Shown here one piece after another: positions 1 through 64,000 of a DNA stretch of 64,000 nucleotides. This DNA is from Branchiostoma floridae (Eukaryota > Chordata > Leptocardii > Amphioxiformes > Branchiostomatidae): contig NC_049996.1 in NCBI RefSeq assembly GCF_000003815.2, positions 1,282,751 to 1,346,750 of the forward strand, in the 5' to 3' direction. Numbering within the stretch: position 1 is the stretch's first letter; each line of letters opens with the position of its first letter. A program made the translations under genes and the position numbers. Below the pieces are notes generated by a model. That model was not told the origin of the DNA. It made no database searches and worked only from the letters and a program-made list of their open reading frames with translations.

Positions 1-360
1 AGATTTTCTAACAAGTAATTCAAGATGTTACAAAAAAATTCAGAGGATTGCAGACATGCCCTATCCCAAGTTACATTTTCATTGTCATTTCCAGGGATCT
101 GCATGGGAAGTCCTGATCACGCTTTGCACTACATTTCTGAACGCAGCGGCCACGAATTACGCTTCATCCGTGCAATGTCGACACTTCACGCACAACAATC
201 GTTTAGCATAAAATCAGAGTACCTTGGCTTCGCATTACGCAAAACTGAAATGGTTGTTACACCTTGCAGCATGCAGACCCCATTTCTGAAAGAATTCCAG
301 AAGTAAAAGCCAACTCACAGTCAAGTCCGATGTTCTCTTCTCTGTAGACAGTTGACCAGA
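1..360. other. non-coding start of window, nothing recognised
   Basis: I see no gene, RNA or transposon end here. The short open frames lack recognisable protein features and splice context. Confidence 0.5.
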
Positions 361-505
361 TCCTCCTGGAATACAGACAGGCACACAGGATAGCTGACAA
401 GTCCCACAGGAACACAGACAGTTCCTCCTGGAATATGGACAGGCACACAGGATAGCTGACAGGTCCCACAGGAACACAGACAGGTCCCACAGGAACACAG
501 ACATG
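361..505 (+). repeat. 62-bp and 21-bp tandem repeat
   Basis: A unit beginning tcctcctggaat occurs at 361 and again at 423 (period 62). It is followed by a shorter tandem unit, aggtcccacaggaacacagac, at 461 and 482 (period 21). The repeat makes the overlapping minus-strand open frames rich in VPVGPV-like repeats, so these are not genes. Confidence 0.8.
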
Positions 506-762
506 TATATATAGCCACAATATCTTGCTGACCCATTTCTTTCAAATCATGCAACAGTTGTTGGTAGCTAAATCTCCTTCTGGATAGTTTTTGACGATGG
601 GGCCAGCACGTGAATACCATAAGTGAGTAATAAGATAACATTATAACAATTGAAACATGTTAAAATCTGCTATAAATCATCACTATATAAGCCATTAAAG
701 CCCCCAAATGGGTACCGAATGTAAAAAAAAATGTTTGCAACAGATACTAACCATGTTAACCA

Positions 763-1974
763 CCCGTAGCAAACCATCAGTCCTGGAATGCCACTGTCAG
801 TGGCTGGACAGGCACTGACAGGGGCATTTCAGACGCAAATCAGCAGAAGACCTCCACTGACAGGCCTGCAATACGTCTGGCAAGTACAAATCGGGCTCTG
901 CACTGATCTGGGACTGTCTTGACAGGCCTGAAAGCGCTCAGGACTGTCTTGACAGGCCTGAAATACGACTGTCGATGACAGTCCCACCACTGTCAGCCAT
1001 GGCCAATCACAGTCTTGTATTAATTAGGCATCTAGCGAATCAGATACCAGGTCCTTTAATTGGCTGCAGGCCCAGGGAAGTTTGAACTGAGACAGTTAGG
1101 TTTTGAGCTCAGCTAGAGAAAGGACAGCAGGGATATAACTCTGTATCCAGGTCTCCATCTCTCAGACTTTGCAGCTTGGAAAGGAGATTAATTGCCATAA
1201 CTATTGTTTGGAAGTACTGTGGATGTGGGGGAAAGTGTACATCATGTTTCTGAGGTAAGATATTAGTGACAAATGGCCACATTTTGAATTTTGACAATTG
1301 TTGGGAGGGGGGCATGGCAGACTGTGCTATAGACTGGGTGCCTTAAACGAATAGGTACAGAAATTAAACCACAATCATGTACATTTGTGTACAGTCAGTT
1401 GTTATCTTGTTCTTTAAGAGACTTATTTGGTTGTGGTTTCAGAAATTGACATATTATATAAGCATTTTAAAATTGTCAAATCAAAGACAGAGGAGGTATT
1501 GACGATGCCCCATTCTTGTCTATAATGTTTCTGCTTCTGTTACTTTTTGAAGCATTTTGCAGTTGCATAAATTTCTGTACTCTGTTTAGATAGAACCTAG
1601 TTAGCCAAAATCTTTCTATTGTTCAGTTTTTGTATAAATTTTACCTCCAAAATCTAGTACATGAGCAGAAGTGTTTTGTTATGTAAGAGCAGATCTACGA
1701 CTGTCAGCGTCTGTTTTACGACTGTCAGCCTCTGAGAATCCACGACTGTCAGTCATGATTCAACGACTGTTTTACGACTGTTCTACGACTGTCAGCCACT
1801 GGGAATTTATGACTGTCAGTCATGATTTAACGACTGTTTCTACGACTGAAAATTTGCATATTTTGTGAATAATTAGTGGCTGATACAGTGCACTGACAGG
1901 CCCTGATCAGAGGCAAAACAGTGCTGTCTGACAGTCACTGACAGTGCCATTCCAGGCCTGATAGTTTGTTAAGG
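763..1974 (+). mobile_element. 1.2-kb non-autonomous DNA transposon, copy 1
   Basis: About 35 bp at the left end (core caaaccatcag, then cctggaatg) is matched in inverted orientation at the right end. Inside each end are clusters of the short motif ctgtcagt or actgacag, and near 1,690-1,850 the phrase acgactgtcag recurs. The direct 8-mer gttaacca borders both ends (755-762 and 1975-1982), a candidate target-site duplication of hAT-like length. No transposase frame is present. A second copy lies at 11,827-13,032 in the same orientation and is nearly identical across its length. Superfamily assignment is uncertain because the second copy shows no matching duplication. Confidence 0.75.
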
Positions 1975-1982
1975 GTTAACCA

Positions 1983-2611
1983 ACTGATTGTATGATCTGC
2001 TACTTAAGTAGCTGTATGTGATTGTAGGAGGAGAGTATAGGCAGTGACCTGTTAACATATTCAGTTTATCTCATGATATAAAACACAGCTTGTATTTGAC
2101 TTATTTCTCTACATCTTTAACATATATTCTATCTATGGTGATGCACATTACTTCAGATTACTACATATGTCTTTTGCATCCTTTATGTTAACCATTATAT
2201 ATAACATTTGTGACTACTGGCGGCACAGACGCGGAATGGATTACGTTCATTTTTCATTTACGCACGTTATCACTGATGATCAATGCAACAAGTAGGAAGA
2301 ATGGCATATCTGATTTGATAAAATGATTCAAATTTCAACTTCATACGTAAGCTATAAAATGTAATGCTGCTATAAAAGCAGCCTCATTAATGTCATTGTC
2401 TGTATTAAATCCAGTATGATCCGTCAGCAAGACATTGCTTTGACTTAAATTCAGGAACATAAGAAATACTTTGAATTATAACGGTAGTTTCATCAATATT
2501 TCCTCACATATGCTCAGACACCGTGCTTGAGCTCTGTAACAATCTTTTGTGAAAACCTACGAGCTGATCATAATGACAGTACAATGTGTGAAAAAAATGA
2601 ATGTTTCTTTT
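1983..2611. other. AT-rich intergenic stretch, nothing recognised
   Basis: No coding exon, RNA gene or transposon end could be supported in this stretch. Confidence 0.4.
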
Positions 2612-2902
2612 ATGATACAATTTTAAACTTTATAACCGCACACTGTCAAAAAAAAAGCGCTTACCAACAAGCTTTTATTCAGTCCTCTGATCCTTTCCAA
2701 GACTTGTAATGACCCAAACCCTATGTCACACATCCAGACCGGAAGTGTGACGTCAGCCAAGGGTGAAAGTTGCTTGGAAGTTGGTATCGGACCCCGTCCC
2801 GGTAAAAGGAAGGTTGATGGGCTCTGATTTAGATTGCTTCTTTCACCCCTCTTACTTTCTCAAGGGATCGCGTTATTGTTATAAAGTTTAAAATTGTATC
2901 AT
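2612..2902. repeat. inverted repeat with 25-bp perfect arms
   Basis: The arm at 2612-2636 (atgatacaattttaaacttt and five more bases) is the exact reverse complement of 2878-2902. The spacer of about 240 bp holds an ETS-like ccggaagt followed closely by a palindromic tgacgtca (2748-2755). It could be a foldback element or a remnant MITE. No target-site duplication is clear. Confidence 0.6.
2739..2755 (+). promoter_or_regulatory. ETS-like site next to a CRE palindrome
   Basis: The sequence ccggaagtg is followed after one base by tgacgtca. Closely spaced ETS and CRE sites are a known promoter combination in animals. No gene start is evident just downstream, and the motif sits inside an inverted repeat, so function is a guess. 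Confidence 0.25.
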
Positions 2903-3139
2903 AATGTTCATTACTGTCACAGATGATCTTACATTCGAGAATGTTTCTTTTATTCTAAACAGTCGATCCCTTCCTTTTTGTTGCGCTGAGGATGGTGAAA
3001 GTAAATAACGTGCAGATCTAATTAAAGCCTTGCAAAATCATTGATGAGACTGGTGGTGTTTTCTTTTACATTGTTGCCTTAGCTAAAGACAAATAAATAA
3101 TGAGTCAAATCTCAAGAGTGCAGGCAACAAAAACATGAC

Positions 3140-3325
3140 GTCTTGTGTTGAGTAACTGGTAGACTGTTGAGCTCGGAACCTAGAGGTCCAGAGTTCAATA
3201 CCCGCCATGCTCCTGACGTTGTGATCTTGGGAAATGCACGTTGAATGACCTTCCTCACTTAACCCAGGTGTAAAAATGGGTAACTCAGACTTAAGTAGGT
3301 GAGGTAAGATACTACCATAACCATC
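3140..3325 (+). mobile_element. tRNA-derived SINE
   Basis: An A-box-like stretch (actggtagactgttgagctc) is followed about 30 bp later by a B-box-like agttcaataccc. After it comes a tRNA-unrelated body containing cttgggaaatgcacgttgaa and a later ggtgaggtaagatac stretch. The arrangement of pol III boxes at the 5' end plus an unrelated tail is typical of tRNA-derived SINEs. Exact ends are uncertain. Confidence 0.6.
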
Positions 3326-3339
3326 TGTCGTATGTTAAC

Positions 3340-3569
3340 CAGCGCTCGAAATTCATTTTTGGCATTAGGTGCAAATTCTTAAACAAGTACCATGACAGAC
3401 ATTTTTATTATCTTTCTAACACTTAGATGTCCAGAGCATTGTATACTAGTATACTTGATATGTTTACATACATAAACGTAAGAAAATATTTGGGTGCACC
3501 CTGTGCACCCACAGAAAACAATTGGGTGCACAGTTCCAATTTTGGGTGCCCACAGTATTTCGAGCCCTG
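3340..3569. mobile_element. hAT-like MITE with CAGGGCTCGAAAT ends, copy 1
   Basis: The left end cagcgctcgaaat and the right end atttcgagccctg are inverted copies. The 5-mer ttaac lies directly outside both ends (3335-3339 and 3570-3574). The interior has repeated gggtgcac motifs and no coding capacity. A related element with the same ends and another 5-bp duplication lies at 5,375-5,682. Confidence 0.75.
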
Positions 3570-3830
3570 TTAACCCTATTCAGACTGGGCATTTTTGGTC
3601 ATCCCTGGACCGCGGTTGGGTGGCCATGGCTTTTGAGGCCCTCCATAGTATATTGTGGCCTTCTAAGTGTTTCATGATTATATGGCTATGGATGATGTGT
3701 TCCAGTAGTTTACAGGAAATACAGGTGAGTGAAACAGATCTTTAGTTGCTGTAGTTTTTTTAAAATGGCGCATATATTTAATTATAAGGTTGGTGCAACA
3801 CAACAAAGTTATCCAACTGCACCACACTAT

Positions 3831-4160
3831 TAGTCTCTACCAGACTCCGGATCGCTGGAAAAATCGTAGAAATGGAACAGATAGAGGAGTAAGGCGGCCA
3901 GAGGAATATAACCGGCCAGGGAGGGGCACAATAGCCCAAACTGCATACAGTCCACACAGCTATCAGCACCAACCATAACCAAAATGTAAAACCTGCAACA
4001 AATCAGACAGCGCCAAAAAATATAAAAATATTAAATTTTAAAAATTTTTAAAATAAAAAATAAAATCTTGTGAGATTTTTGCCTGGCCGGTTATATTCCT
4101 CTCTATTTGTTCCATTTCTTGTAACGATTTTCCAGCGATCCGGAGTCTGGTAGAGACTAC
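3831..4160. mobile_element. foldback/MITE with about 70-bp inverted arms
   Basis: The left arm starts tagtctctaccagactccgg, and its reverse complement ends the element at 4160. The pairing continues through ggatcgctggaaaa and on to tataaccggcca. The centre is AT-rich. No target-site duplication could be fixed with confidence. Confidence 0.65.
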
Positions 4161-4540
4161 CGCACTATCATGGGATTTCGGAATTCCGTGCCATGTTAAC
4201 AGAAGTGTGCAGAAATTCGTTGTGCAATTAACTGGCTTCTACTGTAATGAAATGAAATGAAAAAAAAAAAAAAGTATTATTATCTCATGATCACAGGAAT
4301 AGAAATTTCAGGCTATGATGAAGAGTTAAATCCATCAAACACATTTAAAAGCAATATTCAACATACTAGTACTAGTATACTGCCCCCTTCACCCAAACTA
4401 AAGCAATACATTCATGAGCCAGCATTTGATTACTCCAGTATCTCATGGCAGCTTGAATGCCACATACAACTACTTACTTCAGGGACCTTCCTTTCTTGTC
4501 CCTCAAGAACAGCAATGGTTCCTTCCATGTCCCTAAATGT

Positions 4541-4587
4541 AGGTCGATGACCTCAGGTCATCACGTGATCACCAGCTTGGGGTCACC
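4541..4587 (+). promoter_or_regulatory. nuclear-receptor half-site cluster and E-box upstream of P450
   Basis: Within 50 bases lie aggtcgatgacct (one mismatch from an IR1 pair of AGGTCA half-sites, 4541-4553), tgacctcaggtca (an everted pair, 4548-4560), an E-box cacgtg (4562-4567) and ggggtca (4579-4585). They are about 145 to 190 bp upstream of the P450 start codon. The motifs are seen; receptor binding is inference. Confidence 0.35.
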
Positions 4588-4729
4588 AGACAACTGAACA
4601 CCAGCAGCAGCACAGATAGGAACTGACTTCATCAAAGTTTTACAACTGGGACATCTGTCTATAGGTTCTTTCAGTTCAACAGATGAATCAACAGTTTGCT
4701 AAGAGTAAATTAGACTTACACCTACAAAG

Positions 4730-4897
4730 ATGGTAGTGTCAGCCTTGTTTAGCTACCTGAATCTCCAGACGTGTGTTATCCTGGGGGTGGTGTTCCTGTT
4801 GGCCTACTGGTACCTGAGGACCCGGGCACCCCCCAACCTCCCACCAGGGCCCTGGGCATGGCCTGGGCTGGGGAATGTGCTGCAGATGTTCACTAAG
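4730..4897 (+). CDS. P450 exon 1 (membrane anchor and proline hinge)
   Basis: Encodes residues 1-56. After [14 protein letters not shown] comes a hydrophobic helix, then a basic residue pair and PPNLPPGP. It ends in phase 0 at AAG before gtgggt. Confidence 0.9.
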
Positions 4898-7800
4898 GTG
4901 GGTTAAACTGAGACTTTAATAAGTTTATTGCAAATTCTTGCCTGAGGGCTAATTGCAGGTACAATGCATATATAAAAGGGTCAACAAACAAATAGTGCAG
5001 GACAGTATACTGTATAGAGTATGTCAACTCTAGTCTAAAAGCTAACTTGTTGGGTTCGACTAAGTTAAACTATGAGTCTAAATTTCCTGAGACTGTGGAA
5101 GACAAAATGCAGACAACCACAATGGTACATTTTTGTGCAGAGTTAGACTGATACACATTTGTGATGGGGTAGTAATCCAGGCTGTATTACTAGTATTACC
5201 TTGGAGAGAGAGAGAGAGAGAGAGAGATTATTATCTTGGAATGTTCTTTATTTACAGATTTTATATATTATAAATTTTTAATTCTGGCTGTGTCCTCACC
5301 CAACATGCACACTCCTGGAAAGGGTTGTAGTTCTAATAGAACAGGACGTTAAGCCGTGGTCCACTGTTCAGTATCAGGGCTCGAATACTTTTTTCTGCAT
5401 GAATTACCTGCACTGGTGCAGGTAACACAGAAAATTACCTGCACCAGACAAATTCTACCTGCACCACTCTGAATTTATGAAGTAATGGGTCCTACTAGAA
5501 TTGTTCAGGAACCATTGCTATTTTTTTCTTCTATACTTTATAGGTGGTAACAGTCAATGCAGCTAATAACAATCCACATGCACCTTAACATCAATGACAT
5601 TTACCTATAAAACCAAGCACATGGACTAGTGCACAGCTCCAATTTCACCTGCACTAACATGCAGGTAGTATTTCGAGCCCTGAGTATGCTTGTGGAAAAG
5701 AGCTATATACCGTATATTCTCGAATAAAGTACGCACCCCAATTAAAGTACGCACCCCTGATTTTGGACAAGTCTTAGACAGATCTTTGGGACTGAAAGGT
5801 AAAATGGAAAAACTCAAATAAAGTACGCACCCCTTCTCCACCAGTTTTGAACAGACCTTTAACTAAATAAATTCGAATTTATGATGTTTTCCCCAGGTCA
5901 TTTTGCATAAAATAACCTGGGTTTACACTGTCATTATCTCTATAAACTTGTGAATTGCCTGATGCAAATTACAAAAATCACTGAGAACTGGTAGAAGAAA
6001 TCAGGCAAAACCAGTTGTACAAGTCAAAGTCACTAACTCAAAAGGATTGTATGCAAATGCAACTGTTAATATGTATATCATGTTAAGACAATTTCTTTGT
6101 TTCATGTTTAGACAACTTCAAGACAACAACAATGTGTATGTTTTGAAACATTACTAGAAGTGTAGCTCCACCTTGCTTTATTTTAGGCTTTTCTTACCAT
6201 TTATCTGTGCAGTAACCTCAAATAAAGTACGCACCCCAACTTTGGCAACAACTTGTAGCACCTTTTCAATTTTGAAAAGTTAAAAAAGTGCGTACTTTAT
6301 TCGAGAATATACAGTGAATTTCCTCCGTACATTGTATAATGAACCTGTAAATACTGTACATATAGCATCTGTCCTCACTGTCACTGCCAGTAAAAGGATA
6401 GCTAAAACAGGATCAGCATTCAATCACTTTCATTTTCTTAACCACAAGACCGCCTTGCCACCAGGTTCCGCACCTGATGTGGACACAGCTAGCGGAGACG
6501 TACGGCCCTGTGCTGTACCTGCAACTGGGCAGCCAGCGAATCGTCGTGCTGTCCAGCTACTCTGCTATCCACGAGGCTCTGGTGAAGAAAGGAGAGGACT
6601 TTTCCTGTAGACCGCACTGGTACACCTTTCAAAAGATGGGCTTTATGGACTACGGTATGTAATCTGTATCATACACTTACTATGTACTAGTATGTGTACA
6701 TGTATTGTACATGTATTTGTCACTTTATTGTTACCAAGCCCTTGAATATTAGCCCCATTAGTGTCTAAAGGGTTTCGGTTTTTCTTGTTGGACCGTTAGA
6801 AAAAAATTCAGACCTTAAAAAATCAGCAGACCAGATTTTGAACATAGTAGAAAAAGAGCAAATTATATCGGCATGGTTTGCAAAATTTTGTGCTTTAACA
6901 AGAAAATAAGAAGAGCAACGTAGTGTTTTTCCTAAGTATAGTAATTTCTTCCAAGTTTCTTCAGTCAAACGTACAGCTTAAATGAAGACAGGATTTGAAA
7001 AATGCCAGTGGGAGTTGGCTACTCCGCCAAATAGCTTACATTTGTAGATTCCTTTGTAGACATTCACAAGTTTTCACAAACAATTAAGTCCAGGTTCAGG
7101 TGTGGACCGGGACTTGATCCTCTTAATTTTCTGTACCAGTACCCACCGCTAGTATCTCAGTTATGACTACTAGTACATGTATTACCATTGTACAGGAATA
7201 ATCATGCTTCCCTACGGCCCATTCTGGAAGCAGCAGCGGAAGTATACCATCATGGGTCTCCGTGACTTTGGATTTGGTAAACGCAGCCTCGAGGGAAAAA
7301 TCCTGGAGGAATCCCAAGGGCTACAGGTAGGGTCTCTGCAAGTTTTTGTTACAATATGTCACCCTGCAAGGGGCGGTATCTTGTGCAAGCACGTTGACCA
7401 ATGATAATGATGACGATGCTAAAATATGTCCCTAGAATTGTATACAAATACTGAGACAGTACAATGTGAAAATGTTAAAATTTGGCCCATTTCTAAATGC
7501 TAAAAGCCCTGTACATATCACCTGCAGTTTGTACTTTTGTATGACAATATACTAGTCATACTAAACTAAATGTACATCCATGCTAGCACCTAAAGTTCAG
7601 GTACTCAACAACATCCCTCAGAAAAATATTTCAGGTCAGAAGATATCCCTAGGATTATCTTATTAAATCAAATTAAACCCTTAAAAAATTCCCACTACAA
7701 TTTAGTACGTAGTACAAAGATGGACAGTTCTAAAACTACCACTTTACAAAAATGGACTATTCCAAACTCACAACATCTCCAAACTTCAGGGGGTATGTAT

Positions 7801-10629
7801 AGGGGGGTTACCGTTCAATGATTGCCCGACTTTTCTAATTTATGTGTTAAGAAAATTAGACCATCTCCATATTTCAGAAAGTGTACTCGAACAAGAAAGC
7901 TTCTGAAAAAAGCTGACCGGTGCGTATTTTGGAAAAAGCCTGGATGTTAAACAAAATCGAATGAAAAAGGGTTTTTAAACATTGAATTTCTGAATTGGTC
8001 TGTCTTCTAAAACATTACATGAGATTTGTCTAACAAAGAAAACAAATTGTTACAAGTGGGGTTCAAACCCACGATCCACGGCTGCAAAGACAAATCGCTA
8101 TATCCACCCAGCGCGTAGACCGCTCGGCCACGCTAGCTTATTACGTAATCGTGCGTATAGAAGGGCTATAAGAAGAGTTTGGACAAATTGATCGATCCAT
8201 GCATGCATCCATGCATCCATGCAAATCAAACCTCCTTGGTTGAACGAACGGCTTCTCTCGCCTCTAAGCTGGAGCTACACACCGGCAAAAAGTTGAAAAT
8301 TATAATCCCCTATATTACAGGAGGAAATCCTCAAGAAGGGAGAGAACCCTTTCAACATCAGGCTCATGCTACAGAACGCAGTTGGTAATGTCATCTGCTC
8401 TATCGTGCTGGGCAAACGCTTTGAGTACAACGACGAAAAGTTCGAGAAAATCACAAAGGCTTTCGATCAGAATCTTGGCGCCGAGCAGCAGTTGTCAGCC
8501 GTGGCGAACTTCTTCCCTTGGGCGCGGCACATTCCCGCCATCAAGAGCGCGGTCACCAAGGTGACGGAGAACGTCGAGAACTGCGTGGCGACAATGCGGG
8601 AAGACATCGCAGCGCACAAGGAGACCTTTGACCCCAACGACATACGCGACTTCATTGACACCTATCTGTTGGAGATAAGGAACAAGGAAGGGCAGGACGG
8701 AAACGATTTCTCTGACCGTCAACTGGAGTATCTGATCGGAGACTTGTTTCTCGCGGGAACTGAGACCACTTCAAGCACACTGACATGGGCACTACTTTAC
8801 ATGTTGCGACACCCAGATATACAAGATAAGGTGCACCAAGAGATCGACAACACCATTGGACAGAACGTCACCCCCTCCCTCACTCACCGCAGCCAGCTAC
8901 CCTACACTGGTAAGTACAAGTAATATTTTACGGTAAATAATTCTAATGCTCATCTAGCCGAGCCGCGCAGGCGTGGCCGCCCTTCGGCCACACTCAGGAA
9001 GCTGATGCTTGAGGAAACAGGTCTGGAGGCCAACGTACTCCGATCAGTAATGCTGGACAGAAATGAGTGGAGACACAGGTGTCACCTCGAAGAGGATGAA
9101 CTGAACTGAACTGCTCATCTACTCGTCCATTAGCATCTGGTGCCTTAGCTTTTGATTTTAATCATTCACACAGTGACGTATTAGATTTTAATGTGTGCAT
9201 CATTTTTCAAGCTTTACTTGTGTTTGTACTGGACTGATATTTTAAGTGATATGCAATTCTCCTTGTCTCCTATGTATACAGCTAGTATTTGATGCTTTAC
9301 TAATCTTTACTTGACAGTTTTATTCAACATATTAGATTTTAATGTGTGCATTATAAGTCAAGCTTTTTCATGTAAGCACTGGACAGTGATGCAAGTTAGA
9401 CACAATTCAGCCTGTTGCTGCAAGGTACTGTAAATGCCTTTAAGTTTTAAATGCCTAAAATTTGATTTTGCAGTGGCGAGAAAAAGGAGTGTTTGCGGTA
9501 TCGCCACATACTGTATATACGTAAAGGAAAAATGTTTGCGGTGGTTTTGAGTTCAAAGTGGACAGGCCACCGCAAAAAAACACCTAAAACCATCGCAAAC
9601 ATTTCTGTATTTGCACTATTTACTGAACGGAATAAACCATTCTTGTACAGAGGCCGTCATCGCAGAGGTCATGCGCATCAACCCCATCGCTGCAGTCGGA
9701 GCCATGCACAGCACGTCCAACGACACCACGCTGTTTGGTTACGACATCCCGAAAGACACCGTCGTGTTCCCCAACATCTGGGCAGTTCTACACAATCCCG
9801 CGGTCTATCCTGAACCTGACGTCTTCAAACCGGAGAGGTTTCTGGACGACAGCGGCCAATTCAAAAAGGGCGACAACTTCATTCCATTCTCTCTGGGTAA
9901 GTCACAAAATGAGTACTGTAGGATTCAACGGTCATTTTCTTTAAGTTTAACTGTCGAATCCACTTTGTCACAGTACTACTGTGTAGCGAGTGTAGTCCAG
10001 TGGTTAGCAGCCCTGACTCTAGTGTGAGGTCAGCGGTTCTAGCCAGCATCTGTCCTTCCCTCCTTTAATGGAATTTTGCTACTGGGGATCATGGACACAA
10101 ATTTTGCTCATTCTGTCATCTGTGCTGGACAAAAGTCGGCATGCTAAGATATTGATTCAACCAAGCCAAGTCTACCAGTAAAATCTGCCCCTCAAAATAA
10201 AGGAAAAAACATTTCAGAACGAGGGTGTACATTTCAACATTTTCCCAGGGAGCATGCCCCTGGACACCCTAGCATTGTTGCGCCTCCGACAGGATTTCCA
10301 TACAAAATCCAGAGGACGAAAAAAAATTCAGGCTGGCTAGAACACAGTCCACGTGCATTGTACATATACCTGTACCTGAAAATGTTTGAGGTATACAGTC
10401 CCTAAAGCCTTTAATTTCTCCATTCTGATGTCTTTATCTGATTTCAGGCCGTCGTGCATGTCTGGGAGAACAGCTGGCCAGGATGGAGCTGTTCCTGTTC
10501 TTCACCTCACTCATGCAGCGCTTCGCTTTCAAACTGCCAGAGGGCGCCGATCTACCATCCACCATAGGCAAACCTGGGATCACAAACGTTGCTGAAGACT
10601 TTGATCTTCATGCCATTCCAAGGGAATGA
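4730..10629 (+). CDS. cytochrome P450, CYP2-clan (microsomal), complete six-exon gene
   Basis: Exons: 4730-4897, 6465-6654, 7196-7326, 8321-8909, 9651-9896, 10448-10629; all introns are GT..AG, and the joined frame encodes 501 residues. The product is a haem-thiolate mono-oxygenase that would insert one oxygen atom into a lipophilic substrate using electrons from P450 reductase at the ER membrane. Visible features are an N-terminal membrane anchor (about residues 16-28), the hinge PPNLPPGP (34-41), helix C W130xxxR134, the I-helix AGTETT (308-313), ExxR at 365-368, KPERF near 415-425 and the haem loop FSLGRRACLG with Cys446. The chosen ATG directly precedes the anchor. Motif spacing and length match the CYP2 clan. 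Vertebrate CYP2 genes usually have nine exons; here the middle region is one 589-nt exon. Substrate and exact family cannot be told by eye. Confidence 0.93.
5204..5227. repeat. (GA)n microsatellite in P450 intron 1
   Basis: About twelve uninterrupted ga dinucleotides. Confidence 0.9.
5375..5682. mobile_element. hAT-like MITE with CAGGGCTCGAA ends, copy 2
   Basis: Starts cagggctcgaatact and ends agtatttcgagccctg, with the direct 5-mer agtat immediately outside both ends (5370-5374 and 5683-5687). The interior repeats cctgcac and gtgcaggt motifs. It lies in P450 intron 1. It shares ends and 5-bp duplication length with the element at 3,340-3,569. Confidence 0.8.
5710..6314. mobile_element. 605-bp inverted-repeat DNA element in P450 intron 1
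   Basis: The left end ccgtatattctcgaataaag and the right end are inverted copies for about 30 bp. Extra copies of ataaagtacgcacc occur inside both ends (near 5,735, 5,818 and 6,222). The right end is only 150 bp before exon 2. It has no open frame for a transposase, so it is a non-autonomous element. I could not identify a clean target-site duplication. Confidence 0.7.
6465..6654 (+). CDS. P450 exon 2
   Basis: Encodes residues 57-119 and the first base of Gly120. It includes [19 protein letters not shown], the beta-sheet 1 region typical of CYP2-clan enzymes. The acceptor is ccaccag, the donor gtatgt. Confidence 0.9.
7196..7326 (+). CDS. P450 exon 3 (helix C)
   Basis: Encodes residues 120-163, including [14 protein letters not shown] with the haem-propionate-contacting W130 and R134, and [13 protein letters not shown]. 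Ends in phase 0. Confidence 0.92.
8053..8140 (-). repeat. tRNA-like sequence, probable SINE head or tRNA pseudogene
   Basis: On the minus strand an A box (tggccgagcgg) and a B box (gggtttgaacccc) are spaced as in a class II (Ser/Leu-type) tRNA. The acceptor-stem ends do not pair, so I do not call a functional tRNA gene. It lies in P450 intron 3. Confidence 0.5.
8321..8909 (+). CDS. P450 exon 4 (helices E to J, I-helix)
   Basis: Encodes residues 164-359 and the first base of Glu360. It contains the I-helix oxygen-activation motif AGTETT (308-313), followed by [20 protein letters not shown]. This 589-nt exon covers what is split over several exons in vertebrate CYP2 genes. Confidence 0.93.
8960..9109 (+). 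pseudogene. LINE ORF2 C-terminal remnant in P450 intron 4
   Basis: The frame reads [20 protein letters not shown], and after a short interval DRNEWRHRC, then a stop. This resembles the last residues of non-LTR retrotransposon ORF2 proteins (a basic stretch, then DRxxWR near the C terminus). The rest of the element is missing, so it is a 5'-truncated copy. Confidence 0.55.
9529..9606. repeat. short inverted repeat before P450 exon 5
   Basis: The left arm atgtttgcggtggttttga pairs with the right arm ending accatcgcaaacatt. It is a hairpin-forming MITE remnant ending about 45 bp before the exon 5 acceptor. Confidence 0.45.
9651..9896 (+). CDS. P450 exon 5 (ExxR and PERF)
   Basis: Encodes residues 360-441 and the first base of Gly442. 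It carries EVMR (the ExxR of helix K), [15 protein letters not shown] and the start of the haem loop FIPFSLG. Confidence 0.93.
9978..10150 (+). mobile_element. degenerate tRNA-derived SINE in P450 intron 5
   Basis: An A-box-like tagtccagtggttagcag and a B-box-like gcggttctagcc lie about 40 bp apart, followed by a non-tRNA body. Boundaries are approximate. Confidence 0.5.
10448..10629 (+). CDS. P450 exon 6 (haem cysteine, stop)
   Basis: Encodes residues 442-501. It completes [20 protein letters not shown] with the axial Cys446 and ends HAIPRE followed by TGA. Confidence 0.93.
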
Positions 10630-11826
10630 CAAGTTTAAATCATTCAGCTGATATGTGTCAGATTCATAAAGTAAAGCTTTACATAATGTGTGGACCAATC
10701 ACAGGCCTCAAAATACCATAATCCATTCCTATTGGTTAGACCATGTTGATTTGATTATAGATGGGGTGCTGGGTGGTGGCTGGAGGATATATTTTCAACT
10801 ATATTGTGACAAAGAGAAAACTTTTAAATTTTCTTTACAATACTAATACTCAGCTATCATTCACTTGTTGTAAAGAGTATACTATAGTATAAAATAATGC
10901 ATTTTAGTTTACAGTGATTAAATCTTGTGTTAGGGAGAAAATGGAGTGTTTACAGTTGTTTTCAGTTTGCAAATAGCTATTGCTTTCAGTCTTGTACATG
11001 TACATGTAGCGCTATTTTATGATATAAGTCACATACTGAAGAACAGAATGGAATTTCTCACTGGTTTTAAGTAAAAACCACAAACATACAATCATGTACA
11101 CTGTAAAACAACTATTAGAAATTTCTGATGATCAGGTTAAAGGAAAAGAGCAGGCATTGTGTCACTATATACATGAATATATTAGCTCCTTATTAGATCG
11201 ATGCCAAGATATTGCTTACAGTTTGTACATAATTCATATCTATTACAGTATTTTGCTAACTTACTTCTAGCACAACAGACAATTGGTATTGTAGTTTATA
11301 TGCCAATAATTTTGCTGTCTGTACATGACTTGATTGTTGCTCTACCGTCTCTGTGCTGTACTAAGAATATTCCTCTCAAAATGTTAAAATGAGCTTACTA
11401 GTGTACTAGAAGACAGTATATTTAATATTCTGTATGAGTATGTTCTATGTATAGCTTGTATTTACTATGATTGAACCATGTAATGGTATACCTTACTGTC
11501 CTAATATATGTTTTGAAGGAAAGGCAGTATGGGTTTGATGATATCAAGAGGGTGGATAAATTTTGTTTATTTGTTAATGTGTTTATATGTTTGTGCCTGT
11601 TAAGGGATTGATAAGAGGGGATTGAATTTTGTAATTGTCATTGTTATAAGATAACAAGAAAGGGTTTGAAAACTGGGTAGTACACATTAGGGGTGAACCT
11701 AGCAGTATACTAGTAGTACTGTGTGCAGTCTGCAAGAATTCTATTAGGAAATGTACAGAAATACAGGAATGTGTTGACAGAAATGCTAGTTCACAGGAAT
11801 ATGTCTGAAATGCTAGACCCCGGGCC
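10630..11826 (+). other. P450 3' flank, probable 3' UTR at its start
   Basis: This AT-rich stretch follows the P450 stop. An attaaa at 10917-10922 is a possible but weak poly(A) signal. No further exon or transposon end is visible before the 1.2-kb element begins. Confidence 0.35.
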
Positions 11827-13032
11827 CCCGTAGCAAACCATCAGTCCTGGAATGCCACTGTCAGTGGCTGGACAGGCCCTGACAGAGGCATTTCAGACGC
11901 AAATCAGCAGAAGACCTCCACTGACAGGCCTGCAATACGTCTGGCAAGTACAAATCGGGCTCTGCACTGTTTTGGGACTGTCTTGACAGGCCTGAAAGCG
12001 CTTAGGACTGTCTTGACAGGCCTGAAATACGACTGTTGATGACAGTCCCACCACTGTCAGCCATGGCAAATCACAATCTTGTATTAATTAGGCATCTAGC
12101 GAATCAGATACCAGCTCTTTTAATTGGCTGCAGGCCCAGGGAAGTTTGAACTGAGACAGTTAGGTTTTGAGCTCAGCTAGAGAAGGACAGCAGGGATATT
12201 TACTCTGTATCCAGGCCTCCATCTCTCAGACTTTGCAGCTTGGAAAGGAGATTGATTGCCATAACTATTGTTTGGAAGTACTGTGGATGTGGGGGGAAGT
12301 GTACATCATGTTTCTGAGGTAAGATATTAGTGACAAATGGCCACATTTTGAATTTTGACAATTGTTGGGAGGGGGGCATGGCAGACTGTGCTATAGACTG
12401 GGTGCCTTAAACAAATAGGTACAGAATTAACAATCATGTACATTTGTGTACCGTCAGTTGTTGTCTTGTTCTTTAAGAGACTTATTTGGTTGTGGTTTCA
12501 GAACTTCATATTATAAGCATTTTAAACTTGTCAAATCAATGACAGACGAGGTATTGACGATGCCCCATTCTTGTCTATAACTCTTTCTGCTTCAGTTACT
12601 TTTTGAAGCATTTTGCAGTTGCATAAATTTCTGTACTCTATGTAGATAGAACCTAGTTAGCCAAAATCATTCTATTGTTCAGTTTTTGTATAATTTTTAC
12701 CTCCAAAATCTAGTACATGAGCAGAAGTGTTTTGTTATGTAAGAGCAGATCTACGACTGTCAGCGATTGTTTTACGTCTGTCAGCCTCTGGGAATCCACG
12801 ACTGTCAGTCATGATTCAACCAACGACTGTTTTACGACTGTTCTACGACTGTCAGCCACTGGGAATTTATGACTGTCAGTCATGATTTAACGACTGTTTC
12901 TACGACTGAAAATTTGCATATTTTGTGAATAATTAGTGGCTGATACAGTGCACTGACAGGCCCTGATCAGAGGCAAAACAGTGCTGTCTGACAGTCACTG
13001 ACAGTGCCATTCCAGGCCTGATAGTTTGTTAA
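11827..13032 (+). mobile_element. 1.2-kb non-autonomous DNA transposon, copy 2
   Basis: Nearly collinear with the copy at 763-1,974, starting cccgtagcaaaccatcag and ending gcctgatagtttgttaa. Differences are scattered substitutions and small indels. No matching direct repeat borders the two ends, so the duplication seen at copy 1 is not reproduced here. Together the two copies bracket the P450 gene in direct orientation. Confidence 0.75.
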
Positions 13033-13091
13033 CGGCGCCATTTAAATCTCTTCTAGTACCTCAGGGACATATTGGTAGAAAGTTGGACATG

Positions 13092-13215
13092 CTAGCCTGG
13101 AGGTCAGGCTTGTTCGCTTTGTTCCACTCCCGAAGGTCGCTACTCGCCCAGACTTGTTGGCGAGTTGCGACCTTCGGGAGCGAAACAAAGCGAACAAGTC
13201 TGGCCTCCAGGCTAG
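13092..13215. repeat. near-perfect palindrome, 59-bp arms
   Basis: The left arm starts ctagcctggaggtcaggctt, and its reverse complement closes the element at 13215, with a loop of only a few bases. The interior core ttcgctttgtt and cccgaaggtcgc is matched on both arms. It is a foldback-type repeat immediately 3' of the 1.2-kb element. Confidence 0.85.
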
Positions 13216-15018
13216 GCGAAATGCAGGCTCCCTGAGGCATTGATCCTGGAAAACTTGGACCATCAGCCACAGATGTCAGTCGTACTCGTAGACAGGGAAA
13301 CTTTGCCAAGTATTGTTTTGTATAATGTGCTGGGGATTGCCAATAAATTTGTGTAAATGTTCTGTGCCCATATCAATCAGTTTTTGGTCCTTACTATATA
13401 TTTTTATTTGACGTCACTTACGGCATGTCGGATTACAGTGTATGTCTGTAAACCACACGAAGATGCTAATGTCTCAGGTTCTAATCCAGCCCCATGCCTA
13501 AACCCGAACTAGTTGGAAAAACTAGCAGTACTACGATATGCATGAGGGTATCCGCAGGTGATTCAATTTGCAGCCTCTAAACAATGGGTTCCTATACAAA
13601 AAAAGAGGAGAAAGCAACTGTTAGTAACTCAACTATCTGACGTTACTGGCACACAAACATACCCTCATGATATAGTCATATGAAAGCCCGACATCTCAGC
13701 TATCCGAAAAACCACATTTCGGCATGAATCTAGCGGCGAGACCTTCCGGGAAACTGAAAGATTGACCCATGACCTCAAAACCGCACCACAACCCAGTGAG
13801 GAGGCCATGTGCTAGGACAAAAAAGTCCCAACTTTATACCCCCTAAAAACCACACAAACTCAGCTTTTTGGCCCTAATCACAAAGTTGAAACCCTCCCCT
13901 GTCACACCCACCTCAAAACTGCCAGGATTTCTACCCATTTGACCAGGAAAAAAATCTTGAAGTTTTAGGCCCTGAACTATAATCGACCACCATCAATTTG
14001 CATGGCGGATTGACCTGCGGATCCCCATGAGTTCCCATTCATGATGCAGTATGGGCCCGTGACAGTTGACTAAGTTACTCTCTTGAATACCACAGGGTAA
14101 AAACATTTGTTTAAGTTCGTAAGCACCAACAAACAACACTTCAAAATTTGCTTGAATTTCACTGCTCTGAGGGGAGTTGATGAGCGAACAGCTTACGAAC
14201 ATGGCCTTCAACATGGCAGAATTTTCCAGTGTAGAATACGTAATATCCATGCATGACGCCACATGTATGAACAGTGATAATTAAACTTTACAACAAGCTA
14301 AACCTTTGTCATAATGTTACCTTAAAATGATAATGTTACTACAATGATTATGTTCCTACTTTATCAAAGCCTTTCGCCATTTGCAAGGGAGAACAGGGCT
14401 GAAACCTAGTAAAAATGTATGGGAATGCATCCTTGGCTACATTATCAAACTCAGAGACCACATTTCTGCAGTTCCATACAGTAATTTTCGTGGTAGTTAG
14501 TTTTAAAAATGAAACAGCAACCGCCCCCCTCCCATCGATCCGTCTCGTCTATGGAGCTCAGTTTTCCACGATGTAACTTTCAGTTCGCCCAAAGAATTGT
14601 TGACATTACCTTTATCCAGCTCGCTCGGTGTTCTTGTGTCCCCGTAGCTGGTAGTTGGCTCCAAATACCCATTTAAACATAAAAATACCGAGGATTTCAC
14701 CAAGAAACACGGACGAAGTATGCTGTTGTTGAAATCAACACAACAACGCAACGCATGCAATAATAGTGACCTTCAGCGGCGTAAATACAAACTGCAGCTG
14801 CAACATACAAAGCGCACGGTCTCACGGCGCTCCATAGCGATTTGTTTGCAAAGTACATCACCAAAATGTGTGTCGCACCTGACTCTTTGATTAGTCAGCG
14901 CGCATCAAACCACAGTGATAGATGGTCGATGATCCCATAGCCATTCTTAGACCACAATTTTTAAGGGAAAAACAACAAAACGAATGACATGGTAAATATG
15001 GTTCAAAATAGACCGAAA
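13216..15018. other. intergenic, no gene recognised
   Basis: An aataaa at 13343-13348 and several short open frames occur, but none has recognisable protein features. A loose inverted similarity between 13,541-13,570 and 14,005-14,030 is too short to call an element. Confidence 0.4.
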
Positions 15019-15369
15019 TGTTTGTTTGTTTGTTTGTTTGTTTTATTGTTTGCACATACAAAATAATAATACAGAAGAGAATAAAATATAAAACAGGTGC
15101 AGGAGGAGGGAAAAACCTTAACAGTTTATGCTGTGCCCTCCTCCTATATGTTTACACAAAATTGTGATCAATGAATCATAATCAACAAAGAAGAAAAAAA
15201 ACTAGCACATATGTTATAATAATACAAAAGATATACGATCAGTGAAATCAATAAGTAATAAACATAAGAAACTTATACAATCATATGTTATAATAATACA
15301 AAAAAAAAGATGAGTGATCAACGAAATCAAATAATTATAGCAATATGAATTGAGATAGGATAAATATTT

Positions 15370-17115
15370 CTATAAGGGGCTAGGGTGGTTTATGAGGTGT
15401 GTTTTAAGGGCACTTTTAAATGTAAGGAAGGAAGTAGTGTTTTTTATATTTGTGGGAAGACTGTTCCAGATTGTAGCACATCTATATTTAACGGAGGACT
15501 GCGCTAATGTTGTTCGAAAGAGAGGGATATGGAGTAGATTTCTTTGCCTAGTATGATAATTGTGTACATGTGAATTAGGATTTAAGAAATCTTTAAACAT
15601 ATCGGGGAGAGTGTTAGAAAGACAGTTCAATGTGAAGATACTAATTTGCAGCTTATTTATATCATACACATTCAATATTTTCAATTTTAGAAATAAAGGG
15701 GCTGTATGTGAAAGAATATCAGAGGCAGTAGCCATTCGTGTGAATTTTTTCTGTAGAGTTGTAAGTGGGTGAAGTGTAGTATGGCACGCACATCCCCAAA
15801 CTATATTGCAATAATTCAAATACGGGTATATAAGGCTGTTGTAAATAGTTGAAAGGGTCTTTAGAGGAATATTGTGTTTGATTTTCCCTATAACACCAAT
15901 TGCCTTAGCAACTTTTTTACTTACGGCGGAGACATGGGCTTTCCAATTTAGTTTTTCATCTATAATTACTCCTAAAAATTTAGTTTGTTTCTCCTGCTTT
16001 ATAGTAACATTCCGTAGGAAAATTTTGGCTTTATTAGTATCATAACTTTTATTCTTGCTACAGAAAATGAGAAAATTTGTTTTTTTAGTATTTATTGATA
16101 ATTTATTGGCTTCAAACCATGTAGCTACTTTGCGCAGTTCTTGGTTAGCCAGTTGTATCAGAGAGTCAAAATTTTTGTGGGAAAGAAATATGTTTGTGTC
16201 ATCGGCGAACAGTATAAAATAAAGTATTGAAGAGGCTTCCGCCAGATCATTGACGTAAATCAAGAATAATAGAGGACCTAAAATCGACCCTTGCGGTACT
16301 CCACATTGAATTTCCTTGTATGTAGAATTAATTCCATTTAAAGTTACGTATTGTTTCCTATGATTTAGATAATTTTGGAACCAGTTCAGTGCAGTGCCAG
16401 TAACACCGTATGCAGCTAATTTCCGGAGGAGTATGGTATGATTTACGGTATCGAAGGCTTTGGATAAATCTAAAAATATTCCTATTGTATATTCGTTTTT
16501 GTCAATGGCTGTGGATATTTTGTCAATTAGTTGAATAAGAGCAAGTGGAGTGGATATACCTTTACGGAAGCCGTATTGATGTTTATATAGAATATTATTA
16601 GTGTTGAGATATTTTAGTAATCGATTGTAAACTAGCCTTTCGAAAAGTTTTGAGATACTGGGCAAGACTGAGATCGGTCGATAATTGCTGAATGAAGTTG
16701 AATCTCCCCCCTTGAATATAGGTATAACTTTTGCAATCTTTATTCCGTTTGGAACATCTCCACTTTGTAGCGACATGTTAAGAATATGAGTTAGAGGAGT
16801 AAGGATGTAAGGAAGGGCCGATTTTAGGGCTTTAGATTTAATTTCGTCATAACCAGCGGCAGAGTCTTTTAAGTTTAAAACAATGTCCTCTACTTCTTTG
16901 TTCGTGGTTGGCTCAAAAAGTGATAAGGAACAGTTTGTAGGGGCCTTGATGTAGCTTATAGGATCTTGGTTTGTACTAATGATGTTATTTGCTAGATTAG
17001 TACCAATATCAACAAAGAACTTATTACACTCATTACATATTTCAACATTTTCAGTGATGATTTTTTCTCCAACTTTTATTTCTTGTGGGCCTGTGTTTCT
17101 TGTTTTAATGCCAAT
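15370..17115 (-). pseudogene. LINE ORF2, 5'-truncated, reverse transcriptase domain intact
   Basis: An uninterrupted 581-residue frame runs from the junction at 17,115 to a stop at 15,370. RT motifs appear in order: NYRPISVLPSISKLFERL, HQYGFRKG, FLDLSKAFDTVNH, CGVPQGSILGPLLFLIYVND and the catalytic FADD (FILFADDTN). The C-terminal domain includes YRCATIWNSLP, common in CR1/Jockey-group LINEs. The endonuclease domain is absent, lost at the truncation or inversion point, so this copy cannot move by itself even though its RT frame is open. Open frame length suggests a recent insertion. Confidence 0.85.
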
Positions 17116-17116
17116 C

Positions 17117-17621
17117 TAAGATGGCGTCGAGTCTGTAGCACGGGAAGGACACTCCGATAAGAATTCTTCCTAGGAATCCGTTCTACGTCTGCTTTTGAGG
17201 TGCGCCGTATCTGACCTTGTGTCCTAAACTCTTGTGACTATCCTGAGCCAGAGTGTGCAGAGAAACGAAGTGAAGTCACCTCAAAGTTGGAAACTTGCTG
17301 CGACCAGTGCCAGGACCGGCTAATAAGGACCGGCCAGCCGAACGAGTTGTGTATACTGTTTCAAGGGGATAAACCGCAGCGGGCTCCTTAAAAGGGGCCC
17401 CCGCGGGTAAGTCTCTCTCTGTGTTACTTAACCAAACGGTATTCGTTGCATCGTCACCTCATATAGTTTGTAAAGTATTCCTTGTGCTGCCTGATTGTTT
17501 TTTCCCTGTTTCAGTACGCTGTGTCCCTCCCCACTCCCGCCATTTTCACCTAATTAATCAGATCATCGGATCTACCCAGGTGGGAATTAGTGTAGTCTGC
17601 TCATACCTACATACCGTCACC
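17117..17621 (+). other. LINE 5' UTR segment (inverted part)
   Basis: GC-rich leader between the inversion junction and the ORF1 ATG at 17,622. It begins with an agatggcg stretch of the kind often seen at LINE RNA 5' ends. No open frame of note. Confidence 0.4.
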
Positions 17622-18327
17622 ATGCCAACCCGTGGACAAAAACAACAAGCTGATGACGATGTAGTCTCTCTTGGTACCATCATGGAAAGAAATGCTTGAG
17701 CAACAAAAGGCACATTATGAGGACTTGTTACAGAGACAACAATCTACCTTCCAGTCTTTTATCACGTCAGTCATGGATTCTACCAATAAAAGAATGGACA
17801 ATCTCATCCGTGAGGTTCAGGAGATAAAAGACAGCCTTCAGTATTCCCAAGCGGAGATCCAAGACTACAAAACAAAACAACATGACCAGACCCAGAGTAT
17901 CAAGGAAGTGGAGTCTAAAGTGGATCGACTGGGAGCTGACTTGAGTACGATCCTCCACAAATCCGATTACCTGGAAAATCAGTCGCGCCGCAACAACATC
18001 TTGATTGACGGCGTCCCTGACAGCAAGCAAGAAAGCTGGACCCAGTGCGAGCAAAAAGTGAGAGACATTATCAAGGACAAACTTAAGCTCGATCCGCTCA
18101 AGATTGAAATAGAACGTTCCCATCGCAATGGAAAATTCCAGGAGGACGGCCGACCTAGGTCCATCGTCGCGAAACTTCTCCGTTACAAGGACAAGGAAGC
18201 CATTATGCAGAGAGCCAAGTACCTCAAGGGATCGAACATCTTCATCAATGAAGATTTCTCGGAAGCAGTGCGCCAAAAGAGAAAAGATGATGCTCGCATG
18301 CTTGTTTGCGATAGATCCCCATCCTAG
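17622..18327 (+). pseudogene. LINE ORF1 (coiled coil plus RRM-like), frameshifted
   Basis: The start MPTRGQKQQADDDVVSLGTI at 17,622 runs into a stop at about 17,699. The protein continues in a shifted frame from about 17,680 (EMLEQQKAHYEDLLQRQQ), so a one-frame shift breaks the ORF. The continuing part is a Glu/Gln-rich coiled coil, then RNNILIDGVPD and IEIERSHRNGKF, the RNA-binding fold of L1-like ORF1 proteins. It stops at 18,327 shortly after FSEAVRQKRKD, where the C-terminal domain should follow, so the copy is truncated. ORF1 would coat LINE RNA as a trimer. Confidence 0.75.
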
Positions 18328-18330
18328 AGT

Positions 18331-19798
18331 TTGCATTTTGTTTTTGATTAAGCCAAAAGTTCATCAGGAAATTGATGTCTACGATTGATTGATTGAAAAA
18401 TTAGGTTTGCTATAACTTGATAGACAATCACAACACAGGCAAGGTTGCTATGAGTTAATTATTGAGGTTTTACCTTACAAATGTTGTATTTTACTATATC
18501 ATTCAACCGTATAGAGACATTCCTTTATTTTCTTCATGGTTCAACAGAACACCATACCAAACAAGTATGTGCACTAGCCTGCCTGATTGGCGCTGGTTTT
18601 ACAATAGTTTTAATGGCTTAACGACAGAGTTGTTTATCTCCATTTTAACAGTGTCCTAATGTGACATAGGCATTAACCACCACACCAGCCAAACACGCTG
18701 CATCAACCTAAGGCCACTTAAGTTTTAAAAAAGAAGGCATTCTCGGTAATTGGTAATTTATTGTGGGATAGATCGAGAATCGGTTATCTTGTGCTGCACA
18801 ACGACCTATTGGATTATCAGGACAAGGAATTGCGTTTGAGACCTGTGACCTTCATTCATAGTGACCCTGACAGTGTCTTTTGGAGGTCAAAGCTCTATTC
18901 CATACCCTGATTACCCACATAACTGCTATCGTTACCGCTTGTCGATCAAAGATGCAACGTAACTTTTTCGGGTATCGAGAATGCCGTTCGTTGTTCCTAC
19001 AATTTTTTTCAATGTTTGAAGAATAGTAACATCACAGTAAAGAGCCATTTTCTACCATCTATGTAAAAGTCAGAGAATTCGCGCATAGTCTATTCATTAA
19101 GTTTACTCGAGCAACAAAGATCAACAAACTCTTTGGGCCCCGTAAACAACATCCAAGCCACCGGGTAGGGAATAGCTCTGCTGTAATTCCTGCCATTTTT
19201 GCAGAGTTGGTCTGAATCTTAATTATATTATCTTTTTGCTGTATAGAAGACTATATATAAGATATAATTATTAGGATTCATCAAATAGCTTTTGGATCGG
19301 GCTATTGTTAAGAATAATGAAGTCAGTATGGGTCAGGTGGATATCAACAGAGTATGTAAAAACTACAAGGTACCAATCTAACATGTTGTTTTTACTTACC
19401 AGTGATATGTTGTATTTAGGATTAAATCATTTTTTTTTTGCTTCAACCTGACTTTATTCTGGCAATGTACAGCAACATTCTTTTAAAAGTCAACATCACA
19501 TAATATCACTGTATAATGTGAAAAGTTGATATCAAACTTTTAATCACAATAATTATCTTCAATAGTTTTAGTATACAATGTACATCATAAGTTGCATAGA
19601 GTCTTATATATGAACAATACACATGCTACCCTAGTTGTATTGTCTGTTATGTTTTAAGTTCACAAGCTCATAACAATGACTTGAAGGAATTTTGAAAATA
19701 TTCATCTTGAGCATTCTTCCCAAAATTCATAATTTCTGAATAAACAACATGAATCATGATTCCATTTTCTGTACAACATTTTGTTAAGAGCAGTAATG
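18331..19798. other. intergenic stretch between the two genes
   Basis: No gene is recognised. On the minus strand an aataaa at 19453-19458 could be the distal poly(A) signal of the peptide transporter, about 1.7 kb past its stop codon. Confidence 0.3.
19453..19458 (-). terminator. candidate poly(A) signal for peptide transporter
   Basis: AATAAA on the minus strand. It would give a 3' UTR of about 1.74 kb that includes the MITE at 19,799-20,005. Other signals cannot be excluded. Confidence 0.25.
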
Positions 19799-20005
19799 CT
19801 AGTTCACCTTTATCTGTGGGGTTACCTATATACGTTGTACCTAAAACAGGATAATTCGGGAAATCAAGTAGATGGCAGGTGGTTTTGAACTACATTTCTT
19901 TTTCAAAATATTGCAGTTGGAAACCACCATCCGTTGAATAAATATCCCTAAATACCCCTTTAGATACAACAGATATAGGTTACCCTGCGAATAAAGGTGA
20001 ACTAG
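19799..20005. mobile_element. 205-bp MITE with GTTCACCTTTAT ends
   Basis: The left end ctagttcacctttat and the right end ataaaggtgaactag are inverted copies, followed inward by gggttacctatat and its complement. Related partial copies lie at about 22,830-22,998, 23,752-23,862 and 35,708-35,924, all within introns of the transporter. Confidence 0.7.
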
Positions 20006-21196
20006 TGTTAAGTCAAAGGTCACCAACAATTTTACACAACAAAGTCCAACTGAAATGTACTATGTATATATGTACATTGTATGATATATTGAATCCTATT
20101 ATTAGTACACGCCACTCTACACACTAATACTGGGAATACATATGTCCACACTAGGAAGTAGCTATATCTATATATAGTGGGCATTTTTACAACCAGAACA
20201 TCTAGCTCATATGCTGTTAGGTACCATTGAGAGCTTTTCGTAAACTCAAAACTATCCTCACGGCTCAAAAGAAACTGTTCTGGCTAAAAGTCTTAAGTTT
20301 GTATGTTCACGCTATGTACAATTATTATACTACTAAAATAAAGGAACCTCAGAAGTACCATTTTATCCTGTTTTTTGAAGATTCAATAAAAGCAGAAACT
20401 GGCAGAATATACCCAAAACAAGCAAGTTTTCTTACTTAAAATTTGTCTTTTCTTTTTTAGTTTAAGTGCATTGAGGACTACAAAGGACCAAAGATTAGCT
20501 TCATTTCTTGATCTCAAAGATTGTGTCTTTGATAGTTGACAATTAAGCTAATATACAAAGTCCTGTAGTATCAATAGTAAACTTTTCTCACGTAATATGT
20601 CAGCTACAGAATGATAGTAATGATCCAGTCTTTTTCCTATACAGTAGTAAAACAATATATGGGCAGTGTTTTTTTAGAGGATCTTCACCATGATTACCAA
20701 CAGCTTACTGTCAGAGTCTTCAGACATATGTAGCCAACAACTAGACATAAACCCGAATAAACACATCTTCCCAATGATCACAGTAAGTGTCAGTAAACTT
20801 TAAGTGTGTCTACTATCCTCCAAGCAGAGGTTTAGTTGAAGGGCAGTAGTCACAATTTTTTTAACGTCAGTCTGTCCTTTCACTCCAGGAGTTATTAAAA
20901 GTTGTAACCACTACTTGCAAAGGTGCAACTTGGTTGTCTTTTATGACTTTACAGCAGGTTTTTCCCTATCGTTTGGTAGTCATATACAACAGATCTACAA
21001 AGCAGTCACATTTAATGAAATACCGACAAATGAAAGACCCAAGTAAAAGGGTTGTATAATCTGGCATTCAGTTAAAGTCTAACATTCTGAAGTTGGGAAA
21101 TTCGGATGAGTTTGACAGCCTTTTTGGCAACAATTTCTAAAGGTGGAAAACAGAAAGGGTAATAAAACGCTAATTGTTTGTTACAGCCACAGTTGT
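20006..21196 (-). other. probable 3' UTR of the peptide transporter
   Basis: Directly downstream of the transporter stop on the minus strand, with no other gene evident. The extent of the UTR cannot be fixed from sequence alone. Confidence 0.35.
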
Positions 21197-21349
21197 TTAC
21201 AGTTGAGTTATGTACGATGTGTCCCCTGCCAATACGTCTTCGTAGATTGGTCCATCCGGGGATAAGGCTGGATTGTCTACGCCGTTTCTGACTTTACCGT
21301 TTTCAATGTCGCCGTTAGATTTTCCCATCTCTTCCATCTCTTCATCATC
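21197..21349 (-). CDS. peptide transporter exon 23 (cytoplasmic tail, stop)
   Basis: Encodes residues 713-762, an acidic then polar tail (DDEEMEEMGKSNGD ... SYITQL), ending in TAA at 21197-21199. Confidence 0.88.
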   Translation of the reverse strand, partial: DDEEMEEMGKSNGDIENGKVRNGVDNPALSPDGPIYEDVLAGDTSYITQL

Positions 21350-24300
21350 CTGTTAGTGATAAAATAACGACAGGAAATGAACATCAAGGCTTCAAACAAG
21401 AATTTTTATTGAATAAAGAAACTCTTTTTACATAGCCATTGCTTCAAAGTCAGTCAAGGCAAATAAACAGGAAAAAATAAAAGTTCCTGCAGCCCCGAAC
21501 TTGACCTTTGTCTCCCTGACATTATCAACCTCCCAAATATCAAGATCCATGATATGTTTCCTGAGTTATGCAATGATACGACCGCATTCACTCCACCGTG
21601 ACGATAGTACAACCCAAAACATAATACCTTCATGGTGAAGGTAATAATCTATAGGGTTGGCATAAATCACAATACTGATTTTCCTGTAAATTTTGTTAAG
21701 TGTAGCTTTAAGTAGATTAACAGTAAGAAAAGCCTTTACCTTGGGAATTTCATTATATGTGTAGAAGTAGGCCATGATGGCAAAGATGATAACGACAGCA
21801 CCCATAAGGCCAGCAAACATGAAGAATTCAATAGCCTGGAAGATATACAAACATTAAACATATAATTACATCAAATACTGTGAAACAAACCTATTTCTTT
21901 ATATTGTACAATTTACTGCACTTTGTAAAATCATGATAGTATACTCCTGCACTTTCACACAGTCTGTGTCTTGGTATACACTGACTAAATGAATTTTGAA
22001 GATAGAAACATATAGAAAACCTTAATATATAGAAACGAAAATTGAAGAAGCATTTTATCATATCATGCTGAATTTGTTATCATTAGTAAGTACACTATTT
22101 CGTCTTCAACGCTTGATATACATGTTTGCTTCTGTCATTTTTGAAGAATCTTTAGAATATAGTATTATCACACATTTTATAATAGGTCTGTTCAATACAA
22201 TTCCATTTTACCACTTCTAGGTGATGAACTTATTTGATGGAAGACTACTATAATGATAGAATAAAAGGGTAACCAGCAACACTTAGGATTTCCATAGCTT
22301 GTCAGTCCGAGGAAATAAACTGTTGCTGTAGAAGGACTTGATGTGACCTAGAAGTGTCTAAAATAGCCAGGGACTGGTACCTTGCTTATTTCCATATCAT
22401 GTTTTCATACCTTGAATACACTGTATTTTTAATGTGTAATGAAACCCATCCACTGACCTGGTCTTCGATAAGCCTGGCCTCAGCAACAATCAGCACAATC
22501 ACGTTTCCAAAAGCAACTGTCAGCAACCAGGCAGCCTGTAGTACAGACTTCATGCTCTTTGGGGCCTGGAAGGGTTTTGAAACACATGTTAGATGATTCA
22601 ATTGAATGATGAAAAACCTGTTAAACCCATAATGTTAGCCCAAAGCACTTGTCCAAATGTTTTTTTTTCATCATCAAGAATGATATAAGCAGGTGTTGAA
22701 ATGTGTCATGTACTCAAAAGAACAGCTTTGAAATCTGAATGACGGGTAAATTATATGGGTAAACAAACATTCACTTTAATCAAACATAACCTCCTTGGCT
22801 TAACCAATATCTAGTATTCTTTAAAAAATGGTATTTAGGGATACCACGTTGATAGATGATGGTTTAAAATTGCATTTTTTTGGTTCAAAATATTGTTACT
22901 GAAACAGTAGTTTTAAACAAACATTCTTGACATTGCTCTTAGACTAGATACCAAATCTTACAAAACAAGGGATATGTTACCCCACAAATAAAGGTAACCT
23001 AACATCAGCAATTCTAGCAGCAGTTTGCTAAAGTCTACTGATATTGAGTAAACAACAATAGCTGTACTAACCTGTGAGTAGGAGAAGTCAAGCCCTGTAA
23101 CAGAGAAGAGAACCTCTCCAGTAGTGATGATGAAGTACTGAGGAATCTGGTACAGGATACTCATGGAGCTGGGCTCGGCATCAATGTAGCTCTCCACCAT
23201 GTTCTGAGGGAGGAAGAGAGTAACAACACTTGTAAGCCTTGGAATTATGAACAAACTACCATGGACCATAGTCCTCTTTTAACCCACAGTACAGGATACT
23301 CATGGAGCTGGGCTCTGCATCAATGTAGCTCTCCACCATGTTCTGATGGAGGAAGAGAGTAACAACACTTGTAAGCCTTGGAATTATGAACAAACTACCA
23401 GGGACCATAGTCCTCTTTTAACCCACAGTAAGTCCAGTGGTCTGAAAAATTGGACTTACTCAGGACTTTCTTTTCATCAGTGGTAACTTTCAGCACCAAG
23501 GACATAACCATAAACATTCGTAACTGTTACAAATCATATTTTTGTTTCTTGTCTTCAGGAAAAGTACTCCCTGATAGCACGTGCTAGAAATTGATTGTGT
23601 ATGTTAATCATATTAAGTAAGCAGAGATTTTAATGTACAACAAGTCATAATTCAGACCCTGGCTGCCAGTACTTTGTTTTACTAATAAACCATTTTTGAT
23701 TGATTGATTGATAAAACTAAGAAAACACATAATACTGATTCACCTATATCCATATTTAGGGATATCAAGTTGGTGGACAGTGGTTTCAAATTGCAATGTT
23801 TTGAATATTGATTTTAAAGCCATCATTTATCTAAATCAAGAGATATAGGTTACCCTGCAGATGAACTTCAAGTAAACTACCATCAGACAGTCTTTCTAGA
23901 TACACTACCTTCCTCAGGGCAATACTGACAAGTCATCTTTCCCACTACTAGGTTACACCCAGGGCACCGCAGTCAGTATTACACTACCAACAATGATTTT
24001 TTCTTATTTTGCTTACCCCATGGACAATTCTTGTATGAAGAAAAATATTCTTGCAGGAAGAAAATGTAGACAAAAATTCAAGCAAAACGAGAAACTACAA
24101 AATTTTTTTTAGACATTTAAGCAAAATCTTGTTTTTTTCTAACCAGATTCAACTCTTAAGAAATACAATAATTTTTTTTCTTCCAGGAAGATAAATGTTC
24201 TGTGAGGAAGCAAAACAAGATAAACATTGAGATAAGGCATTTTGAGAAATACAAGAAAACAAATCTTAAATTTTCTCAAAAACTTAACAAGAAAAAATTT

Positions 24301-27300
24301 GCTTGCCCCATGGACAAGCACATTTTTCTAACATTTCTTTGGGGACAGAATAATTTTCATCCTGGAAGATAAATTTTCTGTGAGGAAGCCAAACAAGATA
24401 CATAAGAAAAAGCACTTTTGGTAGTGTACATGTAGGTTGCCACAATGTTGATGTTTTTTTGTAAAGTCAGACTTGATACACCTGAATAGTTTTTTTTTAA
24501 CTGGACAATTCAAATCTATATGTCATGATGATCATAGAATCAATGATACATGTACATGCAAGAGTAGTAAGTTCATGAAGAAGTCCCACCTCTGTTCCAT
24601 CATTGTAGACAACAACAGTGTATCCACCACCATGCTCAGTGCTGAAGGTACCAACAAGCTCATCTTGATCTGCTTTGGTATTATTCACATATTGAAGCCT
24701 CACGTTGAAGCTGAAAGGAGAAAAGTTATAAATTCTTGTTTCACTTTAGTTTACTCTTTGCACATTGTACAATATTGCATATGAGCACACATGCAAAAGT
24801 AACATAATGCATAATAGCACATGATGAATTGTTGTTATTTTAAGCTTGCTTCACATCTATATTTCAATACTCAAAATGTTAAGTTTTCACATGCAAAAAG
24901 TTTGAAATTTGCGGATGAAAAAATAATGCTTGAGAAAAGGTGCGATTAAATAGAATTGAAGAAAGCCTCAAGCAGTTACCTACAAACACACATTACACAT
25001 TTGATGTCCACGTTCAAGGTTCAAGGTAGTTGCAAAGGCAAATTAACACGCATGCACATGAGCACACAATATACATGCACACATGCAAACACATACACAC
25101 ACAGGCAAATACACAGACACATGCACATACACACAAAACTCTTACAGTCACACAAACATTGTCAAACATCATCATGAACAACAACAAACAGTAATATTTT
25201 CTACAAACAACCAGCAACATTACTTACTCTCCTGGCTCTTTGACGACATACTCGGTCGCTGTTTCCATCTCGACATCAAAGTCATGGTTCACCTGTGTGG
25301 GAACTGCCTTGTTCTCAATCCTAACAGTGACGTTGTTACCAATGGTATCTGGGTCAAGCATGAAGATTACTCTGGAGAAAAAGAAGACATCTAGTATATG
25401 AATCAAAATTATTGCATTGAAGTCAGATATTACAGAAAAATCTGCAATGACTCAAATAGTAGTATCCATTATTTCAAAGGATTGTGGAAAAATGGTTGCT
25501 GAGGACAGGTGGTTGCTCATGTTAGGGTGGTGCTGATTATTTAGAAAAAACTGGACGGGACTGTTTTAATGTCGTTTGTGACTAAAGGTGGTTGCTTGAT
25601 GAGTTTTATCTGTATCTTTATTTCAAAAGCAGTGAATCAGCAGTCAAAAGAACCATTAGTGAGCAAGATAGTTAAAAAATGCAAAGTGTAGATCTAGCAT
25701 ACAAAATGCTGTCTGCAATAATTTGTAACTTTGGCATAGCATGAAATAATACTAAATTTAAGAACAAATCACAAACTAGATTAGCATAAAAGAAGCTGTA
25801 TTCAAGTTCTTACCTCATTTTTGGATCAGCTTTGTCTGGCTTATCCCAATCTGTGTGGAACTGTAAAGAAGTAAAAAGCACAAACTGTTGGACAAACGTT
25901 GATAGACTACTGGACCAGGTATAACCCATATGTTTGGTTGCAATGTTGAACATCACAGTCATACGTGCGACTTACATGTAGGGCCAATCAACTTGCAATT
26001 GGCCCAACACCCTGGTCAACCCAAGCAGCATTGGGGTTAGGGTTAGCATTACGTTTTAAGGGTTTTGGTTCAGATAAAGTACGGTTAGGGAAGGGTTCAG
26101 GTCTGATCTAAACAATAGGCAGAATTGGTAATGGGCAGAAGTGTACAACAAAATCCATGGCTTTAATGGCTAGCCTCACGTTTGTTTCAAGTATGTCTCA
26201 CATGTATCTTACCTGTGGGGGTGCATGGAGGGTTCCGTTCTTTTCTGTGATGATGACTGTATTGAACTCCTGATCTCCCATGTCCACTGGGTAGTTATTC
26301 AGAGGGTTTTTACCATTACAGGTAAAGTCGATGGTGTGGTTCCCCTTTGGAACATTGTACAGTTTCTGTTCTCCCTGCAATGGTGAGAGGTAAAAGTAAA
26401 GTCACATTTAGGCTTAGGTCCCAATTGCACAGATGCCCGTCAGGGATGTAGACTCAGTGGAGCTCTGAAGCCACGAATTTTGTCCCGGGGGACTGTCAGA
26501 TACCGAGGGTACCCCTCGGTGTTTCCCAATGGTAGGTCATAGCGTCTATTTGTTACCGGGTCCTGGGTCTGTTCTATACTCTGACATAAGTAGAACCCAG
26601 TGTCCGACCTGGCCCAAAAATACCTCTGGAGCTCCAAGGGGTCCCCCCAAAATAGCTCCTTTAAATGATGAGAACACTTAGTCTAGCAGTTCTCTTTGGC
26701 AACGAAGGAATACCAAGAAGGAGACAAAGAATTGTACTTGATAGGCAGTGTCAAATCATTGTCAAAGACATTGTCAAATCATTGTCAAATATATATTAAA
26801 CTTTCTGCTTAATTGTATAGCAATAGAAAAGAATGGGACAGACCTTGTAGGCAATTGCATCAAAGGCAGGTGGATTATCGCCAGTGAAAGGAGGGTCAAA
26901 GGTTGCCGTGAGTTCGCAGTCCGCCATGTTGATGATGCGCAGCCCTGAGTATCCTGCCGCGGGTGGTTGTGGGTAGGTGTTCTGAAAAATTATGATGTAA
27001 GAACAATCAGTATGCATAAAATATGAAGGTTGTCAAAAGTCTTTAGTAAAAAAGATGACCAACCAAGCCTGTGTGGTTGAAATGTTAGCTTTACAAAATT
27101 TATAAAAGTAAAACCTAATTTGGCCACAATATCCATGTTATCCTTCTGGAATGATAGTCACTGGTAAAGTTTGACAGTTAATTCATTCTTATTCCAAGCC
27201 TTAAAATCAGTTTTGCTGGAAGTGACTAAAAAGTCAAGTTATCCTTTATATTCATCATTGCATTATATTCAATTTCCTGAAATATATTATAAAGTTTGGT

Positions 27301-28350
27301 ATTTTTTACCATATCTAACTGTTAATCTAGCAAACAACTGTAAAATAACAGTTTCTACACAAAAGCTTTAATGATAGAATGCAGTTGCTATATAGGTCTT
27401 TACATGCATGCTCAATTTGCACACCAAAGAAATTTATATATATTTAAAAATGGTTACCTGAAGTGCTATCTGTATAAATCCAGCCACAACAAAAGCTCCT
27501 GCAGCAAAAGTCATACCAGCACACATCCTCTGCAAGGGCCTGAGAGATTTTCAATATAGAATAACATTGAGATAAGTTTTGCAAAATCTGGCAGTTGTTT
27601 TAATCCAATGTTTGTGATGAATTGGTCTACTGCATGTTGTGAGCATCAAAATAATTTTAGATAGACACAATAACGTTGCTACTTCGGTACACATAGCTTT
27701 AGTACTGGATACTTATTAAACAGAATCACTCAATACAGAGAGATATCTAGATTTACATAAAGATTTATATATAGTTGGTAGTTCATGTACCTGTTGGGAA
27801 TCTTGCATTTGTCCAGAATGGGGTATATCACACCCTCGAATATGGGGATGAGGATCAAAATAAGTGCTGGGTTGACAAACTGAAAAAAAAAGAATAACTC
27901 AATGACCCAGAGTACATGATTGTACATTCTACAAGTCAAATAAAATGCCACACAAATATGACAATCATAATTGTAATAACCATATTGTTACATATTGATG
28001 TCATGATGTTAATTGATAGGTAAACACACCTGGATCTGATCTGGCTTCATCTTGCCAAGTGGTCCCTGTTGAGTAAAAAGAAGCATATTCATAAACAACA
28101 ATTTCATTTGAAAGAATTGTCAGATTCTTAAAGGTACATCTTAATTAATCTTCTGCAAAACTGTTTAAAGATGAAAGAAGGAGAGAGTGAACAAGATAAA
28201 AAAAAGACAAAAACACAAAATGAGGAAAAGGGAAGGGAGAATGAGAGAGGAAAGAGAAAGAGGAGTGTGTGTGTGTGAGAGAGAGGAGAGACAGAGATAG
28301 AGAGAGGGAGGGAGAGACAGAGAAACAGAGAGAGAGAGAGAAGGAGAAGC

Positions 28351-28414
<64 letters not shown>

Positions 28415-31400
28415 AGCAACTGTAACATTATAGTCTGTAACGTTACTTACCAAGTCATAATTCATGCGGTAAGCTTGTAGAGTCCACCGGGATCCCTGAA
28501 TTTGAAACAGAATTTTAGTAAGTTGACATTCACACAAATTGTAAGCTGATTCCTTTGAAAAATAAAGATAAGAGAATTAATAAGAGAGGCATTGTTTGTA
28601 ATTCAAATCCATCTTTGTATCTCTAAGCTTAGTTCTGCTGTTCACTTGACTCACCTGTTGGTCGAACAGAGCCCAGAAGACAGGCAGTGGGATGTACATG
28701 TACAACACATGCAGCATGAACTTGATGTCACGAACAAGCTTTTTCTGCAACAGCAAGAGATAACATTACATTTCATTCTGTAAATAAAAGAAAGGCAACA
28801 GTATTCAAACAAACTTGGCAAGGATGTAATGTTATGTACCCTACACAATACCTGAGAAATGTTCTTCTATGTGTGAATGCAAGTCAGCACCAAGGACATG
28901 AGTTTTTCTTAATATTCTCTACTTAACGGTCTTAACCTCTTCTTTTTCTCATTCTTTCTCTGTTAAATTGGCCCGCTAGCTTTAGCATTATTTCTCCATT
29001 TGTGATGATTTGGTTAGCTGGGAACAGGGCTAATATAAGGGCAGCTTCTTGTTTTTCTGTCTGTACCCACGCAATGTTGTGTAATACTCTTAGCAACTTC
29101 CTTCTTGACCTGGTAAATCAATCTTGACATCAATAGTTTGCAACTTATTATGATGATTACCATGATCCTAGTTTGCTTTCCCTACAGCTTTAGACTATAA
29201 CTAACATCATGGCTCTAATTAGTTATTGAGGGAGGCATACTAACCTCATATTTGGTAGTGTCACAGTAGTCCATCCAGTGTTCCCTCTGCTCTCCTTCCT
29301 CACGATTCCAACGGTTCTTAACTGCATTCTGGACAACAAAAACTTTGTGATTATTTAACAGTACGGCATATCAAAAACAGGATATCTTTAATACTTATGT
29401 ATACTGTGAAGATGGGTGCATGGTTACACAGAATGATGTCTAGTGCTACACATCTGTTAGCAATACTTTAACAGTTATGGATGCTAGAATTAATCACGTG
29501 ACATACCCCAATGGCCTTTGACACCAGCACAACAACGTTCCCTTGTGGTGGGTTCCTCTTGTAGAAGGGGGTGCCGACAACAAACAGAACTGCAAAGATA
29601 ACGAACGATGCATACAATCATTAGATCTGTATCAAAAGCGCTACCTAGCAGTTTTTCTCTGAACTACTGAGGCATAATAAAAAACATTTTTCCTTTAACT
29701 CTGTAGAAACTCATATTACAACACTGGCTAGGCTGTCATTAGTTCACCATTATGAATGTAATCTATATCCGTTGTTTTTTCAAACAGGTTATTTTGGGAT
29801 GTAAACTGCAATATTTAAAAAAAAAAGACTCAAAGATTGCGAGAATTTCCAACTTACTTGTAGCAACCACCATCAGAATGGCGGGAACTCCGAAGGCCAG
29901 TGGGAAGCAGTCGGCACCATAGCACTGGACATCATCTGTGGATAAGTGTTTTGTTATTGATAAAGTATTTGCCATGATAACAGATAAACAAATAAACATG
30001 TTTTTGTAAAAATGTATATGTTTTGATTGGTTTGATTGGATTTCCTTGAGGAATAAAAGCCTTGCTAAAAGCATTTGGACAAATTTCATGTACAAAAATA
30101 ATGTAGCACTTTTTAAATCGTTCAATTTCCATTTTTATCCCTCTCAATCCAAGTCAGTTTATGAGTGACCTTCCATTCTCAAATTTGATAAGCAAGTATT
30201 TCCTCAAGAAAACCACAAAGTACATGACTATTCAATTAGCAGAACCGCTAAGTGCCAGATTGTATATTTACAGGTAAACCATGTTGTCTGTTGAGAGTTT
30301 GCACGTATACAACAAGGTCCGTATTTACTCCCTACTTCTAATACCTATCCAGTAGCAAACGTCAAGTGATTTTGAACTCTTCACCGCTGTGGTTGTCCAA
30401 AGTCCGTTTCAGTCAATTTGGCACCATGGACTTTGTCTGAACTTTTATCAAATGCAGTTTAATCGCGTGGACTTAACTTGTAGCATGTCTGGTCAAAAAG
30501 CGTTTGCGCAGCTATTAAGCCAAGGCTAAAAAGGTATGCTGTAAGTATTGTTTTCAAGGTGGGGTCAGACTTAAAGCTAAGACCACGTAATATTGATTGA
30601 CTCAAACCTTGATAAGGTGTATGGTAATTTCCGCTTATTTTGCAGTAAATGCCTATATCTTGATAGTGTTATAATGCAAATTTGATATAGTTACCTTGGT
30701 CATTTTTTTTCTAGCGTTAGGGTTAAGGTGATGCTAGGGTTAGGTCCAGGGTTAAAGATTTTTGTTTCTCACCATTACCAGATGAAAGTATTTAAATAAC
30801 CAGAAAAAATTATTTCCTAATAACGTTTGATGACCTTTATAGTCTATTTTTAAAGAATGTCACATTTGGCGCATCGTTAGGTGATTTTTATGATCTATTT
30901 TGAATACATTTGAACACAATCTAAATATATATATATATCATAGTATGAGTGAGTTCCCAATATCATTCTGAGCCAGTCAAGAAATCATCTAACAAAGAAT
31001 ACATCATCAAGCAAGCTGCCAGTTACGTAAATTGTACACCTAAAGTTCATTGACACCTGTAAATAACAAAACACTTAACATGGACGGATAGGCAAATATT
31101 AACAGCACTTTGGAACAAAGATTTGCTGATCACACTCAATTCTAGAAGAAACTGTGCAAGCTGAAAACCAGTTATTCATTAATCATGCCAATGCACCTTT
31201 GATATACGCTATGATTTCTATGTATTTGCATTGCATTGTTTGACCCCTTGACCTTTATGAAGATATCTTTTTCAAGGTTGAAAAAGACATAAGAACAACA
31301 TATTTTAATATGTTACCACAAGTTATCTAACGCTTGTTCCCGTGTATCTCTATGTTGTGCAAGGAATAATGAAGAGTACAAGTTGTCATATTAGTAAATC

Positions 31401-34400
31401 AATGATTGTATAGCATTTGACAATAAGCAATGAAGCTCAAGAAAAGAAGGCCTCTGTAATATTTTAGTATAATATGTAAACTACTTACCCCTAAGCAGAG
31501 GTGTGACCAGGGTTGAGATGAGACTGCCAGCGTTGATGGCAAAGTAGAAGATGGAGAAGAACATCTGCACTTGCTTTGTCTGTTTGGCAAGAAATGAGCT
31601 TTAAATTACATAATGCTTGCTACAAAACTTAACAACGAAGAACACAAAGAAAGCTATCCTGCATTCTTTTGGCATGTATAATTCTGAAACTAGCAGTTTG
31701 TCTTGTTATTTGGGGCTGTATGAATTGGTGAATCCATAGGATATTTGGTGCATATAGCAGGGGCTACAGAAATCAGATATATTCCTCCAATTTTTAAAGC
31801 TAATTTCCCTTCTCAGAATAGTTTCTCCGCAAAATAGTTGATATATAAGACGAGCAACTTCAAGCTAGAATATGACAGATACCACTGGCTATTAGAATAG
31901 GTCAGGGTTAAACAAACTCTGTATCTGCATCTGCCCTTTAGTGTAACAGTACCAGCTTTAAAGGCACGCGGTACGGCAACGGCAGCAACATTACACTGAA
32001 CAACTTGTCACACATTTACCGTCTAGCTGTACAACCTGTCACACCTAACCGTCTAGCTATACAACCTGTCACAACTAACCGTCTAGCTGTACAACCTGTC
32101 ACACCTAACCGTCTAGCTGTACAACCTGTCACAACTAACTATCTAGCTGTACAACCGGTCTCACCAAACTGTCTAGCTGTATATATAACCTGTCACACCT
32201 GTCTAGCTGTATAACCTGTCACACCTGTCTAGCTGTACAACCTGTCACACCTAACCGTCTAGCTGTACAACCTGTCACACCTAACCGTCTAGCTGTAAGC
32301 ATTGTTCAAAGCTATCTAATGAGAACTCCCCTACAGTACTTGGATTCCACTCTACAGTAGTTCTAGGGAAAGAGGAATTCCAAAGATCCTTTACCTGTCC
32401 ATCCTTGAACTGGTCACCTCCGAAGGCGGACACACACGGCTTGATCCCGCCCGTACCCAGGGCGATTAGGACTAAACCAATCATGGCCCCGGGTCTGGTA
32501 AAAGATACAACCAGTACTTAGGTCAGTAACATTCTTACTACAGACACCCTCTGGCTTAATTTTTGATTTCCAGTTTAATTTCGGACAAACCTTACTCATT
32601 TGAAAATTGACTAACCAAATGAATTGACATTTGCAGGTATGGTATATTCAAAGGTAATTGATATGTAGATTGCAATTAGATGTCTCAAGGAACAAAGCCA
32701 ATTCTTGAGAATTCTGGCTCTGCGGAGAATTCTAGGAACCTGAGCCAGAATTCTCTTGAATACTCCGGAATTGTCTTTGTTCCTGGAGACATCTAATTGC
32801 AATCTACATATTGATAACCTTTCAATATATCATAATTGCAAATGTGAATTCATTTGGCTTATCGATTTTCAAATGATTAAGGATTGTCCAGAATTAAACT
32901 GGAAGTCCAAAATTAACCGGATGGTGTTTACAATGATTGCAATAGGGGTGTTGTATTTACAGAATTCTGAAAATGGTTCTATTGTGTTTATTGTATGATC
33001 CTTCATTGCTCAAAGGCTTTTGTAATGTGATGATCATGTTGATGATGAAACACAATGAATAGAATGAACTGGTTCATGCATTAAGATTGTCGTGGTTCAA
33101 AGGCATATGTGATGATTGTGTTGATGAAACAAAATGGATAGAATGAACTGGTTCATGCATTAAGATTGTCGTGGTTCAAGGTTTGTGGTGATGACACACT
33201 GAGCCATGATCACACGTTTAGCTGTACTTCATGATATTTTGCATGGAAACTTTTTCATTGAAAATAGATGAATCTTGGTTTATACTTTCCATAGTAATAG
33301 CAGTGCTTCTCGTAAGGTCTATCAGTCACACCTTTCAAAATTTTGCGGCAGTTCTCTATAATCTAACTAGAGCTTTAGCACTCCTATGGAAGAGAGGACG
33401 CTTTCCTTAACTTTCGGCATTTTAATCCAAAATCATTTTACTGAAGGTTTTTCATTGCTTAGCTACATGTAAGTGCAAAACATTACATCAACCAGAATAT
33501 GTAAAAATCATAGGGACGCCATTATGCTTATATATTACAAGCAGATGAAGGCAGACAACTTGTGAAATTGTTATGAAAACATCATGAAGTACAACAATAT
33601 TTGTGCAAGTGATGATTATGGCAAACAGCTCGTGCGGTGTAAATAACGTGCAAAAAATCACAAACTCATGACCATTATCATTGTGATGATAACTGGTAAA
33701 AATGATGGTCGTATTATTTTATCTGATGATGATTGAAAATGAATATGATGGTCAAAGGCAACTATAACTGCCTTTGTGGTTTTGATGATATTGTGAATGA
33801 TCTTTACAATGTCATGACTTTGATAATGATGTTGATAATGATATCAGTGATCTTAAAAACTGGCAGTACATTGATGATAATGATCTTGTTAATGGTGGTG
33901 TTGTTCATGATAATGTAGATGATTATAACAATGATTCTCCATGCATGCATGCACTTTGCATGGAATAAACAAAGACAATGGTTGGAATGAAACATGCAAA
34001 TCTCCTCACTCACACAACATTAACACTGCTTATGCTACGGTCACAATTGGAACAAAAGGGGCCCCACGGTGTAGTTTAAGGGCTGTTATTGTATTTGGAG
34101 GCGTGACCCTTACGTGGCCCCGTGGTGCGCACCAGGCTATATTTGGGCACGGCCGGGCCCCGAATATTTCAGAATCGGAGTTAAAATCAACCCGGGGTCT
34201 GGCGATAAGTCAACGACGTGAGCTATTCGTGAACCCCGCGAGATTTAGATATCGCGAGGTCCCCGTGCGTCATCCGATAGTCCGACGGGACAAATTTATG
34301 GCTACACCCCGACGGGCACCAGCGAAATTGTGACCATAGCATTAGCAGCCATGATAATGATGATCGGACATGCAGCAATGATTGGCCACGCGGCAACGGC

Positions 34401-37256
34401 AAAGCGAGATGCCGAGGGTACGATGGAACTGCCATTCTCATGCTTTAAAATCTTCTTGATCGATTTTCGGCAGTATCCAAAGATGTACCCTCTAAGACTT
34501 ACATGTTCGCCTGTGGTGACACTCCGTAGAACGGATATGGAGGAGGTCCGAAGAGAGAGGAAATGGACAAAACAAAATTGCCAATGGCGTAGAGGATGGA
34601 GACCGACACTATAGTCCTATATGAGGTGCAGATGGATGAAAACATGGAATGATGCAAAAGCAAGCTGTTACACATAGCTACATGTAGGGCCTTTCTCCAA
34701 ATCTGTTCGTCATGACAGTCATCTGTAGCAGTCAAAATTCATCAGTGACTTTGACTCTCCTCTTCAATTAGAATGTTTTGGAATAGGGTATGATCTAGAA
34801 TCTTAGAATGACGATCTTTTAATCTGTCGATCCTAGAATGACGATCTTAGAACCTGACGATCCTATAACCCGACGATCCTAGAACTTTACGATCCTGGAA
34901 CCTGACGATCCTAGAATCTGACGATCCTAGAATCCGACGATCCTAGGATGTTAGAATCTAAGAATAATAATCTTAGAACCTTGGAAGAATGACCTTCAAG
35001 TCGATGGTATTGGAATCTAAGAATGATGATCTTAGAATCATCGAATGCTAATCTTAGAATGGGCATTTTGAACTTCGAATAATGATCCCACAATATTAGA
35101 ACAAAGGTCTCAGAATGATGATGCTACAGAATTCAGTTCGACGAACAGGTTTGGTGATGACGTGCAAGCATGGACGATGGTCAGCTCTGGCAGAAGCTTT
35201 CGTTACTTATTAGATACGTACATCTTGCCAGACGGCGAGGGTCCAAGGAATGGATACGGGTGAGGTCCCACGAGATCTGACAGGGACATAATCAGATGCC
35301 CAAGACAGTAGACCATTGACACCGACACTATTGTCCTGGATTAGGTAAGTTCATCAATGGGAAGAAAACATCATCATCCACAGATCAAACGCATTCATGT
35401 AATCACGTATCATGTCGTCAGGAATGTCTTCGAAGCATAAGATTTGTATACTGCAATATAGAAATAATTGACATGGCATCAATGATGTATTAGTCGCTCT
35501 ATTAGATCATTATTATCATGCTATTACATCAAGTATTATCTTATATCTATTTGGTCCATTTTCAATTCAGATTTGAGCATTGGAATGTCATTTTGGGTTC
35601 GTAGGCATTTGGTTCCTGTCACAATTGTCTAAATAAGAAAATTGTAAGGAATGTTAGTAACGGTGACTCTGCGATGCTTCCTCTCTTTGTGGGCTTGTTT
35701 ATCAGACCTGTAAAAAGGAGGGGTAACCAATATTCGTTGTTTTTAAAAACAAGAATTTAGTAGGGATGTATAGCCGACGAATATTGGTTTTTAATAGCAA
35801 AATTTTCAAAATATGTAACAATACAAAATAGGAAACATCGTCTGTGTACTTGATATCCTAAATAACCTTTTTCTTTTTTTAAAATAACGGATATAGGTTA
35901 CCCCGGCTGCGGATTAAGGTGATCTATTGTTTAAAAAGTCTCTGCGTACCAGTACTTTCCGAGCCAACTGTCTGCCATGATGGCGCCGAGGATGGGAGTG
36001 AAGTAACAGCCGAATGTGAAGGCATGGTAGATAGCTGTGGAGGTGGAGTCATCAAACAGCAGCGCTTCCAGCAGGTAAATGGTCAGAATTGCTGCAATTG
36101 ACAACAAAGCAATCAACAAAAGAGATAACAAAAGTACAGCGGCATTCGTCAGGATTTCAACATCTCTATATGCATACATACATGCAAACAAGTGGATACA
36201 AATGGAGTGAAAAATAGGTATAAGAAAATGTCAACATGCTGAGTTTAACATATCGTATACACTACTGGTATTAAGGTCTAAACATCTTTGACATATTTAT
36301 CTATTTAAACACAGTTATCCCCTCCTAGAATGTGACGAAATATATGTATGGGATTGGAATGTATTGGATTCTTTTGAACAAGTAGTAAGAATCGAAGGAT
36401 GAGCAGCTTTGTAAAGACCAAGGCATGAGACTTTTTTTAAAGAACAGATGATATTTATTGCCAAAATTTACCAAAGAAAACATAAACATCCGCGAACAGT
36501 GTGCCTTGTGGAATTGAAGGTGGTAATAGTCAGGACTATAGAAGAGTAAATGTTAGAGATTGTGCATGAAAACTTAAACAAAGTATGTATATGTACCTTA
36601 TTTTCGTTCAAGCAGCTAGTAAAGGGAATATGAAAATAAGAAAAGTTTTGCTGTACTTACCTTTCATGCCATAAAAGGAGAATCTCTCGCAGAACTCATT
36701 TCCGACGATGAACCCGATACACTTGGGGAATCCACGGAACTTGTCGCAGAACTGAAATGCATAAAGATTAAGAATTTTACCTTCGTTCTTCGACAAATTT
36801 AAACATAGTACATGTATCATAAATTTGGGAAAGAAATCAACAAGGAAAACGTAAGACGTCTTACGTTTTTTAGCATTGGAAGATTGATAATGATACATCG
36901 TGGCGTTTTCTCTTTTGTGTAATCAATACAATAAGAAATGCCGCGGTACTCAAGCTACTACAACGTATATAGTGACGTTGTTCCCAAAGTTTTGCTACAT
37001 TGTTGAAGTCAGTTTGTCAAATAAATTATCAGAATACCGTTGAATAGAGAATATAAAAGCGTTTTCTGCAAATGTTAGCTAATGATAGCTAGACAGATTT
37101 TCAAAAATCCATGTGGAATGGAACAACATCAGTTGATGAACAGCCGTAACAAAATCTTTATTTTGATAAAATTATTAAATGTTAAATTTTTACCCCAGGA
37201 TCCTCCTCTGGCTCTTGCTCCATCTTAGACTTCTCCTCGCTTTCTCCGCGACCCAT
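21197..37256 (-). CDS. SLC15A1/A2-like: proton-coupled oligopeptide transporter (PEPT1/PEPT2 type), complete
   Basis: Twenty-three coding exons per transcript, all GT..AG with consistent phases, encode 762 residues (human PEPT1 has 708, PEPT2 729). The protein would move di- and tripeptides with protons into the cell across the plasma membrane. Visible are the POT motif E40xxER44F with YG at 48-49, His74 in helix 2, GTGGIKPCVSAFGGDQF (about 150-166), helix 7 FWALFDQQGSRW (about 305-316), a large extracellular domain (about 397-612, exons 15-20) between helices 9 and 10, and SYSQAPKSMKSVLQAAWLLT in helices 10-11. The extracellular domain separates PEPT1/2 from the peptide-histidine transporters. 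Exon 4 occurs in two alternative copies (34,503-34,616 and 35,222-35,335). The start ATG has no competitor upstream in its exon. Whether it is orthologous to A1, A2 or to both needs a tree. Confidence 0.93.
21740..21835 (-). CDS. peptide transporter exon 22 (last membrane helix)
   Basis: Encodes residues 681-712: FFMFAGLMGAVVIIFAIMAY, a strongly hydrophobic helix 12, then YTYNEIPK. Confidence 0.92.
22458..22565 (-). CDS. peptide transporter exon 21
   Basis: Encodes residues 645-680, including APKSMKSVLQAAWLLTVAFG, the best-conserved C-terminal block of PEPT proteins. Confidence 0.95.
22830..22998. repeat. partial GTTCACCTTTAT-family MITE (intron 20)
   Basis: Contains ttagggatacc and gggatatgttacccc followed by ataaaggtaacct, matching the ends of the element at 19,799-20,005 but degraded. 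Confidence 0.45.
23072..23203 (-). CDS. peptide transporter exon 20
   Basis: Encodes residues 601-644: end of the extracellular domain, then LYQIPQYFIITTGEVLFSVT and GLDFSYSQ (helix 10). Its 5' half with the acceptor is duplicated at 23,289-23,428. Confidence 0.95.
23150..23428 (-). repeat. 139-bp tandem duplication covering the 5' half of exon 20
   Basis: The segment from acaggatactcatggagctg to ttttaacccacagt occurs at 23,150-23,288 and again at 23,289-23,428 with few differences. The second copy includes a working-looking acceptor and a truncated exon in the same frame, but lacks the exon's own donor. It lies upstream of the true exon in transcript order. Confidence 0.85.
23752..23862. 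repeat. partial GTTCACCTTTAT-family MITE (intron 19)
   Basis: Contains ttagggatatcaagttgg and agatataggttaccctgc, shared with the copies at 19,799-20,005 and 22,830-22,998. Confidence 0.5.
24005..24400. repeat. diverged tandem repeat of about 180 bp in intron 19
   Basis: The phrase ttgctt(a/g)ccccatggacaa occurs near 24,010 and 24,300, and aagataaat(g/t)ttctgtgagg near 24,188 and 24,367. This indicates two diverged copies of a longer unit. Confidence 0.55.
24590..24710 (-). CDS. peptide transporter exon 19 (extracellular domain)
   Basis: Encodes the last base of Asp560 and residues 561-600, including YVNNTKADQDELVG and GGGYTVVVYNDGTE. An N-glycosylation-type NNT is present. Confidence 0.9.
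25228..25371 (-). CDS. peptide transporter exon 18 (extracellular domain)
   Basis: Encodes residues 512 (last base) to 560 (first two bases), including VIFMLDPDTIGNNVTVRIE and YVVKEPG. Confidence 0.9.
25814..25860 (-). CDS. peptide transporter exon 17 (extracellular domain)
   Basis: A 47-nt exon encoding residues 497-511 (FHTDWDKPDKADPKM) and two bases of Arg512. Phases agree with both neighbours. Confidence 0.88.
26213..26374 (-). CDS. peptide transporter exon 16 (extracellular domain)
   Basis: Encodes residues 443-496, including GEQKLYNVPKGNHTIDFTCN and NTVIITEKNGTLHAPPQ. It has two N-glycosylation-type sequons (NHT, NGT). Confidence 0.9.
26844..26981 (-). CDS. peptide transporter exon 15 (start of extracellular domain)
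   Basis: Encodes residues 397-442, including YSGLRIINMADCELTATF and FDAIAYK. Confidence 0.9.
27458..27539 (-). CDS. peptide transporter exon 14 (helix 9)
   Basis: Encodes residues 370-396: PLQRMCAGMTFAAGAFVVAG and FIQIALQ. Confidence 0.92.
27791..27879 (-). CDS. peptide transporter exon 13 (helix 8)
   Basis: Encodes residues 340-368 and two bases of Arg369: FVNPALILILIPIFEGVIYP. Matches the PEPT helix 8 block. Confidence 0.93.
28030..28065 (-). CDS. peptide transporter exon 12 (36-nt micro-exon)
   Basis: Encodes residues 328-339, GPLGKMKPDQIQ. Both splice sites and phase 0 at each side agree with its neighbours. Confidence 0.88.
28217..28411. repeat. (GA)n/(GT)n microsatellite in intron 11
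   Basis: Imperfect then perfect ga dinucleotides with a short gt run. It creates spurious Ser/Leu-rich open frames on the minus strand. Confidence 0.95.
28451..28495 (-). CDS. peptide transporter exon 11 (45 nt)
   Basis: Encodes residues 313-327, GSRWTLQAYRMNYDL, completing the FDQQGSRW block with exon 10. Confidence 0.93.
28655..28744 (-). CDS. peptide transporter exon 10 (helix 7)
   Basis: Encodes residues 283-312, ending YMYIPLPVFWALFDQQ, the diagnostic helix 7 of PEPT transporters. Confidence 0.95.
29245..29328 (-). CDS. peptide transporter exon 9 (cytoplasmic loop)
   Basis: Encodes residues 255-282, a charged loop ending REHWMDYCDTTKYE, matching the HWLDWA-type loop of PEPT proteins. 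Confidence 0.9.
29507..29589 (-). CDS. peptide transporter exon 8 (helix 6 end)
   Basis: Encodes residues 227 (two bases) to 254, LFVVGTPFYKRNPPQGNVVV then LVSKAIG. Confidence 0.92.
29858..29935 (-). CDS. peptide transporter exon 7
   Basis: Encodes residues 201 (two bases) to 226 plus one base: DVQCYGADCFPLAFGVPAIL, including two cysteines conserved in the family. Confidence 0.93.
29936..31488. other. intron 6, nothing recognised
   Basis: About 1.55 kb of AT-rich intron with a short (ta)n at about 30,927 and degenerate ttaggg-like bits near 30,715. No exon duplicate or transposon end is visible. Confidence 0.4.
31489..31579 (-). CDS. peptide transporter exon 6 (helix 5)
   Basis: Encodes residues 171-200 plus one base: MFFSIFYFAINAGSLISTLV, the FYFxINxGS signature of POT transporters. 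Confidence 0.95.
32008..32297. repeat. 30-bp minisatellite in intron 5
   Basis: Nine or so units of cgtctagctgtacaacctgt plus cacacctaac, some shortened. It ends about 100 bp before exon 5. There are no spacers of distinct sequence, so it is not CRISPR. Confidence 0.95.
32395..32494 (-). CDS. peptide transporter exon 5 (helix 4)
   Basis: Encodes residues 137 (last base) to 170: GLVLIALGTGGIKPCVSAFG then GDQFKDGQ, the second PTR2-family signature. Confidence 0.95.
32535..32940. repeat. long foldback element, about 185-bp arms, in intron 4
   Basis: Sequence from cagacaccctctggcttaat to gaattctggctc is matched in reverse complement out to 32,940. Blocks such as gattgcaattagatgtct and ccagtttaatttcggaca appear on both arms, with a loop near 32,722-32,740. 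It has no coding capacity. Confidence 0.8.
33005..33200. repeat. 79-bp tandem repeat in intron 4
   Basis: The block gatgaaacacaatgaataga followed by atgaactggttcatgcatta recurs at a 79-bp interval, with a partial third unit. Confidence 0.8.
34030..34345. mobile_element. about 310-bp MITE with GCTAYGGTCACAATT ends
   Basis: The left end gctacggtcacaatt (34,034) and the right end aattgtgaccatagc (ends 34,340) are inverted copies, with similarity continuing a few bases outward (tgcttatg/cattagca). The interior is GC-rich, unlike the surrounding intron. The duplication at the insertion site is unclear. Confidence 0.65.
34503..34616 (-). CDS. peptide transporter alternative exon 4b (helix 3)
   Basis: Encodes one base of Trp99, residues 100-136 and two bases of Ile137: TIVSVSILYAIGNFVLSISS then LFGPPPYPFYGVSPQAN. 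The acceptor is catatag, the donor gtaagt. Same length and phases as exon 4a at 35,222-35,335; identity is 21 of 38 residues. Either copy joins exon 3 (ending KYTG) to exon 5 in frame. Confidence 0.92.
34790..35110. repeat. about 18-bp minisatellite between exons 4a and 4b
   Basis: Variants of gacgatcctagaa(c/t)ct repeat with about 18-bp spacing, becoming irregular (agaatgatgatcttagaatc) toward 35,110. Confidence 0.85.
35222..35335 (-). CDS. peptide transporter alternative exon 4a (helix 3)
   Basis: Encodes TIVSVSMVYCLGHLIMSLSD then LVGPHPYPFLGPSPSGK, flanked by the same partial codons as exon 4b. The acceptor is taatccag, the donor gtacgt. Open and in frame over all 114 nt with conservative replacements, so it looks maintained rather than decaying. 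Inclusion of both 4a and 4b would keep frame but add an extra helix, which would disturb the 12-helix fold. Confidence 0.88.
35708..35924. mobile_element. GTTCACCTTTAT-family MITE (intron 3)
   Basis: Ends at ggatataggttaccccggct and gcggattaaggtgatc, and starts with a gggtaacc-bearing inverted end. It stops about 25 bp from exon 3's donor. Confidence 0.5.
35950..36091 (-). CDS. peptide transporter exon 3 (helices 1-2)
   Basis: Encodes two bases of Ala52, residues 53-98 and two bases of Trp99: ILTIYLLEALLFDDSTSTAI, then YHAFTFGCYFTPILGAIMAD with His74, then SWLGKY. Confidence 0.95.
36661..36751 (-). CDS. peptide transporter exon 2 (ExxERF motif)
   Basis: Encodes residues 22-51 plus one base: FPKCIGFIVGNEFCERFSFY then GMK. 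ExxER couples proton binding to transport in this family. Confidence 0.95.
37194..37256 (-). CDS. peptide transporter exon 1 (coding start)
   Basis: Encodes residues 1-21, MGRGESEEKSKMEQEPEEDP then G, a charged cytoplasmic N terminus. The ATG is preceded by catcaac and by an exon-like 5' leader back to a cttttgcag acceptor at about 37,319, which suggests at least one upstream non-coding exon. Confidence 0.8.
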
Positions 37257-37261
37257 GTTGA

Positions 37262-37269
37262 TGACGTCA
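37262..37269 (-). promoter_or_regulatory. CRE palindrome beside the transporter start codon
   Basis: A perfect tgacgtca six bases from the ATG, in the inferred 5' leader. It is a CREB/ATF-type site by sequence; a role here is conjecture. Confidence 0.25.
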
Positions 37270-37319
37270 GGTAGTCAGGAAGCGTCAAAAAATACGTCGA
37301 TAATCTTGTAAAGTTTGCT

Positions 37320-38384
37320 GCAAAAGAATAGAAGACAATAATTTTGATGCTAAAATGTCAAAAACTGATGTCTAACAATTAGTATACGTAATAGAAAACC
37401 TAATGAAAGTTTGTTACAGATAATGGAAAAATCAGTTACCAGTATCTTAATGCCAAAATCAACCTAAATCTAAACCATCCATACTTTTCTTTACCTCTAC
37501 TAAAACAGACTATTTAATCTTCACCTTTCATATGTAGGATGCAGAAAATTATGCAGAAAAAAAATGAAGAATGTAAGAAAAAAATGCACGTTACAGAGTT
37601 TCTTTAAAGCAAGGTAAGCTCTTAGTGCATAAAGTTATGCTAAGCCCATGACAAGACCGCAGCACATCAGTTGACTACTTGAACACTGCACCTTGTCGTA
37701 TAGGACCTTTCATATATGTATATAACCTTGGTAGGCTTGGAGGGGGCGTGTCTAAAATAAACTTAATTTCAGACACCTGGCGCCGTGCGTACAAAACTGT
37801 GTACGTGACAGCAAAAGCGTCGTCTTATTCAATTATCAAATGTTTGTTTTTTTACATTATCATGCGCAAAAATGATTCTATGGATCGTATCCTCTTGACA
37901 CTGTGAGACTCAGTGCGTTCTAAAGAGTAAATATACCATAGCATGTAAAGTATTCTATTCTGACGGCGCAGTTTGGAGTAATTAAGATTATTTAGTATAG
38001 CTTGACAGCTTTTGTTACCACGTCATGCTCAAAATATGATTGTATAGATCGTTTTCTTTCAATACTTTGAAACCCCTGTGCTTTGTAAGATGAAAAAAGA
38101 CAATGGATATACTATGTATTATCCTGATGGAGAATTATGTTGACATAAAGATCTCTAGTTGGGCTTCAGGTGGTACATATTCAAACACGCGCTTTTGTCA
38201 TTTGATCATGCTCGAAATATCAGTCAATACATGCATGCATAGTTTGCCCTTGGCACTTTGAAACTCTGTTCTATCTAAGATACGGAGCATTGTATTCTGG
38301 TGGTACAATAAAAATATTGTTTAGTTTTACTTCAGTCGATCTAGTTAACCTGTACTACCGACCCGTCTTTAGGGAAAGAGACAA
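37320..38384. other. upstream of the transporter, nothing recognised
   Basis: Promoter and non-coding first exon(s) of the transporter may lie here, but no TATA box or donor can be assigned with confidence. Confidence 0.3.
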
Positions 38385-38780
38385 GGAAAATGTGACACTG
38401 CGCTTATTTCATAAGTTAATAACTTACTTTAGCGGTGCCACCTCCAAAGAACAATAATAAGGCAAAGGTACCCCCATAGCCTTTTTGAGGCCATGGTAGC
38501 AGTGGGTTGTTATGCAATCTGTTTAGGGCACGGTATTAGAAGACAAAGCCCATCCCTCTACTTCTATTGTCTTTTACCTCCTCAATCGAATTAGTCAGGT
38601 TCCTATTTTTAGCAAGGATATTCGTGTTAAGATATGTGCCTTTTCCAAGGGCACGACTTCGGTGGTATGTCAACGATGGATTAGAACACGGGACCTCTGG
38701 AATCTAGACCAACACCCGAACCATCACGCCAACACGACCCGGTTGTTGCCCGAATGACCCAGTGAAACGAGGTCACCCCC
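38385..38780 (-). mobile_element. tRNA-derived SINE, minus strand
   Basis: On the minus strand a tRNA-like head (gttggcgtgatggttcgggtg, then tcccgtgttctaatcc) is followed by gtgcccttggaaaaggcaca and a body reading toward ggtaaaagacaatagaagta. The body resembles 52,985-53,475, so the copies form one family. Confidence 0.6.
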
Positions 38781-39137
38781 TCCCAAGCGACAGGCTCCGC
38801 CCGAGCTCTATATGTACAGGTGTGGTCACTCTTTGCGTTGGTCAGCTCCGATAAACCATATGTTGCCACAGGTGCTCAAGTGACCATGTCAGTACTTTTG
38901 ATAAGACTTTGTATCCCAAGTAACAAAAGGTGAACAAATTTACCTACGGGGCAATAAACGACATGCTTCGTAGAATCCCTTTATGAAGCTTTGCACAGCC
39001 GTGAACGAACAGGTATTACTCTAACCGCAGGTGTGCGTAAAACAATAAAGCAATATTGGCAAGAATTTCATTAAGACCGCAAATGTGATGACTAGGGATA
39101 CTTACAAAACATCAAATGACCTCTTGTGACACCAATA

Positions 39138-39420
39138 TTGGTGGCAAAGTGGTGTTGTGGTTAGGGTTGTTGACGCAGAAATTGGAGTTGCTGAGTTCGA
39201 ATGCCTGGATGGTCTTGATGTTGTGCCCTTGGGAAAGGTACTTTACACCGATTCCTTACTCCACTTATACCTAATAAGTAACGGTAAAAATGAGTAGGAC
39301 ATTGTGGGGGCCCCGTGTTTGTAAAGAGCCACACCAACAGCACTATAAAGAACCCACCACACTTATCTAAAAAGGGTATATTCTGGTGTGAGTGGATCAA
39401 ATAAATCTGCACGGATATGA
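39138..39420 (+). mobile_element. tRNA-derived SINE, plus strand
   Basis: An A-box-like ggtgttgtggttagggttg and a B-box gagttcgaatgcc are followed by gtgcccttgggaaaggtact and a long tRNA-unrelated tail ending near aataaatctgcacgg. Confidence 0.7.
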
Positions 39421-41214
39421 AGCTTGTACTGTTCTGTACAAACTTGGTATACTACGCCATGAGGCGGTTTACTGGGCATACAATACAAAGGGAAAGGTAG
39501 TCATACCAACTCACAAATACCCTTAGTGTTTTCTTTTTAAGATGGTGGAAAGGATTTTAGTAAGCAAGTAACTTTTAGCAACCAAGTGTACTGATAAACA
39601 TAGAAATTTTAGGAAATCATATCTGTTATTGGCTTCAATGTTTTGGTGGTTATGAACTTAGACATATCATGACATTTGGATAAATAGAAATGTGCACCCT
39701 GGCATCATTATACAAAAGGACAGACGTTTTCAAAAAAGTGAACTTTTGGACTTTGAATCTTTTGCCATTCAGCAAAAATACTTTTAAACTCTTGGGAGTC
39801 CCATATCTTATCATAGAAACCCTTCAGTTCGGGTATCGCGCGAACACGATAACTGTGTAAACTCGTAAGATGCCACCAACGGTTATAGAGTATCCTTGAT
39901 GTCATTTAGGGCTAGACAGGTCCTTTAGTCCGATTGACAGTGGCTAGTTTAAGTGCTTTTCTGACAGGTGCATGTCCTAATGCATTGAACAAATGCACTT
40001 TTTCATGGGTTAGATTTTTGCATGGGTAGATTTAGGTCCAATTCCCTGACGAACTTGCACTTAAATCGCCCGTTCAACTGACCATTCCTAGAAGCTTGTC
40101 TTTGGCATTAATATTTATTGTTAAAACATTTTTACATGATTTTAAAGTGATTTTTGTTGTTGCAAGAAGGGATTCCCTACAGTAAAGAAACATGCAAAGA
40201 AATATTAGTCTAATTTAGGGTTAGTAAAAAGTTGCTCTGGACCAGTAGATTTGTATGTACGTTGCAAACCAGCACAATTGAATTTTCAAACATTGTCCAA
40301 CTCTGTCATTGCATACTAAACATAAAATTGGCAATATAGAAACTAGAATATTCATCAAGATTAGAAGTTTATTTGCAAGTTGTTACTAGCCTTTTTTGTG
40401 AAAGTTGCTCATTTTATATATGGTTTTATGGCATCATCATGTTGCTGTGTTTATACGTCAACATGGATGTTTAGATAACTGCAACCATTACTTCGTCAGT
40501 TATATTCATTTGCGTGATTAAAAGTCATAAAAACGTCGCAACATTCCTCGATTATCTTTAACGACTACTTCTAACGACTCTCTAAACTTTGTGCAAATCG
40601 TGCAAAGTTTTGGATCCATAACTTGCTGCAAAATCATCTGATTTCACTTTAATAAAATCATTTCAACCTTGACACCCTTGTTTTATACGTAAGCTAGTGC
40701 TATAATCTAGACGGCGAAAGATCTATTGTTACAACTTCAATCCGCCATTGCAAACAGCAACACCTTTGACACAAACGTTAATATATCTTATTGTCACTAC
40801 CATCCTATTGCGGTTACCACAAATTTGTGTGCAAACGTACTCGCAACTTTGGTCCAATTCTCAACTTAAAAAAACACAAGGAGCTGTAGTCTTTTGCGTT
40901 CCTTAAACACATTTTACGCGCCAAGGATTTATAACCCTATACGATAACATTACGGCAGTATACAACAACGCCCCTCTTACAGGTTGTCAACGAGGGAATT
41001 TTAACAAAGGGTTGCTACTCCAGGTTTTGGATCATTGCCAAAACGCCACTACCAATTAATCAGTGAACATAATGGGAGTTTAGGAGCTTGGCAGGGGCGA
41101 AAAGACACGGCTAGTTCAAATATACACATGCCGAGACTACCATGGACTTCTCTAGAACCAAGCCAAGTGCTCACAAAGCCACATTGTACGAATTGTGTAC
41201 TACAACATTTTTTA
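39421..41214. other. intergenic, nothing recognised
   Basis: AT-rich sequence with no supported exon, RNA gene or transposon end. Confidence 0.4.
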
Positions 41215-41463
41215 TCGGTGTCTCACTGCACTTGGGGCACCGCTGCAACACTGCGGGGTTTGTTCACTGCGGTACTGTCGTGTTATTTTCGCCGAGTTCT
41301 AAAAATAATTCTAGACATTGCGTAATACTTAAAAGTATTATTAAGAAGACAACGAAATATGCAAAACATAAGAAAACTCGTTCTTTATCTCCGAAATTTG
41401 TTTAGTAATATTTCGAACCCCGCAGTGCCGCACTGGTACCCCAAGGGCAGTGAGATACCACCT
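41215..41463 (-). mobile_element. PIF/Harbinger-like MITE, copy 1
   Basis: Inverted ends of about 45 bp (ctcactgcacttggggcacc at left, its complement at right) are flanked by tta on both sides (41212-41214 and 41464-41466), a 3-bp duplication typical of PIF/Harbinger elements. The interior matches the copy at 57,124 in reverse orientation (cgttctttatctcc). Confidence 0.7.
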
Positions 41464-42185
41464 TTATGGAGTATCTCACAGGACTGCAGTACGTTAGTGA
41501 CGTCGCTGAGTTCTAAAGTGAACTTGTGATACCCATGTCTTTATAATGGGGATATCATTCCAAAATGTAAGAGTGTGACTGAAAAGACAACGAAACACAC
41601 AAAGCGCAAAAAGAGTAGATTTTTATGGATGAAAACCGTTGAGCTCTCGGTCAAATAGCTCGGCCGCGGGCTTTGAGCACAAAAGTCACCTTCAAGACAG
41701 CTATGCCAACTCCTATTCAAATGCGTGGTTAAACTATACAAAGTGTGATTTGTGACTTATTTGCCCAGCATTTGTCAAAGTCTCAGAGAAAGAGAACTGT
41801 GTACAAAACCCTAATCTTATTTGTCTTACTTATTATGTGCTGTGAAGTTTCTTTTTTTCAAAAAGACTAAACTTGCAAATAAACCGACATGAACTCAACA
41901 TCAACAATACTATGAATTATAGCTTTGTAGTAGAACGTATGTCTCATTCGAATGGCCTGATTGTAGTGATTTATGTAAAAAAGGCATAAACTTTCAAACC
42001 ACAATTGGTAGACTAATGAATTACATTTAACAGCCGGTATAAGCTCTAATAAACTAATAAGGTGGTTGAGTCTGTTTCTTTAGAACTCAAGTTTTACAAT
42101 AACACAGCAACACTACAGTTCCGTATGTGATATATGGAGTTATGGATGAGTGGTACACGTGCTAGCCTGAGTGTCATTCTGGTTA

Positions 42186-42335
42186 ATGTCGTATTTCACT
42201 GCACTTGGGGCACAGGTGTGGCACTGCAGAGTTCAAAGATTACTCAACGAATTTCAGAAATAAAGAACGAATTTTCTTACGCTTTGTGTAATTTGCGGTC
42301 TTCTAAGTCATACTTTTACGTATCATGCAGTTTCT
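42186..42335 (+). mobile_element. PIF/Harbinger-like MITE, truncated copy
   Basis: Has the left end (tttcactgcacttggggcac) and the interior aaagattactcaacgaattt of the copy at 57,124, but lacks the right end. Confidence 0.65.
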
Positions 42336-42544
42336 AGATTACTAAATCCACCCCTTCCGAACCGTCCACTTGGAGTGGTCTATAACCACATGCCGAGGTT
42401 GTTGAACACTAGAATAATGGTTGAGGCGGAGTCAGGACAAACAAATTAGTTCTGCAAACGTGTTCCGTATGGGCCCTGGATAAATACTCAAGCCGTACAA
42501 GAAACAGAAGGGGGTGTCTTATCCAAGATGCACTCTATCCCAAA

Positions 42545-42670
42545 AGCGTTCTAAATCAGAGCGCGCATCCTAGGATATCCTAAACGCGCTCCTTTGCTGT
42601 TTTCGATCGAGCGCATTCTAGATATCCAGAACACGCTCCTTCGCTTGCGACGTGTTCGGGATATCCCAGT
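42545..42670. repeat. imperfect direct repeat of about 58 bp
   Basis: Two related units, each with gagcgc, a gatatcc core and cgctcctt(t/c)gct. Confidence 0.5.
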
Positions 42671-43122
42671 TCTAAGCGCTTCTGGGATATAACAGGGTAC
42701 ATCAAAACGGGGAGCAACTTCAATCAGTTCTTGGGAGAATAGGCGTGAAAGTTCTTTAAGTATCAAAAGATCAAAAGTTGAAAGTTGAAAATAGATGAAA
42801 ACATAACAAAACACAGAGCGTAAAAAGATATCTATCAAATTATCTGAGTGCTCTGTCAAATGGACTGTTGGTAGAACAAGGGGTATTATATATTACACGA
42901 TTCTTTCCGACAAGCAGTTAGCAAAAAAACTAACAAACGTACGTTAACGTTTAAAGACCCTATATCTATATCATCAACGTCATATTGGAAATAAATTGAC
43001 CTCATGTATCATTGTATGTAGATCAACCGTTAACTATGGGATTGGAACTCGTGACTCTTAGTTTCCCGCCAACCGGAGGCGATAGGCCGATGTGACAACA
43101 GAAAGAAGTGACGCACGTCCGC

Positions 43123-43136
43123 GTTGCCATGGCAAC
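43123..43136. promoter_or_regulatory. perfect X-box (RFX-type) palindrome
   Basis: gttgccatggcaac is a full palindromic match to the RFX-factor X-box, often found in promoters of cilium genes. No coding exon is recognised nearby. Confidence 0.35.
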
Positions 43137-43489
43137 GTGCTTGTTTAACGTGTTAACATCAAATAATTGGATTACCAAAACTTACAAAGCCGGACATTTG
43201 TCCACCACGTGAGGAGTGTTTATTTTGGTTTCGGGATTCTTTGATCAGTGGATGTCTGATAAAGGAGAGGTAAAACATATGGACAGCTGACAGAATGGGT
43301 TTTCTTTACTAGGTTTGTTCTAAAGCGTCTGAAGACTGTTACAGCGTTACACTATAGTCACGATAGATGCTTATTCATCGTGGACGTTGTTTGACAAGTG
43401 CTGTACGCCTTGCTATGGCTGAACGTACTGACGTTTTGACCTTACGTACAGACGGGGTCAGAGTTAGGGTGAAAGAAATGAGGGTCTAG

Positions 43490-43556
43490 ATACAGACCTA
43501 GAGACCCAGAGACCCAGAGACCCAGACACACACACACACACACACAAACTCACAGA

Positions 43557-43645
<89 letters not shown>

Positions 43646-43710
43646 TCAGAGAGGCAGACAGAAAGACAGAGAGAGAGAGAGAGGCAGACAGATATGAAGA
43701 CAGAGACAGA
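43490..43710. repeat. compound (CA)n and (GA)n microsatellite
   Basis: gacccaga repeats, then (ca)n, then about forty ga dinucleotides, then imperfect ga. The overlapping Ser/Leu-rich minus-strand frames are artefacts. Confidence 0.95.
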
Positions 43711-45271
43711 CACCCAAGACACATACTCTTCCTCTCTTCCCAAGTTCTTTCTCCCCATCACAAAGATATTCGCCCACACATAGACTAAATATAGGTCGAT
43801 CCGCCCAATGCAAAGAGACAAAAGGTGTTGTGTGTCAACTCATCACCGCTGAAAAGGTAGGCAAAGACAGATACCACGGAACAAATTAAAACATGATACA
43901 GTATCTACAACATGTTAGGGTAAAGAAGAAAGCTGTATCTCCATCAGTGTCCAGAAACTGATGTAATCGCCTCTCGTCATCTGTTTGGTTTCACTGACCA
44001 ACCCTTGTCTGACCCCGCCCTCATAGCATCTCTGAAATGGGACAACGTGCTATAGGGCCATCCAAAGGATCTTATCTAACGGCACCTATACACACATGAT
44101 ATGCCTATCCATTTGCTTTGAATTGCCTAGTGCGGCCTGTATACGGTGTTGTAAAAGCTATGCAGATTGTATAAGATTGAAGATAATTTGCGTCAATCTT
44201 TTTTTGTGTAAGACGCTGTTAGGTGTATGGAGAGAAAATAAACACATTTTTTTACGTAACAATGATTTTATGCACATGTTTTTTCCACTCCTCTGCTTAA
44301 AACTTTCAAAGCTGTACGTGTGAATTTGGCACTTTTGTTCCAAAAAAAATTAAAGGTTTGTTATTACGGGGCATTCAGATGCTTGGGCAATTCATAAATT
44401 ACAACTCTTGTTGATTGTTAGGATGTAGTCTTTAAAATACTTCAAGAGCTAAATTTCCAATGATAAGATTGTGATTAGATGGCAATGGTTCGTTGCTAAG
44501 GTCTTTAAACACGTTTTGGTGCCTATCCCAACGACTAAACAAAGTCCACTCGCAGACGCCGTACTTGACTGACAAGTTGTTTCTGTAAAAAAAGTCTGAA
44601 TGGGCGTGGCGAGCAAACATTAATGGAACATTTTGTAGCGACACATTCGTCTGGATTCAACTTTCAACCGATATTCTAACACATTCATGGAAGGAAAGGT
44701 AATTCTACGCATATAGAACGCGGCCAAACAAGGAAGTTCTCAAACGCGGGAAAAACACTATTGACCGCCACGTTGCTTCCGCTACACTCTCTTTTGTCGC
44801 ACCATATGGTGGTAAAAACACCGCTCTAAAATCCCACAAATTTCGTCATATTTCGTCCAAAACTGACAAAAAGTTGACAGTTTTCGGGCAAATCGTTTAT
44901 TTTAAATACTTAAAGGTTGAATCAGGGCGTGGTAGATGAAATCATTTTTTCAGACGACGTTTTAGGTCAGCTTTTTGTCAGGCGCGCGCCCGACACAATA
45001 GTGACAAGTTTCGCGCCAAATCGCATAATGTTGGCTATCAACATACAATTTGTGATTTTCTTTATAGTTATTATAATAAAGGATAGCTGAAACTTGAATA
45101 AAGCGAACTCACTTTGAAAATTGAGGTGGTTTTGTTGAGATGTGGTCAAGAGTTGAGAGTTTTCGCTCAGCCCGTGTGTGCACGTACGTCGAGAGGCCCG
45201 GTTGTAAATAATGACCACGATAAATGTACTACAAGTCTACAACTAAGACTCCCTTTCCTCTTTTACGTCAC
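43711..45271. other. intergenic, nothing recognised
   Basis: No supported gene or element before the first gap. Confidence 0.4.
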
Positions 45272-45394
45272 NNNNNNNNNNNNNNNNNNNNNNNNNNNNN
45301 NNNNNNNNNNNNNNNNNNNNNNNNNNNNNNNNNNNNNNNNNNNNNNNNNNNNNNNNNNNNNNNNNNNNNNNNNNNNNNNNNNNNNNNNNNNNNN
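45272..45394. other. assembly gap (123 N)
   Basis: Run of N. Open frames spanning it have no meaning. Confidence 1.
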
Positions 45395-48244
45395 TATTCA
45401 CGTCTCTAACCCAAAACGTTACGCCGCACCTAAGGACGCAGTTAGACATATAGGCTGATGCAACAACTCAAATGATGTAACATTACTAAAATTATTAAAT
45501 TACTAAAGAAAACAAAGGATAGCATCATTTCAGCTTAAAACAAAGAGATAAAGTAAATTGTACCTTATTTACGATATGTTCCATTCCATATTGCATATGT
45601 CATCAATTTTGTTAATCTAAAAAGGTCCTAAACTTTTGACCTCGCTTTGATAGACTCCATTCTGAGACACTTTCCTAACCTTAGAGTGTCTACAGAAAGG
45701 ATTTGTGAACTCTTTTTGGAAACCTGTGACCACATTTTCTATATTTAGGGATATAGATATGTATATATGTATACCATTTGTAAATTTTTTATAGCTTTTT
45801 TTGAGAAGCATGATATGATGTATTCTTTTCAAAATATAGTGATGAAACAAGAAACGGGTATAAACTATTTCAAGAGAGTAAAGTATTTAAACTGCACAGA
45901 ACTATACTTTGCTTCGTATCCTATTTCCAGTGAAAAATAATTGAACTAGAATGATTCAGTTAATTTTCCCACATTGCGCCGCTTGGGTGTGTGTTTTTGT
46001 TATTGTTTACATTGCTGAGGTCATCTGACCACGCCTGTACGTCACCATGTGACTTTCCGTGAATCATTAGTAACAACAACAAACACTGGAAACAGACCGG
46101 TATATAACAAGGCTGGGTATTTTTAGCACTATTTGTCTGAAAACCTATGAATAACAAGACGTCGGAATCTAATCCGTCTTAAATTCAAAGCCCAATTTTA
46201 TGATATTCATCAAATATAATGATCTCAGCAGCAGGTATCGTTATAAAATTTCTAACGTCATCAAATCTAAGCTATAAAACACTACGAGTTTAGTTATATA
46301 GAGTTTTAATTCAAGCGATACTGATGTTATCTACATGTATACTATTGGTTGATGAAAAATTTCAGGAACATTCAATTTGTCTTATCATCGTTCTCCTTTG
46401 TAAAATTACTTATAAATTTCTATCAAGATTTCACAAACATTGCGTTGCCTATGTGTTGTTTATGGCAAAAAGTGAGTCAAAACGTTATTTTCTATGTCGA
46501 TGTATTCTGTATCTTGGATAGAATAGAATAGAAGATAAACAGTATTTTGTAGTAGAATGTAGTTTATACAACATGAGAGAGAGCTGATCTTTATAGACGA
46601 TAGAACGTATTTTTCTTACTTCATATACCTACGTAATACAAAGTAATATTTCTAATGAATTTAGACAAACTTTTGATCGTAAAAACATTCATCTGTTTCC
46701 CTCATACAATAAAAGTATTAATTCAATCAATCATCATGAAAGTTACGTTAAAACAAAAGAAGCGTAAGAACATAGAAATTATAAGCCCGAATGACCACTC
46801 ACCGGTAATTGTATTTCAATGACCAATAATACGCCCTTGATTTAAGTGGTTTTATCAAGAGAAAAAAAAAAAAAAACATCAGAAAACTTTGCCCCGGTCG
46901 TTCCATGTCATGGGCCAAGGTCTAACGTTCGTTTGTCCTCTGTTTCACCCCGTATAGGAAGTCTATTGTTACCGTTTGCCCTACTATAAGTAATGCATAT
47001 CTTCATAATGTATCAACGCACGCGTTGTGCGTTCGCTTTTTCAGAAAAAAAAGTTGGGATGTGGCTACGGCGGTCCAAATTTGACTGCGTCACACGAAAA
47101 GAAGTAGTGTAGTAGTGTATATTTTGGTTGCATTCCAAATGAGGGTCTGCATGCTCTTCTCCGGAAGGCGTAATCAGCCTATTTTTACTTACCGTAATTC
47201 GTATATAGAAAGATACGTTATTCGTAGCGTGTTGACCATATTTTGCACAATTGCGAAACTTTCATTTCTTACTTAACAGACAATACGCGCAACTAGTTTG
47301 GCTCATCAATATTTATTTACATTGGCGAAGCGTGGTCACAATGTTCAGGGTCGCTGCGTTAAAATAAATGAGGTTGCATCGAATCAGAAATAATTTGTAT
47401 TTCCTAAATATCTCTGTGACAATGCAAACGGCTCAAATGTAGAAAAATCATGCCTTTTTTCAAGAAATACATACTTTTCATGATTAAGATTATTTTCCAA
47501 TAGTTAAGACGTATTTCCTTACCTGGCGGTGTTCGGACCAACTCTAGGTTGTTGTTATAAACGCGCATGGGCTAAAACCGGTCTAAACCAGTTCGGATGC
47601 CAACACCCCGCCCTTTACAATAGTAGTGAATTATTAGCTAAAAAATAAATGCCTTTCTTTGAACGATCGGGGTAAACTATAGTTCATACTGTACATGCTA
47701 ATAGCTTTATGTGAATGAATACTTGTATAAGTATTCAGATAGCAAAGCATTTGTCAAGTAAGAACTAATCACATAAACCCTTTCAACACATTGGTTACAA
47801 TTTGACAATACAGAAGGTACTAAACTATTGACTTATATGTGCCATTACTGTTTTAAACATTACTTTGACCTATGCTTCGTATGTTCTAGCCAGCGAAACC
47901 TTGCCTGTTTAGTATTTACTTACAATCTGTGAGGTACTTTGATCGAGTCAAGTTCGTCTGAGGGTTAGGTAGAAAGTCCAATGCGAACGTAGCACAAACA
48001 TGTATATCTACCCCTTTTTAACCTTTGTTTATTCATGAGAAGCTCAAATCGGCCTGCAGGCCGGTTTTCATTGAGGTCATGAGGGAGGTAAGCGTTCGGG
48101 TAAAATATAACAGAGATACAGATTACATCGAGTCCTAATAAATCTATCAACATATATCACTACATATACATGGTACAAAACATATAGTAGAGCGAATGCT
48201 CGGCGTTCATAGACCGTGTCCGTTCATTTTGGTCATTTCTTTTA
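45395..48244. other. intergenic, nothing recognised
   Basis: AT-rich sequence with only short unremarkable open frames. Confidence 0.4.
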
Positions 48245-48388
48245 CTTCAAGAGTCTCTTAAAGCAGGTCAGATTTGGGGCCGTAATTAGTGTGTCTGGTG
48301 GTAGGTTGTTTCAGACATTGGGTCCACGGTAGGCTATCGATCTTCTGATGCTCTCTCGTTTAGGTTTGGGACAACCAGCTGACAACTA
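48245..48388 (-). pseudogene. LINE ORF2 C-terminal remnant with a stop
   Basis: The minus frame reads RRSIAYRGPNV, a stop, NNLPPDTLITAPNLTCFKRL. This is the RGPxxWNxLPxxxxxxxxxxxFKxxLK block common at LINE C termini, with the Trp codon changed to TGA. The rest is lost in the adjoining gap. Confidence 0.65.
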
Positions 48389-48488
48389 NNNNNNNNNNNN
48401 NNNNNNNNNNNNNNNNNNNNNNNNNNNNNNNNNNNNNNNNNNNNNNNNNNNNNNNNNNNNNNNNNNNNNNNNNNNNNNNNNNNNNNNN
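48389..48488. other. assembly gap (100 N)
   Basis: Run of exactly 100 N, a conventional placeholder for a gap of unknown size. Confidence 1.
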
Positions 48489-49427
48489 TACAGGTGGTAA
48501 TATTTCGTTATGCAAGTCCCATTGATAAGAGAATCCCCTTTCCCTTGAGAAAACTGATGGTTTAAAGAAGTTTAAAGAATCAATTTGCCTTTAAAATATT
48601 TTGTTATACCCGGTACCCCCATTTGCGCTGGCCTCAAATTTGACAGATCGGTCAATGAATTTCATAAGTAAAAAGTGATCTTTCAGTTTTTCTGTTTTGT
48701 TGACCTTTCAGTCATACTTTTACAGTTTTAATGATATAGTCCAATTATGAAATCAACGAATACATAAATACAATTTAAGTCGCAACGATATCGTAACACG
48801 GTCGCCGTCTAGCGAAACTTTGGGGAGGGGGGCTTGCTGGTACAGTTCTATTGATCTCGGGGTGTCCAATGTTTTGGTCTCGTGTTTTGGAACGCCGCCA
48901 TGTTTGTGTATATCCCTTCTCCCCTGTGACTCATTATCACCCGGATTCTCACTGTTTGGCTCGTGTGTTGTGGAGTACCCCATCCACATTCATGTATTGC
49001 ATCGTGTAACAATGAATGACCCGGTCACACAGTCTACAAACAAAGCGCCGAGCCCACCTACCGGCCATTCCGTGGTCTCCAGGATACGTTCTGTTGTAAC
49101 CTTTATTTTCGAGCTCAAAATAAATACTGAAGCTCCACCGTAACTTCCCCTGTACCGCCTACACATTGTTGCATTTCCTTGTGAGTTTTCCGTCATAACT
49201 GTGATGCAAGGTTACCTGTTTTTAATAATGGCATTAAAGCATGTACTTACGGCAAACGATACAACCATCCACATAAGCGTTTAGTCGAGAACTAATGTCG
49301 AAGTCGTCATAAAAAGATGTCAGTTCAGGAGAGACTGTAAATATGGCTAATATTGCAGGTTACATGAGACATTCAGACAGAGTAACAAAAATCAGTATCA
49401 AAAGTGCATACTATAGTCTAAAACTAG
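48489..49427. other. intergenic, nothing recognised
   Basis: No supported gene. The last bases before the gap may belong to the LINE remnant that resumes at 49,532. Confidence 0.4.
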
Positions 49428-49531
49428 NNNNNNNNNNNNNNNNNNNNNNNNNNNNNNNNNNNNNNNNNNNNNNNNNNNNNNNNNNNNNNNNNNNNNNNNN
49501 NNNNNNNNNNNNNNNNNNNNNNNNNNNNNNN
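49428..49531. other. assembly gap (104 N)
   Basis: Run of N. Confidence 1.
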
Positions 49532-49810
49532 AATTTAGGAGAGATTATGCAAAGTTGTGTAACGGATGCAGTGGAAAATGAAATACATTTTATTTCTAAC
49601 TGCTCGCATTATGAAGGTGAAGGAAACAAGCTTTTCAAAACAATAAATACAATATGCCTAAGCTTTCACAGACCTAAAACACAGTCCTATACTGAAATCA
49701 TAGAATCATTAAAAAACAAGAGTAAAATCTTGATACTTTGGTCCAAAAATGACGGTGTTACAAGACATGGTGACACCGTAACAGTATACGATTCCGTAAA
49801 GCTCCAGTAA
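49532..49810 (+). pseudogene. LINE reverse-transcriptase C-terminal fragment
   Basis: The frame reads CVTDAVENEIHFISNCSHYE, then KLFKTINTICLSF, and continues to a stop at 49,810. The pattern C-x-VExExHFxxxCxxY is the zinc-knuckle-like C-terminal block of many LINE ORF2 proteins. The remainder is lost in the gap before it, and whether the two sides of the gap share a frame is unknown. Confidence 0.6.
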
Positions 49811-50781
49811 AGAAGAGTGGAAGAAACGAATTTGATTTGGCGAAAGTCCAGAAATAGTTTCTTGGCAGGGTAACAAGAATTCGACTTTCACGTATTGTTG
49901 TCGGCTTTTTGTCGACATGTTTTGTTGGATCTGACCTCGCTTGGGTTACATATTAAAGGTGTTGAGAAAGGGTGTTTGGATATTCGTCTTTCTAATGCTT
50001 TCCTTTGACAGCAGGACAAGGCACATGATCTTCGTTTACAGTGGTTTTATATAGAATATTATTGTCTATACTCGGTCAGTGTTGTTACTTCCATGAAATA
50101 GAGGTATTAAAGAGCCCGCCGTTAGTTTGTAATGGAGATATCTGTCCGCAAGATAGCTAGAGAACGCCTGGATAGATTCTGTTGATATTTTGTATGTGGG
50201 TAAGTCTTCATAAGGCCTTGAAATACTTGGATTACATGACCCTAGCAACGTGTTATGGTACTGCAGCGGAGCTTTCGGTTTTTATATCTCGTGTCCTGAA
50301 CATACTATGATCATGATTTTCGAGTGGTAGATAAACTTAACTCTTCGAAGGTTTTGGCCTCCTAGCGATTTCTTGGGAACTGTACAGGCCAATTTTGTTT
50401 CAGAGTTTGACAAAGAATAACTCAAGAAGGGCTTGTTGATGTTTAAATGTTAAGCAGGTCATTCCAAAGTTACAACATGGTTGGATTTGTTAAAGTCCAT
50501 ATAAATCCGGTTTAATTCCAAGGTTACCTAGACTATGTCCCTATCCATAACAACAGAACAAAGGGGCGCCCGTTCGTGCACGTACGCACAGGCTAAATAT
50601 TCACCATCAAGTTCTATGTTTCATAACTATGTGACAGTGTAACAATAGGCCTTCTGTGCCGGGCTGTCAAGTTGTATAACAGATTTGTTCAGCATTTAAC
50701 ATATTTGCCCCGCTACCCACACTGTTGGTATGTTGGTCTTTTGGGAGATGTTGTAATCATCAGTGTATTTATTTGTTCAAA
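49811..50781. other. intergenic, nothing recognised
   Basis: No supported gene or transposon end. Confidence 0.4.
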
Positions 50782-51052
50782 GGCAACTCTGAAGGACTTC
50801 AGCATCCCCGTGGACAGCTGGGAACTTGCCGCTTCCGACAGATCTCAGTGGCGCCGCTTAGTCCATCAGGGTGCAGGCATTGCTGAGAAACGCAGAACTG
50901 CCCTGGCCGTCAGCAGGCGAGAGACACGCAAGGCAAGGAAAGCAGATCCATCCACACAACCGCCACCTGGTCTCCAGTGCAACGTCTGCGGCCGGTGCTT
51001 CCGTGCAAGGATCGGACTGATAAGCCACGCCCGGACCCACAAGGGCGACTGA
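50782..51052 (+). pseudogene. LINE ORF C terminus with C2H2-like finger
   Basis: The frame reads ATLKDFSIPVDSWELAASDR, then WRRLVHQGAGIAEKRR, a basic stretch, and CNVCGRCFRARIGLISHART before a stop. The DSWE...DRxxWR block followed by a CxxC...RIGLxSHxRTH finger is characteristic of the end of certain non-LTR retrotransposon proteins. Nothing upstream of this tail is recognisable, so it is a 5'-truncated copy and not a host zinc-finger gene. Confidence 0.65.
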
Positions 51053-51265
51053 ACTGAACTACACTCCTGAAGTCAAGGTCCTCATCGACTCCCGATGGAC
51101 GAACAGCATCATCAATCATCATTTATTTGTTTGTAGCCGTGTGTGTCCTAAGTTCCGCAAGTGGCTTTTAAATGCGAGGCACGCCCGGGGCACTAACATA
51201 AAGTTGGGTCGAAGAAGGCAGACAGGTCCAAGAAATGAAAATAAGAATTAACCAGAGTCTAGAGT

Positions 51266-51365
51266 NNNNNNNNNNNNNNNNNNNNNNNNNNNNNNNNNNN
51301 NNNNNNNNNNNNNNNNNNNNNNNNNNNNNNNNNNNNNNNNNNNNNNNNNNNNNNNNNNNNNNNNN
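51266..51365. other. assembly gap (100 N)
   Basis: Run of exactly 100 N. Confidence 1.
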
Positions 51366-51505
51366 TACATAAGACAGCTAAAGGACCTTGAGCTTTAATT
51401 TAAAGGCTCTCAGAATCATAACCAGAAATTGAGAAAAGTATCTCTAGCGTTATATGAGTTTATTTTTCTGCAAATGTTACTTGAGAATTTGTAACCCAAT
51501 ATTGC

Positions 51506-51598
51506 CACTACTACTTCTGCTGCTACGACTTCTACCTACTACTACTACTACCTCTACTACTAATAATGATACTTCTACCACTACCATTACTACTACTG
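51506..51598. repeat. imperfect (TAC)n trinucleotide repeat
   Basis: Runs of tac/act interrupted by ttc and tgc triplets. Confidence 0.85.
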
Positions 51599-51599
51599 T

Positions 51600-52984
51600 A
51601 AGACAGTCTTGACAGACTAGACCAATTTTTAACCAAGCATCGTGTCATTCAAAGCGTGTATTTTTGTCCTGTAATAAACTTTGAATGCTTTACGAATATA
51701 TTACGTTTGCATATTTTCAAGTTGTATTGATCTGAGTACATGTTCACCGAGTGGGAGGGAATTATTACGATTGTGCAAACATCGCATAAAGTACCTTTTC
51801 AAGTAGCTTATTACTTTGACCTTTATTTCATAATACCGCCATATACCATGTGAGAACTTTGGCGTATTTTGTGATGTACTATAAGCTGTCAACATTGTAG
51901 GCAAATATGTAGGCGTGAAAAGAATTCTAGAGGTTTTTTTTTTTACCTCCCCTCACCTTTCGATATATTTCCCTGACATTATTTCAGTAGACAGAGTTAG
52001 TATTTTACTAAATAAAGCATTTATACAACAGTGTTGTTCAGTACCAATTTTATACCGCACAGGCATTGGTAATTCTAATAGATTTCCCACATTAAAAAAG
52101 ATAAGTGAATTCGCAAAAAAAGTGGAAATTTCCGTCGTTTTATGTTTGCAAAAAGAGAAGCCAAACCCAACTTGTCTAGATAGAACCAACTTTTTTTGTT
52201 CAATATTTTGTTATGATAATGTGAATCAACTGCCCATAGTCACATGTATATGCTCTATGTTTTAACTATGTACTTGTAATTATCTTTAGGGCACGGACGT
52301 GCAAACAACCCCCCATTTAATTGTTACAGTATATTCCATATATACCAAAAAATCGTATATACTTTGTAAAATTGAAGTCGTGCGTCAACCCCAAAAAGGA
52401 GAAAAATCCCCAACGTTTATCAATGAAAATTTATCAATGAAATGTTTGCCGGATAGTCGTAGTATTTGACGTCTGTACGCCGTTGCTAAGCAACAATGGG
52501 CGTGTGTATATGTACATACTGAGAAATGAGGGCTATATGTCAGATAAAGTCACATGCCCTTACGTAATAAGACGCCGTCGGAACGTATCATTTCCGAACA
52601 CCGTGAGAAAGAGACAGCTGTTCAAATATTTAGGTCTATAGTTAGCCTGTCACGAGGGACGTTACGTGCGAAGCCGTCTGGCGTACCGGCGTGGGTGTTC
52701 GTACGGTTTTGATAGCGACACATTGCGTCATATTTCCGCTGCGTCATAATATTAATCTAACACAATAAAACAAAATCTGATCAAGGGAAATTTTACCATT
52801 TATTTGCCCTGTGGCTCCTTTGATAAATATGTAACCATAACCAGTAGGGAAATATCACAAAGGGTGATAAATAAGGTTTCTTGTGGCATATACGATAATG
52901 CAACTGCTTGAGAAATATTGGAGATGTGACGAACCCAAATCAAATTTCAAGTTTGTTTTATTTGCTTTTGGATAGATGAGGGTA
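51600..52984. other. intergenic, nothing recognised except an X-box
   Basis: No supported gene. It contains the RFX-type palindrome listed separately. Confidence 0.4.
52492..52504. promoter_or_regulatory. palindromic X-box (RFX-type) site
   Basis: gttgctaagcaac matches the RFX consensus on both halves with a one-base centre. No associated gene is seen. Confidence 0.3.
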
Positions 52985-53222
52985 ATGTGACACTGCACTC
53001 ATGTTAGCAACTTATACTAACGGTGCCACATACACAATACAGACAGAAGGTAAAGGTAGTCTTTTCTTTTACCTCCCCGAAGTCAGGTACACATTTTTAC
53101 ATCTGGGTGAAGTAAGGAAGGTCGTGTTTGCCTATCCCAAGGCACAACGTCGGGGCACGGTGGGTATCGAACTCGAGACGTCTAGATTCCAAGCCGAACG
53201 CTTTACCAGATGACTTTACGAC
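52985..53222 (-). mobile_element. tRNA-derived SINE, minus strand
   Basis: The minus-strand tRNA-like head (catctggtaaagcgttcggc, with gttcgatacccacc as B box) is followed by gtgccttgggataggcaaac. The distal body gtgacactgcactcatgtta matches 38,390-38,475. Confidence 0.65.
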
Positions 53223-53234
53223 ACACACGACGCC

Positions 53235-53475
53235 ATATTTTCAAGATTTCTGTTATAGGCGAGGCATGGCGTTGGGCAAATAGTCTAGTAGTCTTTTAGG
53301 TCGTAGGGGCAGAGAGTTGTTATCCACTGTGTCTAGGGCATGGTATTGGAAGATAGAACATATCCCTCAATTTTCATTGCCTTTTACCTCCCCAACTGAA
53401 GTCATGTGAATGTCAGGAATCGAACCCGTGACCTCTCGATCTCCGGTCCACTACTGTAGCCACTTGGCTCTTCTA
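53235..53475 (-). mobile_element. tRNA-derived SINE, second adjacent copy
   Basis: B-box-like cgggttcgattcctg on the minus strand and a body (ctagggcatggtattggaag) shared with 38,522-38,545. Confidence 0.6.
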
Positions 53476-53645
53476 ATTTCAATAGCTTGATGGCAAAGTA
53501 AAGGATGTTTATTCATGATAAGATGCACCACGTGCAAGCTAAACTCGCGTGTATCGTTGTATGTCACGTGGTAGAACACAAGGCCAAATAGTAGCAAACC
53601 TAGTAAGGCCTACGTGACATTTCCAAACCAGGCCCCGGCCGGGCA

Positions 53646-53967
53646 GCTTTCGGGAACGAAAAGTATGATAAGACACCAAACTACACAAGACGACACAATG
53701 GTCTTCGGCACAATTTGTGTATGTTTTTATGTATAAATTTCTATTTCTAGTTTCGACAAACAACTAAATGCTTTTCAAATCACCAACAAGACTGTTGACA
53801 TTGACGCTTTCGGGAACGAAAAGTATGATAACAAGACACCAAAGTACACAAGACGACACACTAGTCGTGGGCACTATTTGTGTATATTTTCAGGTATAAA
53901 TTTCTATCTCTAGTTCCGACAAATGCTTTTGCTGAATGCTTTTTAAGTCACCAACAAGACTGTTGAC
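53646..53967. repeat. tandem duplication, about 160-bp unit
   Basis: Two copies of a unit from gctttcgggaacgaaaagta to caccaacaagactgttgac, with scattered differences. Confidence 0.85.
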
Positions 53968-54154
53968 GTGAGTTGGAGACTTTGAAAGAATTCATGACTC
54001 TAACATGTAGTTAGGTGGACCTTCGATAGATGGCGCCCATAGAAAAGGCGTTTTAAGTGTCATCCATGTACATCGATGTTTGACAGGTGAACGTAGATTT
54101 GTAGAAGAAATCTATCATATTCGCTTACATGTAGGTCTATGGAAAATGTGATTT

Positions 54155-54335
54155 TTATATATCGTCAATTCGTCCTAGACTCATAGAAGATTTGGCAATT
54201 AGTTTTCTCCATCCTTTTTGGTTTTCTGTTCTTTGTAATGTTTCACTTAATGTCATCCTAGTAAATTCTCTGATATTATCTTCCCGGTCCCATCTTACCC
54301 ATTACCTACCCCTCTTTCTTCTTCCCTGGATGCTT
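54155..54335 (-). pseudogene. LINE ORF2 C-terminal remnant with a stop
   Basis: The minus frame reads GRRKRGR, a stop, WVRWDREDNIREFTRMTLSE, then NQKGWRKLIAKSS and a terminal stop. It matches the well-known KRGRPxxRWxDDIxxxxGxxxxxxAxDRxxWR end of LINE ORF2 proteins. Confidence 0.65.
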
Positions 54336-54419
54336 AGTTACTAGTTGCATGATATATAGTTTTGGCTAGTCACAATGACCGTGACACGTGGCCATGCCAC
54401 ACATTTTTTACTTCCATGA

Positions 54420-54740
54420 AAAATGTAAGTAATAATTTTTGGCGTGTCTGTTTGTCTGTTTGTGTTTCCGGATATTTGTGGTCAGCATAACTTTAGAACC
54501 TCTGAATGGATTGTAATTATTACATTTGGTATGTGGGTAGGTGTTGGGAAGACAAAGGTCAAGGTCAATTTTGGGACACCTGGTGTGTGATCATATTACT
54601 GCAGCAGAACATTTTTGTATCTTTTGACATGTTAATGCAATGGTCTTGATTTTCAGGTGTCAGATAGCTTGTGGTCTAATGAAAGAGTAATGTTTGTTTG
54701 GGCCCCCTAGTTCTTTACTGTGATTAGGTCTTGCGCTTGC
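54420..54740 (+). repeat. dispersed repeat, copy 1
   Basis: Shares gaacctctgaatggattgta, a gtgggtaggtgttgggaaga stretch and gtgtgtgatcatattactgc with 55,470-55,960. No coding sequence. Confidence 0.7.
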
Positions 54741-55320
54741 TTTTATTCCGTACTTCATTATTTGAGATGAGGTATCTGTATGAAATTCATAGAATTTTTT
54801 AGAAGCATTTTATCTCAGTGATCTGTATTCCTTTCGCATGTTAGGCTGTCAAAGCCCTGTCAGAATCTGACAGCTAACAGTACATAATGTTTTAGAATGA
54901 ACCTAATCAATACCATACCCGTGGTTACCCTAATAGGCGTACAAGTGCATTTGCTACTAAAGTGGTCTATAAAAGCTCTTATATAAACCTTCCGATCGTT
55001 CTTAAGGTCAGTAACCCTTAGTTTGATGACCTTTTTCAGGCGCCTGACTCCAGACAAAGAGGACGCAGGTGTAAAGAGCACTTCGGAATTAAACTGTCTC
55101 ATGTATATTATCAAAGTCAACCTTGAGGAAATGGTGTAGTGAATTGATATTCATTTTCGTAACCACCGGGGATTTTAACAATACAGCATGGGAGACGTTT
55201 TATTCTGCTGTGACTGTATTCTCGAGGAGAGGAAAAGAGAGCATTAGCCTCAGAAGGTCATCGGTACGTATACGCACGTTAGCCTTGTGAAAAATGGAGA
55301 TATTGTTTCAGATGACCATG

Positions 55321-55357
55321 CCTCTCTCTTTCTCTCTCACACGTACTCTCTCTCTTC

Positions 55358-55422
<65 letters not shown>
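55321..55422. repeat. (CT)n microsatellite
   Basis: Imperfect then perfect ct dinucleotides. Confidence 0.95.
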
Positions 55423-55423
<1 letters not shown>

Positions 55424-55469
55424 GAGTGTGCTGAGTATGTGTGTTTGTGTGGGTTTCTGTATATTTGTT

Positions 55470-55960
55470 ACATAGTGAAGAACCTCTGGATGGATTGTAA
55501 TGATATTTGGTTTGTGGATAGGTCCTGGGAAGACGAAGGTCAGAGTCAAGTTTGAGCCCCCTAAGCACGTCACCGGAAAGTACTGCGCCTGCGCGAAAAG
55601 TATAGACATGCTAAACCTTGCTAAACCCCCGGTTTACTAAAGGGCCGCATTTAAGAAAGTACGTGCGTATATAAGGGTAAAATCCCGTGTACGTTTTACA
55701 TGAAACCATGTCTCTAACATATACTGTGCAACAAGCGGGATTTCATTGCAACGTTGACCAAACCAAGCCCCAAAACACCAGGGTTCGCGCAGGCGCAGTA
55801 CGTTCCGGTGACGTGCTAGCCCCCTAGTGTGTGACTTTGGCGCTGCAGCATTACTTCCAGTTTGTCTTGGACATGCTATGGTCTTGATTTTTTGTGTCAG
55901 ATAGCTTTGGGTGTACAGAAAAAGTGGGGTAGATTTGGGCCCCTAACATTTTCTATGGAA
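55470..55960 (+). repeat. dispersed repeat, copy 2, interrupted by a MITE
   Basis: Same family as 54,420-54,740 (gaacctctggatggattgta ... gtgtgtgactttggcgctgc), split by the insertion at 55,564-55,817. Confidence 0.7.
55564..55817. mobile_element. Mutator-like MITE with 9-bp target duplication
   Basis: The ends agcacgtcaccggaa and ttccggtgacgtgct open a 33-bp inverted repeat with a single mismatch (continuing gtactgcgcctgcgcgaa). The 9-mer agcccccta flanks both sides exactly (55555-55563, 55818-55826). The empty-site version is visible in the sister repeat, which reads ggccccctag at that place. A 9-bp duplication fits the Mutator (MULE) group. No transposase. Confidence 0.85.
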
Positions 55961-56515
55961 CTGCGGTGGCAATTTTGTATTTCAAAGAAGATATCAAGAA
56001 GAATATCTAAACAGAGAGACCAATCTCAAGAATAGTTTACGCTCTGCGGGAAGACTTATTCTTATGACCTTGTCAGTGGTGGTAAGACAAAAATGACTGC
56101 CTAGCTTTATCCATGTCCCTAACACACCGAGCACGTTAAATAGACCATCAAAATACAAGGATATGGGTTCTTCCATGTTAAGTTAAGTAGATCAAACCAT
56201 TATGGTCTAAGTGGGGCAAGGGATTATTCGAACAGCCTTCATAACCCCTGCTTCGTCTAACAGGTCACTTAGTCTAGCTCAAAGAAATACGCCAAATTGC
56301 GCCCAACATGTACACGTATCAATTGGAAACCACCTACTGGGATTTCTTGGGTTAAAAATTATTATTTTCCAGGAACTATCGTGGACTTGTTATCACTAAT
56401 AGGGCCTTCACACGGAAATCGAATTAGCAGGAATCAAGCCGAACCAGCCGGAATGAAGTATTTGCAAACTCCGTGTCACATTCGGGGCCATTCGGGTGGG
56501 AATTCCAAATGGGCC

Positions 56516-56993
56516 TTAAATCCCCTTCACACGAGAAGGAATGAGCCAGAATGCCGTCAGAATGAAAATTCTTGTCTATTCCTGTGAATTCGTAGTGCAT
56601 TCTAGACATTCTTACGGCATTCGAAATATTCTTTCGGCCACATTCTGGCAGGATTCGAGGTGGCTTGCCGTTTCGGTTCTCCATCGAATGAGATAAGAAT
56701 GTTTCGAATAATGTTAGAATGCCGTAGAATGCGGTCAGACTGCAGTCAGAATAGTTAGAATACACTAAGAATCCACTACGAATGCCATTCGATATTTCAC
56801 ACTTCGAATGCACCTCGACAGTTTTTAACATGTCAAAAACTTTCGCGCCAGCCAAAAGAACGGGGACGAATATCTCGAATGCAGTAAGAATGTTTAGAAT
56901 ACAGTACGAATTGCGAGGAATTGCCACGAATAGAAAAAAAATCATTCGGACGGCATTCCGGCTCATTCGTGCTCTCGTGTGAAGGGGGCTTAA
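56516..56993. mobile_element. TTAA-flanked foldback DNA element
   Basis: Long inverted arms start with ccccttcacacgag and end with its complement, followed inward by gaatgagcc(a/g)gaatgccgtc. TTAA borders both sides (56516-56519, 56990-56993), the target of piggyBac and Kolobok elements. The minus-strand open frame across it (194 codons) arises from the arms and has no recognisable protein. Confidence 0.75.
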
Positions 56994-57123
56994 GCACGGT
57001 AGGGGCAACTTCGCTGGATAGTTTCAAAGAGTACTTGCAGAGAGATAGGTTAGGTGTGATAGGTCGTTCAGTGTAATATAATCAGCTGCTTCCGCGCCGT
57101 GTGTCTGCGAAGCTTGTGTGTTA

Positions 57124-57370
57124 TGGTGGTATCTCACTGCACTTGGGGCACCGGTGCGGCACTGCGGGGTTGGAAAGATTACTCAACGAATTCCAGAGAT
57201 AAAGAACGAATTTTCGTACGTTTTGTGTGTATTTGTTGTCTTTCAAGTCATATTTACGTATTACACAATATCTAAATCATTAAGAAAATGGCGAAAACAT
57301 GACAACAGTGCCGCAGTGAACGAACCCCGCAGTGCCGCACCGGTGCACCAAGTGCAGTGAGATACCACCT
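57124..57370 (+). mobile_element. PIF/Harbinger-like MITE, copy 2 (most complete)
   Basis: The ends ggtggtatctcactgcactt and its near-complement pair over about 47 bp. tta lies directly outside at 57121-57123 and 57371-57373. No coding capacity. Confidence 0.75.
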
Positions 57371-58029
57371 TTACACAAAGGGTAGTTATATCGGTTATAT
57401 ACAAACACAGATATTCACTCACACCCAAATTCAAGCCCAGGACCGATGGTATACACGTACCAACTTACTCTAGCTTGGAGAAAGCCATAAATTACCAGTT
57501 GTAAAATGTCGACTTTCATGTAACACACACATTCGGGGTTTGAAATGTTGCCAAAATTGGAAGTCACTGTTTTAATGTTAGCCTTTTAGGTCGTTCGTGG
57601 GCAGGCTTTGGGTGACCTAACTCTGTAATTTGCGTCTCCATGAAAAAAGATATCGTAAATTATAGACGGTGCATTTCCTCCTATTACCGCGGTTTTAGCG
57701 TCTAATCGCATCTAGGTGGTTAGGGAAGCCATATTATGTGGGTGTAAACACTCATGGAAGGGCGGATGACGTGGTAAGAACATCCTATTTGTACATGTAC
57801 GCTGTGAAAACCTCTCATGGAGAAAGAAGAAGTTCAAGGTGAAGGATGATCTATATATCAATCTACTTTTGGTCGATGTAAGTCTGGAAAGTGTTACACC
57901 AGCCACTGATGTCGAGGGCAGAAAGGAGTAGATAATTCGAACGAGAGGCAAATCGCGAAGTTGTTCTGAGCGAACTCAACAAAATGATCGACTGAGAGTA
58001 AGTGAAAGAGTAACTGAGTGTGTGTTTGT

Positions 58030-58086
<57 letters not shown>

Positions 58087-59142
58087 TGATCAAGATTAAA
58101 TGTCAGTACGTGTTTCGTGTGAGCCGGACTGTGTGAGTGCGTGTGTACGAGAGTGAGTATGAATGAGTATGAATGAGTATGTGTAAGCTGCTATGAAGAT
58201 TTTTGTCCTTCGGCGAAATATTTCTTAAAAGACTCTACCCAAATCATATCTCCTCCTTTCTTGAAATACCTATAATAAACAGCTCTATTTTTTTTAGAAA
58301 TTGCCAAATATTGCGACCACTTGAAACTTCAGCATGTCTTGGAAAAAGTCTTAAACAAACACTCCACAAAGTCGTGAGCTCAAATTCAAATTCCACTGCC
58401 ACGTTTTCAAATGATAAACCAGTCGTACACAGTCATAATCTATAATCATATTTGAGGCACCATGTGGAAAGACCTCCCCAACCTTATGCTTTCTAATATA
58501 TTCGGAGTAGCAAAAATTGCGTTAATAATCTTGATACTTACACGGAAATTTGCCACTAGATCAGTACACATGCCATGTTACATTGTTCAAGTCATTTGAT
58601 TGGAGTTGAATATCGACCCATACGCCTTTTGCTGCCCCCACACGCCTTCATTGCTTTGCATTAAAGACACGGTCCCACGATTCAAGGGGAATCCTTTTAA
58701 CGTACCCGGTGTCGTCTGCAACCTGACTAACAATTTCCTAAAGTGTGTATCTCAATGGTGGTCTCACTAAATACCGAAAACAACTAAAAACAACCGAAAC
58801 GACCGAAAACAAGTTTTACTTATTAACGAAAACAACCCAAAACAACTTGAAATCTACCAAAAAAAATAACAACGAAAAAACGCTCACCGCGCGGGCTGCG
58901 TTTGTTGGTGCCATTTTTCTGAGAGACATTTGCTAACGGTCGCCAAAACGTCGCCAATTGGTCACCATAGGACAAAAAAGATTAAACGGGTACGGGAACG
59001 CCTAATTCTAAAAAGAAACGGACGGATAAACTTATGTTACCAATAGTAAATGATAAGTATAGTCAAAAAGCAATTTAAAATCGTTTTGTTTCGGATAAAT
59101 ATGATTGAGTTATGGAGAGAATTTGGGAATTTATATCAGATG
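57371..59142. other. intergenic with a (TG)n repeat
   Basis: Apart from the microsatellite and an aac-rich stretch near 58,780-58,880 (aacaaccgaaacgaccgaaa), nothing is recognised. Confidence 0.4.
58018..58084. repeat. (TG)n microsatellite
   Basis: About thirty tg dinucleotides, interrupted near the start. Confidence 0.95.
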
Positions 59143-59577
59143 TCAGTAAAGCCGATCCTTTAAGTAGCAGATAACAAAAGAACTATCAGATAACGAATTT
59201 AAATCTAACATAGGAATATTCAGGTTTTTAAGTCTGTCTAAGAGGAGTGTACGTTGTTAAACATAATTAGGACAGTGATGCAGATAATGAGGAATGCTTT
59301 CCCATCGGCATCCGCAGCTGCAAGCAAGACTCGCAACTAAGTTACGAATGAACAGACTGTGGTTTAAGCTGCAGGTGCCGATGCGAAGACGTGTGAGTAA
59401 AGCGCAGGTGTATCTCGGTCCTGAATTAAAATATGGTGCAGCAACAGGGTGAACAGATTTGACCAAATACCTTTTAAAACGAGCAGCGCTCAACAAACGA
59501 ACGCTAGAATCAAGAGAGTTCCATAACTGAGTTGAGTGCGGTAAAAAAGATTTTTGAAAACATATTACGTCATAACG
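59143..59577 (-). pseudogene. LINE ORF2 C-terminal domain with one stop
   Basis: The minus frame reads RYDVICFQKSFLPHSTQLWN, SLDSSVRLLSAARFKRYL, then LTRLRIGTCSLNHSLF and CSCGCRWESIPHYLHHCPNY. A stop at 59257-59259 is followed in the same frame by QRTLLLDRLKNLNIPMLDLN to a final stop. WNSL..FK and the CxCGxxxEsxxHYLxxCPxY block are standard for LINE ORF2 tails. Confidence 0.75.
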
Positions 59578-61189
59578 GTACCAAAATTACAGAAAACATA
59601 AAACTTTACCAGTAAATTATCCGCTCAAAATTTGGAAACCCAAGCCGTTTTAAAATTACGAAGGGGGGGGGGGCAAAAGAGCCCCCGGTCCCAAGGAATC
59701 CCCCCCAAAAGCCCGGTCTATAGATAGGGTTAAACATTGTAAATTCCTTAATAACTCAATAGCAACGCTACCATTTCAAATAACGTTATTTGTTGCGATT
59801 GTGTCTAACTTGGGGCTGAAACTGTGGATGTGAACTTCAGCTCGCGGTCATTTTTTTAGTACTAGTAGAGGTCATGTATTTTACCCGTGCGTCGCATGTC
59901 AAGCTGCCGGCTCAGTATGATACCAGGTTTATTCAAGGTTCATTCACGATGGTTAAAAGAAACCATGGGTACCTGCCCCTACCAGTGTGAATCCAGTCTC
60001 AATATCATGTCGTCCTTCATACAAGCGGCAAATTTCCTGTTTGAATCGCAGACGTGTATTGCATTAGGTTTTATACAACAATGCTTATCTCACTGAGCGG
60101 AGGTACTCTGGAGGCACTGTGTTTATGTCAACAACGCAGACGTTTAAACGTACCTTCACCGTGCCTCCAACGAATTGAAACCCAACGTGCCCCCAATAAA
60201 GGCGCTGTATTTTTGAAAAAAAAATACATGTAGTGCCTCACGTCAGTGTAACAAAGTGCGTGGGAAAATAACGGTTAAATTTCACAAAGGTGCCACAGTG
60301 AAAAAACTCCAACGTACCTCAACAGTACTTCAAACCAGTGTGATGGGGACTTTAATGCCCTTATAACGTTCAACCGATTTTATAGAAATATCCTGCGTAC
60401 TACGAGATATTGGATCGTTCTGCAAAACCATAAATTGACGATGAAGAGTGATGGATGCCACTCAAAATATCTGGAAGTAATCACAGTATCTCATCCATTT
60501 ATAGGGACTGAATTCCCTTTAAATATTATATTACATAAGTAACTATTCTACTCAACTTTATCCCGAAATCTATCACTCAAATCTTCACCAAAGGAAAGAA
60601 TAGGAATTACTATCTGCCTAAATTGTGATTTATTTGAACACTCAATGCACTGCTTAAGGAGATATTTTTGGGTTTACTCACTAAGTCACGGAGAATATCC
60701 CTATTGTCATTAACATTGTTGGCCATCTTCCATCACATGAGAGATAGCGTTTTCTCAAAATAACGAAAGGAAGAAATATTTCATGGACTTAACGAACTCA
60801 CAACAGAACATGCCACCAAATTCATAGTAATCCATGTCGTTTCTTTTAAATAGTCGTTGGGCTACGTTGGCATGGATGACATCTCCACGCGCATCACTTT
60901 TTGGTCGTTTCAAAAAAAGGAATAAAAAGAGTTTTAAACCATACTGTAAATAGCACAAAGCAGCTACAAACTGAGCAAATATATGCCGTAAATTAAAGAA
61001 AAATGATATCGGAAAACACGTGTATTAATGTCACAGAATACCAACGTCAATTCCAAGGTGAAAGAACAAAAAATGAATAACATATTTTTCGGTATACCCC
61101 ACTATATGCACTCGTGACATTTGTGCAACGTTTCTGACCACTTAGATGACGCAGAAGTCCTTTTTTTTCTTGGCCAAACTTATCTATTC
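59578..61189. other. intergenic, nothing recognised
   Basis: No supported gene. It includes a G-run at about 59,662-59,673. Confidence 0.4.
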
Positions 61190-61595
61190 GCACGCTCGCA
61201 TCAGTTTTGGAGTTATCAGAGGATGACATCCATATAATCAAAATCAACATCGCATAACATGTACGTATAACTGTTACATATTTTTTCTTGCACAATTAAA
61301 AAAATATCATAACTTAGAAAATCATGGTAATACTCAAATAGAATCATAGTAACAAACAATTTTACAATAAAAAATTGATTCATACACGAAGAGCTTGATG
61401 AAGTGTCGCCCACTTTTCGAAATGTTAATACAGTTTTTGTTTTCTTATTGCTATTAAAAACAGTATAATATATTCTAAATGTTCATATATTTTTAATACA
61501 GAAATTATTTATTCCCCGCTCGCATCAGTTTTGAGTTACCAGAGGATGGCATCCACATAATTATATCAACAAGGCTTTTCATGTACGTATGCAGC
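61190..61595. repeat. dispersed repeat, two copies about 320 bp apart
   Basis: The phrase cgctcgcatcagtttt, then gag(g)ttaycagaggatg, occurs at 61,193 and 61,516, each followed by catgtacgta. A third, more diverged copy is at about 62,785-62,850. Confidence 0.7.
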
Positions 61596-62295
61596 GCAGC
61601 AATTGCATTACAAGCCTATGGCCACCTTCAGCTCGGAAGATCCCTAACATATACATTACTCTTGAAGTACATGCTCTTGATGTATGATTAGCGTAATAAA
61701 CATAGTCGAAGAGTCGGGCATCATGAAAGAGGCACACTATTTCCGTATTCCACAAAAGATCTTATCATAAGGCATCTTCTATAAAGATGTTCCTACAAGA
61801 ACGTTTGAAATATTGTCCTGTATCGTCCTGTTTATTGTCAAGAAAGCCAGGATGAAGTATAATAGTACTGCTGGATTTTGAAAAGATCATGCCCGTAGCC
61901 AGGATTTTGTTTACGGGTAGGTTGGGGTTTTTGTTTGTAGATTTATAGGCCTAGACAGCGTCCAAAATATGAGTTTTTAGGGGGGGGGGGCTGGGGACAT
62001 GTTCCCCTAGAACAATTTGGAAATAGCAGCACTCTGAAATGACATTTCATGCGTTTTTGAAGTAAAAAAACACAATCTGTTGATAATTGTGCTGTCAAGA
62101 TAAATCGCATTGTGCATTCTTGGCACCTTACCCCCCCTGCCTACGTGCATGGAAAAAAATCATGTTTCCTAGCACTAGTATTAAGAAGAGTACATACATA
62201 TTCAGGCCACACTGACTTTATTTTGTGGATGAAATCCGTGTGCGTATTGATTTTCACCATTTTAAAAACAAATATGGCCTCATGTGACCCAATAG
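61596..62295. other. intergenic, nothing recognised
   Basis: No supported gene before the large gap. Confidence 0.4.
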
Positions 62296-62592
62296 NNNNN
62301 NNNNNNNNNNNNNNNNNNNNNNNNNNNNNNNNNNNNNNNNNNNNNNNNNNNNNNNNNNNNNNNNNNNNNNNNNNNNNNNNNNNNNNNNNNNNNNNNNNNN
62401 NNNNNNNNNNNNNNNNNNNNNNNNNNNNNNNNNNNNNNNNNNNNNNNNNNNNNNNNNNNNNNNNNNNNNNNNNNNNNNNNNNNNNNNNNNNNNNNNNNNN
62501 NNNNNNNNNNNNNNNNNNNNNNNNNNNNNNNNNNNNNNNNNNNNNNNNNNNNNNNNNNNNNNNNNNNNNNNNNNNNNNNNNNNNNNNNNNNN
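62296..62592. other. assembly gap (297 N)
   Basis: Run of N. Confidence 1.
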
Positions 62593-63149
62593 AGAAAAGT
62601 AAGAAAATTTCTCTTGTTATAAGAATTTACAAGAAAATGGTCTTCGAATGATCTCTTTCTTTTCCTTATTTCTTCTTGAAATTTCTTCAGGCAAGCACAT
62701 GTGTCCACGAATTAAGTAATCTGTTACTAAAGAAGACAAAAGAAGACAAATATTTTCTGTAGTGTGCAGGAATTTCCATTTTTCGCTCTCGCGCATTAGT
62801 TTCGGCGTCTCCAGATGATGTCACCCATAAAATCGAGTCGACGTGGATACCCCGCTACGTAACCTCTATGACAGTGCATTTGTCGCAGTCAGATGACAAG
62901 TGCCTAGCCGGTTTACTGTTGCGCAAAATGAGACGGTCTGGCGCCTCTAAAGTAACTGGACTGCAGGTATTTCTGCTTTTTATAAGAGCTAAAACCACAT
63001 GAGAGACGGGAGGCCTGTGAGCTTCAGGAACATAAACAGAGAAATATTTCATTTTCATTCATTACGCGACTTGAAGGATGTATGAATTTGCTTGGATTGG
63101 CTAGCAATATCAGTCTTTAAAAAAAAAACGTATTTTTTTGTGGTATCAA

Positions 63150-63350
63150 AGTATCAACCGGTGCAATGGCTGAATGGGTAGAGTGTTCGACTTGCATGCG
63201 GTAGGTCATGAGTTCGATCCCGGCCGAGTCATACCAAAGACTTACGAAATGGTACATGCTGCGCTTTCCGCGCTTAGCACTCAGTGTTAAGCACCTAAGC
63301 ATCTGTTACAGATGTATTTACGGGCAACTTTAACTTTAACTTTAAAAGTA
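63150..63350 (+). mobile_element. tRNA-derived SINE, well-preserved head
   Basis: A box aatggctgaatgggtagag and B box gagttcgatcccggcc are close to consensus, at normal tRNA spacing. The body ends in a taactttaactttaacttta tail. Confidence 0.8.
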
Positions 63351-63539
63351 ACACACGAGGTTCTTGTATTGAAGAGTACAAGCTGCATATCCGGGCAGAT
63401 TCACTCATGCCAGTAAGGACCTCAACTCATTTCGATAAGTGTGGTGGATATCTTTAACATGCTTGATGTATGGCTCTTCTTAAATCTAGAACCTTCACTA
63501 AGTTCACTTATTTTTTGTCTTATCCTAGGGACGTCCTTG

Positions 63540-63645
63540 ACCTGAGTGAAATGGGACGTCGGGAGCATATGAAGGGACTCGAACCCAGAACCTCTGGACT
63601 TGAACCAGATACTCTACCGTTACGCTACGTGACGCGACCGGTAAA
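63540..63645 (-). mobile_element. tRNA-like SINE head, minus strand
   Basis: Reads gtcgcgtcacgtagcgtaac on the minus strand, then a B-box-like gggttcgagtcccttc. The remainder upstream is unclear. Confidence 0.55.
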
Positions 63646-63922
63646 AAGTACAATCTTTTTGACTTTTAAATGTTCAAATCGTTATTCTTATTTCAATTTA
63701 AATGGGTTCATAACACTATCTTTGTATTTTAAGCTACCGGAGATGGGATTCATATGTGCCGATCGAGGCGTAACCACTGGAGAGAAATTGAGGAAATCAA
63801 AGCAATTTTAGACATTATGCCACGAGGTCAGTCTACTGTAGCAAATTATCAAAACATGTGTATTTCGAGAGAGAATACAAGATGATCAGTATTTTGTAGT
63901 AGAAAGTAGCTTTCACAACAGC

Positions 63923-63965
63923 TGTGTGTGTGTGAGAGAGAGAGAGGGGGAGAGAGAGAGAGAGG

Positions 63966-63999
<34 letters not shown>
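63923..63999. repeat. (GA)n microsatellite at window end
   Basis: gt then ga dinucleotides continuing to the last base. Confidence 0.95.
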
Positions 64000-64000
64000 C

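Follow-up and report, generated by a model that had tools for sequence, protein, structure and literature searches.

Gene A and its two fourth exons

The window, the whole 64-kb stretch of amphioxus DNA that was analysed, carries on its reverse strand the complete coding region of a PEPT-type gene (gene A) in which the exon for the third membrane helix (TM3) is present twice:

21197..37256 (-), PEPT1/PEPT2-type gene (gene A), at C18:1303947-1320006 in the assembly, complete coding region, 23 exons plus the exon 4 duplicate, 762 aa
35950..36091 (-), exon 3, TM2 and start of the TM2-TM3 loop (ADSWLGKYW)
35222..35335 (-), exon 4a, encoding TM3 and the outer loop after it, TIVSVSMVYCLGHLIMSLSDLVGPHPYPFLGPSPSGK(I); AG before, GT after, phase 2/2, open
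34617..35221 (-), intron between 4a and 4b, 605 nt, sharing no leftover similarity with the introns on either side
34503..34616 (-), exon 4b, the other copy, TIVSVSILYAIGNFVLSISSLFGPPPYPFYGVSPQAN(I); AG before, GT after, phase 2/2, open
32395..32494 (-), exon 5, TM4, GTGGIKPCVSAFGGDQF

By its sequence gene A is a PEPT1/PEPT2-type SLC15 transporter, for which proton-coupled transport of di- and tripeptides is predicted. The protein scores 359.2 bits against PF00854 (POT family), above the curated cut-off of 27. TIGR00926 is the best of the five families listed (E = 1.3e-220, 671/671 positions), with a score of 734.3 bits that does not reach its curated cut-off of 821.6, so the label 'PEPT-type' rests on PF00854, on the comparison of PEPT1/2 with PHT and on motifs. 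Human PEPT1 (E = 6.4e-168) and PEPT2 (E = 4.3e-162) are much closer than the PHT proteins SLC15A3/A4 (best E = 1.7e-30); with TM3 excluded, PEPT1/SLC15A1 and PEPT2/SLC15A2, members of the same family, are identical to gene A at 251/426 and 239/428 core positions. The motifs are the ExxER element (NEFCERFSFYG) in what we take to be TM1, a histidine (TAIYHAF, aligned to human PEPT1 His57) presumably in TM2 and a large outer insert (residues ~396-610, between the core alignments) before the presumed TM10.

An earlier note had described 4a and 4b as exons of 114 nt with equal phases, GT..AG borders and intact frames. Re-reading the sequence bears this out (phase 2 in and phase 2 out, one fully open frame each), as it does the borders given for exon 3 (36091-35950) and exon 5 (32494-32395); either copy leads to a full-length protein. 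The protein identity of 21/38 is likewise reproduced, as 20/37 whole codons plus the split-codon Ile common to both after splicing. At the nucleotide level the copies agree at 74/114 positions (25/38, 31/38 and 18/38 by codon position), and neither has a stop, an indel or a lost splice site. Joining 4a to 4b does keep the frame and repeats the helix, in a product of 800 aa; skipping both leads to a TGA at codon 99.

Within the window, tblastn relates 4a to 4b with E = 1e-11 and finds neither a third exon 4 copy nor a second PEPT-type gene. The two nearest paralogues lie elsewhere in the genome:

C18:11.79 Mb, amphioxus paralogue B, PEPT-type, one TM3 exon of 114 nt
C3:18.27 Mb, amphioxus paralogue C, PEPT-type, one TM3 exon

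In both, the TM3 exon lies between the same phases as exon 4 of gene A, and that of B is of equal length (114 nt). Each paralogue has a single TM3 exon within the fetched stretch, whereas gene A has two. When 4364 frame segments from the window and these stretches were scanned with an HMM, the four TM3 exons were returned, the next match having E = 1.1. Genome-wide, among the best candidates scored, the DNA of 4b gave one match and the peptide of 4a recovered 4a, 4b and one paralogue exon.

Age and constraint of the pair

The differences between the two copies show coding constraint [NG86: dN = 0.364, dS = 1.027; YN00: dN = 0.37, dS = 0.761], and Ile84, Ser88, Tyr91 and Gly94 are constant across 4a, 4b, B, C and mammalian PEPT1/2. 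Third positions are no more alike between 4a and 4b (17/37) than between gene A and paralogue B (120/280, 43%) or C (70/168, 42%), and set against the rest of the genes the pair does not differ in the use of the same codon either (82/170 and 47/108 for B and C). On these sequence comparisons the copies separated long ago, without decay of either. No residual homology of note is left in the flanking introns from which the duplication might be dated (best chance match E = 0.15).

Comparison at the level of the exon leans towards a pair younger than the split between genes A and B. Third positions agree at 17/37 between 4a and 4b and at 9/37 and 10/37 for the copies against B (p = 0.087 and 0.147); the same codon is used for identical residues at 11/20 and at 3/16 and 5/14, respectively (p = 0.041 and 0.315); and dS is 1.03 for the pair, but saturated and 3.87 for the copies against B. 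Forcing 4a and 4b together in the tree costs 2.49 lnL (AU test, p = 0.305), so a common origin of these two alone is not rejected.

Splicing of exons 4a and 4b

The arrangement is probably best read as mutually exclusive use of 4a and 4b. The TM3 exon of this amphioxus gene would have been duplicated in tandem long ago, and transcripts would carry either copy, probably under cell-type or stage regulation. A choice is favoured since a transcript with both copies would encode one membrane helix twice. The earlier note had proposed such a choice; it stands as the best reading of the anatomy (intact, long diverged, interchangeable copies), while the exclusive splicing itself we infer. Known tandem exon pairs resemble 4a and 4b in being adjacent homologues of equal phase within a folded element, both intact; the known pairs are used exclusively, whereas for 4a and 4b this is deduced from sequence.

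It is unlikely that a single copy is used and the other is silent or decaying, intact-looking by chance. Such a reading would suit the one TM3 exon each of paralogues B and C, as well as the conservation between A and B, which is lower in exon 4 (4a, 16/37) than elsewhere (180/280; p = 0.012) and indicates that the exon tolerates change; yet both copies are open, of equal length and bounded by GT-AG, and have kept the family residues at a dS of about 1. When one copy was left to drift freely, at least 20/37 residues were kept in 11 of 314 accepted runs (1500 started), and this together with an open frame in only four of the 314 (~1%), before counting indels. A still less probable explanation is a merger by the assembly of two haplotypes or paralogues into one locus, for which there is hardly any room. 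Amphioxus genomes are very polymorphic, but 40/114 differing bases and dissimilar flanking introns are far more than alleles would give, no further exon 4 copy was found among the best genome-wide candidates, and the rest of gene A occurs once in the window, save for a partial copy of exon 20.

Use of 4a and 4b as cassette exons that can also be joined, giving the 800-aa protein with an additional helix, we regard as improbable. Nothing found in the layout of gene A prevents it: a frame penalty, a very short intron (the one here has 605 nt) and a U12-type donor were sought and none was found, so that keeping 4a from 4b would be left to regulation or RNA structure. The extra helix would, however, flip the topology of everything downstream, an argument likewise made for exon pairs encoding membrane helices in PMC5740500.

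Several signals near the exons are candidates for such control:

35125..35157 (-), 5' arm of a stem predicted to form over long range within the 4a-4b intron, core pair probabilities near 1
34694..34727 (-), 3' arm of this stem, pairing with 35125..35157
33465..33474 (-), 10 nt fully complementary to the 4b donor (ACATGTAAGT) and some 1 kb downstream of it, a weak lead

Scored with a matrix built from gene A's other sites, the 4a donor (4.77) and the 4b acceptor (3.34) are each third weakest of 23, and the exon 3 donor (CTG/GTACGC) is the second weakest of 23. The ends of the 4a-4b intron are joined by 25.4 expected pairs (40 shuffles: mean 3.2, maximum 25.3); as modelled, about 141 nt would remain once the stem has formed, and simple steric exclusion calls for a shorter distance. 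Folding of this intron (z = -2.64 in comparison with other introns, -3.63 in a separate run) is at least equalled in 2 of 13 other introns of 300-700 nt [1-2 (z = -2.98) and 21-22 (z = -2.85)]. Duplexes between introns (RNAduplex, five pairings, the 2-kb intron halved) did not exceed 25 shuffles each in what is a crude whole-intron test. NOVA-type YCAY motifs are dense to either side of 4b, with 36.4 and 37.8 per kb against a median of 15.6; intron 8-9, with 39.3 per kb, lies above both flanks, and the YCAY count of the 4a-4b intron does not exceed its Markov control (p = 0.10).

Resemblance to PEPT1 and PEPT2 and possible function

Where 4a and 4b differ, 4b matches mammalian PEPT1 and 4a PEPT2 at all seven informative helix columns (sign test, one-sided p = 0.0078, post hoc); over the helix, 4b shares 13/21 residues with PEPT1 and 4a 12/21 with PEPT2. 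The sign test is preferred to a column shuffle (p = 0.0002; hydrophobic columns alone, 0.014), which was dropped as shuffling breaks column-specific alphabets. Twenty-one helix columns are too few to decide between exon types that were inherited, convergence and chance. A helical-wheel test for differences between 4a and 4b on one face gave p = 0.53. Both exon types might predate the duplications of the gene. The ancestor of the PEPT genes would have had the two, gene A would still be choosing, and the others would each have kept one: PEPT2 and paralogue B the 4a type, PEPT1 and perhaps C the 4b type. We consider this doubtful, its probability being lowered by the exon-level codon comparison. 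Precedents for a splice choice that became separate genes, FYN relatives and CACNA1F/CACNA1S, are described in PMC9741552.

By analogy, it is plausible that a swap of TM3 could alter affinity or proton coupling. In rabbit PepT1, according to PMC3510438, mutation of Tyr91 in TM3 affects both. Since 4a and 4b have Tyr91 in common, an effect would have to stem from residues near it or from the loop. Tyr91 itself is proposed to adjoin the TM2 histidine involved in proton-dependent gating, and because the middle of TM3 varies around this invariant Tyr91 (human PEPT1 numbering) we propose, with less confidence, that the two isoforms may differ kinetically. The 4a isoform would resemble PEPT2 and the 4b isoform PEPT1; one gene could then provide two kinds of transporter, where mammals have two genes.

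In SLC12A1 the alternative exons span a membrane helix and modulate transport. Substitution of tandem duplicated exons is a known phenomenon, described in PMC9741552 and PMC5740500, the former of which gives SLC12A1 (NKCC2) as a transporter gene in which copies of one exon exclude each other; SLC12A1 belongs to the cation-chloride cotransporter superfamily and gene A to the MFS, and no ancestry is implied. The main texts of the two papers do not contain the term 'SLC15', and our literature search returned no SLC15 case of exon substitution and no helix-3 exon choice in PEPT1 or PEPT2. The kind is already known, from SLC12A1 and SLC25A3 for example.

If both copies are used, exon choice would operate within the transport core, in a family of carriers that matter for nutrients and drugs, and a change limited to one helix and one loop would be a natural swap experiment. 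A PEPT1-like and PEPT2-like pair would offer a direct test of the role of TM3 in low- versus high-affinity behaviour, and independent convergence on these helix states would be nearly as informative on function as inheritance. Were the two exon types ancestral, splicing would let a single amphioxus gene produce both a PEPT2-like and a PEPT1-like transporter, and part of the division of labour seen in vertebrates would go back to a splice choice that came to be shared out between two genes.

Gene structure and anatomy of the exon pair

Gene A, a PEPT1/PEPT2-type peptide transporter gene, is modelled on the minus strand with 23 coding exons plus a second exon 4, and each of the 23 intervals that separate these 24 exons has GT-AG borders. 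Its 762-residue protein matches human PEPT1 (E = 6.4e-168) and PEPT2 (E = 4.3e-162), scores 359.2 bits against PF00854 and aligns end to end with TIGR00926 [734.3 bits, below the curated cut-off of 821.6]. Three PEPT-type genes are found in the genome (513.4-Mb assembly, 431 contigs): gene A and its paralogues B and C. Other PF00854 matches, on C3, C11 and C15, look PHT-like, judged from the matches found. The two degenerate AmphiSYCP1 primers of PMC5803294 have exact matches in this assembly: the forward primer at a single site genome-wide, the reverse primer some 3.2 kb from it in opposite orientation. A Branchiostoma lanceolatum primer for the central part of that gene shows 2 mismatches. 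These matches mark the genome as an amphioxus one, probably other than B. lanceolatum.

37256 (ATG) to 21197 (TAA), minus strand: coding region of gene A (exon model)
35222-35335, minus strand: exon 4a
34503-34616, minus strand: exon 4b
23203-23072, minus strand: exon 20 of gene A
C18, 11.79 Mb: paralogue B
C3, 18.27 Mb: paralogue C

Exons 4a and 4b have the equal lengths, phases, borders and frames that the earlier note described: each is 114 nt long, runs from phase 2 to phase 2 and has an open frame and intact GT-AG borders. Both encode TM3 from the residue aligned to human PEPT1 Thr83, together with the outer TM3-TM4 loop. The two agree at 74/114 bases and encode the same residue in 20/37 whole codons; codon positions 1, 2 and 3 match at 25, 31 and 18 of 38 sites. 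Either exon gives a 762-residue product; inclusion of both does keep the frame, as claimed, yielding 800 residues, and omission of both leads to a TGA at codon 99. The TM3 exon of B equals 4a and 4b in length and phases, that of C is shorter with equal flanking phases, and searching the window and the fetched B and C stretches revealed no third copy.

At 23289-23345 (minus strand) the beginning of exon 20 recurs in nearly identical, 3'-truncated form, together with some upstream intron; onward reading from this copy runs into a stop, which makes a recent relic more probable than another exon choice. In B, a minisatellite of ~43 bp follows the exon-20 homologue (C18:11797118-11798231); it is built from the end of that homologue and repeatedly encodes LFSITGLEFSYSQ or near variants.

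Splice sites and introns around the pair

On a position matrix built from the gene's other sites, the exon 3 donor ranks second weakest and the 4a donor third weakest of 23; the acceptor of 4b also ranks third weakest of 23. Regulation could tip a balance of this sort. The 4a-4b intron has a predicted stem pairing its two ends (25.4 expected pairs vs a shuffle mean of 3.2; 0/40 shuffles as high, one at 25.3). Its fold strength gives z = -3.63 and -2.64 in two runs, and folding is equally strong in two of a further 13 introns examined.

Several repeats occupy these introns. A 16-nt tandem array (34809-34946) lies inside the 4a-4b intron, and the 4b-5 intron holds a MITE-like element with 23-nt inverted ends (34026-34348). 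A genome search with 34020-34355 returns at least 40 matches including itself (40 of 185 candidates scored), the non-self ones being partial and 66-85% alike. Directly upstream of exon 5 is a foldback element (32556-32916; 159-nt arms, 86% complementary), and the 5-6 intron carries a 30-nt minisatellite (31996-32297).

Tandem duplicated, mutually exclusive exons are a known kind with precedents (PMC9741552, PMC5740500), and 'SLC15' is absent from the main text of both. Among the entries listed by a literature search covering few subscription papers, titles and abstract starts showed no helix-3 exon choice in SLC15 or oligopeptide transporters.

Age and ancestry of the two exon types

By NG86, 4a and 4b differ with dN = 0.364 and dS = 1.027. 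Their third positions agree at 17/37, no higher than in the rest of gene A compared with B (120/280) or C (70/168), and the same codon is used at 11/20 identical residues (82/170 and 47/108 in the rest of the gene, where the segment sets exclude exon 3 and poorly aligned stretches). Within the exon, the two copies agree with B at 9/37 and 10/37 third positions (p = 0.087 and 0.147 against 17/37) and at 3/16 and 5/14 identical-residue codons (p = 0.041 and 0.315 against 11/20), 4a and 4b thus being somewhat closer to each other than either is to B. The TM3 exon is also faster-evolving, with A-B identity of 16/37 (4a) and 14/37 (4b) vs 180/280 elsewhere. Judged from these rest-of-gene and exon-level figures, the duplication is old; it may be older or younger than the divergence of A and B, with the comparison inside the exon tilting towards younger. 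The introns flanking 4a and 4b show no residual similarity. When free drift of one copy was simulated (1500 runs started, 314 accepted), 4/314 accepted runs kept at least 20 residues and no stop, in a model without indels, which would lower this count.

Across 21 helix columns, 4b shares 13 residues with human and 13 with mouse PEPT1 vs 7 and 6 with human and rat PEPT2; the corresponding figures for 4a are 10 and 9 vs 12 and 10. By these counts the preference of 4b for PEPT1 is clear and that of 4a for PEPT2 slight. In every discriminating column 4b goes with PEPT1 and 4a with PEPT2 [7/7 by identity, 8/8 by BLOSUM62; one-sided exact p = 0.0078 and 0.0039]; the test is post hoc, draws on two mammals for each paralogue and includes several I/L/V/M exchanges among its columns. 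The helix tree separates {4a, B, PEPT2} from {4b, C, PEPT1} (support 36/77, long branches flagged), and the AU test does not reject a tree that unites 4a with 4b (p-AU = 0.305). In the tree for the protein outside TM3, PEPT1 groups with PEPT2 (94/99) and A with B (72/92); a topology in which A, but neither B nor C, joins the mammals is rejected (p-AU = 0.003; the PHT outgroup is long-branched). The outer loop GPxPYPFxG is common to 4a and 4b, partial in B (GPDPHPIPG) and absent in C and the mammals compared, which speaks for duplication inside the A/B line, barring homogenisation of this loop. That inherited exon types lie behind the PEPT2/PEPT1 resemblance of 4a and 4b is improbable; the remaining probability is about evenly divided between convergence and chance.

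Residues around Tyr91 of TM3

Tyr91 is shared by 4a, 4b, B, C and the mammals. According to PMC3510438, its mutation in rabbit PepT1 changes affinity, replacement by Gln or Arg abolishes pH stimulation, and it is proposed to adjoin His57 of TM2; His57/His87 has a role in outer gating (PMC8565842, PMC11265797). Around it, 4b and 4a carry Cys/Ala at 92, Leu/Ile at 93 and His/Asn at 95. In a helical-wheel test, the differences between the two exons show no preference for one face of the helix (p = 0.53). The suggestion that the exon choice affects substrate affinity or proton coupling therefore stands as plausible, with Tyr91 itself unchanged: because the two exons differ around a residue with known mutant effects, swapping 4a and 4b may plausibly change the kinetics or coupling of the transporter.
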